Part shown: positions 1 through 36,122 of the stretch, in pieces
Numbering within the stretch: the stretch's first letter is position 1
Layout: each line of letters starts with the position of its first letter
Origin: Ruminococcus sp.
GTDB taxonomy: Bacteria > Bacillota > Clostridia > Oscillospirales > Ruminococcaceae
Assembly: GCA_017461395.1 (NCBI GenBank)
Contig: JAFTYF010000018.1
Span: forward strand, 1 to 36,122
Length of the DNA: 36,122 nt
Reading direction: 5' to 3'
Made by a program: the position numbers and the translations under genes
The notes under the pieces: model-generated
Databases searched by the model: none
The model's input: the letters and a program-made list of their open reading frames with translations, nothing else
Told to the model about the DNA's origin: nothing

Positions 1-61
1 GGCTCGAACTCGCTACCTCCACCTTGGCAAGGTGGCGCTCTACCAGATGAGCTAAATCCGC
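1..61 (-). tRNA. tRNA-Gly (GCC), 3' end cut by the window edge
   Basis: On the minus strand the 5' acceptor strand begins at 61, followed by a D arm, an anticodon stem with the loop CTTGCCA and anticodon GCC, and the T arm with GTTCGAGCC. The 3' acceptor strand and CCA lie outside the window. It is the third gene of a Val-Asp-Gly tRNA operon read leftwards, two bases after tRNA-Asp. Confidence 0.93.
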
Positions 62-63
62 AT

Positions 64-140
64 TGGCGACCCGGATGAGGCTCGAACTCACGACCTCTAG
101 CGTGACAGGCTAGCGTTCTAACCAACTGAACTACCGGGCC
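64..140 (-). tRNA. tRNA-Asp (GTC)
   Basis: A complete cloverleaf on the minus strand, 77 nt including an encoded CCA end at 64-66. The acceptor stem is GGCCCGG paired with CCGGGTC. The anticodon stem CTAGC/GCTAG carries the loop CTGTCAC, giving anticodon GTC (Asp). The T loop is GTTCGAGCC. It lies between tRNA-Val and tRNA-Gly in the same transcript. Confidence 0.96.
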
Positions 141-147
141 AGAAAAT

Positions 148-223
148 TGGTGGGGACTACAGGGCTCGAACCTGTGACCCTCTGCTTGTAAGGCAGATGC
201 TCTCCCAGCTGAGCTAAACCCCC
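148..223 (-). tRNA. tRNA-Val (TAC)
   Basis: A complete minus-strand tRNA of 76 nt with encoded CCA at 148-150. The acceptor stem starts GGGGGTT and the D arm reads AGCTCAGCTGGGAGAGC. The anticodon stem CTGCC/AGCAG carries anticodon TAC (Val). It is the first gene of the tRNA operon, about 45 nt downstream of the promoter at 268-296. Confidence 0.96.
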
Positions 224-267
224 ACGTTTTTTCTTTATCTCAGGTTCTCTTCCCTGACGACTATTAT

Positions 268-296
268 ATTATATCACAACGTTTTTGATTTGTCAA
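268..296 (-). promoter_or_regulatory. Consensus sigma-A promoter of the tRNA operon
   Basis: Read on the minus strand, a perfect -35 TTGACA (291-296) and a perfect -10 TATAAT (268-273) are separated by exactly 17 bp, with TGA just before the -10 (extended -10). It points at tRNA-Val. A strong promoter is expected for stable RNA. Confidence 0.9.
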
Positions 297-337
297 CCCT
301 TTTTTTGAAATTTTTTCAAAAAATTTTCGGATTTTTT

Positions 338-384
338 TGCAGCACTGCCGGAATCACGATATATCGAGATTCAGCAGTGCTGCA
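338..384 (-). terminator. Long hairpin after the EF-G-like gene, probable terminator
   Basis: An 11-bp outer stem (338-348 with 374-384) is continued by a 5-bp inner stem (351-355 with 368-372) around an AT-rich loop. It lies about 50 nt past the stop of the EF-G-like gene. In that direction the stem is followed by an A-run, not a T-run, and a T-run only appears about 15 nt later, so it is not a textbook intrinsic terminator. Confidence 0.5.
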
Positions 385-432
385 TATTTGAAAAATATTC
401 AGAAAATTATATAAATCTTGCTCTGAAAGTAA

Positions 433-2514
433 TTAATCTTCGGAATTTACAGCTGAGATCACTTCAGCGAGAAGATTTGCAGGAAGCTGCTCGTATCTTA
501 CGAATTCAAATGTGAAGTATCCAAGACCTCTTGTTACCTGACGGAGATACATTGCAAAATCATGCATTTCACGCATAGGAACTTCAGCCTGAATCATTGT
601 TACGCCGTGTGATACAGGTTCCATACCAAGAACTCTGCCTCTTCTCTTGTTAAGCTCGCCCATGATATCACCGGTGTTTTCATCAGGAGCTGTTACCTTA
701 AGTTCTCCGATAGGTTCAAGCATAACAGGATCAGCCTGACGGAGTCCTTCCTTATATGCAATTGAAGCAGCAGTCTTGAATGCCATTTCAGACGAATCTA
801 CAGGATGATATGAACCATCAACGAGGATTGCTTTAAGTCCTACAACTGGACAACCAGCAAGAACACCCTTCTTTACGGAATCTTCAAGTCCCTTCTGAAC
901 TGCTGGGAAGTAGTTCTTCGGAACAGCTCCGCCGAATACTCTCTCTTCAAACACGAGTTCATCGCTTACGCATGGTTCAAACTCAATCCAAACATGACCG
1001 TACTGACCATGACCGCCGGACTGTTTCTTATGCTTTCCTTCCACCTTAACCTTCTTGCGGATAGTCTCTTTATATGCGATCTTCGGAACAGTAAGATTTA
1101 CACTTACTCCGAATTTACCGCTGAGCTTAGCTGCTGCAACTTCAAGATGTTGCTCGCCAAGACCGCTGAGAATCTGTTCCTTTGTATTCTCATCCTGTAT
1201 ATATGTGAGGGTAGGATCTTCTTCAGTAAGTCTCTGGATACTTGTAGATATCTTTGCTTCATCGCCCTGTGCTTTAGCCTTTACAGCCATTGAGTAACAG
1301 GTATTCGGGAATTCCATGGGAGCAAATTCTACGATTCTTGATACATCAGAAAGAGTGTTTCCTGTATTAGCGGAAATCTTAGAAGCAACGACAATATCAC
1401 CAGCATAAGCACAGCTTACTTCTGTCTGCTTTTTGCCGCAGAGAGTATAGAGCTTGCCTATTTTTTCAGTATTTCCAGTAGCAGAATTTACTACTTCACA
1501 GTTTGAGGAAAGCTTACCGGACATAACACGGATCATTGACATCTTGCCTACGAAAGGATCGGCAATTGTCTTGAAGATGTAAGCAGAAAGAGGTGCTTCA
1601 TCATCGCATGATATCTCAACTACATCCTTTGACGGAGTGTAAGCCTCAGCAGGATAAACCTCTGTAGGTGCAGGAAGAAGAAGTTCGATTTCTTTGAGAA
1701 GCATATCAATTCCTGAAAGATCAGAAGCAGATGTGCAGACAACAGGTGTGATTATTCCCTTGTTCATACCCGCATGAATTCCGTCGATAAGCTCCTTCTG
1801 AGTAAATGGTACTCCCTCGAAGAATTTCTCCATAAGTTCGTCAGAAGTTTCAGCAACAGCTTCAGAAACAGCAGCAATAAGACCTTCAATACGATATTCC
1901 ATCTTCTCAGAGATTTCAGCAGTAGGCATTTCAGTTTCTACAGGATTGCCCTTTCCGTCATATTTATATGCTTTCATTTCGATAAGATTTACATACTCAA
2001 CGATTGTTCCGTTTCCGATAACAGGAACAACAACAGGGCATACAGTAGGTCCGAAAACAGTTTTAAGCTCTGTCAGAACGTTAAAGAAGTTAGCGTCTTT
2101 GTCGTCGATCTTAGTTACAACAAACATCTTTGACTTACCCTGCTTTACTGCCTCGTCATAAGCCTTTCTTGCGCCGATCTTTACGCCAGATTTAGCAGAA
2201 ACAGTGATCATTACTGTGTCAGCAGCACGGATTCCCTCTATCATTTCAGCTGCGAAGTCAAAAAGACCAGGTGTATCAAGAAGGTTGATCTTACAATCAT
2301 TATATTTAAAGGAAGCAAGAGATGTTCCAATTGAAATCTTTCTCTTTATCTCTTCGGGATCATAGTCACATACAGTAGTACCGTCAGCAGTCTTGCCAAG
2401 ACGGTCAGAAGCCCCTGCCTTATAGAGAAGAGCCTCTGCAAGTGATGTTTTACCTGAGCCGTTATGTCCGGCAAAAGCAATATTTCTTACTTTGTTGGTA
2501 TCGAAATCTTTCAT
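433..2514 (-). CDS. Elongation factor G-like translation GTPase (EF-G2 type)
   Basis: A 693-aa protein with the full EF-G layout: GTPase domain (about 1-280), beta-barrel domain II (about 310-390), domain III with GEQHLEVAAAKL, then domains IV and V at the C terminus. The P-loop GHNGSGKT is at 16-23, G3 is DTPGLFDF at 80-87, and G4 is TKID at 134-137. Canonical EF-G has RGITI in switch I, DTPGHVDF and NKMD. Here switch I is altered (KISIGTS), the catalytic His is Leu84, and the Asn of G4 is Thr. This is the pattern of the second EF-G family (EF-G-like, FusA2), not of the main elongation factor, so a canonical fusA should exist elsewhere. The start ATG follows an AAGGAG RBS. It is a single gene with its own promoter. 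Its precise cellular role is not settled for this subfamily. Confidence 0.9.
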   Translation of the reverse strand: MKDFDTNKVRNIAFAGHNGSGKTSLAEALLYKAGASDRLGKTADGTTVCDYDPEEIKRKISIGTSLASFKYNDCKINLLDTPGLFDFAAEMIEGIRAADTVMITVSAKSGVKIGARKAYDEAVKQGKSKMFVVTKIDDKDANFFNVLTELKTVFGPTVCPVVVPVIGNGTIVEYVNLIEMKAYKYDGKGNPVETEMPTAEISEKMEYRIEGLIAAVSEAVAETSDELMEKFFEGVPFTQKELIDGIHAGMNKGIITPVVCTSASDLSGIDMLLKEIELLLPAPTEVYPAEAYTPSKDVVEISCDDEAPLSAYIFKTIADPFVGKMSMIRVMSGKLSSNCEVVNSATGNTEKIGKLYTLCGKKQTEVSCAYAGDIVVASKISANTGNTLSDVSRIVEFAPMEFPNTCYSMAVKAKAQGDEAKISTSIQRLTEEDPTLTYIQDENTKEQILSGLGEQHLEVAAAKLSGKFGVSVNLTVPKIAYKETIRKKVKVEGKHKKQSGGHGQYGHVWIEFEPCVSDELVFEERVFGGAVPKNYFPAVQKGLEDSVKKGVLAGCPVVGLKAILVDGSYHPVDSSEMAFKTAASIAYKEGLRQADPVMLEPIGELKVTAPDENTGDIMGELNKRRGRVLGMEPVSHGVTMIQAEVPMREMHDFAMYLRQVTRGLGYFTFEFVRYEQLPANLLAEVISAVNSED

Positions 2515-2575
2515 TTTAAGTTTCTCCTTGTTAATAGTTTTACAGTATCAGCAATTTACACCACTGTACTTGATA

Positions 2576-2604
2576 ATTATAATACTTTTTTAAGCAAATT
2601 GCAA
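2576..2604 (-). promoter_or_regulatory. Promoter of the EF-G-like gene
   Basis: On the minus strand, -35 TTGCAA (2599-2604) and -10 TATAAT (2576-2581) have a 17-bp spacer, and the start codon is about 60 nt downstream. Confidence 0.75.
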
Positions 2605-2649
2605 TACTTTACTCAATTTTTCTACATATCATATTACTTTTAAAACAGA

Positions 2650-4173
2650 TTATTGTGCACTTTCAACAATTTTAATATAATTTCTTTTGTCGAAAAGTCT
2701 TGTTTTTCCCATGATCATGAAAAATACAAAATATCCGGCTCCCCACAATGCCGTATACACTGCTATCTGCGGAATATTCTGGGGTGTGATTCCGGTAAGA
2801 TTCATCAATATCTGCGCAGGACACATTGTCATATATACATAAATTACAGGAACGGCAATAAGACGGAGCGGCTCGAATTTCATTCCTGTAGTGCGCAGAA
2901 GCTTTACGAATCGAGAACAGTTCCCGATGATATTGCTGGCATAATAAGATGCAGCGATACCGTAAAAACCTATCCTCGGAACCAATATCAGAACGATAGT
3001 TATTCTCACAACATATTCGGCAAGGTAATTAAGCGACGAAAACGCCTGCATACCCATGCCTTTTATTATTGCTTCAAGAATTATTTCCATATATATAAAA
3101 GGAACTACGGGTGAAATTATCATAATCATTTTTCCTGCAGTGTCACCTCCGCCAAGAAGTTCACCGATTGGTTTGCCGAATCGCATAAGCACAGCGGCGG
3201 CAAAAATTGAAAACATCAGTGTCCATTGTATCAGACGGTTGGAAAAGCTTCTGATACGATCTTTATTTCCGGCAGCAGCAGCTCTTGCTGTTTCGCTGAC
3301 TATAATTCCCGACATTGAGCAAAGTACAACAGACGGAAAAAACAGCGTTGGTATAACTATCGCTTCAAAGATTCCGAAATTGCTGAAAGCCTCTGAAACT
3401 GAGTTGCCGCTCTGACGAAGACACATTGGTATAAGCGCGTCGTTGGCACTGCTCAGCAATGCTGTAAGAATTCCGCCTCCCATTATCGGAAACGCAAACA
3501 ATGCATATTCACGGAAGCTTCGTGTTCCCCTTCCTGCGTATTTTTCGTGATTTCCTGAAAAAACAATAAGAAAAAATATCAGTGAGGAGATATTTCCGGC
3601 GATAATTCCCGCAATCATTATCCTGCAAACTATGCCTTCCGACGGAGAATCAGCCGATAATGTAAACAAAATAATTACAGCGGATTTCACTATAAATTCA
3701 AGTATATCACCGGCGGCAGTAATTGAGGATTTTCTTCCTGCATTGAAATATCCTTTAAAACACGAAGAAACGGCTCCGGAAACAAGAGCAATCGGCATAA
3801 AACGAACGGCAGAAGCCATATCTGCACCGCTGAAAAAACGGCTGCTCACTGTATCTGCAAGCAGGAAAACTATCGCTGATACTGTAAGGCTAAGCGATAG
3901 ACAAAGTCTTATTCCGTGAAAAAGAATACGATTCGGATTTCCGCCGGACTTTCCAAGCTCCTCAGAAACAAGACGGCTCATGCAGAGAAAAGCGTTTCCG
4001 TTGGAGATGATTCCTGCAAGACCAAGAAACGATCCCATGAGTGTAAGTATTCCGATAGCCGAAGCGCCGAGCCTTTTTGTAATAAATACGTTAAGCAGCA
4101 ATGACGATGTATCAAGAAATAGCTGCATAATGGTAAGCATAATTGTATCACGAATTATCTTGCTTCTGAACAA
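2650..4173 (-). CDS. SpoVB/MurJ-like polysaccharide or lipid-linked sugar flippase (MOP superfamily)
   Basis: A multi-pass membrane protein of 507 aa with about 14 hydrophobic segments and no large soluble domain. The N-terminal part (Thr-rich first helix, ITKRLGASAIGILTL, then GNAFLCMSRLVSEE) matches the stage V sporulation protein B / polysaccharide biosynthesis flippase family, which moves undecaprenyl-linked intermediates across the membrane. The start chosen is TTG at 4173, eight bases after a strong AAGGAGG. An in-frame ATG at 4236 gives a longer ORF, but the likely -10 box TATAAT (4199-4204) lies inside that extension. The gene follows gatD after a terminator, so it is probably transcribed alone. 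A cell-wall role is suggested by the neighbouring murT-gatD. The exact substrate cannot be read from sequence. Confidence 0.82.
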   Translation of the reverse strand: MFRSKIIRDTIMLTIMQLFLDTSSLLLNVFITKRLGASAIGILTLMGSFLGLAGIISNGNAFLCMSRLVSEELGKSGGNPNRILFHGIRLCLSLSLTVSAIVFLLADTVSSRFFSGADMASAVRFMPIALVSGAVSSCFKGYFNAGRKSSITAAGDILEFIVKSAVIILFTLSADSPSEGIVCRIMIAGIIAGNISSLIFFLIVFSGNHEKYAGRGTRSFREYALFAFPIMGGGILTALLSSANDALIPMCLRQSGNSVSEAFSNFGIFEAIVIPTLFFPSVVLCSMSGIIVSETARAAAAGNKDRIRSFSNRLIQWTLMFSIFAAAVLMRFGKPIGELLGGGDTAGKMIMIISPVVPFIYMEIILEAIIKGMGMQAFSSLNYLAEYVVRITIVLILVPRIGFYGIAASYYASNIIGNCSRFVKLLRTTGMKFEPLRLIAVPVIYVYMTMCPAQILMNLTGITPQNIPQIAVYTALWGAGYFVFFMIMGKTRLFDKRNYIKIVESAQ

Positions 4174-4198
4174 TGCGTCTTCCTCCTTGTCCTGTGAT

Positions 4199-4229
4199 AT
4201 TATAAGCATATGAGGAAGTCGGCTGTAAA
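4199..4229 (-). promoter_or_regulatory. Likely promoter of the flippase gene
   Basis: On the minus strand, TATAAT (4199-4204) sits 25 nt before the TTG start with a weak -35 TTTACA (4224-4229), spacer 19 bp. The spacing is poor. The perfect -10 and its position just ahead of the RBS are the support. Confidence 0.45.
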
Positions 4230-4235
4230 ATGACA

Positions 4236-4269
4236 AAAGAGCATATTTCAGCTATGAAATACGCTCTTT
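4236..4269 (-). terminator. Intrinsic terminator of the murT-gatD operon
   Basis: A 14-bp stem (4236-4249 with 4256-4269, one wobble or mismatch) closes a 6-nt loop six bases past the gatD stop. On the minus strand it is followed by TTTTG and more T residues. Confidence 0.75.
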
Positions 4270-4274
4270 AGCAA

Positions 4275-5021
4275 TTATTTTTTATTGAGAAGTCTGTTAA
4301 GCATCACATTCCGACATTCTTTTTCAAGCTTATCATCAAGAGACGTAAGCTCTGTCGGTGAATCTGTCCCCTTGTTTATGCAGTAGGAGATCATATAATC
4401 TGATATTTCCGGATTTTTCGCAAGGCACGGACCATGAAGATACGTTGCAATGACATTTTTCTCAAAGTATCCCTCCGCTTCGCTCTGTGAACAGTTCCCG
4501 TTTCCGTAGAGAACTTTTCCAAAAGGCGATTTCACACCCATAGTCTGACCGCCGTGATTTTCAAATCCCACGACATCAACAGGCTTTCCAGTAATTTCTG
4601 TACGGATGACAATATTGCCTATACAGCGTTTTTTACGGCTTTCCGGAGCAACTGTATAATAATCAAAAAGTCCTAGTCCAGGAATATCATTTCCGTCAGC
4701 GTCACGGTAATATTTACCCATAAGCTGATATCCTCCGCATATAAGAAACAAGAAAACTCCATCATTATAGGCATTTATCAGAGCTTCCTTACAACGAAGA
4801 AGATCAGAAGCAATGTGCTGTTGTTCAAGATCTGCTCCGCCGCCAATATAAATAAGATCGTATGAAGAAAAATCAGGAATTTCAGAATCAACAGAATACC
4901 TGTCGATCTCGCAGGTGATCCCTCTCATTCTGCAGCGATAATCAAGGATCTCCATATTTCCGCTATCGCCGTAAAGATCAAGCAAATCAGCATACATATG
5001 AAGTATTTTCAGAGTTTTCAC
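4275..5021 (-). CDS. gatD: Lipid II isoglutaminyl synthase, glutamine amidotransferase subunit GatD
   Basis: A 248-aa CobB/CobQ-type class I glutamine amidotransferase. The nucleophile elbow LICGGYQ puts the catalytic Cys at 95, and the catalytic His is His196 in ATYLHGP. The family residues FENHGG (153-158) are also present. GatD hydrolyses glutamine and hands ammonia to MurT, which amidates the D-Glu of the stem peptide of lipid II to D-isoglutamine. Its start overlaps the murT stop by 4 nt (ATGA), so the two subunits are translationally coupled. Length and residue spacing agree with the known GatD family. A cobyric acid synthase role is unlikely because the protein is short and paired with MurT. 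Confidence 0.93.
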   Translation of the reverse strand: MKTLKILHMYADLLDLYGDSGNMEILDYRCRMRGITCEIDRYSVDSEIPDFSSYDLIYIGGGADLEQQHIASDLLRCKEALINAYNDGVFLFLICGGYQLMGKYYRDADGNDIPGLGLFDYYTVAPESRKKRCIGNIVIRTEITGKPVDVVGFENHGGQTMGVKSPFGKVLYGNGNCSQSEAEGYFEKNVIATYLHGPCLAKNPEISDYMISYCINKGTDSPTELTSLDDKLEKECRNVMLNRLLNKK

Positions 5022-6358
5022 TGTACTTTTCCTCCTCTTTTTTCAATGTATCTCTTAAGTGCAGCTCTTGTAGGCTGAACAGCCGTATAATTGGCAATAA
5101 CAAACTTTTTACCTGAAGTTTCAGCAAGCGTTTCTACCGACTTGTCCAGATCAGGACAAACAACTATATTCTCAGACGGATATCCGGAATTTTTAATTCT
5201 TACAGCAATATCATAAGCTCTTGTACCTGATGTCACAACTCTAGTAACACGTTCAAAAACGCTGAAATTTATGTCCCATATCCATGAAACGTCAAGTCCG
5301 TCAGCAACATTATCGTTCAGAACGAAAAGGAGTTCCTTTTCGCCGCCCATTTCATTCATGACACGAAGCGTCATATTTGCGCCGACAGGATTTTTGGCGA
5401 GGTTGAGTGTGGTATCACGATCGCCGAGCATGAACTTTTCCATTCTGCCGTTATTCACGGTATATGTGGAAATAACGTTATTCGTCACCTTCTGGTCGAT
5501 ATTGTAAAGCTTTGCCGCAGCTGCAACAGCAGTCATGTTGTACACATTATATATGCTGTTGAGTACTGGCGAATATTCATTTCCGTCAGCTGTAAATACA
5601 GGCTTGTCAAGATCAATATTTTCGGCAGTGATATAAGGCTCATAATCGCCGAATCCACACTTTGCACAGCGGAATTTACCGATATGCGAGTACTGATAAT
5701 ATTCGTATTCCAGAGCCTCTCCGCAGAAAGGGCAGAAACGTCCCTCAGAAGCTTCAAAGGCATTTTCAGTTGCAAATGCGTATGGCTTTGCATGGAAATA
5801 TTTCACATTATTATTTTTAGGATTTGCCCTTCCAAGACGTGCAGTATTCGGATCATCACCATTAAGTATCAGATTACCCTCAAAAGTCTTACAGAAACCG
5901 TTTATCTTCTGGATGAGAGTTTCCATTTCGCCGTTTCTGTCAAGCTGGTCACGGAAGAAATTCAGTACAACAAGTGTATCAAGCTTAAGCTGAGAATAAA
6001 CTACCGGAACATGAGACTCATCTGTTTCAAGTATGAGATAGTCTGCCTTCACTTTGCCTTTCATGTCACAGTGACGAAGAAGCAAAGAGCAAATTCCGGT
6101 ATCAAGATTGTTTCCCTCTTTGTTTATGATGATTTTCTTTCCACTGCCTTCAAAAAGCTGAGCAATGCAGTTAGTTACCGAAGTTTTTCCATTTGTTCCA
6201 GTAATGGCAATGATCGGACATTCCACCTTGAACATTGATACAGCCTTATGACCGGACAAATGCCAGAGTACGATTCCGGGAAGATTTCCGGCGTTACGCT
6301 TCAAAAGCCGCAGCAGCTTCACGATTATTTTTCCTATAATGATAAGAAGTCTTTTCAC
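5018..6358 (-). CDS. murT: Lipid II isoglutaminyl synthase, Mur ligase subunit MurT
   Basis: A 446-aa Mur-ligase-fold protein. The ATP-binding loop TGTNGKTS is at 53-60. A zinc ribbon typical of MurT lies in the middle domain, with Cys209, Cys212, Cys231 and Cys234. The C-terminal DUF1727 part contains DVSWIWD (356-362), with the conserved Asp356 thought to act in the amidation reaction. With GatD it converts the alpha-carboxyl of D-Glu in lipid II to the amide, on the inner face of the membrane, which supports transpeptidation in Gram-positive walls. The start is GTG at 6358, eight nt after AAGGAG. An ATG two bases upstream is out of frame. First gene of a two-gene operon. Confidence 0.95.
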   Translation of the reverse strand: MKRLLIIIGKIIVKLLRLLKRNAGNLPGIVLWHLSGHKAVSMFKVECPIIAITGTNGKTSVTNCIAQLFEGSGKKIIINKEGNNLDTGICSLLLRHCDMKGKVKADYLILETDESHVPVVYSQLKLDTLVVLNFFRDQLDRNGEMETLIQKINGFCKTFEGNLILNGDDPNTARLGRANPKNNNVKYFHAKPYAFATENAFEASEGRFCPFCGEALEYEYYQYSHIGKFRCAKCGFGDYEPYITAENIDLDKPVFTADGNEYSPVLNSIYNVYNMTAVAAAAKLYNIDQKVTNNVISTYTVNNGRMEKFMLGDRDTTLNLAKNPVGANMTLRVMNEMGGEKELLFVLNDNVADGLDVSWIWDINFSVFERVTRVVTSGTRAYDIAVRIKNSGYPSENIVVCPDLDKSVETLAETSGKKFVIANYTAVQPTRAALKRYIEKRGGKVQ

Positions 6359-6389
6359 ATTATTCTCCTTTATTTTTGAGTTTACATAT

Positions 6390-6418
6390 ATAATACCACA
6401 TTTTTCTTAATTTTACAA
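6390..6418 (-). promoter_or_regulatory. Promoter of murT-gatD
   Basis: On the minus strand, -35 TTGTAA (6413-6418) and -10 TATTAT (6390-6395) have a 17-bp spacer and TGG before the -10 (extended -10). It gives a leader of about 25 nt. It is divergent from the radical SAM gene promoter about 70 bp away. Confidence 0.7.
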
Positions 6419-6485
6419 TAGATTATTATAATTTAATCAGAATACCAGTATTTTTCCGCTTATACACCTATTCATCATAAAAAGA

Positions 6486-6514
6486 TTGACAATAATCACC
6501 TTTGGTGGTATAAT
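6486..6514 (+). promoter_or_regulatory. Consensus promoter of the radical SAM gene, with a small dyad in the spacer
   Basis: Perfect TTGACA (6486-6491) and TATAAT (6509-6514) at 17-bp spacing with TGG before the -10. The spacer contains CACC TTT GGTG, a short dyad that could be chance or an operator half-site pair. Confidence 0.85.
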
Positions 6515-6544
6515 TAATAATTATGATGGTGAGCGGTGATAATT

Positions 6545-7432
6545 ATGAAAATGATCCCGGCAAAGACTATTCTTCAAAAAAATAAGACAAACGATTGGTT
6601 TGGTAACGACTACAACATGAATCTTTACCGTGGCTGCTGCCATGGATGTATCTACTGTGACAGCCGCAGTGACTGCTATCATGTCGAGGATTTCGATGTT
6701 GTCGGAGCAAAGGAAAATGCTCTTGAAATTCTTCGTGATGAGCTTAAGCGAAAAGTCAGATCCGGTGTGATCGGAACCGGTGCAATGAGTGATCCGTACA
6801 ATCCTTTCGAAAAAACAGAACTGCTTACGCGCCATGCGCTTGAACTCATTAGCGCATATAACTTTGGTGTCACCGTCATAACGAAAAGCAGTCTCATAAC
6901 CCGTGATGCTGATATTTATCGCGAAATTGCAGAACACTCCCCTGTTCTCTGTAAAATGACCGTCACTACAGCAGATGATAATCTTTCCCGTATTCTTGAA
7001 CCTGATGTTTCACTTTCTTCAGAACGTTTCAAGGCTCTTGCAAAACTGTCTGATTCGGGACTTTTTACCGGAATAACAATGATGCCTGTACTTCCATTCA
7101 TCGAAGATACAGAAGAAAATATTCGTTCTGTTGTCCGGCTTGCTCACGATGCCGGCGTAAAATGCATATATCCGTTCTTTGGTGTGACGCTCAGAGCAAA
7201 TCAGCGGGAGTATTTCTTTGATGAACTTGACAAGCGTTTTCCTGACAGCGGACTGCGTCAGCGATATATAAGGCAGTTCGGCGATAATTACGAATGTGTA
7301 AGCCCCGATTTCCGTAAGCTATGGAAAGTTTTCAGGGATGAATGTGACAGATTCGGTATCCTGTACGAAATGAAAAGCATTATTGCTGCTTACAAGCGTG
7401 GTTATGGCGATACGCAGCTGTCGTTTTTTTAG
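6545..7432 (+). CDS. Radical SAM protein of the SPL/SplB-like family
   Basis: About 295 aa. The radical SAM cluster motif CxxxCxxC is Cys31, Cys35 and Cys38 (RGCCHGCIYC), ahead of GTGAMSDPYNPFE and VTVITKSSL, which are typical of the SplB / Rv2578c-like radical SAM family. A [4Fe-4S] cluster and S-adenosylmethionine are therefore expected. The substrate is unknown. True spore photoproduct lyase is not certain because many family members act on something else. The start is uncertain: ATG at 6545 follows GGTGAT closely, while a GTG at 6536 is in frame. It is transcribed from its own consensus promoter and is followed after 8 nt by the 106-aa gene, whose RBS overlaps this stop codon. Confidence 0.82.
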   Translation: MKMIPAKTILQKNKTNDWFGNDYNMNLYRGCCHGCIYCDSRSDCYHVEDFDVVGAKENALEILRDELKRKVRSGVIGTGAMSDPYNPFEKTELLTRHALELISAYNFGVTVITKSSLITRDADIYREIAEHSPVLCKMTVTTADDNLSRILEPDVSLSSERFKALAKLSDSGLFTGITMMPVLPFIEDTEENIRSVVRLAHDAGVKCIYPFFGVTLRANQREYFFDELDKRFPDSGLRQRYIRQFGDNYECVSPDFRKLWKVFRDECDRFGILYEMKSIIAAYKRGYGDTQLSFF

Positions 7433-7440
7433 GAGAAAAA

Positions 7441-7761
7441 ATGGAAAAGAAACTTGCTGAAAAGCTTCATGACCTTGTTGTTTCTGAAGATGGTTTATTG
7501 GTTACTTTAAGATGTAAAAACTACTTTGATGACAAAAAGTACATTGAAATAAAAAACATCTTAAAAAAATTAGTTTCTTTATGGAAAGCAAATAATTGCG
7601 TATCCATTTCAGGATTGCTTGCTATTGTAAATCTTATTGAACAAATTGCCGGTGGAAATAGATATCTTTCTGACGAAGATTCTATTAAATTAGAAGATGC
7701 CTGTATTGAAATCATGAGTATATTAGGCGATTTGTATGAAAATCTTTCTTATCTGAATTAG
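7441..7761 (+). CDS. Hypothetical 106-aa protein, AT-rich
   Basis: I do not recognise this family. It is a soluble, mostly helical, acidic 106-aa protein with no signal peptide or membrane segment. The ATG follows AGGAG, which overlaps the stop of the radical SAM gene, so the two are probably cotranscribed and coupled. Its codons are visibly more AT-rich than those of both neighbours (TTA for Leu, AAT, AAA, TTT), which suggests recent arrival or weak selection on codons. The size and composition would fit an immunity-type or regulatory protein, but nothing in the sequence shows that. Confidence 0.75.
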   Translation: MEKKLAEKLHDLVVSEDGLLVTLRCKNYFDDKKYIEIKNILKKLVSLWKANNCVSISGLLAIVNLIEQIAGGNRYLSDEDSIKLEDACIEIMSILGDLYENLSYLN

Positions 7762-7764
7762 GAT

Positions 7765-7793
7765 TTATTCCATGTTAAGTGGATTAATATAAT
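7765..7793 (+). promoter_or_regulatory. Possible promoter of tyrS
   Basis: A perfect -10 TATAAT (7788-7793) sits 28 nt before the tyrS start, but the -35 region 17 bp upstream (TTATTC) is poor. No T-box specifier stem, T-box sequence or antiterminator is visible in the short gap before tyrS. Confidence 0.4.
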
Positions 7794-7821
7794 GATACAT
7801 TAATAAAGGAGAATAAATATT

Positions 7822-9039
7822 ATGACAACTTTTGAAGAACTCAGACGCAGAGGTCTGCTTGCACAGCTGACCGATGAAAAAGAGATTGAGGAGCTTATCA
7901 ACGCCGGAAAGGCTACATTCTATATCGGTTTCGATCCGACTGCTGACAGCCTTCATGTAGGTCATTTCATGGCACTCTGTCTTATGAAGCGTCTCCAGAT
8001 GGCTGGAAACAAGCCTATCGTTCTTATCGGCGGCGGTACTGCCATGATCGGTGATCCTTCCGGCAAGACAGATATGAGAAAAATGATGACTCCTGAGACA
8101 ATTCAGCACAACGTTGACTGCTTCAAAAAGCAGATGAGCCGTTTTATCGACTTTTCTGAGGACAAGGCTATCGTTGTAAACAATGCTGACTGGCTTATGA
8201 ATCTCAATTATATTGAGCTTCTTCGTGATGTCGGAGCACATTTCAGTGTAAACCGTATGCTCAGCCATGAATGCTACAAGCAGAGAATGGAAAGAGGTCT
8301 TACTTTCCTTGAATTCAACTACATGATCATGCAGAGCTATGACTTTATGGAGCTTTACACAAAGTACGGCTGTAATATGCAGTTCGGCGGCGACGATCAG
8401 TGGGCAAATATGCTTGGCGGTACAGAGCTTATCCGCCGCAAGCTCGGCAAGGATGCCTACGCTATGACTATCACTCTCCTTCTTAATTCTGAGGGCAAGA
8501 AGATGGGCAAAACTGAAAAAGGCGCTGTATGGCTTGATCCTGAAAAGACAACTCCTTATGAGTTCTTCCAGTACTGGAGAAATGTTGCTGACGCTGATGT
8601 TATCAAGTGCCTTAAGATGCTGACATTCGTTCCTGTTGAGGAAATCGAGGAAATGGAACAGCACATGGAGGGAGCACAGTTCAACGAAGCTAAGGAACTC
8701 CTTGCTTACGAGCTTACTAAGCTTGTTCACGGCGAGGAGGAAGCTGAAAAGGCAAAGGCTGCTGCAAAGGCTCTCTTTGGCGGAAGCGGCTCAGACGCAA
8801 ATATGCCTACTACCGAGATCGACGCAGCAGAGCTTACTGACGGAGCTATGGGACTTCTCAATCTTCTTGTGAAATCCGGACTTGCACCGTCTGTTTCTGA
8901 GGCTCGCCGTCTTGTTCAGCAGGGCGGAATCACTGTAAACGACGAAAAGGTTTCCGATGCAAAGGCTCAGATAAAACTTGAAGGCGAAACTATTATCCGC
9001 AAGGGTAAAAAATCATTCAGAAAGATCATTGTAAAGTAA
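7822..9039 (+). CDS. tyrS: Tyrosyl-tRNA synthetase
   Basis: A 405-aa class I aminoacyl-tRNA synthetase that charges tRNA-Tyr. The HIGH motif appears as HVGH (45-48) in [11 protein letters not shown]. The second signature is KMGKT (227-231), as in the E. coli-type TyrS group rather than KMSKS. Tyrosine-pocket sequences such as [12 protein letters not shown] are intact. The last 65 residues form an S4 RNA-binding domain ([20 protein letters not shown]). RBS AAGGAG lies upstream of the ATG. It is followed by a strong terminator. In many Firmicutes tyrS is under T-box control, but no T-box can be seen here. Confidence 0.97.
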
Positions 9040-9046
9040 GAAAAAA

Positions 9047-9087
9047 TGTCACTGGGAATCTTAATTTCCCGGTGACAATTTTTATTT
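9047..9087 (+). terminator. Intrinsic terminator of tyrS
   Basis: Stem TGTCACTGGGAA paired with TTCCCGGTGACA (one mismatch) at 9047-9077, followed by ATTTTTATTT, starting 8 nt past the stop. Confidence 0.88.
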
Positions 9088-9239
9088 ATTCGGCTTTCAG
9101 GAAGATACTGAACCGTCTGTAACTATGGAGTGAAGAAGACGCTGCAAGCATGATACCAACTTATGCATTGTATACACCTATTGGAGTTCAGTTTGAGACA
9201 TTTTCTAATCAATAATCCTAAAAAACAATATAATAAATA

Positions 9240-9268
9240 TTGACATTTATAAACTTTAAATGTATAAT
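9240..9268 (+). promoter_or_regulatory. Consensus promoter of the GH5 cellulase gene
   Basis: Perfect TTGACA (9240-9245) and TATAAT (9263-9268) with a 17-bp spacer, about 45 nt ahead of the ATG at 9313. The preceding 150 bases (9088-9239) hold nothing I recognise. Confidence 0.88.
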
Positions 9269-9312
9269 AGATTTATGAAAACCCTCTAAAATTTAAAAAG
9301 GAGTTGATATTT

Positions 9313-10688
9313 ATGAAAATGAATCAAATTATTGCTGGAACACTGTCTGCATCGTTCATGATTTCCACTATGCCATTTGCACTTCCGGCTGCTGCTGGAA
9401 CTGAAAATGAAATGCGTGATATTTCCACAATGGAGCTTGTCCGTGATATGGGGATAGGCATTAATCTCGGCAACACATTTGAATCATGCGGAGAATGGAT
9501 TGATCAGTGGGGCGACGGAACTCCGAATGCTTACGAAACAGCTTGGGGAAGTCCTACTCTTACAAAAGAAATGATTCAAGGATACGCTGATGCTGGCTTC
9601 GGAGTTGTTCGTGTTCCGGTTGCATGGTCGAACATGATGTCAAATGACGGCAGCTTCAAAATCAATCCTGACTATATGGCTAGAGTACAACAAGTTGTTG
9701 ACTGGATACTTGATGAGGATATGTATGTAATACTTAACCTTCATTGGGACGGCGGCTGGCTTGAAAAACTTCCTGAGGATCACGAAAATGTGATGGCTAA
9801 ATACAGTGCAATATGGGAGCAGGTTGCTGATAATTTCAGTATGTACGGCGATTATCTGATGTTTGAAGCGCAGAATGAGGAACTCGGCTGGAACAGTCTT
9901 TGGAATCAGTGGAGCGGCAGTACAAACGGAAAAGCTGAATCCTATGGATTTGTACATGAGGTAAATCAGACATTCGTGGATATTGTACGTAATTCCGGCG
10001 GAAATAATCCTAAGCGTCACCTGTTGATTTCCGGATATAACACTGATATTACGCTCACCTGTGATTCTCTTTTCAAGATGCCGGATGATCCCGCAAACAG
10101 AATGGCATTGTCTGTCCACTACTACACTCCAGCCGGCTTTGCAATTCTTGAAGAGGACGCAGACTGGGCAAAGGCATCTCCAACATGGGGAACAGAGGCT
10201 GAAATTGCAGAACTTGAACGTAACATGGATGCACTTAAAACCACATTTACTGATAAAGGAATTCCTGTAATTATTGGAGAATATGGATGCCCTAAAAAGA
10301 ACAAAGAGCCTGAATCTGTCCGCAAGTTTATTACAAGTGTTTGCGAAGCATCTGTTTCAAGAAATGGAATTTGTCCCGTGCTGTGGGATATCACTGATCT
10401 TCATTACGATCGAACAACATATAAAATGACTGATGAGGAGTTAGGCCGTCAGCTGCTTGAAATCAAAACAAATATTTCCCCGAAAATATTCAGGAAACAA
10501 TTTCCGGCGACGTTAACAAAGACGGCAAATTTACTGTTGCTGATATCGTTATGCTCAACAACTGGATTCTCCGAAAACATGATGTTCAGCTGTCTGACTG
10601 GAAAAACGGCGATCTCTGCGCCGACGGAATTATTGATGTATTCGACTTATGCATAATGAGACAGCTTCTCCTTAAAGTCGGAGTATGA
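9313..10688 (+). pseudogene. Secreted GH5 endoglucanase with dockerin, broken by a frameshift before the dockerin
   Basis: The open frame from the ATG at 9313 (RBS AAGGAG, 9-nt spacing) encodes a signal peptide (hydrophobic core, then ALPAAAG) and a complete glycoside hydrolase family 5 domain resembling subfamily 4. INLGNTFES, GFGVVRVPVAW and LNLHWDGGWL are visible, with the acid/base Glu189 in FEAQNEE and the nucleophile Glu323 in IIGEYG. Around 10475-10481 (TTTCCCC) the frame changes. The original frame runs on to a stop at 10656 with meaningless sequence. The -1 frame instead reads PENIQETISGDVNKDG and two type I dockerin calcium-binding repeats, ending at 10688. Restoring one base joins them perfectly. 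The cut therefore leaves an apparently intact catalytic domain that would be secreted but not attached to a scaffoldin. A homopolymer sequencing error is the main alternative. Confidence 0.88.
10509..10688 (+). other. Out-of-frame type I dockerin module
   Basis: In the -1 frame relative to the cellulase, the first calcium loop is DVNKDGKFTVAD (from 10509), followed by the helix IVMLNNWILRK. The second loop is DLCADGIIDVFD, followed by LCIMRQLLLK. The module ends with TGA at 10686-10688. Paired 12-residue loops with Asp/Asn at positions 1, 3, 5 and 12 are diagnostic of dockerins, which bind cohesins of cellulosomal scaffoldins. Confidence 0.9.
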
Positions 10689-10729
10689 GTGTAAGATGAT
10701 ATAACGGGAACTATTCATAATTAAAAGTC

Positions 10730-10871
10730 AATAAAAACGGAAAATACCGCACTCAAAAGAGCTGCGGTATTTCTGATTTGTCCCATTATTTTAACCCTTA
10801 TAGTTTCTCTCAGATTGTGCAGAAAGAGAGAAGATCAATCATTTTGCGGTGATTTCTTATTATCTACCACC
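10730..10871 (-). ncRNA. Candidate small RNA, about 130-140 nt
   Basis: On the minus strand a perfect promoter (10878-10906) predicts a start near 10871, and an intrinsic terminator (10742-10772, followed by TTTTCCGTTTTTATT) ends the transcript near 10730. No credible protein gene lies between. The predicted RNA can form a 5' helix (GGTGGT with ATCACC), a middle hairpin with a 7-bp stem TTCTCTC/GAGAGAA, and the terminator hairpin. It is convergent with the cellulase gene. It matches no RNA family that I recognise. Confidence 0.6.
10742..10772 (-). terminator. Terminator hairpin between the cellulase gene and cca
   Basis: A 9-bp perfect stem AAATACCGC/GCGGTATTT with a 13-nt loop. On the minus strand it is followed by TTTTCCGTTTTTATT, a good T tract that ends the candidate small RNA. 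On the plus strand the following bases (CTGATTTG) are poorer, so it may also stop cellulase transcription, but less well. Confidence 0.75.
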
Positions 10872-10877
10872 CAAAAT

Positions 10878-10906
10878 ATTATATCACAAATAAACAGAAA
10901 TGTCAA
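10878..10906 (-). promoter_or_regulatory. Consensus promoter of the candidate small RNA
   Basis: On the minus strand, TTGACA (10901-10906), a 17-bp spacer ending TTGTGA, then TATAAT (10878-10883). The TTGTGATATAAT segment is identical to that of the tRNA operon promoter at 268-296. It lies just past the cca stop and reads into the cca-cellulase gap. Confidence 0.85.
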
Positions 10907-10943
10907 CCTCTTTTGAAAAATTCAGTAAAAAATGCCAAAGAAA

Positions 10944-12284
10944 TCATTGTTCAGATGTTTGATATTTAATATTTTTTTGTGTATAATTGATCAGCACTGA
11001 TTTTTCATTTGGCAGGATATCATCAATTACAAGCTCAAGAAGCTCGTTCAAAGCACTGCCTATTGCTGAGCCATTTAATCCGAGAGAAATCATATCATTG
11101 CCGTTGACAGCAAGATGCGAAAGCCTCATGCAGTTTCCCTCTTTTTCGAGACGTTCAGCCATTCGGATATATTCATCAAACAAAAGATTTTCTTTAAGAA
11201 CAAACTCATTTTTTGCACAATTATCGGCTTTTTTCATTTTCATCAGCAGTATAAAAACATCTGCTCCGAGTTTAGATACCCAGCGTTTCACCTGAGATTC
11301 GCTTTCTATCTTGTCGCTGTGCCTTGTGATAAGTGTGCAGGTGAGATCTATCGTATGGTTATCATAGCGAAGTCTCCGGAGAATCTCTCTTGCAATCACT
11401 TCGCTTACCTGAGCGTGTCCTTTGAAATGACCAAAACCGTCCTCTCCCATTTTAAAAGAGAAAGGCTTTCCTATATCGTGAAGCAGCATTGCTCTGCGAA
11501 GGATCAAAGAATCCTCCGGTGCGGCGCCCACTGAACGTACACTGTGTTCATATACGTCATATTTATGGTATTTTGAATGCTGTTCAAAATCAAAGCAAGA
11601 ACGCAGTTCCGGTATAATTTCAGCAATTATTTCCCTGTATTTCAACAGAACATCAACAGCATTCATTCCGCAAAGAAGTTTATCAAGTTCCATTCGGATG
11701 CGCTCACGGGAAATATCTGAAAGACGTTCTTTCATCGACATAACAGTATTATGAGTTTCTGTTTCAATCTCAAAACCCAGCTGCGATGAAAAACGTACAG
11801 CCCTCATAATTCTGAGAGCATCCTCAGAAAAGCGGATCTCAGGATTCCCGACACAACGGATTATCCTATTTCTGATATCAGAAGTTCCGCCAAAAGGATC
11901 TATAATTTTCCCATCCTTGTCCATTGCCATGGCATTGACAGTGAAATCACGGCGGGATAGATCATCATTTATATCACCAGAGAAAGTCACACTATCCGGA
12001 TGACGTGAATCACTGTAGTTTCCGTCTATTCTGAATGTCGTTATTTCAAAGGTTATTCCATTACTTATAACTGTAACGGTACCATGCTTCAGACCTGTAG
12101 GAATTACCTTATATCCGCTGAAAACAGACATTATCTGCTCAGGAAGTGCATCGGTCGTTACGTCTATATCATTTATTTCACGTCCCATGATCGTATCACG
12201 GACGCATCCTCCGGCATAAAATGCGTGGTATCCTGCTGCTTCAAGTTTTTCGAGGATGTCTCTGCAGCTGCCGTCGATTTTCAT
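10944..12284 (-). CDS. cca: CCA-adding tRNA nucleotidyltransferase
   Basis: A 446-aa class II CCA-adding enzyme / poly(A) polymerase family member that repairs or adds the 3' CCA of tRNAs. The nucleotidyltransferase motif is GGCVRD (25-30), with catalytic Asp39 and Asp41 in INDIDVTT. RRDFTVNAMA and the conserved template region RFSEDALRIMRAVRF follow. A C-terminal HD domain (HSKYHKYDVYEH and LLHDIGKP) could give phosphohydrolase activity. The ATG follows AGGTGAG. The tRNAs seen at 64-223 already encode CCA, so here the role is more likely repair, though unseen tRNA genes may lack it. It has its own promoter and appears monocistronic. Confidence 0.94.
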   Translation of the reverse strand: MKIDGSCRDILEKLEAAGYHAFYAGGCVRDTIMGREINDIDVTTDALPEQIMSVFSGYKVIPTGLKHGTVTVISNGITFEITTFRIDGNYSDSRHPDSVTFSGDINDDLSRRDFTVNAMAMDKDGKIIDPFGGTSDIRNRIIRCVGNPEIRFSEDALRIMRAVRFSSQLGFEIETETHNTVMSMKERLSDISRERIRMELDKLLCGMNAVDVLLKYREIIAEIIPELRSCFDFEQHSKYHKYDVYEHSVRSVGAAPEDSLILRRAMLLHDIGKPFSFKMGEDGFGHFKGHAQVSEVIAREILRRLRYDNHTIDLTCTLITRHSDKIESESQVKRWVSKLGADVFILLMKMKKADNCAKNEFVLKENLLFDEYIRMAERLEKEGNCMRLSHLAVNGNDMISLGLNGSAIGSALNELLELVIDDILPNEKSVLINYTQKNIKYQTSEQ

Positions 12285-12309
12285 TGGTACTCACCTGCTT
12301 TCAGCTGAA

Positions 12310-12338
12310 ATTATATCATAAATCGTATAATTCGTCAA
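12310..12338 (-). promoter_or_regulatory. Promoter of cca
   Basis: On the minus strand, -35 TTGACG (12333-12338), a 17-bp spacer, -10 TATAAT (12310-12315) with TGA before it. The leader to the cca ATG is about 20 nt. Confidence 0.85.
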
Positions 12339-12356
12339 GAAAATGAAAAAACAAAC

Positions 12357-12378
12357 GAGCCTCCTTTTTAGGAAGCTC
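12357..12378 (-). terminator. Terminator downstream of the histidine kinase gene
   Basis: Stem GAGCTTCC/GGAGGCTC (one G-U pair) around a 6-nt loop, followed on the minus strand by GTTTGTTTTTT. It lies about 160 nt past the kinase stop, so the transcript has a long 3' region. Confidence 0.82.
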
Positions 12379-12490
12379 ATCTGCCATGATATAGGGATTA
12401 TTGGGGATTTAATAATTAAACGTTGGGGTAAACGCTTAATTACCATGAAAATCAGCCTCGGGATATTTCCCTCAGCAACTAAAGTATAAC
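12379..12490 (-). other. Structured stretch between the kinase gene and its terminator; possible ncRNA
   Basis: The main element is a 12-bp hairpin at 12413-12442 (TAATTAAGCGTT with AACGTTTAATTA, one G-U pair) whose 6-nt loop is TACCCC on the minus strand. A short GGGA/TCCC hairpin lies near 12459-12471. A TATACT box with TG before it (12483-12488) could start a separate RNA of about 125 nt that ends at the terminator, but no good -35 is present. No ORF of note. Confidence 0.4.
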
Positions 12491-12540
12491 AGAAATATGT
12501 GTTGATTTCGTGACAAGAATGTAAAATTAAAATTAATTTT

Positions 12541-13971
12541 TCATTCGTTAATCCTGAACCAGAAGGTTGATCCTTTTCCGAGGGTTGATCTTACACCGTA
12601 ATCATAATTGTGTAATTTCAACACTGCCTTAACGATAGAAAGTCCTAAACCTGTACCCACAACTTCACGCTTGTGATTCTCAGAACGATAATATTTATCG
12701 AAAATAAGCTTTATTTTTTCTTCCTCAATGCCGTCACCAGTATCCTCTACCTCAATTAATACACCATTCTCAGTATTAATTTGACGTACAAAAATCTGCT
12801 TATCCGCGCCGGTATAGTTCACAGCATTATTAATAAGATTATATATAACCTGCTCTATCTTGACTATGTCACAGTTCACAATTTTTTCGCCGTCAGATGA
12901 AAAATGGATATTATATCCCATTTTTTCAGAAATCCCACTGAATCTGCTGATTATTTCCTCAAGCTTGCTTTTTATCTCGAATTTTGTCGGATTTATTTTA
13001 AGTTTTCCGCTTTCAAGCTTTGAAAGATCAAGGATATCATTTACAAGCATAGCTAAGCGATCGGTTTCATTGATTATGATTTCAAGGTGTTCATTACGTT
13101 TGACCGGATTATCTCCGGACAAATCACGAATCATCTCAGCATATGCCTTAAGCATAGTCAGAGGAGTTCTGAGATCATGAGAAACATTAGCAATAAGATC
13201 ACGCTGCATGGTATCAACCTTTGACAGTTCTCGTTCGGCATAAGTGAGGGTTTCCGCAAGTTTTTGTGATTCAAGATATCCTCTGCCGTCAAATTTTGTT
13301 CCGAAGTCACCTTTTGCAAGTTTTTCTGCGGACTTTGTTATATTAGTAATTGGTCGTGCGATCCAGTTTGAAAGATATAGCGAAATGAAAAATGCAAGAA
13401 CAATCAAAAGTACAGTTGTTATCATTAATTGCCGTTTGATTATCATTACAGTTGCGCCAACCGGAACCATTGCGGAATTCAGAAGAAGATAACCTTCCGG
13501 ATTGTCAGGATTTCCGAGAGCACAGCCAAAAATCAGCATATCGCAGTCACTCCGGATGTTCCTGATCTTATAGCGTATTTTTCTTTCTTTGCTTTCCAGT
13601 ATACTCGTAATGTAGACCTGAGTTTTGTTTTCTCTGCCATGAATAAGGCAGTCACCAATAGCATCGCTTGAATATATGGATCGGCGATATCGGTCAAGAA
13701 CCTCTATGCAGATATCATGTTCAACAGCCATATCATCAATATAACTGCTGAATTCTGAGGGACTCATTTTTTCATATGATTCTGAAATTTTATCGAGACA
13801 CTCTGTGGCATCTCTTGTTTTCATTGATTCATAAAATTTTTCAAGAAAAAGTATCTGAAATATCCACAGCAGTACAAAGACAGCTATTGTAAACACAATA
13901 AAATATATCCATATTTTATATTTAAGCGATATTCTGCTGTTGTAACTCCGGATTTTATTGATCAGCTTCAA
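12541..13971 (-). CDS. Membrane sensor histidine kinase
   Basis: A 476-aa two-component kinase. Membrane helices lie near residues 18-42 and 172-196, flanking an extracellular sensor domain of about 130 aa that I cannot assign. A HAMP linker follows (ARPITNITKSAEKLAKGDF). The HisKA dimerisation helix has the phospho-acceptor His265 in NVSHDLRTPL. The HATPase domain shows the N box NLINNAVNYT, the G1 box DTGDGI, and GTGLGLSIVK. The predicted start is TTG at 13971, inside the last codons of the regulator gene (17-nt overlap), and a clear independent RBS is lacking, so translation is probably coupled. The signal is unknown. Kinases of this layout usually watch envelope stress, antibiotics or nutrients. 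Confidence 0.92.
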   Translation of the reverse strand: MKLINKIRSYNSRISLKYKIWIYFIVFTIAVFVLLWIFQILFLEKFYESMKTRDATECLDKISESYEKMSPSEFSSYIDDMAVEHDICIEVLDRYRRSIYSSDAIGDCLIHGRENKTQVYITSILESKERKIRYKIRNIRSDCDMLIFGCALGNPDNPEGYLLLNSAMVPVGATVMIIKRQLMITTVLLIVLAFFISLYLSNWIARPITNITKSAEKLAKGDFGTKFDGRGYLESQKLAETLTYAERELSKVDTMQRDLIANVSHDLRTPLTMLKAYAEMIRDLSGDNPVKRNEHLEIIINETDRLAMLVNDILDLSKLESGKLKINPTKFEIKSKLEEIISRFSGISEKMGYNIHFSSDGEKIVNCDIVKIEQVIYNLINNAVNYTGADKQIFVRQINTENGVLIEVEDTGDGIEEEKIKLIFDKYYRSENHKREVVGTGLGLSIVKAVLKLHNYDYGVRSTLGKGSTFWFRINE

Positions 13972-14635
13972 ATTTATATCCCATTCCTCTCAATGTAACG
14001 ATATAACTGCGGTATTCCTTCAGGCTGTTTCTAAGCATTTTGATATGCGTATCAACTGTTCTGTCGTCACCGAAGAAATCATATCCCCACACTTCTTCAA
14101 GAAGCCTGTCCCTGGAAAGGGCTATATTTCTGTTCTTGACAAGGAAGAACAGCAAATCGTATTCCTTAGGAGTCATGGATGCCTTTTCGCCGTTTACATA
14201 TACTTCTCTGCCAGATATATTTACTTCAAGTCCGCCGAAAACATATTTATCATGCTGTGAAACGGAAGAAGATACAGCGCTTCTTTTAATAACTGCTTTT
14301 ATTCTTGCCATAAGCTCTTTTGGTGAAAAAGGCTTTGTGACATAGTCGTCAATGCCTATTTCAAAGCCGAAAAGCTTGTCATATTCCTCGCCTCGTGCAG
14401 ACAGCATAATTACCGGAACCGACTTTGTCTTATGTATTTCCTTACAGGCTGAATATCCGTCTAGCCTCGGCATCATAATATCCATTATAATAAGATCGTA
14501 ATCATTTTCACGACAGAGATTGACAGCCTCCATTCCGTTTTCAGCTTCTGTAACTTCATAACCCTCGAATTCCGCATACTCACGGACAACTCTTCTGATA
14601 TTCAATTCATCATCTACAATTAATATATGTGCCAT
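13955..14635 (-). CDS. OmpR/PhoB-family response regulator
   Basis: A 226-aa protein with an N-terminal receiver domain: acidic pocket Asp8/Asp9, phospho-acceptor Asp52 in IIMDIMMP, Ser79 and Lys101 in VTKPF. The C-terminal winged-helix DNA-binding domain is of the OmpR type (MTPKEYDLLFFL, then VWGYDFFGDDRTVDTHIKMLR). RBS GGAGG precedes the ATG. It is the first gene of the pair and its 3' end overlaps the kinase gene, so kinase and regulator are a cognate couple. The target genes are not evident. No clear direct-repeat binding sites stand out near its own promoter. Confidence 0.94.
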   Translation of the reverse strand: MAHILIVDDELNIRRVVREYAEFEGYEVTEAENGMEAVNLCRENDYDLIIMDIMMPRLDGYSACKEIHKTKSVPVIMLSARGEEYDKLFGFEIGIDDYVTKPFSPKELMARIKAVIKRSAVSSSVSQHDKYVFGGLEVNISGREVYVNGEKASMTPKEYDLLFFLVKNRNIALSRDRLLEEVWGYDFFGDDRTVDTHIKMLRNSLKEYRSYIVTLRGMGYKFEADQ

Positions 14636-14695
14636 TTTTTTACCTCCACATCGAAGATTTTTATTAAAGATAGGATTTGATTTATTATCCTGTTT

Positions 14696-14724
14696 ATTAT
14701 ATCATTATATTATCCAAAAGTGTA
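14696..14724 (-). promoter_or_regulatory. Likely promoter of the two-component operon
   Basis: On the minus strand, extended -10 TGATATAAT (core 14696-14701) with a weak -35 TACACT (14719-14724) at 17 bp. A weak -35 is compatible with activation, perhaps autoregulation. Confidence 0.55.
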
Positions 14725-14794
14725 TATTTTGTGATGTTTTCTTGTAAGTTTCAGATAATTTCATAAATTATGTGGATTAAATTCTGAATTTTTA

Positions 14795-14823
14795 TTGACA
14801 TTTTCAGTAAAATTTGCTATAAT
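14795..14823 (+). promoter_or_regulatory. Consensus promoter of the EAL protein-pfkA operon
   Basis: Perfect TTGACA (14795-14800) and TATAAT (14818-14823) with a 17-bp spacer, about 30 nt ahead of the ATG. There is little room for a leader or riboswitch. Confidence 0.88.
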
Positions 14824-14853
14824 AATCTTACTAGATTTAAGGAGGCGGTTGTA

Positions 14854-17064
14854 ATGCATAAATTTAATCCACTGGCAGCGACACTTGTTATCGCTGCAGC
14901 AACCGCAGCAGTAGTAGCTTACTGTTACTTTTTTCCAGAAAAAGCATTCGCAACAATTATTATATACATTGCAACAATAGTTTTTCTCCCGCTTCTGCTG
15001 TTCGTTCTGGCGTGGACTCAGAAAAACAAGACAAGCAATCTTATCAAACCTGAAGTTGCTGAAAATCTGAATACCGAAATGATTATCTGGAGCGATGATT
15101 TCTCATATGTCTTTATAAATAAGAAGCTGAGAATGCTTCTCGGAATTTCTGAAAACGATTCAAACAAAAAAGCAGCTGTATGGAAAGCTTTCGGAATAAA
15201 CGCTCCTGACAGCAAGGGCTTTGAAAAAATCGTCGGAAGCAAGTCATATGAATCTAAATTCAAAAATGCTGACGGCACTATCACCAGCATTGCATGGAGT
15301 ACCTCTCTTGTAAAAAAGACAAAGAAAAAATGTCTTTACCTGTCTACGGGTTTTAATCTCACTGAGATCAAAAAAATGAAGGTGAATCTTGCAAGTGCCA
15401 ATGACTTCTTCAATTCTTCTATGGAACTTGCAGAAATCGGTATCATAATAAGTACGGACAGAAAAAAATTTATCGCTTCGCCTGAGCTTATCCGTATGCT
15501 TGGACTGAAAAGCAACAGCATTTCTCTTAACGATTTCCGTGCACTTATTCATCCTAATGACAGAATTTCTTTTGACAGCGCTATAAAATCTGCAAGCTCT
15601 GAAATCAAAAGCATTGAAATGCGTATAAAATCAAACGACAATAATTTCCGTTGGTATTCCTACCGTTATAAGTCTATCAAGGGCACTGATAATACGCTTC
15701 CTCTCTTCGGCGGTGCACTTCTTGACAGCACTCAGGAACATGAAAAGGACGCTCTAATTGAACGTCTTGCTTATATTGATGAAGTAACGGAAATCGCTAA
15801 CAGAAACAAGCTCATGAACGCCGGTCAGGAAATCTACGACACCTGCCGTCTGCTTAATTACTCATACTGGATAATCGTCCTTGATATCGACAGATTTCAT
15901 ATCATCAACGACACCTGCGGATACGCAAACGGAAACTATGTACTCCGTAATTTTGCTCATATACTTTATAAATTTGTAACGCCAGGAGGACTTGCGGCAC
16001 GAATAAGCGGTGACAACTTCGCCCTTATCCTTCGTGACTACGGCAGCGATGAACTCCCTGTAAGAACTGTCAAATCTATTCAGGAGGAATTCGCAAAGCT
16101 CGCTGTTGACGAACTTGCATCCATAAATCTAAGCTGCTCTGCCGGATTTTCAAGAATGCCTGAGGACGGTAATTCTTTCCTTGACGTCATTGAACACGCA
16201 GAATTTGCTCTCAAATCAGGCAGCGTAAACCAGTCAAGCATTTATGGATATGAATCAAGTATGCATGATTCCATTATCTTCACTACCGAAATGGAAAAAG
16301 CACTTGTTCTCGCACTTAACAACAACGAATTTTCTCTCTTCTATCAGCCTAAGATTGATCTTTCTACAGGAAGACTCATGGGTGTTGAAGCACTCATCCG
16401 TTGGATCAGATCCGACGGAACTGTTGTTACTCCTGATGCATTTGTACCTATCGCTGAAAGAAGCCACCTCATCGGACGCATAACTGAATTCGTACTCAAC
16501 GAAGGATGCCGTCAGAACATTCTCTGGCAGAAAATGGGATTCCCGAAAATAGTTATGTCAGTCAATTTCACATCAACTGATTTCTATCAGGCTGATCTTA
16601 AAGAAAAAATCTTTGAAGCTCTCGTAAAATCCGGTCTTGAACCTCAGTGGCTTGAGATCGAGCTTACAGAAAGTCTCGCACTGAATGATATTGATTTTGC
16701 TGTCGCTCAGATGAAAAAACTTCGTGAGCTTGGTGTGAAACTTGCTATGGACGATTTCGGTACAGGATACTCTTCACTCAGCTATCTCCAAACGCTTCCA
16801 ATCACTCTCCTGAAGCTCGACAGATCGTTCATCACCGATATCGAACACGATAACATAGCATATGAAATAGTTGCATCAGTTATAAGAATAGCTAAATCCA
16901 AAAAGATCGAAACAATTGCCGAGGGCATTGAAAATAACGTACAGGAGTCAATTCTCCGAATGGCAGGATGCGATTACGCTCAGGGATTTCTCTATGGAAA
17001 ACCTATGCCGCCGGAAGAACTTCAGCGCTTTTTTGAGCAGAATCTCAGCAATTTCAAGACTTAA
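14854..17064 (+). CDS. Membrane-bound PAS-GGDEF(degenerate)-EAL c-di-GMP phosphodiesterase
   Basis: A 736-aa protein. Two N-terminal membrane helices (about 8-26 and 34-53) are followed by two PAS-like regions (about 75-170 and 185-295). The GGDEF domain (about 300-465) has SGDNF (385-389) in place of GGDEF and should not make c-di-GMP, though such domains may bind GTP. The EAL domain (about 480-735) keeps its key residues: Glu512 in EAL, the Asn in SVNFTSTDF, the Glu in ELTES, Asp-Asp in MDDFGTGYSS, the Lys in LKLDRSF, and the Glu in AEGIEN. It is therefore predicted to hydrolyse c-di-GMP to pGpG at the inner membrane face, probably tuned by the PAS sensors. RBS GGAGG. The phosphofructokinase gene follows after 14 nt in the same operon. 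Confidence 0.92.
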   Translation: MHKFNPLAATLVIAAATAAVVAYCYFFPEKAFATIIIYIATIVFLPLLLFVLAWTQKNKTSNLIKPEVAENLNTEMIIWSDDFSYVFINKKLRMLLGISENDSNKKAAVWKAFGINAPDSKGFEKIVGSKSYESKFKNADGTITSIAWSTSLVKKTKKKCLYLSTGFNLTEIKKMKVNLASANDFFNSSMELAEIGIIISTDRKKFIASPELIRMLGLKSNSISLNDFRALIHPNDRISFDSAIKSASSEIKSIEMRIKSNDNNFRWYSYRYKSIKGTDNTLPLFGGALLDSTQEHEKDALIERLAYIDEVTEIANRNKLMNAGQEIYDTCRLLNYSYWIIVLDIDRFHIINDTCGYANGNYVLRNFAHILYKFVTPGGLAARISGDNFALILRDYGSDELPVRTVKSIQEEFAKLAVDELASINLSCSAGFSRMPEDGNSFLDVIEHAEFALKSGSVNQSSIYGYESSMHDSIIFTTEMEKALVLALNNNEFSLFYQPKIDLSTGRLMGVEALIRWIRSDGTVVTPDAFVPIAERSHLIGRITEFVLNEGCRQNILWQKMGFPKIVMSVNFTSTDFYQADLKEKIFEALVKSGLEPQWLEIELTESLALNDIDFAVAQMKKLRELGVKLAMDDFGTGYSSLSYLQTLPITLLKLDRSFITDIEHDNIAYEIVASVIRIAKSKKIETIAEGIENNVQESILRMAGCDYAQGFLYGKPMPPEELQRFFEQNLSNFKT

Positions 17065-17078
17065 ACGGAGGTAAAAAA

Positions 17079-18161
17079 ATGAAAAGAAGAATAGGCATAC
17101 TTACCAGCGTCGGCGATTGTCCAGTACTTAATGCTAATATCAGAGGCGTTGCCATAGCTTGCTATGAACGCTTCGGCGAGGATAACGTAGAGATAGTTGG
17201 TATCTCAAACGGTTACTATGGACTTATCAATAATCTCTGCATGGATATGCAGCCGTCAGCGTTTTCGGGTATTCTCACACAAGGCGGTACTATTTTCGGA
17301 ACAAAGCGTCAGCCGTTCAAAATGATGCAGGTCATCGGTGAAGATAATATCGACAAGGTAAAAAATATGAAGGAGACTTACAAAAAGCAGAAGCTCGACT
17401 GTCTCCTCACTCTTGGCGGAAACGGAACACATAAAACCTCCAAGCTGCTTGCTGATGAGGGACTTAATGTAATTGGTCTGCCCAAGACGATTGACAATGA
17501 TATTTACGGTACAGATGTTACTTTCGGATTCCATACAGCAGTTGATATCGCTACTGATGTTATCGACAGACTTCATACAACAGCTGCTAGTCATTCAAGA
17601 ATACTTGTCTGTGAAATCATGGGAAACAAAGCTGGATGGCTTACACTTAATGCAGGTATCGCTGGCGGTGCTGATATTATAATTATCCCTGAAATCCCCT
17701 ACGACATCGACAAGGTTTGTGATGCTGTATTGGCAAGAAGTGCAAGCGGCAAGGCGTTTTCTATTCTGGCTGTTGCTGAGGGAGCTTTTGATATTGAAGA
17801 AGCAAAAATGAAGAAAAAAGAACGTGCTAAAAAACGTGCAGAAGCACATATAACTACTGCTACAAGCCGCATCGCAGCACAGATCCAAGCTAATACGGGA
17901 ATTGAGGCTCGTGTATGTGTTCCCGGACATATGCTCAGAGGAGGAGCACCGAGCGCATACGACCGTGTGCTTTCTACTCAGTTTGGCGTTCATGCTGCAT
18001 ACCTTATTGCAAAGGAAAAATATGGACGCACCGTTGCTAAGATAGGAAATAAAATAACTTCAAACAAGCTTGATGATATCGCAGGAAAAACAAAATTCGT
18101 TGACACAGAGAATCATCTTGTTATTGCTGCCCGTGATATCGGTGTTTCATTCGGAGATTAA
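17079..18161 (+). CDS. pfkA: 6-phosphofructokinase (PfkA family) with altered donor-site residues
   Basis: A 360-aa PfkA-family protein that would phosphorylate fructose 6-phosphate in glycolysis. The sugar-phosphate site is well kept: PKTIDND (135-141) with the catalytic Asp139, and GHMLRGG and AYDR near 280-295. The donor site differs from the classic form: TSGGDAPG is TSVGDCPV (Val11 and Val16 for Gly), GGDGS is GGNGT (113-117), and MGR is MGN. Lys136 before TIDND occurs in PPi-dependent and mixed groups, while Gly116 is the residue expected for ATP use, so the donor cannot be decided by eye. Part of the pattern (GGNGTHKT, MGNKAGW) may simply be normal for a Clostridia subfamily. RBS GGAGG. 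Cotranscribed with the upstream phosphodiesterase gene and closed by a terminator. Confidence 0.88.
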   Translation: MKRRIGILTSVGDCPVLNANIRGVAIACYERFGEDNVEIVGISNGYYGLINNLCMDMQPSAFSGILTQGGTIFGTKRQPFKMMQVIGEDNIDKVKNMKETYKKQKLDCLLTLGGNGTHKTSKLLADEGLNVIGLPKTIDNDIYGTDVTFGFHTAVDIATDVIDRLHTTAASHSRILVCEIMGNKAGWLTLNAGIAGGADIIIIPEIPYDIDKVCDAVLARSASGKAFSILAVAEGAFDIEEAKMKKKERAKKRAEAHITTATSRIAAQIQANTGIEARVCVPGHMLRGGAPSAYDRVLSTQFGVHAAYLIAKEKYGRTVAKIGNKITSNKLDDIAGKTKFVDTENHLVIAARDIGVSFGD

Positions 18162-18168
18162 TAAAAAA

Positions 18169-18199
18169 GGCTGCTGCGTAAATGCGGCAGCTTTTTTCA
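18169..18199 (+). terminator. Intrinsic terminator of the EAL protein-pfkA operon
   Basis: Stem GCTGCTGC/GCGGCAGC (one G-T wobble) with a 6-nt loop, flanked by an A-run before and a run of six T after, starting a few bases past the stop. Confidence 0.9.
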
Positions 18200-18215
18200 G
18201 AACAGGAGGAAGATT

Positions 18216-19193
18216 TTGAAAAAAAGAATTCCGGAGCTTGATTTTATAAAGGGAGCAGCAATAATTCTTGTAGTGATTGGTCATGTTATAAGTCAGGTAT
18301 GGAACAGCAACCCTGCAATATACGAAAATGTCTTTCTATTCAGAATATGTTACTCATTTCATATGCCTCTTTTTGTATTTGTCAGCGGTTGGATATGCCG
18401 TCTGACCATTAAATCTGATATACAATGGCTTTCAAAACGAATTCATCATATTGGAGTTCCTTATATCCTGATGACATTGCTGGTATTCTTTTTACTGAGA
18501 AACGGCAGTATATCTCAGTTTATAGCTGATTCTCCGTATTGGTATCTGCTTTTTGTAATCATTGCAGACAGTATTTTATTTCTTGGAATAAAACTCAGGC
18601 TCGTCACAATAACTTTTGGGGCGGCATATGTCATAATACTTCTTCTGAACTGGCAGATCCCGCAGAATATCGGTATTCTCAGACAGCTCGCAGACTTCCT
18701 GCCTTTCTACGCTGCGGGAACCCTCATGCCGAAAATCACAAAAAAAGCCACAAAACTGACGATACCTGCATTGATATCGCTCGGAGCATTTTACATAGCC
18801 ATTTTCCCGCTTTACAGACACGGTATTTCAAATCAGCTTAAATATATTAAATATATATTCAATACAGAGAAACTTTCTCTCGTTGTCTCGCTGTGTATTA
18901 TTGGCATAAATAAATTTATTCTTCCAGCCTGTGGAATTGCTCTTGTATTTCTGATAACGAAAGCCATTTATTGCACAGATATCACTAAAATATTCAGAAA
19001 ATCACTTGAAATAACCGGAAATCATACACTTATGATATATCTTCTTCATGATCTATTCTTTGTGAGAATAACTGGAAATCCTTTAGCCAACAGCGTAATA
19101 TCCATATTTACAGCGTTTTTTATTCCATTTTCAATATCGGCTGCATATAATGTACTTAAAAGAAAGAGCAGAAATTATAATTTGTCAAAATAA
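18216..19193 (+). CDS. Acyltransferase family 3 membrane protein
   Basis: A 325-aa membrane protein with about ten hydrophobic segments. The N terminus ELDFIKGAAIILVVIGHV carries the conserved Arg/Lys-Asp and the catalytic-type His of the acyltransferase 3 (OafA/WecH-like) family. FHMPLFVFVSGW is the second family signature. Members transfer acetyl or other acyl groups to surface sugars, peptidoglycan or lipids. The start is TTG at 18216, six bases after AGGAGGA. The gene follows the pfkA terminator closely, and I see no strong separate promoter, so expression may be low or depend on readthrough. The acceptor cannot be told from sequence. Confidence 0.85.
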   Translation: MKKRIPELDFIKGAAIILVVIGHVISQVWNSNPAIYENVFLFRICYSFHMPLFVFVSGWICRLTIKSDIQWLSKRIHHIGVPYILMTLLVFFLLRNGSISQFIADSPYWYLLFVIIADSILFLGIKLRLVTITFGAAYVIILLLNWQIPQNIGILRQLADFLPFYAAGTLMPKITKKATKLTIPALISLGAFYIAIFPLYRHGISNQLKYIKYIFNTEKLSLVVSLCIIGINKFILPACGIALVFLITKAIYCTDITKIFRKSLEITGNHTLMIYLLHDLFFVRITGNPLANSVISIFTAFFIPFSISAAYNVLKRKSRNYNLSK

Positions 19194-19222
19194 AAATATT
19201 TGTAATTTATAGTAAAAAAGTC

Positions 19223-19251
19223 TTTACAAAAAAATGGGATTATGATATAAT
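19223..19251 (+). promoter_or_regulatory. Promoter of the phosphohexomutase gene
   Basis: -35 TTTACA (19223-19228), 17-bp spacer, TGA, then -10 TATAAT (19246-19251). Leader of about 25 nt to the ATG. Confidence 0.82.
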
Positions 19252-19280
19252 ATATTATATTTGTTTTAGGAGGTTTTCTC

Positions 19281-20993
19281 ATGACAGAAATGGAACTCTA
19301 CAAACTTTGGTGTGAAAATGCTAAAGAGGATCCTGATCTACAGACTGAACTTGCAGATATTATAGATGATATAGAAGGCATCAATGATAGATTTTACCGT
19401 GATCTCGAATTTGGTACCGGCGGTCTCAGAGGAGTTATCGGAGCCGGAACAAACCGTATGAATATATATACAGTCAGACGTGCTACACAGGGATTTGCAG
19501 ACTACCTTAATCAGGAGTACGATAACCCATCTGTTGCAGTTTCCTATGACAGCCGAATCAAATCTGATGTATTCTCAAAAGCTGCCGCTGAGGTTCTTGC
19601 CGCTAACGGCATCAAGGTATATATTTACTCAGAACTTCTTCCTACTCCTTGCCTTTCATTCGCTGTACGCGCTCTGAAGTGTCAGGGCGGAATCATGGTT
19701 ACAGCAAGCCATAATCCTGCAAAATACAACGGTTACAAGGTGTACGGTGATGACGGATGTCAGATCACTCTCAGAGGTGCTGAAATTATTCTTGAAAAGA
19801 TAAATTCCCTCGATATGTTTACAGGTGTAAAACATTCCTCATTCGATGAGGAGCTTGCAAAGGGAAATATTTCCTACATCGGCGACGAGGTTATGGAAGA
19901 TTTCTACAATAACGTTCTTGCAGAAGGAATAAACACAAAGCTTTGCGCTTCAAGCGGACTTAAGGTTGTATACACTCCACTCAACGGTACTGGAAACAAG
20001 CCTGTTCGTGAAATACTTAAAAGACTCGGCATCACTGACGTTACTATTGTCAAGGAACAGGAAAATCCCGACGGCAACTTCACTACCTGCCCCTATCCGA
20101 ATCCTGAAATTCGTGAAGCACTTGAAGTTGGACTTAAATACTGCCATGAAGTAAAGCCTGATCTTCTTCTTGCTACTGATCCCGACTGCGACCGTGTTGG
20201 TATCGCTGTACCGGATGGTGATGATTATGCTCTCTTCTCCGGTAACGAAGTTGGAGCTATGCTTCTGGAATACATCTGTGAACAGAGAATCAAGAACGGC
20301 ACAATGCCTGAGAATCCAATTGCTGTTAAGACTATCGTTACAACTGATATCGTAAATCTTATCGGTAAAGAATACGGCGTTGAGATTATTGATGTACTTA
20401 CTGGTTTCAAATTTATCGGTGAACAAATTGGTTTCCTTGAATCCAAGGGCGAAGAAAAACGTTATATTTTCGGTTTTGAGGAAAGTTATGGTTATCTTTC
20501 TGGTTCCTACGTGCGTGATAAGGATGCTGTAAATGCTTCAATGCTTATCTGCGAAATGGCTGCTTACTACCGCACACAGGGTATTACACTTCTTCAGGCA
20601 AGAGAAAATATGTACAAGAAGTACGGTGTATTCTATCAGACACTTCACAGCTTTACTTTTGAAGGCGAAAGCGGTATGAACAGAATGGCTGAAATCATGA
20701 CACAGCTCAGAGAAAATGCTCCTGCTGAAATCGGCGGTCTTAAGGTTGTAAGAACTGATGATTATCAGAAGGGTATCTCAAAGGATATTGCATCAGGAAC
20801 TGAAACTGTTCTCACTCTTCCGAAATCAAATGTACTTGCATTCTTCCTTGAAGGCGGTTCAAAGGCTATTGTTCGTCCTTCCGGAACAGAACCTAAGATC
20901 AAGACATACTTCACTGCTAAGACTGCTACTCACGAAGAAGCTGAAACTCTTGAGGTTAAACTGGCTGAGGATTTTACAAAGGTAATGAGGTGA
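19281..20993 (+). CDS. Phosphoglucomutase/phosphomannomutase
   Basis: A 570-aa alpha-D-phosphohexomutase of the long (PgcA-like) type. The active-site serine is Ser143 in TASHNPAKYNG. The Mg-binding loop is DPDCDR (300-305). The sugar-binding loop GFEESYGYL and the C-terminal phosphate-binding loop RPSGTEPKIK are all present. It interconverts hexose 1- and 6-phosphates, feeding UDP-glucose or GDP-mannose type precursors for envelope and storage polysaccharides. Length and motifs are normal for the family. RBS AGGAGG before the ATG. The next gene begins 4 nt after its stop and is probably coupled. Confidence 0.94.
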   Translation: MTEMELYKLWCENAKEDPDLQTELADIIDDIEGINDRFYRDLEFGTGGLRGVIGAGTNRMNIYTVRRATQGFADYLNQEYDNPSVAVSYDSRIKSDVFSKAAAEVLAANGIKVYIYSELLPTPCLSFAVRALKCQGGIMVTASHNPAKYNGYKVYGDDGCQITLRGAEIILEKINSLDMFTGVKHSSFDEELAKGNISYIGDEVMEDFYNNVLAEGINTKLCASSGLKVVYTPLNGTGNKPVREILKRLGITDVTIVKEQENPDGNFTTCPYPNPEIREALEVGLKYCHEVKPDLLLATDPDCDRVGIAVPDGDDYALFSGNEVGAMLLEYICEQRIKNGTMPENPIAVKTIVTTDIVNLIGKEYGVEIIDVLTGFKFIGEQIGFLESKGEEKRYIFGFEESYGYLSGSYVRDKDAVNASMLICEMAAYYRTQGITLLQARENMYKKYGVFYQTLHSFTFEGESGMNRMAEIMTQLRENAPAEIGGLKVVRTDDYQKGISKDIASGTETVLTLPKSNVLAFFLEGGSKAIVRPSGTEPKIKTYFTAKTATHEEAETLEVKLAEDFTKVMR

Positions 20994-20997
20994 TCTG

Positions 20998-21576
20998 TTG
21001 AGTTATTTGCAAGCCTTCTATTCCTCGGCGTCGTTTCCCGGGATGCTTCCTATGTCAAAGCAGAAATACAGAGGGATTGTCAATGATTTTCTGAATTTGG
21101 ACGTTGTTCGGTTTAACGAAGTGATAACAAAATTTCCGTTTATTAATGAAAATTTTATCTACGGCGATACACAGCCTGCTATTGTGGTTTCGATGTCGCC
21201 TCTTGTGATCTCGGCTTATTCCGATGAACTGGATGCGGTTCTGTTTCTGAAATTTCCCGAAAAATTGGGATTGTCTTATAATCTGCGGAGAGGTATGCGT
21301 CTGACTGCTGCAAACACATATCCCAGTTCCAAAACTGTTGCAAAGGATATTTTCCCGGGACAGAATTATAATGGGAATTTCAAGGATTTTACACCTATGA
21401 TACATCTTTTTTTCAGCTATGACGATGAACGGGCACTGGCTCTAACATCACATTTCGGCGAGGATGTATGGGCATACGTTGAACGATTAACGACTGAACG
21501 TGAAGGTAAACGCTGCAAACCTCGTGACGGATTTTATTATTTGATGCCTGAAAAGAAAAAGTTCAGCATATTCTGA
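20998..21576 (+). CDS. Protein of unknown function, coupled to the phosphohexomutase gene
   Basis: A 192-aa soluble protein with no signal peptide or membrane helix. I do not recognise the family. The chosen start is TTG at 20998, about 6 nt after AGGTGA, which overlaps the end of the upstream gene (stop at 20991-20993). The region around NLRRGMRLTAANTYPSSK looks like a well-folded conserved core. Its codon use matches its neighbours, so it is a real gene rather than a chance ORF. Tight coupling to the mutase suggests related expression but does not show a function. No terminator is evident after it. Confidence 0.78.
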   Translation: MSYLQAFYSSASFPGMLPMSKQKYRGIVNDFLNLDVVRFNEVITKFPFINENFIYGDTQPAIVVSMSPLVISAYSDELDAVLFLKFPEKLGLSYNLRRGMRLTAANTYPSSKTVAKDIFPGQNYNGNFKDFTPMIHLFFSYDDERALALTSHFGEDVWAYVERLTTEREGKRCKPRDGFYYLMPEKKKFSIF

Positions 21577-21615
21577 TTGTTATAAATTAAATAAATAAAA
21601 TATATTGTATAATGC

Positions 21616-21644
21616 TTGACATTATTCTTAATCTGTGATATAAT
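21616..21644 (+). promoter_or_regulatory. Consensus promoter of rpmE
   Basis: Perfect TTGACA (21616-21621), 17-bp spacer ending TGTGA, and TATAAT (21639-21644). The leader to the GTG start is about 80 nt (about 21651-21729) and contains weak local pairing (TCGG/CCGA) near the RBS. I see no recognisable ribosomal-protein leader. Confidence 0.88.
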
Positions 21645-21729
21645 CAATTACTGTAATAAATGAAGCACTACTGTCTAAGGAAACTGATGGGCTGCTCGGT
21701 TATAAATTCTGCCGAAAGAGGTGACAATC

Positions 21730-21933
21730 GTGAAAGAGGGAATCCATCCTAATTTTGTAAAGACAACTATTACTTGCCACTGCGGTAACGTAATGGAGAC
21801 TATGTCCACAAAGGAAAACATCAAGGTTGAAATCTGCTCAAAGTGCCATCCGTTCTATACCGGAAAGCAGAAGCTTGTTGATACAGGCGGACGTGTTGAC
21901 AGATTCAAGAAGCGTTTCAATATGGACAAGTAA
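21730..21933 (+). CDS. rpmE: 50S ribosomal protein L31
   Basis: A 67-aa L31 beginning MKEGIHPNF, the usual family start, so the GTG at 21730 (after AGAGGTGA) is chosen over an in-frame GTG nine bases earlier. It is the zinc-binding form: Cys-x-Cys in TCHCGN and Cys-x-x-Cys in [10 protein letters not shown]. It belongs to the large subunit near the central protuberance. The zinc form is usually the one made in zinc-replete cells. It is transcribed alone from a strong promoter and ended by a strong terminator. Confidence 0.96.
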
Positions 21934-21941
21934 TTTTTCAT

Positions 21942-21967
21942 AGCCGGTCTAAATTGACCGGCTTTTT
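21942..21967 (+). terminator. Intrinsic terminator of rpmE
   Basis: Perfect 8-bp stem AGCCGGTC/GACCGGCT with a 6-nt loop and a T-run, 9 nt past the rpmE stop. Confidence 0.92.
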
Positions 21968-21992
21968 GCGTTATAATTTTAAAGGTATCAAT

Positions 21993-22622
21993 ATGAATTT
22001 TTTTACCATTTCAGAACCGGCTAAGGACTCTTTTATTGAAAAAAGATCGGAATTCATCGGTTATATCGCTCCTGTTAAAACTAACGAGGAGGCTGTCGAA
22101 TTCGTAAATTCAATTAAAGCAGAACACCGCAAGGCTAAACATAACGTTTACGCATATATTCTTAGAGAAAATAATATTTCCCGATATTCTGATGACGGTG
22201 AGCCTCAGGGCACTGCTGGGGTTCCGGTACTTGACGTTCTTCAAAAGCGCGGTCTTACTGATGTTTGTATAGTAGTTACACGATATTTCGGGGGAATTCT
22301 CCTCGGCGGCGGCGGTCTGGTGCGTGCCTATTCCCACGCAGCTTCGCTTGCCTGTGACGCTGCTCACATTATGGATATGCGTCTGTGCCACAGACTAAAA
22401 ATCACCGCTGAATATACAATGTACGGCAAGATCGCCTACATATTGCCGAATTATAAAACAATCACCGTTAATTCAGATTTCGGTCAGTCAGTTTCACTTG
22501 AGATACTCGTACTGTCTGAAAATCTGCAGCCGCTTATCAACGAGCTTACCGAAATCACTAACGGAACTGCACAAATTGAGGATATCGAAGAACTTTATGA
22601 GGACTTTTCGTCCGTAAAATAA
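21993..22622 (+). CDS. yigZ: YigZ/IMPACT family protein
   Basis: A 209-aa protein. The IMPACT (UPF0029) domain fills residues about 1-130, with KHNVYAY, RYSDDGEPQGTAG and the glycine-rich TRYFGGILLGGGGLVRAY. The C-terminal YigZ-specific domain follows. The start chosen is ATG at 21993 after AAAGG. An in-frame ATG at 21954 lies inside the rpmE terminator and is rejected. The family is widespread and linked to translation (eukaryotic IMPACT acts on Gcn1/Gcn2), but the bacterial function is unsettled. It begins the run yigZ-dgt-dnaG-rpoD with short gaps (15, 13 and 11 nt). Confidence 0.9.
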   Translation: MNFFTISEPAKDSFIEKRSEFIGYIAPVKTNEEAVEFVNSIKAEHRKAKHNVYAYILRENNISRYSDDGEPQGTAGVPVLDVLQKRGLTDVCIVVTRYFGGILLGGGGLVRAYSHAASLACDAAHIMDMRLCHRLKITAEYTMYGKIAYILPNYKTITVNSDFGQSVSLEILVLSENLQPLINELTEITNGTAQIEDIEELYEDFSSVK

Positions 22623-22637
22623 TATGGGAGGGATAAT

Positions 22638-23633
22638 ATGACTGTACGAGAACAGCTTGAACAAAAAGAAGCCGGTATTCTTAGCGAATATGCCTGCAAA
22701 AGCACTGATTCATTTTTCACGAGCAAACTGCAAAATGAAGAAAAATGTCCGTACAGAACTGAATTCCAGCGTGACAGGGACAGAATTCTTCATTGCAATT
22801 CCTTCCGCAGACTTAAGCGTAAAACTCAGGTTTTCCTATCCCCTGTCGGCGACCATTACAGAACACGCCTTACCCACACACTTGAAGTCTCCCAGATTGC
22901 CCGCACTATTTCCAGAGGAATGGGAATGAACGAAGATCTTACTGAAGCCGTTGCACTTGGACACGATCTCGGACACTCCCCTTTTGGTCACTGCGGAGAG
23001 GCAGTTCTCAACGAAATTTGTCCTCACGGTTTCAAGCATTATCTCCAGAGCGTCCGCGTTGTGGATGAAATTGAAAAAAAGGGTAAGGGACTCAATCTCA
23101 CTTTTGCTGTCCGCAACGGTATCGAATGTCATACAAATCAGACTGCTGACACAAAAGAAGGCTGTATTGTCCGACTTGCAGATACTATCGCATACATAAA
23201 CCATGATATTGAAGACTCTATCCGTGCAGGGATTCTCTTTACTCATGATCTCCCTGAGGACTGCGTAAGGATCCTTGGCGATACAAAAACTAAGAGAATT
23301 ACTACGCTTATTTCCTCAGTTATTGAGCACGGTCCCGAAAAAATTGATTTTATGCCTGAAATAAGAAAAGCTCACGATGATCTCAGAGCCTTTATGTTTG
23401 AAAAGGTATATACAAATCCGGCTGCTAAACAGGAAGAATCTAAGGCAGAACTTCTTGTAAAAAAGCTTTATTCCTTCTTTATCGAAAATAGCGCCCTCCT
23501 TCCGCAGGAATATCAGGATATAATGAAAAAAACTGATAATCATCGTGCGGTATGCGACTACATTTCCGGAATGAGTGACGAATATGCCGTTGATCTTTAT
23601 ACCGAGCTTTTCGTTCCTAAGTTCTGGAAATAA
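22638..23633 (+). CDS. dgt: Deoxyguanosinetriphosphate triphosphohydrolase (dGTPase-like HD protein)
   Basis: A 331-aa HD-superfamily protein. FRRLKRKTQVF and the metal-binding residues in TRLTHTLEVSQIAR, with His109-Asp110 in LGHDLGHSPFGH, and a later Asp in RLADTIAYINHDIED, are characteristic of the dGTPase family. It cleaves dNTPs to the nucleoside and tripolyphosphate and so can shape dNTP pools. The ATG follows GGGAGG. It lies directly upstream of dnaG and rpoD, an arrangement common in Clostridia where it takes the place of rpsU in the classic macromolecular-synthesis operon. Confidence 0.93.
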   Translation: MTVREQLEQKEAGILSEYACKSTDSFFTSKLQNEEKCPYRTEFQRDRDRILHCNSFRRLKRKTQVFLSPVGDHYRTRLTHTLEVSQIARTISRGMGMNEDLTEAVALGHDLGHSPFGHCGEAVLNEICPHGFKHYLQSVRVVDEIEKKGKGLNLTFAVRNGIECHTNQTADTKEGCIVRLADTIAYINHDIEDSIRAGILFTHDLPEDCVRILGDTKTKRITTLISSVIEHGPEKIDFMPEIRKAHDDLRAFMFEKVYTNPAAKQEESKAELLVKKLYSFFIENSALLPQEYQDIMKKTDNHRAVCDYISGMSDEYAVDLYTELFVPKFWK

Positions 23634-23646
23634 CGAGGAATACTCT

Positions 23647-25389
23647 ATGCAGAAAAATGATGATTTTCTTTACAGACTGCGAAATGCAAATCCGATCGAA
23701 AACGTCATGGGAGCATATGTCAATATAATCAGACGCGGAAGAAATTATGTATGCTCGTGTCCGTTTCATTCGGAAAAGACTCCGTCATGTACGATTTTTA
23801 CTGATACACAGAGCTTTTATTGTTTCGGGTGCGGTGCCGGCGGAGATGTAATTACATTTACGATGAAGGTTGAAAATCTTGATTTTACAGAAGCAGTAAA
23901 GCTCCTTGCTCAACGCTCCGGACTTGAAGTTCCTCATGAAAATTCCCGTGACAGCCAGCTTGCAAAGAGAAAAACTCGTATCTACGAAATGAATCGTATT
24001 GCTGCGAATTTCTTCTATACACAGCTTATCAAGGGTAATGATAAATCAGGACTTAAATATTTCGCTGACAGAAAACTGTCGCCCCAAGTTATAAAAAAAT
24101 TCGGTCTTGGATATGCTCCGGATTCATGGACAATGCTCACTGATATGCTGCGTTCAAAGGGATATTCTGATGACGAAATTGTTGACGCATGGCTCGGTTC
24201 AAGATCAAAAAAAGGTACTGTTTATGATATTTTCCGCAAACGTGTGATGTTCCCTATCGTTGATCTTAGAGGAAATATTATCGGCTTTGGCGGACGTGTC
24301 CTTGACAACTCCCAGCCTAAATATCTTAATACCGGAGCAACTCCGGTTTTTGACAAGGGATCAAACCTCTTTTCTATGAACTTTGCAAAAAATGTCGATA
24401 CAAAAAGGCTTATCCTGTGTGAAGGCTACATGGACGTTATCGCAGTAAATCAGGCTGGATTTGATAACGCTGTTGCCACTCTCGGAACTGCTATCACTGC
24501 TAATCAGGCACGGCTTATGAGCCACTATGCAGAAGAAATTATTATCGCCTACGACAGTGACGGCGCCGGTCAGAAAGCTACGCAAAAGGCAATAAATCAC
24601 TTTGCCGACGTCGGAATGCGTACAAGAATTCTTCGCATGGACGGTGCGAAAGATCCGGACGAATATATTAAAAAGTTCGGCCGTGACCGCTTCAAAATGC
24701 TTATTGACGGATCGGATGACGCCAATGACTTTATGCTTGACAGGTGTGAGGATGGTCTTGATCTTTCTACCGAAGCTGGACGTGTTGAACTTCTCAGACG
24801 TGCTTCAAAGGTGCTTGCAGCCATAGAATCCCCTCTTGAACGCGAGGTTTATATATCACGCACATCACGCAAATGTGATATTCCCACAGAGGTTCTTAAA
24901 ACTCATATAGACAATCTGCTGAAAAAGAATTTCCGGACTGAAAAAAAGATGGAATGGCGCAATATTACTTCAAAAGCGTCATATGATAATGATGATCTTA
25001 ATCCCGAATCAAGGGATCATAAAAAAGAAGCAAGAGCAGAAGAATGTATAATAAATTTTCTGCTCAGACATCCGGATGAAGCTGCTGACATTGAAAAATC
25101 AGCGCCGCCGGAGATATTCATTACGGCTCTGAACAAAAAGCTATACTCGGCTCTTCTGGAAAAAATGAAATCAACGGAAAAATTCACACTTTCTCTTATG
25201 GCTGGTGAATTATCCGATAAGGAAATGGGAAGAATAAGCCGGATAGATGTTACGAACCGTGAATTCACCATAAACCGGAACGTTTTTACTGACTGTATCA
25301 GCGTTCTGAAAGACTTCAGCTCACCTGCAGGCAAGGATATGAGCGATGAAGATTTACGCAGGCTTTTTAAATCAAAAAGTAAAAAATAG
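23647..25389 (+). CDS. dnaG: DNA primase
   Basis: A 580-aa primase that makes RNA primers for replication. The N-terminal CHC2 zinc-binding domain has Cys38, His41, Cys59 and Cys62 (CPFH, then CFGC). The catalytic core contains [19 protein letters not shown] and a TOPRIM domain with Glu259 in CEGYMDV, followed by [10 protein letters not shown]. The C-terminal part (about 420-580) is the DnaB-binding type region. The start is ATG at 23647 after CGAGGA. An in-frame ATG at 23575 lies within dgt and would add residues with no family support. It sits 13 nt after dgt and 11 nt before rpoD. Confidence 0.96.
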
Positions 25390-25400
25390 GAGGATCTTTT

Positions 25401-26483
25401 ATGGAAAACAAAAGACACACCATTGACGCCCTTATGGAACAGGGAAAGGCTAACGGAAAGCTGACGACCAAGGAAATTACAGATGCTCTCGAAGAAATGG
25501 ATTTCGATGTTGACCAGATCAATACCTTCTATGACAACTGTGAAACTCTTAACATCGAGATCGTTGAGGACATGAACATCGACGCAGATCTTAAAATTGG
25601 TCTTGATTCTACTCTCACCGATGATCTTGAGCTTGCTCTCTCTACAGAGGGTATCGCTATTGACGACCCTGTAAAAATCTACCTCAAGGAAATCGGACGT
25701 GTTCCGCTTCTTACAACGGAGGAGGAAATTGAACTTGCTCAGAGAATGGCAAAGGGCGATCCCTATGCAAAGAAAAGACTCTCTGAAGCTAACCTTCGTC
25801 TTGTTGTAAGTATAGCAAAAAAATATGTCGGCAGAGGAATGCAGTTCCTTGACCTCATTCAGGAAGGTAATCTTGGTCTTATCAAGGCTGTAGAGAAATT
25901 CGACTACACAAAAGGCTTCAAATTTTCTACCTACGCTACATGGTGGATCCGTCAGGCTATTACAAGAGCTATCGCTGATCAGGCAAGAACTATCCGTATT
26001 CCTGTTCACATGGTTGAGACTATCACAAAAGTTAAAAAAGTTTCCAGCCAGCTTCTCCATGAGAACGGTCATGACCCAAGCCCTGAAGAAATCGCTGAGA
26101 AGATCAATATGCCTGTTGACAAGGTTCGTGAGATCATGCGTGTTGCTCAGGATCCTGTTTCACTTGAAACTCCTATCGGCGAAGAAGAAGACAGCCACCT
26201 CGGTGACTTTATCCCCGACAACAACGCTCCAGCACCTGCAGAAGCCGCTTCACATACTCTGCTGAGAGAACAGCTCAACGAGGTACTTTCTACGCTTACA
26301 GACCGTGAAGCAAAGGTTCTTAAGCTCAGATTTGGTCTTGAAGACGGAAAATCACGCACTCTTGAAGAAGTCGGACAGCGTTTCGATGTAACTCGTGAAC
26401 GTATCCGTCAGATCGAGGCTAAGGCACTGAGAAAGCTTCGTCACCCCAGCAGAAGCAAAAAGGTCAAGGATTTCCTTGACTAA
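25401..26483 (+). CDS. rpoD: RNA polymerase primary sigma factor (sigma-70/sigma-A)
   Basis: A 360-aa primary sigma factor. Region 1.1 occupies the N terminus. Region 1.2 is [16 protein letters not shown]. Region 2 includes [30 protein letters not shown] and the -10 reading helix [13 protein letters not shown]. Region 3 follows, and region 4.2 has the helix-turn-helix [20 protein letters not shown] for the -35 element. This is the housekeeping sigma that would read the TTGACA/TATAAT promoters seen throughout the window. RBS AGGAGG. Last gene of the dgt-dnaG-rpoD group, ended by a terminator. Confidence 0.98.
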
Positions 26484-26496
26484 GCTATACATAATT

Positions 26497-26527
26497 TCCG
26501 TTCTGTTTTCGCAGAACGGATTTTTTT
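26497..26527 (+). terminator. Intrinsic terminator of the dnaG-rpoD operon
   Basis: Perfect 9-bp stem TCCGTTCTG/CAGAACGGA with a 6-nt loop, then seven T, 14 nt past the rpoD stop. Confidence 0.92.
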
Positions 26528-26555
26528 ATTTCTGCTTTAAAATCTGATAAAACTA

Positions 26556-26584
26556 TTGACTTGACAGCTGTAAAGTTGTATAAT
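26556..26584 (+). promoter_or_regulatory. Promoter of the EAL-beta-helix gene
   Basis: -35 TTGACT (26556-26561) and -10 TATAAT (26579-26584) at 17 bp. A second TTGACA immediately downstream is only 12 bp from the -10 and is probably not used. Confidence 0.8.
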
Positions 26585-26590
26585 ATTAGT

Positions 26591-26682
26591 GTATAAATTC
26601 GGAAAATACGGTTGCTGTATACCGTATAATACAGCGCCGCATGATCTCCCTCGATCTATAATATGCGGCAAATGGAGTAGTT
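26591..26682 (+). promoter_or_regulatory. Structured 5' leader of the EAL-beta-helix gene
   Basis: The leader of about 90 nt holds two alternative stems sharing bases: ATACGG (26606-26611) with CCGTAT (26622-26627), or GCTGTAT (26614-26620) with ATACAGC (26629-26635). A third, 7-bp stem GCCGCAT (26636-26642) with ATGCGGC (26663-26669) ends five bases before the GGAG RBS. The arrangement could control translation. I see no match to the known c-di-GMP riboswitch classes. Confidence 0.45.
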
Positions 26683-29421
26683 ATGAGTATTTTTAACCTC
26701 GAAAAAAGCCCGCCTGAGCTTAGCCGTGATTGGCTTATCTTTCAGCAGTTTGTTGGAAACATTGGTGCTTTTATGTATATTGCCAAAGACAAAACAGCTT
26801 ATCTTGATGACGAGGCCTGCCGTATGCTTTCATGTCCTACAAATAAGCTCAATGAATTTGAATTTTTCAATCTCCTCGAAAAAATATCGAAAAATCCTGT
26901 TGAAGGTCAAAAGCATATCTACAAATTTCAAGACAACATCGTTACACGCTATATTAAAATGAATATCTATGAAAGCAGCGATGAATGGCTCGGTTTTGTA
27001 CAGGATTTTTCAAGGCGCATAAACGAGATCAGCCGACCTGACCGTTTTGCTGAAATGGATCCCGTTACACGCCTGCTTTCTTACCCGTCCTTCTCAAACA
27101 AAATAAGAAAAATAATGCCTGAGCTTAATCACTGTTGTCTGGCAACCCTCTATGTGAACGGACTTGACAAACTCGGTTCATATCTGACTGTTGATAATGC
27201 CAACAGCTGTCTTACCTCTGTTGCTGAAACAATAAAGGGATTTTCTTCAGATAAAATCATTATTGGCTCAAAATCAAATTACGAAATATGTGCGTTCTTC
27301 TGCGATATTGACAAGAAGGAGATATATACAGTGCTCAACAGCATGGACGAAGCCGTCCAGAACTGCGTACTGACTGATGATTTCGGTGAGATTATTGATA
27401 TCTCCGACAAGAGCCGCCTGAGTCTCTCTATTGGATGTTCTTCGTTTCCCGAAGAAGCTTCTGATTTCAATATGCTTGTAAACTACTCGGAGTTTGCTCT
27501 CTACGAAGCCAGAACCGACCGCAGACGCGTTATAAACTGGTTCTCAGAGGAAAATTATATTCGTGAAAAAGATTCCTACAAGAACGCTCTGCTGTTTTCA
27601 AGGATAATCCGTGAAAATCTGCTTACATATCACTTCCAGCCTATCGTTGAAACAACTACCGGAGAAATCGTTGCTTATGAGGCTCTTATGAGAACTACCG
27701 GCGATATAAAAATGACTGCAACACAGATACTAAAAATCGCTGATACTCAGAATAACCTCTACGAGATCGAGAAACATACATTCTTCAATACGCTGAAAAT
27801 ACTTAGTGATAATCAGCAAGTTTTTGAAAATAAAAAACTATTCATAAACTGTCTGCCGAACAGCCTGCTTACCGATGATGACTACAACGAGCTTTACCTT
27901 ACATATGGTGAACTTATTGAAAAATGCATTATCGAGATAGTAGAAAACAGCGCTGCTACGTCTGATGATATTGAACTTCTTAAGAAACGATGCAGCTTTG
28001 CTCATGCTCAGCTCGCTATTGATGACTACGGTACAGGTTATGCAAACAGTTCAAATCTGCTTAGTTATTCCCCTGATTACATTAAGATCGACCGCTCACT
28101 TATCAGCGACATTCAGAACGATCTGAAAAAACAGCAGCTTGTTACATCTGTAATTGAATTCTGTCACGAAAATCAGCTGCAGTCACTTGCTGAGGGTGTT
28201 GAGACGCTTCAGGAACTCAAAACCGTTATTCGTCTTGGTGTTGATCTTGTTCAGGGATATGTTACTTCAAAACCCAAACCGCTCTTCCTTAACAGTATTT
28301 CATCTGAAATTAAGGATGAGATAATAAAAACTAATCTTGAAGTCCGTCCTGACGGAGCAAAAAAGATCTATGCTGCAAGAAATGATGCTGAAATTGATGT
28401 TCTTAAGCTCGCACTTGAAAAGTATACCGATATACACATCTATCAAAGCAAGCTTACGATTACCGGCGATCCTGAAAAACCTGTAACAATGAACATCTCC
28501 ATTATGGATAATCACAGCTGCGATCTCACACTGAAAAACGTAAACATAACCAGCGGAAACAGCAAGCCTACTATCTCTATCGGTGAATACGCCCGACTTT
28601 GCCTTAATATCGTAAAAAACAACAGACTTGGATATTCCGGCATTTATGTACCAATGGGCTCGCAGTTTGAGCTTATAGGAAAAGGCTCTCTCACAATCGA
28701 CGGAAATGCATCCGATGGAATCGGAATCGGAAATGATTATGATCATGGATATGGTGATATCACAATAAATACTACTGGTACGCTTGAAATCAACTCAAAC
28801 GGCAACGAATGTCTCTGTATCGGCGGCGGCTATAATGAAAACGAATCAGAAATAAATCTTATATCCGGAAAAATCAAGCTACTTATGCATACTCATAATG
28901 GTCTTGCTATTGGAAGCTATCACGGTGACGCTGATATCAGTATCTCTGACAGATGCAACCTTGATATAACTATGTCCGGTATCAAGGTTGCCGGAATCGG
29001 AAGTATCAGCGGTATTGCTTCGATAACCTCCGGTGCTGACATACATATAAGCTGCACCGGTGCTCAGGCTGCCGGAATAGGCTCGCTTGAAGAAGGCGAA
29101 GGAAGCATCTTTATCAGAAACGGTAAAGTAAACATGAAAATGCGATCTGCTAAGCATACCTGTATCGGTACGCTCGGCGGAAACATTAATACAAAAATTC
29201 AGGATTCTGAGATCATTATTGACTCTGAGGGCGATGATGTTACCGGTATCGGTGACGCTGCCGGCTCTGGAAATGTCTCTATTCTTGATTCTGCTGTAAC
29301 CATGAGTATTCTTGCCTCTAATCCTAAGGATATCGGCACCTCTGACGGCGATGTCATAATCAGGGGCGGAGCAGTGAATTCTCTTGTAAACAACAGAAGA
29401 ATCCCGCACAACAGCATTTAA
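26683..29421 (+). CDS. PAS-like / degenerate GGDEF / EAL protein with a C-terminal beta-helix-like repeat domain
   Basis: A 912-aa protein with no signal peptide or membrane helix, so apparently cytoplasmic. Residues about 15-110 look PAS-like. A degenerate GGDEF domain (about 119-290) has KSNYE (197-201) at the signature. The EAL domain (about 303-530) keeps Glu333 in EAL, the Asn in INCLPN, the Glu in EIVEN, Asp-Asp in IDDYGTGY, the Lys in IKIDRS and the Glu in AEGVE, so c-di-GMP hydrolysis is plausible. From about 600 to the end the sequence is beta-strand rich with no catalytic motif. An Ile-Gly pair recurs at 682, 713, 743, 772, 799, 828, 856 and 884, a period of 27-31 residues typical of a parallel beta-helix or solenoid. 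GIG-type repeats are otherwise familiar from extracellular gut-bacterial proteins. ychF follows after 23 nt, probably in the same operon. Confidence 0.88.
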   Translation: MSIFNLEKSPPELSRDWLIFQQFVGNIGAFMYIAKDKTAYLDDEACRMLSCPTNKLNEFEFFNLLEKISKNPVEGQKHIYKFQDNIVTRYIKMNIYESSDEWLGFVQDFSRRINEISRPDRFAEMDPVTRLLSYPSFSNKIRKIMPELNHCCLATLYVNGLDKLGSYLTVDNANSCLTSVAETIKGFSSDKIIIGSKSNYEICAFFCDIDKKEIYTVLNSMDEAVQNCVLTDDFGEIIDISDKSRLSLSIGCSSFPEEASDFNMLVNYSEFALYEARTDRRRVINWFSEENYIREKDSYKNALLFSRIIRENLLTYHFQPIVETTTGEIVAYEALMRTTGDIKMTATQILKIADTQNNLYEIEKHTFFNTLKILSDNQQVFENKKLFINCLPNSLLTDDDYNELYLTYGELIEKCIIEIVENSAATSDDIELLKKRCSFAHAQLAIDDYGTGYANSSNLLSYSPDYIKIDRSLISDIQNDLKKQQLVTSVIEFCHENQLQSLAEGVETLQELKTVIRLGVDLVQGYVTSKPKPLFLNSISSEIKDEIIKTNLEVRPDGAKKIYAARNDAEIDVLKLALEKYTDIHIYQSKLTITGDPEKPVTMNISIMDNHSCDLTLKNVNITSGNSKPTISIGEYARLCLNIVKNNRLGYSGIYVPMGSQFELIGKGSLTIDGNASDGIGIGNDYDHGYGDITINTTGTLEINSNGNECLCIGGGYNENESEINLISGKIKLLMHTHNGLAIGSYHGDADISISDRCNLDITMSGIKVAGIGSISGIASITSGADIHISCTGAQAAGIGSLEEGEGSIFIRNGKVNMKMRSAKHTCIGTLGGNINTKIQDSEIIIDSEGDDVTGIGDAAGSGNVSILDSAVTMSILASNPKDIGTSDGDVIIRGGAVNSLVNNRRIPHNSI

Positions 29422-29444
29422 TACGAAAGGAACTGTTAATTAAA

Positions 29445-30539
29445 ATGAAACTTGGTATGGTTGGTCTGCCTAATGTAGGCAAAAGCACTCTCTTTAACGC
29501 ACTTACAAACGCAGGAGCAGAATCTGCAAACTATCCATTCTGCACTATTGAAAAAAATGTCGGAATCGTTTCTGTTCCCGATGAGCGTCTTGATAAACTT
29601 GCAGAAATGTATGATCCTGATAAATTTACTCCGGCAACACTTGAATTCGTTGATATTGCTGGTCTTGTAAAGGGTGCATCAAAGGGCGAAGGTCTCGGAA
29701 ATAAATTCCTTGCGGATATCCGTGAAGTAGACGCTATCGTTCATGTTGTAAGATGCTTTGAGGATACCAACATAATCCATGTTGACGGATCTATCAATCC
29801 TCTCCGTGACATTGAAACAATTAATTTAGAACTTATTTTCTCTGATATAGAAATGATTGATCGCCGTATCGACCGTGCTAAAAAAGCTGTAAAAGGCGAC
29901 AAAAAGTATCTCATCGAAATAGACTTCCTTGAGCGTCTTAAAGCACATCTCGAAAACGGAAAATCAGCAAGAGCATTCGATTTCACTGACGACGAAAGAG
30001 AACTTATAAAATCTACTCCCCTCCTCTCGGCTAAGCCTGTCATCTATGCAGCAAATCTCTGTGAGGATGACTTCGTTAACAATATCGAAACAAACGAAAA
30101 TTATCTTAATGTAAAAGCACTCGCTGAGGAAGAACATTCTGCCGTTCTTCCAATCTGTGCCCAGATCGAAGCTGAAATTTCTGATATGGAAGATGAGGAA
30201 AAGGCTATGTTCCTCGGTGAACTTGGTCTTGAAGTATCAGGTCTTAACCGTATTATCAAGGAAGGCTATTCACTTCTCGGACTTATTTCATATCTGACTG
30301 CCGGCAAGCAGGAAGTCCGTGCATGGACTATCACAAGAGGTACAAAAGCTCCGCAGGCTGCCGGAAAAATACATACTGACTTTGAAAAGGGCTTTATCCG
30401 TGCTGAGGTAATCTCTTTTGACGATCTTATGGCTTGCGGAACTATGGCTGCCGCTAAGGAAAAAGGTCTTGTTCGTCTTGAAGGCAAGGAATATGTAATG
30501 CAGGACGGCGATATTGTCCTTTTCCGCTTCAATGTCTGA
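29445..30539 (+). CDS. ychF: Redox-regulated ATPase/GTPase YchF (Obg family)
   Basis: A 364-aa P-loop protein of the Obg/YchF family. G1 is GLPNVGKST (7-15), switch II contains DIAGLVKGASKGEGLGN, and the C-terminal TGS-like domain (about 280-364) ends with the usual EGKEYVMQDGDIVLFRFNV. In this family the G4 motif is altered so that ATP is preferred. It binds ribosomes and is tied to stress responses. The RBS AAAGGA is rather far from the ATG. Its last 8 bases overlap the start of ttcA. Confidence 0.96.
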   Translation: MKLGMVGLPNVGKSTLFNALTNAGAESANYPFCTIEKNVGIVSVPDERLDKLAEMYDPDKFTPATLEFVDIAGLVKGASKGEGLGNKFLADIREVDAIVHVVRCFEDTNIIHVDGSINPLRDIETINLELIFSDIEMIDRRIDRAKKAVKGDKKYLIEIDFLERLKAHLENGKSARAFDFTDDERELIKSTPLLSAKPVIYAANLCEDDFVNNIETNENYLNVKALAEEEHSAVLPICAQIEAEISDMEDEEKAMFLGELGLEVSGLNRIIKEGYSLLGLISYLTAGKQEVRAWTITRGTKAPQAAGKIHTDFEKGFIRAEVISFDDLMACGTMAAAKEKGLVRLEGKEYVMQDGDIVLFRFNV

Positions 30540-31350
30540 TTTTGATTTCAGAAAGCATATCTGGAAGCCGTTTAATAAAGCGATTTTCCAATATGACTTG
30601 ATTAAATCGGGAGACAAAATTGCTGTATGCATATCCGGCGGCAAGGATTCTATGCTGCTCGCAAAATGTATGCAGCAGCTTCAGAGTTATGGAAAACCTG
30701 ATTTTAAGGTAATTTTCCTTGCAATGGATCCCGGATATACAGATGAAGTGAGAGAAAAGATTCTTCAAAACGGAGAAGCAATGAAAATTCCACTTCAAAT
30801 GTATAGGACAGCGGTTTTCGATTCTGCCGTAAACAGCGGAAAGAATCCCTGCTTTCTGTGCTCACGTCTCCGCAGAGGCTGGCTCTACAAAAACGCTTCT
30901 GAACTTGGATGTAATAAGATTGCACTTGGTCATCACTTTGATGACGTTGTGGAAACTATTCTCATGGGAATGCTCTACGGTTCTCAGATGCAGACTATGC
31001 TTCCTAAGCTTCACAGCGAAAATTACAGAGGTATGGAATTGATTCGTCCGCTTTATCTTGTCCGTGAGGAAAGAATTATACAGTGGCAGCAGGAAAACGA
31101 TCTTGATTTTACTCGATGCGCCTGCAGTCTTGCTGAAAACAGCAATCAGGGAACAAAGCGTATGGAAATCAAGCATCTTCTGCGTCAATTAAGAATTAAT
31201 AATCCAGCGGTCGATATGAATATTTTCCGTAGTGCAGAAAATGTAAATCTGCGGAAAATCATATCATATCATGACGGTGACAATTATCACAGCTTTCTTG
31301 ATGATTATAATGAGGGAATATCTGTGAAAGGAACAAAGAATATACATTGA
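30532..31350 (+). CDS. ttcA: tRNA 2-thiocytidine biosynthesis protein TtcA-like
   Basis: A 272-aa PP-loop ATPase. The adenylation loop is SGGKDS (35-40). The Cys pair CFLC (Cys107 and Cys110) and a further Cys at 196 or 198 (RCACS) match the [4Fe-4S]-dependent TtcA / TtuA group, and GHHFDDVVET is the second family motif. TtcA thiolates C32 in the anticodon loop of some tRNAs. Related family members act on other positions, so the exact target is not certain. The start is ATG at 30532, overlapping the ychF stop by 8 nt (ATGTCTGA). An upstream in-frame TTG at 30514 is not favoured. Confidence 0.85.
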   Translation: MSDFDFRKHIWKPFNKAIFQYDLIKSGDKIAVCISGGKDSMLLAKCMQQLQSYGKPDFKVIFLAMDPGYTDEVREKILQNGEAMKIPLQMYRTAVFDSAVNSGKNPCFLCSRLRRGWLYKNASELGCNKIALGHHFDDVVETILMGMLYGSQMQTMLPKLHSENYRGMELIRPLYLVREERIIQWQQENDLDFTRCACSLAENSNQGTKRMEIKHLLRQLRINNPAVDMNIFRSAENVNLRKIISYHDGDNYHSFLDDYNEGISVKGTKNIH

Positions 31351-31354
31351 AAAG

Positions 31355-31375
31355 CCGCAATATACTGCGGTTTTT
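31355..31375 (+). terminator. Intrinsic terminator after ttcA
   Basis: Stem CCGCA/TGCGG with a 6-nt loop (extended by A-T pairs outside) and five T, immediately past the stop. It closes the operon that begins at the EAL-beta-helix gene. Confidence 0.8.
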
Positions 31376-31404
31376 CGCTATTTGAACGGAAAGGAGGCAA
31401 GTCT

Positions 31405-32265
31405 ATGACAGAAATACAGTCTATACAGAAAAAGAAAAAATCTTTCAGCAGCAAAAAGAAATTCATTATCATCGGCATACTGCTTTTGGTGTTAATTCTT
31501 CTGTTTGCATGGGGATTTCTTCTGAAAACTGAAAAATATAAAATAAAATCTAACAAGATTGACAAAGAATTGAAAATTGTATTTATTTCTGATTTACATA
31601 ACTGCTTCTTCGGCGGAACAGATCAGTCCGGTCTGAAAAAAGAAATAGAAAAAGCTGAACCTGATATTCTCATCTTCGGCGGCGATGTTATCGACGAATG
31701 GGGCGGCACGAAACACGCTCTTAACCTCATGAAATGGGCTGTAAAAAAATATCCGTGCATTTATGTTCCTGGTAATCACGAAGAAGAACGTGATGATAAT
31801 GAAGAATTCTATAAGGAAGTAAAATCTCTCGGCTTAGAATTGCCAATGAATGAAAAATATTTTCAGCTTGATGTTCATGGCCAGCCAATCCGTATCTATG
31901 GTATTCTGGAGTCTAAATACTCATATCATATGGAAAAACAATGCGGTCCGCTTGAAAATGATTATTACAACATCCTTATAGCTCATCAGCCGGAACAAAT
32001 CGCTAATTATCTCTCTACAAGCGAAACAAAATTTGATCTGATACTCTCAGGTCATGCTCATGCTGGTCAGTGGAGAATCCCAGGTATTCTCGATCAGGGA
32101 CTATATGCTCCAGATCAGGGACTCTTTCCAGAATACACACATGGAATGTATACTTACGGCGATACCGTACACATCATAAGCCGCGGACTTGCCAAACCGC
32201 TGCGAATGATATTCATTCCGAGAATATTTAATCGCCCTGAGCTGTCAGTTATCGAAATTACATGA
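31405..32265 (+). CDS. Membrane-anchored calcineurin-like metallophosphoesterase
   Basis: A 286-aa protein. A Lys-rich N terminus precedes one membrane helix (about 20-37), and the catalytic domain should face outward. The metallophosphoesterase motifs are in order: FISDLHN, FGGDVID, PGNHEE, and GHAHAGQW with the family extension LYAPDQGLFPEYTHGMY. This puts it with YkuE-like phosphoesterases, which need a dinuclear metal centre and are thought to act on envelope phospholipid or UDP-sugar type substrates. RBS AAAGGAGG before the ATG. No promoter of its own is obvious in the short gap after the ttcA terminator. Confidence 0.9.
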   Translation: MTEIQSIQKKKKSFSSKKKFIIIGILLLVLILLFAWGFLLKTEKYKIKSNKIDKELKIVFISDLHNCFFGGTDQSGLKKEIEKAEPDILIFGGDVIDEWGGTKHALNLMKWAVKKYPCIYVPGNHEEERDDNEEFYKEVKSLGLELPMNEKYFQLDVHGQPIRIYGILESKYSYHMEKQCGPLENDYYNILIAHQPEQIANYLSTSETKFDLILSGHAHAGQWRIPGILDQGLYAPDQGLFPEYTHGMYTYGDTVHIISRGLAKPLRMIFIPRIFNRPELSVIEIT

Positions 32266-32296
32266 AAAATGTAATATTTTTCTTTATAAAAACTAC

Positions 32297-32325
32297 TTGT
32301 AATTTTTCATGAATGATGATATAAT
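32297..32325 (+). promoter_or_regulatory. Promoter of rlmB
   Basis: -35 TTGTAA (32297-32302), 17-bp spacer, TGA, then -10 TATAAT (32320-32325). Leader of about 50 nt to the rlmB start. Confidence 0.8.
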
Positions 32326-32383
32326 ATATGTATTCGCTTAAATGCGGACAAAATAGAAAAAAGAACAAAAAGGAAACAAAATA

Positions 32384-33145
32384 ATGAGATATAATAATGA
32401 TATTACGGAAGATACCACAGGCGTTATCTGTGGAAGAAATCCCGTCATTGAGGCGCTTAAATCCGGAGTTCCTCAGCTTGACGCTATTTACATAAACGGA
32501 TCTGGCGGAAGTCTTAATCTTATCCGCAGTCTAGCAAAGGAAAAGAATGTCGTCGTAAAAGACGCACAGGACCAGAAGCTTAATCAGCTTTCCGGCGGTG
32601 CCTCTCATCAGGGAGTTGTTGCATTCGGTGCCTGCGGTGAGTACGTTTCTGTTGAGGATATTCTTGAAATTTCACGCAATAAAGGAACTAAACCATTCAT
32701 TATCATTTGCGATGAAATTGAGGATCCACATAATCTCGGCGCTATAATCCGTACTGCTGAGACATCAGGTGCAGACGGAATTATAATCCCGAAACGCCGC
32801 AGTGCTTCGCTGAACGCTACTGTATTCAAAACTTCAGCCGGTGCTGCAAGCTATGTTCCTGTGGCAAGAGTATCAAACCTTGCTTCCTGCATTGATATGC
32901 TCAAGGAAAACGGTGTATGGATATACGGTACTGACGCTTCCGGTACTGATTACGATAAAACTGATTTCACTGGAAGCTGTGCCCTTGTTATCGGTTCAGA
33001 GGGCTTCGGCATAAGCCGGCTTATTCAGAAAAAGTGCGATTTTATGATAAAACTTCCGATGCTTGGCAAAATCAATTCGCTTAACGCCTCAGTTGCTGCC
33101 GGAATCTTCATGTACGAGGTTCTCAGACAGCGCAGGTCATTATAA
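32384..33145 (+). CDS. rlmB: 23S rRNA 2'-O-methyltransferase of the TrmH/SpoU family (RlmB-like)
   Basis: A 253-aa SPOUT methyltransferase. The N-terminal RNA-binding substrate domain begins ICGRNPVIEAL, typical of RlmB. The knotted catalytic domain shows motif 1 DPHNLGAIIRTAE, motif 2 VIGSEGFGIS and motif 3 NSLNASVAAGIFMYE. RlmB methylates the ribose of G2251 in the 23S rRNA P loop, while relatives methylate other positions. AAGGAAA precedes the ATG. The large membrane protein gene follows after 10 nt, so they are probably cotranscribed. Confidence 0.93.
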   Translation: MRYNNDITEDTTGVICGRNPVIEALKSGVPQLDAIYINGSGGSLNLIRSLAKEKNVVVKDAQDQKLNQLSGGASHQGVVAFGACGEYVSVEDILEISRNKGTKPFIIICDEIEDPHNLGAIIRTAETSGADGIIIPKRRSASLNATVFKTSAGAASYVPVARVSNLASCIDMLKENGVWIYGTDASGTDYDKTDFTGSCALVIGSEGFGISRLIQKKCDFMIKLPMLGKINSLNASVAAGIFMYEVLRQRRSL

Positions 33146-33155
33146 GGAGATTGCT

Positions 33156-35696
33156 ATGCCGGATCAGAAATTATCTCTGGAGGATATTCTGAACGAGTAT
33201 TCTCCGCAAAATGAAAATTCACATACAAGCGTCAGACGTATTGACGCTCAAAAAATTCTTAATTCCACTGTTAATTCCAATTCGGATCCAGTAAAGACAA
33301 AGCCGAAATCTCCTCCTGCTTCTCACAAAAAGACAGATCTTTTTGAAAATGCTCTCCGGCAGTCAGAACCAGCGGATGAGTTTAAGCCGGCTGATCTTTC
33401 AAAAAATCGTGTTTCTGTCGTAGGAAACAGGAACGTAGGAAATATACGTTCAATAAGCTCTCACAAAAGCGACTCTTCCAATACCGGAACAGTTCCGGTA
33501 GCAAACATTCCGCAGAATGCCGCTCCGAAAATCAGACGCATGAATGATTCTACAAGAGCTAAGGAGCTTGAAGAGCTTAAAAAGAACGGTAAAAAGAAAA
33601 ATAAACACAAATCCAAATACACATACAGCACTGAATCACCAGAAGGAGAATATATGTATTCTCCGCCGAACTTCAGAAAAAAGAAACGTACCCGTGCACA
33701 AATCGAGGCTGAAAATGACAGTCCGGAAGGAAAGAAGTCAATTACGGATATTGTTCCCTCCCCTGCTGCCGTTGAAGCAGCAAAGCCAGTTCAGCCTGCA
33801 CCAAGAGCAGAGATGACAAGCATCAACCTCAGTGAAGCTGCTCCGATTGATGCAAGTGAGCTTGATGTTCACATTACTCAGGAGCATGAGGAATATCTTT
33901 CGGTAAATTCAAAGAAAAAACGTACCAAGCGTATCGTTGATTTCAATTACTACGGTGATGTTGAAGATGTCGGCCGAGATATCTATGAACTGAAAAGTAC
34001 TATCGGTGTTCGTGTTCTTATACTCACCATGACATCCCTGCTGAGCTTATTCATTACACTGGCGAATCAGTTCGGGCTGTCCGTATTAAGCATCTTTGAC
34101 AGCACAAATACTAAAATTTATCTGATTGTGCATCTGATTCTCGGAATAATTTCTGTTATTTCGTCCATGCCGGTAATTACAAAGGGAATAAAAAAGCTGA
34201 TAACTTTTGCTGCTGATACCGATTCAATGACCGCAATAACAGCTATCTCATGTATTATAGCACTTATTCCGGCATTACTTTATCCTGATATAGCTGCAAG
34301 GAATCACTTCAATATCTATATGCCAATAGGTATCATGGCACTTCTTATAAACGCTATGGGCAAGATGCTTATCATTAAGAGAGCTGCACGAAATTTTAAA
34401 TTTGTATCAAAAAATTTTGACCGTCATGGTGTCGTATACGTCACAGATGAGGAACGTGCTGAACGCCTTACACGAGGAACTCTCGGAGATTTTCCGATAC
34501 TTGCTTCAACACGAAAAACCGACTTCCTCACCGATTTTCTGCGCTATACCTACTCATCGGATATGGCAGACAGTTATTGTCACAGAGCTGCTCCGCTATG
34601 TATGATATTTTCAGTTATAGTTGCCTTTTTCCTTACATATGCGACAAAGGGAGGAATTAGCTCAGCAGACTCAGTTGTTTTCGGATTTTCAATTTTCAGT
34701 ATGCTGATATCTGCTTCCTCTTGTATCGCAATGCCGTTTACCGTTAATATTCCGCTTGAAAAAACAGCATCTGCCGTCTTTCCAGGTAAGGGAATCATGC
34801 TTGGCTATCAGAGTGTCGATGACTTCTATGATACAAATTCAATTCTTGTTGATGCAAATTCACTTTTCCCTGACGGAAGCATCAAGCTTGCCGGAATCAA
34901 AGTATTCTCAAATACAAAGATAGATGAAGCTCTTCTTGAAGCTGCAAGTCTTACATATTATGCCGGAAGCATCATGCGTTCGCTTTTCAAGGATGTTGCA
35001 TACGGCAGAGAAGATACACTTTATCCAATTGAAAACTTCTCCTATGAAGAATCTCTCGGAATCTGCGGATGGATAAACAATAAACGTCTGCTTTTCGGCA
35101 ACCGTGAGCTTATGACAAGCCATAATATCGAGGGAATCCCTACAAGAACCAAAGAAGCAGAATTAACTTCTTCCGGACAGGAAGCACTGTATCTCTCCAT
35201 TTCAGGTAATCTTGCTGCAATGTTTATTGTTGATATCAGCGCAAACAAGCATGTAAAAAAATGGGCTAAGCGTCTCTGTAAGAGCAAGATCTGCCTTATA
35301 CTCAAAAGCGTTGATCCATGCATATCTCTTAAGAAGATCAGCAATCTCTTTGGTGTGCCGGAGGAAATGGTCCGAATCCTTCCAAAACGGCTTCACGAAG
35401 ATTTTGATGCAGAATCCAAAAAGACTGTCCGTCTGAGTGCTTCAATGGCTACAACAGGAAAATTCTCATCACTTGCACAGCTTCTCATTGGTACAAAAAT
35501 TGTTCACAATTCAGCGATTATTGGACTTATCGTCCAGACCGTTTCGATATTTCTCGGCTTTGGTCTTGCAATGCTGATGATTCTTTCAGGAGCCTTTGAG
35601 ACAAACTACATCTATATATCGGCTACGGCACTTATAATCTACAATGCAGTCTGCTCATTACTGACTTGTGCAGCTGTAAGCTTAAAAAAACTCTGA
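33156..35696 (+). CDS. Degenerate P1B-type ATPase-like membrane protein (predicted pseudoenzyme)
   Basis: An 846-aa protein (ATG at 33156, seven bases after AAGGAG; an in-frame upstream ATG lies inside rlmB). Residues 1 to about 280 are polar, Lys/Pro-rich and probably disordered. Then come four membrane helices, a short cytoplasmic loop (about 410-480), two helices, a large cytoplasmic domain and two final helices, which is the P1B ATPase plan. Several stretches align with heavy-metal ATPases: SSCIAMP where CPC lies, KGIMLGYQSVDD for the VKGGEALE segment, DANSLFP (Asp566) where DKTGTLT lies, FGNRELM of the N domain, and KSVDPCIS for TGDN. The SSC-to-Asp566 distance of 43 residues is that of real CPx ATPases. 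CPC, TGE, DKTGT, HP and GDGxND are all lost. It should not pump ions by the usual cycle. Its role is unknown. Confidence 0.8.
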   Translation: MPDQKLSLEDILNEYSPQNENSHTSVRRIDAQKILNSTVNSNSDPVKTKPKSPPASHKKTDLFENALRQSEPADEFKPADLSKNRVSVVGNRNVGNIRSISSHKSDSSNTGTVPVANIPQNAAPKIRRMNDSTRAKELEELKKNGKKKNKHKSKYTYSTESPEGEYMYSPPNFRKKKRTRAQIEAENDSPEGKKSITDIVPSPAAVEAAKPVQPAPRAEMTSINLSEAAPIDASELDVHITQEHEEYLSVNSKKKRTKRIVDFNYYGDVEDVGRDIYELKSTIGVRVLILTMTSLLSLFITLANQFGLSVLSIFDSTNTKIYLIVHLILGIISVISSMPVITKGIKKLITFAADTDSMTAITAISCIIALIPALLYPDIAARNHFNIYMPIGIMALLINAMGKMLIIKRAARNFKFVSKNFDRHGVVYVTDEERAERLTRGTLGDFPILASTRKTDFLTDFLRYTYSSDMADSYCHRAAPLCMIFSVIVAFFLTYATKGGISSADSVVFGFSIFSMLISASSCIAMPFTVNIPLEKTASAVFPGKGIMLGYQSVDDFYDTNSILVDANSLFPDGSIKLAGIKVFSNTKIDEALLEAASLTYYAGSIMRSLFKDVAYGREDTLYPIENFSYEESLGICGWINNKRLLFGNRELMTSHNIEGIPTRTKEAELTSSGQEALYLSISGNLAAMFIVDISANKHVKKWAKRLCKSKICLILKSVDPCISLKKISNLFGVPEEMVRILPKRLHEDFDAESKKTVRLSASMATTGKFSSLAQLLIGTKIVHNSAIIGLIVQTVSIFLGFGLAMLMILSGAFETNYIYISATALIIYNAVCSLLTCAAVSLKKL

Positions 35697-35709
35697 CCGA
35701 TAAAAATCC

Positions 35710-35739
35710 GACCTGTATCCCAAACTAAGGATACAGGTC
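35710..35739 (+). terminator. Hairpin after the P-type ATPase-like gene, probable terminator
   Basis: Perfect 11-bp stem GACCTGTATCC/GGATACAGGTC with an 8-nt loop, 13 nt past the stop. The following bases (GTTTAAATTG) give only a short T tract, so partial readthrough into the next gene is possible. Confidence 0.65.
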
Positions 35740-35766
35740 GTTTAAATTGAAAGGAGAGAAGAAATT

Positions 35767-36122
35767 ATGTCCGAGAAATCAAAAAAACAACAAAGAAAAA
35801 TAACCGATAATGACAGCACTATGTACATTCCAAATAATTCTGAGGAATACAGAAACAGTGCTCACGCATACACAAGACAGAATTTCGGAAATCATAAATA
35901 CGCTCAGCAACACATTCAGAATCAGCAGGCTTCCCCTACTCCACCTCAGCCATATTACGGACAGCAACAGCATTATCAGGAAAAAAGCGGCTATCCACAG
36001 CAGCCGTATCAGGGGGCTCCTCCACCGTATGACGGCGGACAATATCAGCCTCAGCCGCAGTATCAATACCCTCCCCACCCTCAGCAGAAACCTCCTCAGA
36101 AAAGAAAAAAGAAAAAGAAAAC
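35767..36122 (+). CDS. N-terminal part of a Pro/Gln/Tyr-rich protein, cut by the window edge
   Basis: An open frame starts at ATG 35767 after GGAGAGAAG and runs without a stop for 118 codons to the window end. It begins MSEKSKKQQRKITDND. After residue 45 it is a low-complexity, probably disordered tract rich in Pro, Gln and Tyr (PQPYYGQQQ, PQPQYQYPP), and it ends in a basic cluster KRKKKKK. Such a tract followed by basic residues often precedes a membrane helix in Gram-positive membrane or envelope proteins, but the rest is not in the window. It follows the P-type ATPase-like gene after a hairpin. The family is not recognisable from this part. Confidence 0.75.
   Translation, partial: MSEKSKKQQRKITDNDSTMYIPNNSEEYRNSAHAYTRQNFGNHKYAQQHIQNQQASPTPPQPYYGQQQHYQEKSGYPQQPYQGAPPPYDGGQYQPQPQYQYPPHPQQKPPQKRKKKKK

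Follow-up and report, generated by a model that had tools for sequence, protein, structure and literature searches.

A predicted cytosolic EAL phosphodiesterase with a beta-helix tail in Ruminococcus and related genera

Gut and rumen Ruminococcus encode a predicted intracellular c-di-GMP-degrading enzyme that carries a tail of a type best known from secreted sugar-binding or adhesive proteins. The gene described here occupies positions 26683..29421 (+) of the window, by which we mean the whole 36,122-nucleotide stretch of Ruminococcus sp. DNA that was analysed, and it is an open frame of 912 aa with an ATG start and no internal stop in its translation. The reading that we favour, although we would place it a little below an even chance, is that the protein is a cytosolic c-di-GMP phosphodiesterase whose beta-helix docks to a protein partner, leading to local removal of c-di-GMP. 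The author of an earlier note on this DNA knew of no described protein with this order of domains, and no protein combining EAL or GGDEF with a beta-helix was apparent in the open-access papers searched. The parts are of known kinds; as far as we have seen, what is new is their combination, the clustering of the fused EAL domains in one clade and the intracellular use of an adhesin-type helix.

The window gene is preceded by a sigma-70 gene (25401-26483) and followed, 23 bp downstream, by ychF (29445..30539, +; PF06071 and PF01926), which we regard as genomic context outside the system. Wherever 800 bases or more are available downstream, ychF is the adjacent gene (76 of 76 loci), and a sigma factor lies upstream in 47 of the 68 loci with as long a stretch on the other side. 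A second c-di-GMP gene of the window, about 10 kb upstream (14854-17064), encodes a PAS-GGDEF-EAL protein whose EAL domain is of the canonical type, and several relatives also show another EAL match on the same contig, at a distance of about 10-13 kb from their EAL-helix gene (for example G011:C56, G031:C11, G019:C6). The window further holds an 877-aa frame with a TTG start (33063-35696), for which no Pfam family was found at E 0.1.

The N-terminal part of the window protein consists of two alpha/beta segments. The first (residues ~14-110; 26722..27012, +) has the alpha/beta order of a PAS-like domain in the full-length AlphaFold2 model; the PAS name is an inference here, because no Pfam family matches these residues. 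The second (residues ~121-281; 27043..27525, +) is a degenerate GGDEF-like domain, recognised by its alpha/beta fold in the same model, by the NCBIfam GGDEF-EAL model GepA, which aligns from residue 125, and by conservation of the site, where SKSNYE stands in place of the GGDEF motif and S198 and E201 are invariant in 75/75 aligned homologues. Since the GG[D/E]EF motif is absent, membership of the diguanylate cyclases was rejected for the window protein, in which Pfam likewise finds no GGDEF match. In the full-length model, the orientation of the domains to one another cannot be relied on (pTM 0.46).

The sole Pfam match of the window protein is its EAL phosphodiesterase domain (PF00563, residues 307-531; 27601..28275, +; E 1.4e-46, 159.2 bits against a cut-off of 31.3). 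E333, E418, D447, K468, E504 and Q524 are invariant in 75/75 aligned homologues (window protein counted), and N389 and D448 are kept in 74/75; we take all of these to be metal or catalytic positions of active EAL enzymes. When paralogues are included, the 13 EAL positions inspected in 172 distinct fused proteins have at most 5 gaps each, and the substitutions are few: R337 to K (1), N389 to S (1), D470 to G (1), E421 to Q (2) or D (1), and D448 to N (1) or G (1). The active site, which the earlier note had described as intact-looking, is thus complete in the window protein and conserved across its homologues. As these residues are kept, the EAL-beta-helix enzyme is expected to be active, and the window protein is predicted from its sequence to hydrolyse c-di-GMP. 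In their PF00563 match and catalytic residues, the fused proteins resemble canonical EAL phosphodiesterases such as BlrP1, RocR and DosP, but their EAL domains form a separate clade in a quick tree and continue into a beta-helix.

In the model, the EAL domain is followed by a short alpha helix (residues 541-553; 28303..28341, +) bordered by low-confidence joints, and then by a right-handed parallel beta-helix (residues ~560-907; 28360..29403, +) whose main part carries Ile-Gly pairs at intervals of 26-32 residues. The eight Ile-Gly positions on which the earlier note had based its repeat (682, 713, 743, 772, 799, 828, 856, and 884) are all present, and three more (633, 665, and 680) bring the total to 11 for residues 540-912. 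This number alone is unremarkable for the composition of the segment, as 1101 of 20000 shuffles contain as many pairs; what stands out is the spacing, since 0 of 20000 shuffles place eight pairs in a row at intervals of 26-32 residues, and the best gave a chain of six, once. Chance repeats are therefore ruled out by spacing, although not by number. The change in composition at residue 539 is also marked, Gly rising from 3.3% before it to 12.6% beyond it and Ile from 9.1% to 14.5%. Structure prediction gave a confident solenoid, as had been proposed for a repeat region of about 300 residues; the solenoid stands, but it starts earlier than had been thought, from about residue 560. Its parallel strands align to solved right-handed parallel beta-helices over most of the domain. 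Foldseek alone gave no match at E 0.001 or less, so the fold assignment rests on the model together with a VIA-align comparison, which considers only candidates proposed by Foldseek itself; the 50 matches listed do not include 4peu.

Although helices of this kind are mostly met in secreted proteins, the window protein appears to be cytosolic. Neither a signal peptide nor a membrane helix is visible in it (the highest 19-residue Kyte-Doolittle mean is 1.22), in agreement with the earlier note, and the domains that accompany EAL-helix units in its relatives, namely LacI-type sensors, GGDEF domains and an N-terminal membrane anchor, point the same way. The anchor, recognised by eye in one architecture, would in the usual topology leave the rest of the protein inside. 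We attribute a cytosolic location to the protein because of these partner domains and the lack of a visible export signal, the latter being also the ground on which an extracellular location was rejected.

The fusion is widespread. In 36 genomes of the same genus, including that of the window, 33 matches cover at least residues 1-846, and the other three are cut at contig ends: those of G003 and G027 include the helix, while that of G004 spans only residues 1-266. Stops flagged within the matches of G014, G020, and G028 lie at the extreme end of the frame, as judged from ORF ends. In a collection of named relatives, for which the best 80 of 106 candidates encoding a relative were kept, the fusion is full-length in 74 of the 80 loci, and the other six are cut by contig ends. 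These loci include R. flavefaciens FD-1, ATCC 19208, MA2007, ND2009, Y1, YAD2003, YL228, SAb67, and XPD3002. The expectation that several Ruminococcus genomes would share the fusion is thus borne out, as it is present in many Ruminococcus and related genomes. That the fusion might be artefactual, through misassembly or the loss of a stop codon, has a negligible probability, given full-length copies in so many separate named loci, some of them from cultured R. flavefaciens strains. Neither such an origin nor a fold other than a solenoid, the two outcomes that the earlier note had set against its own reading, was found.

Beyond the genus, a helix profile (A1, built from 25 sequences) matches 63 of 297 genomes in the window's family, 61 of them strongly and in 21 genera. 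Matches are found in 18 of 295 genomes at the level of the order, the 12 strong ones being all in the window's own family and the six weak ones in other families, and in only four of 319 genomes at the level of the phylum: the window's own, G822 (two strong copies), and two weak ones. The G822 copies (L292 and L295) are LacI-EAL-beta-helix proteins in another family of the same class, and were probably acquired by lateral transfer. The helix is seldom separated from the enzyme: of the 184 distinct ORFs with a helix match, 173 also encode, in frame, an EAL domain ahead of it. Seven of the other 11 ORFs are contig-cut or broken (L036, L045, L075, L190, L201 end, L225, and L226), and the remaining four are of the secreted repeat type (L063, L066, L176, and L182), with a signal peptide visible by eye in L063, L176, and L182, L066 being cut. 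Further weak matches concern L064, L065, L067, L179, and L180. A flagellin-like 858-aa ORF (L293, identified by eye) also gave a weak match (E 1.6e-5), which was not recovered at E 1e-3 in a later search.

In a quick maximum-likelihood tree built from 146 EAL domains, the 99 fused ones all fall within one group of 103 (SH-aLRT 100). The fused/non-fused label changes three times on this tree, versus a mean of 39.8 after shuffling, and none of 500 shuffles gave a value as low. The sample drew on 7 of the 80 named loci and retained, after thinning, 99 of 134 fused EAL domains; the 40 extra non-fused EAL domains were chosen from the best PF00563 scorers, one for each genome, a choice that may overstate how far they lie from the fused clade. 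The four other members of the group are the broken fused copies L036 and L045 and two helix-less proteins, L046 and L047 (about 1020 aa, L046 being GGDEF-EAL by Pfam), whose EAL domains fall inside the fused clade and which may represent either a pre-fusion lineage or losses.

Could the helix be a relic, or a passive spacer that does nothing by itself? Broken copies do exist: two paralogues are broken between EAL and helix, L036 by an in-frame stop and L045 by a frame shift, and L225 is reduced to a helix remnant. In addition, 8 EAL-bearing genomes in 7 fusion-bearing genera have no fusion, so that, with L046 and L047, the helix can evidently be absent. Among orthologues, however, conservation of the helix comes close to that of the full protein, with a mean column identity of 80% (80 rows) versus 83% (75 rows), and we consider a relic or spacer very unlikely.

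What precedes the EAL domain varies widely between paralogues, while what follows it hardly does. The window-type N-terminus combines PAS-like and degenerate GGDEF domains; that of L032 is a LacI-type periplasmic-binding fold with no DNA-binding Pfam domain, those of L184-L186 are LacI plus GGDEF, that of L037 is short, and that of L187 shows two hydrophobic stretches (by eye) plus GGDEF. Between EAL Gln524 and beta-helix Tyr563, on the other hand, 169 of 172 fused proteins have 38-39 residues. With variable sensors and a constant EAL-helix unit, the helix more probably serves output, docking or structure than acts as the main input sensor. The earlier note had proposed that the repeat may be a binding platform or an intracellular sugar sensor, and its interpretation is supported in part, namely for the fold, the recurrence of the fusion and the cytosolic location. 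LacI-type paralogues adjoin a LacI-GGDEF cyclase in four of nine loci and a GGDEF-EAL protein in three of nine (three of these seven neighbours being confirmed by Pfam). In L033, L039, L040, and L041, the LacI-EAL-beta-helix gene lies directly beside the LacI-GGDEF cyclase gene, and the two may possibly form an opposing enzyme pair with like sensors.

Residue conservation within the helix differs between the family and the orthologues. The helix residues that are invariant across all paralogues are mostly Gly and aliphatic; judging from their nature, they are probably structural, and no family-wide binding site is therefore evident. Another 45 polar or aromatic residues, including N610, H611, Y636, Y651, Y655, Q661, D685, H688, and Y690, are invariant in orthologues but not family-wide, and 33 of the 45 lie before residue 700, that is, in the N-terminal 43% of the helix region. 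Such orthologue-specific polar residues in the N-terminal part fit partners that differ between paralogues. Under the docking reading, the variable N-terminal domains would set EAL activity, with PAS-like and dead GGDEF domains playing this role in the window protein and LacI-type sugar sensors, GGDEF domains or a membrane anchor in the paralogues, and the beta-helix would act as a fixed arm by which the enzyme docks to its protein partner, c-di-GMP being removed locally.

The same observations bear on a different possibility, namely that the helix is a structural or assembly module that oligomerises or polymerises the enzyme with no separate partner. Cytoplasmic beta-helix polymers do exist, as bactofilins form them, and both the near-fixed EAL-helix spacing and the predominance of Gly and aliphatic residues among family-wide conserved positions would suit such a module. 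Bactofilins, however, are small polymer-forming proteins that share with the window protein a cytoplasmic beta-helix; no Pfam family matches the window helix, and no bactofilin family was found at E 0.1. Besides, extra domains on one end would presumably crowd an end-to-end polymer, and polar positions of the N-terminal coils are conserved in orthologues beyond what a passive part needs. We thus regard an assembly module as unlikely.

The relatives of the helix outside EAL proteins point to its origin. The helix profile matches L182, a protein with InlB B-repeats (E 3e-21), L063 (E 4e-10), and L176-L178 (E 1e-7 to 1e-6), and the relatives without EAL that were examined belong to the GIG-repeat and Cthe_2159 types, most of them being visibly secreted. 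Secreted GIG-repeat/InlB B-repeat proteins of Bacillota share with the helix an N-L-GI-VP...L-I-G-GSL...GIG stretch (by eye), but they differ from the fused proteins by their visible signal peptide (again by eye) and by the absence of EAL. Cthe_2159-type relatives, which include members from the same bacterial family, also have a beta-helix (PF14262; PDB 4peu, 4phb). The members found are secreted and carry dockerin or SLH domains, L176 being a dockerin protein for which PF14262 was confirmed, whereas the window helix has no PF14262 match and direct membership of the family was rejected for the window protein; paralogue L032 reaches only E 0.44 (10.2 bits, below the cut-off of 25.8). Given significant matches to secreted relatives, the intracellular helix most likely descends, as far as profile comparison can tell, from a secreted sugar-binding or adhesive helix. 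The docking reading likewise has the helix probably recruited from a secreted carbohydrate-binding or adhesin type and now at work inside the cell.

Such a probable ancestry raises the question of whether the helix still reads sugars, acting as an intracellular glycan sensor. Its ligand would be a polymer of the cytosol or an oligosaccharide taken up by the cell (glycogen, cellodextrin or a cell-wall precursor), and binding would switch the EAL domain on or off. Secreted relatives include Cthe_2159-type proteins, which are reported to bind cellulose and polygalacturonate (PMC6712302), paralogues have LacI-type sugar-sensor folds, and the concentration of orthologue-invariant polar and aromatic residues before residue 700 would suit a binding site. 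Yet the window helix has no Trp and only 0.5% Phe, its set of polar residues is not kept in paralogues, and the match between the helix profile and the solved Cthe_2159 structure 4peu is not significant (E 0.2). Paralogues, moreover, already possess a separate sensor. A glycan sensor is in our view also unlikely.

If the helix docks to a protein, as we favour, the best candidate site would be the motor of the type IV pilus, which has an MshEN-type domain and belongs to the machinery that rumen ruminococci use to hold on to plant fibre. In the window genome there are 9 GGDEF and 4 EAL matches. Among 22 genomes of the genus, PilZ was found in none and the c-di-GMP-I riboswitch in one, while MshEN was found in 19; c-di-GMP-II riboswitches were detected in none of 36 genomes, a search in which the control also gave none. 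The genus genomes searched thus have GGDEF proteins, yet almost none of the c-di-GMP receptors that were looked for, except one MshEN protein in 19 of 22 genomes, and further receptors may exist. MshEN is present in 59 of 61 fusion genomes (G582 and G597 lack it) versus 49 of 130 other genomes of the family with EAL at E below 1e-20, and in 21 of 21 genera with the fusion versus 30 of 71 without, both comparisons being uncorrected for phylogeny. The association weakens with EAL number (p 0.0002, 0.0014, and 0.028 in three strata). Compared with the MshEN consensus of PMC5013675, PilB of the window genome (L251) fits motif I closely, with Ile replacing Leu of RLG, but its motif II has Lys-Phe for Arg-Leu and Asn for Gln; owing to this departure, c-di-GMP binding by this PilB is doubtful on sequence grounds.

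A precedent for such a link is FimX of Pseudomonas, a GGDEF-EAL protein that acts with the pilus motor and whose degenerate EAL binds c-di-GMP but does not hydrolyse it. The window protein resembles FimX in having a degenerate GGDEF followed by EAL, and its link to the pilus motor is one of co-occurrence. Unlike FimX, which is a receptor without a beta-helix, it combines a helix with an intact EAL site, and the intact site led us to reject it as a FimX-like pilus regulator with degenerate EAL. In the fullest scenario, a secreted adhesin or sugar-binding helix would have been converted once, within a bacterial family, into an intracellular docking or glycan-reading arm of c-di-GMP breakdown; the EAL-helix unit would then have been combined with varied sensors and, in fibre-degrading ruminococci, would control locally the type IV pilus that holds cellulose. 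We advance this whole chain of events as doubtful.

As far as the open-access papers searched show, the domain pairing is undescribed, and it is found in 21 sampled genera of one family. How single c-di-GMP enzymes come to act locally, and not on the pool of the whole cell, is an open question, which a phosphodiesterase with a solenoid arm makes directly testable. R. albus binds cellulose through its type IV pili (PMC13234629, PMC6916266), and R. flavefaciens expresses such pili (PMC13234629). A docking arm of this kind would tie c-di-GMP to fibre-degrading ruminococci, in which pili bind cellulose and the usual receptors were largely not found.
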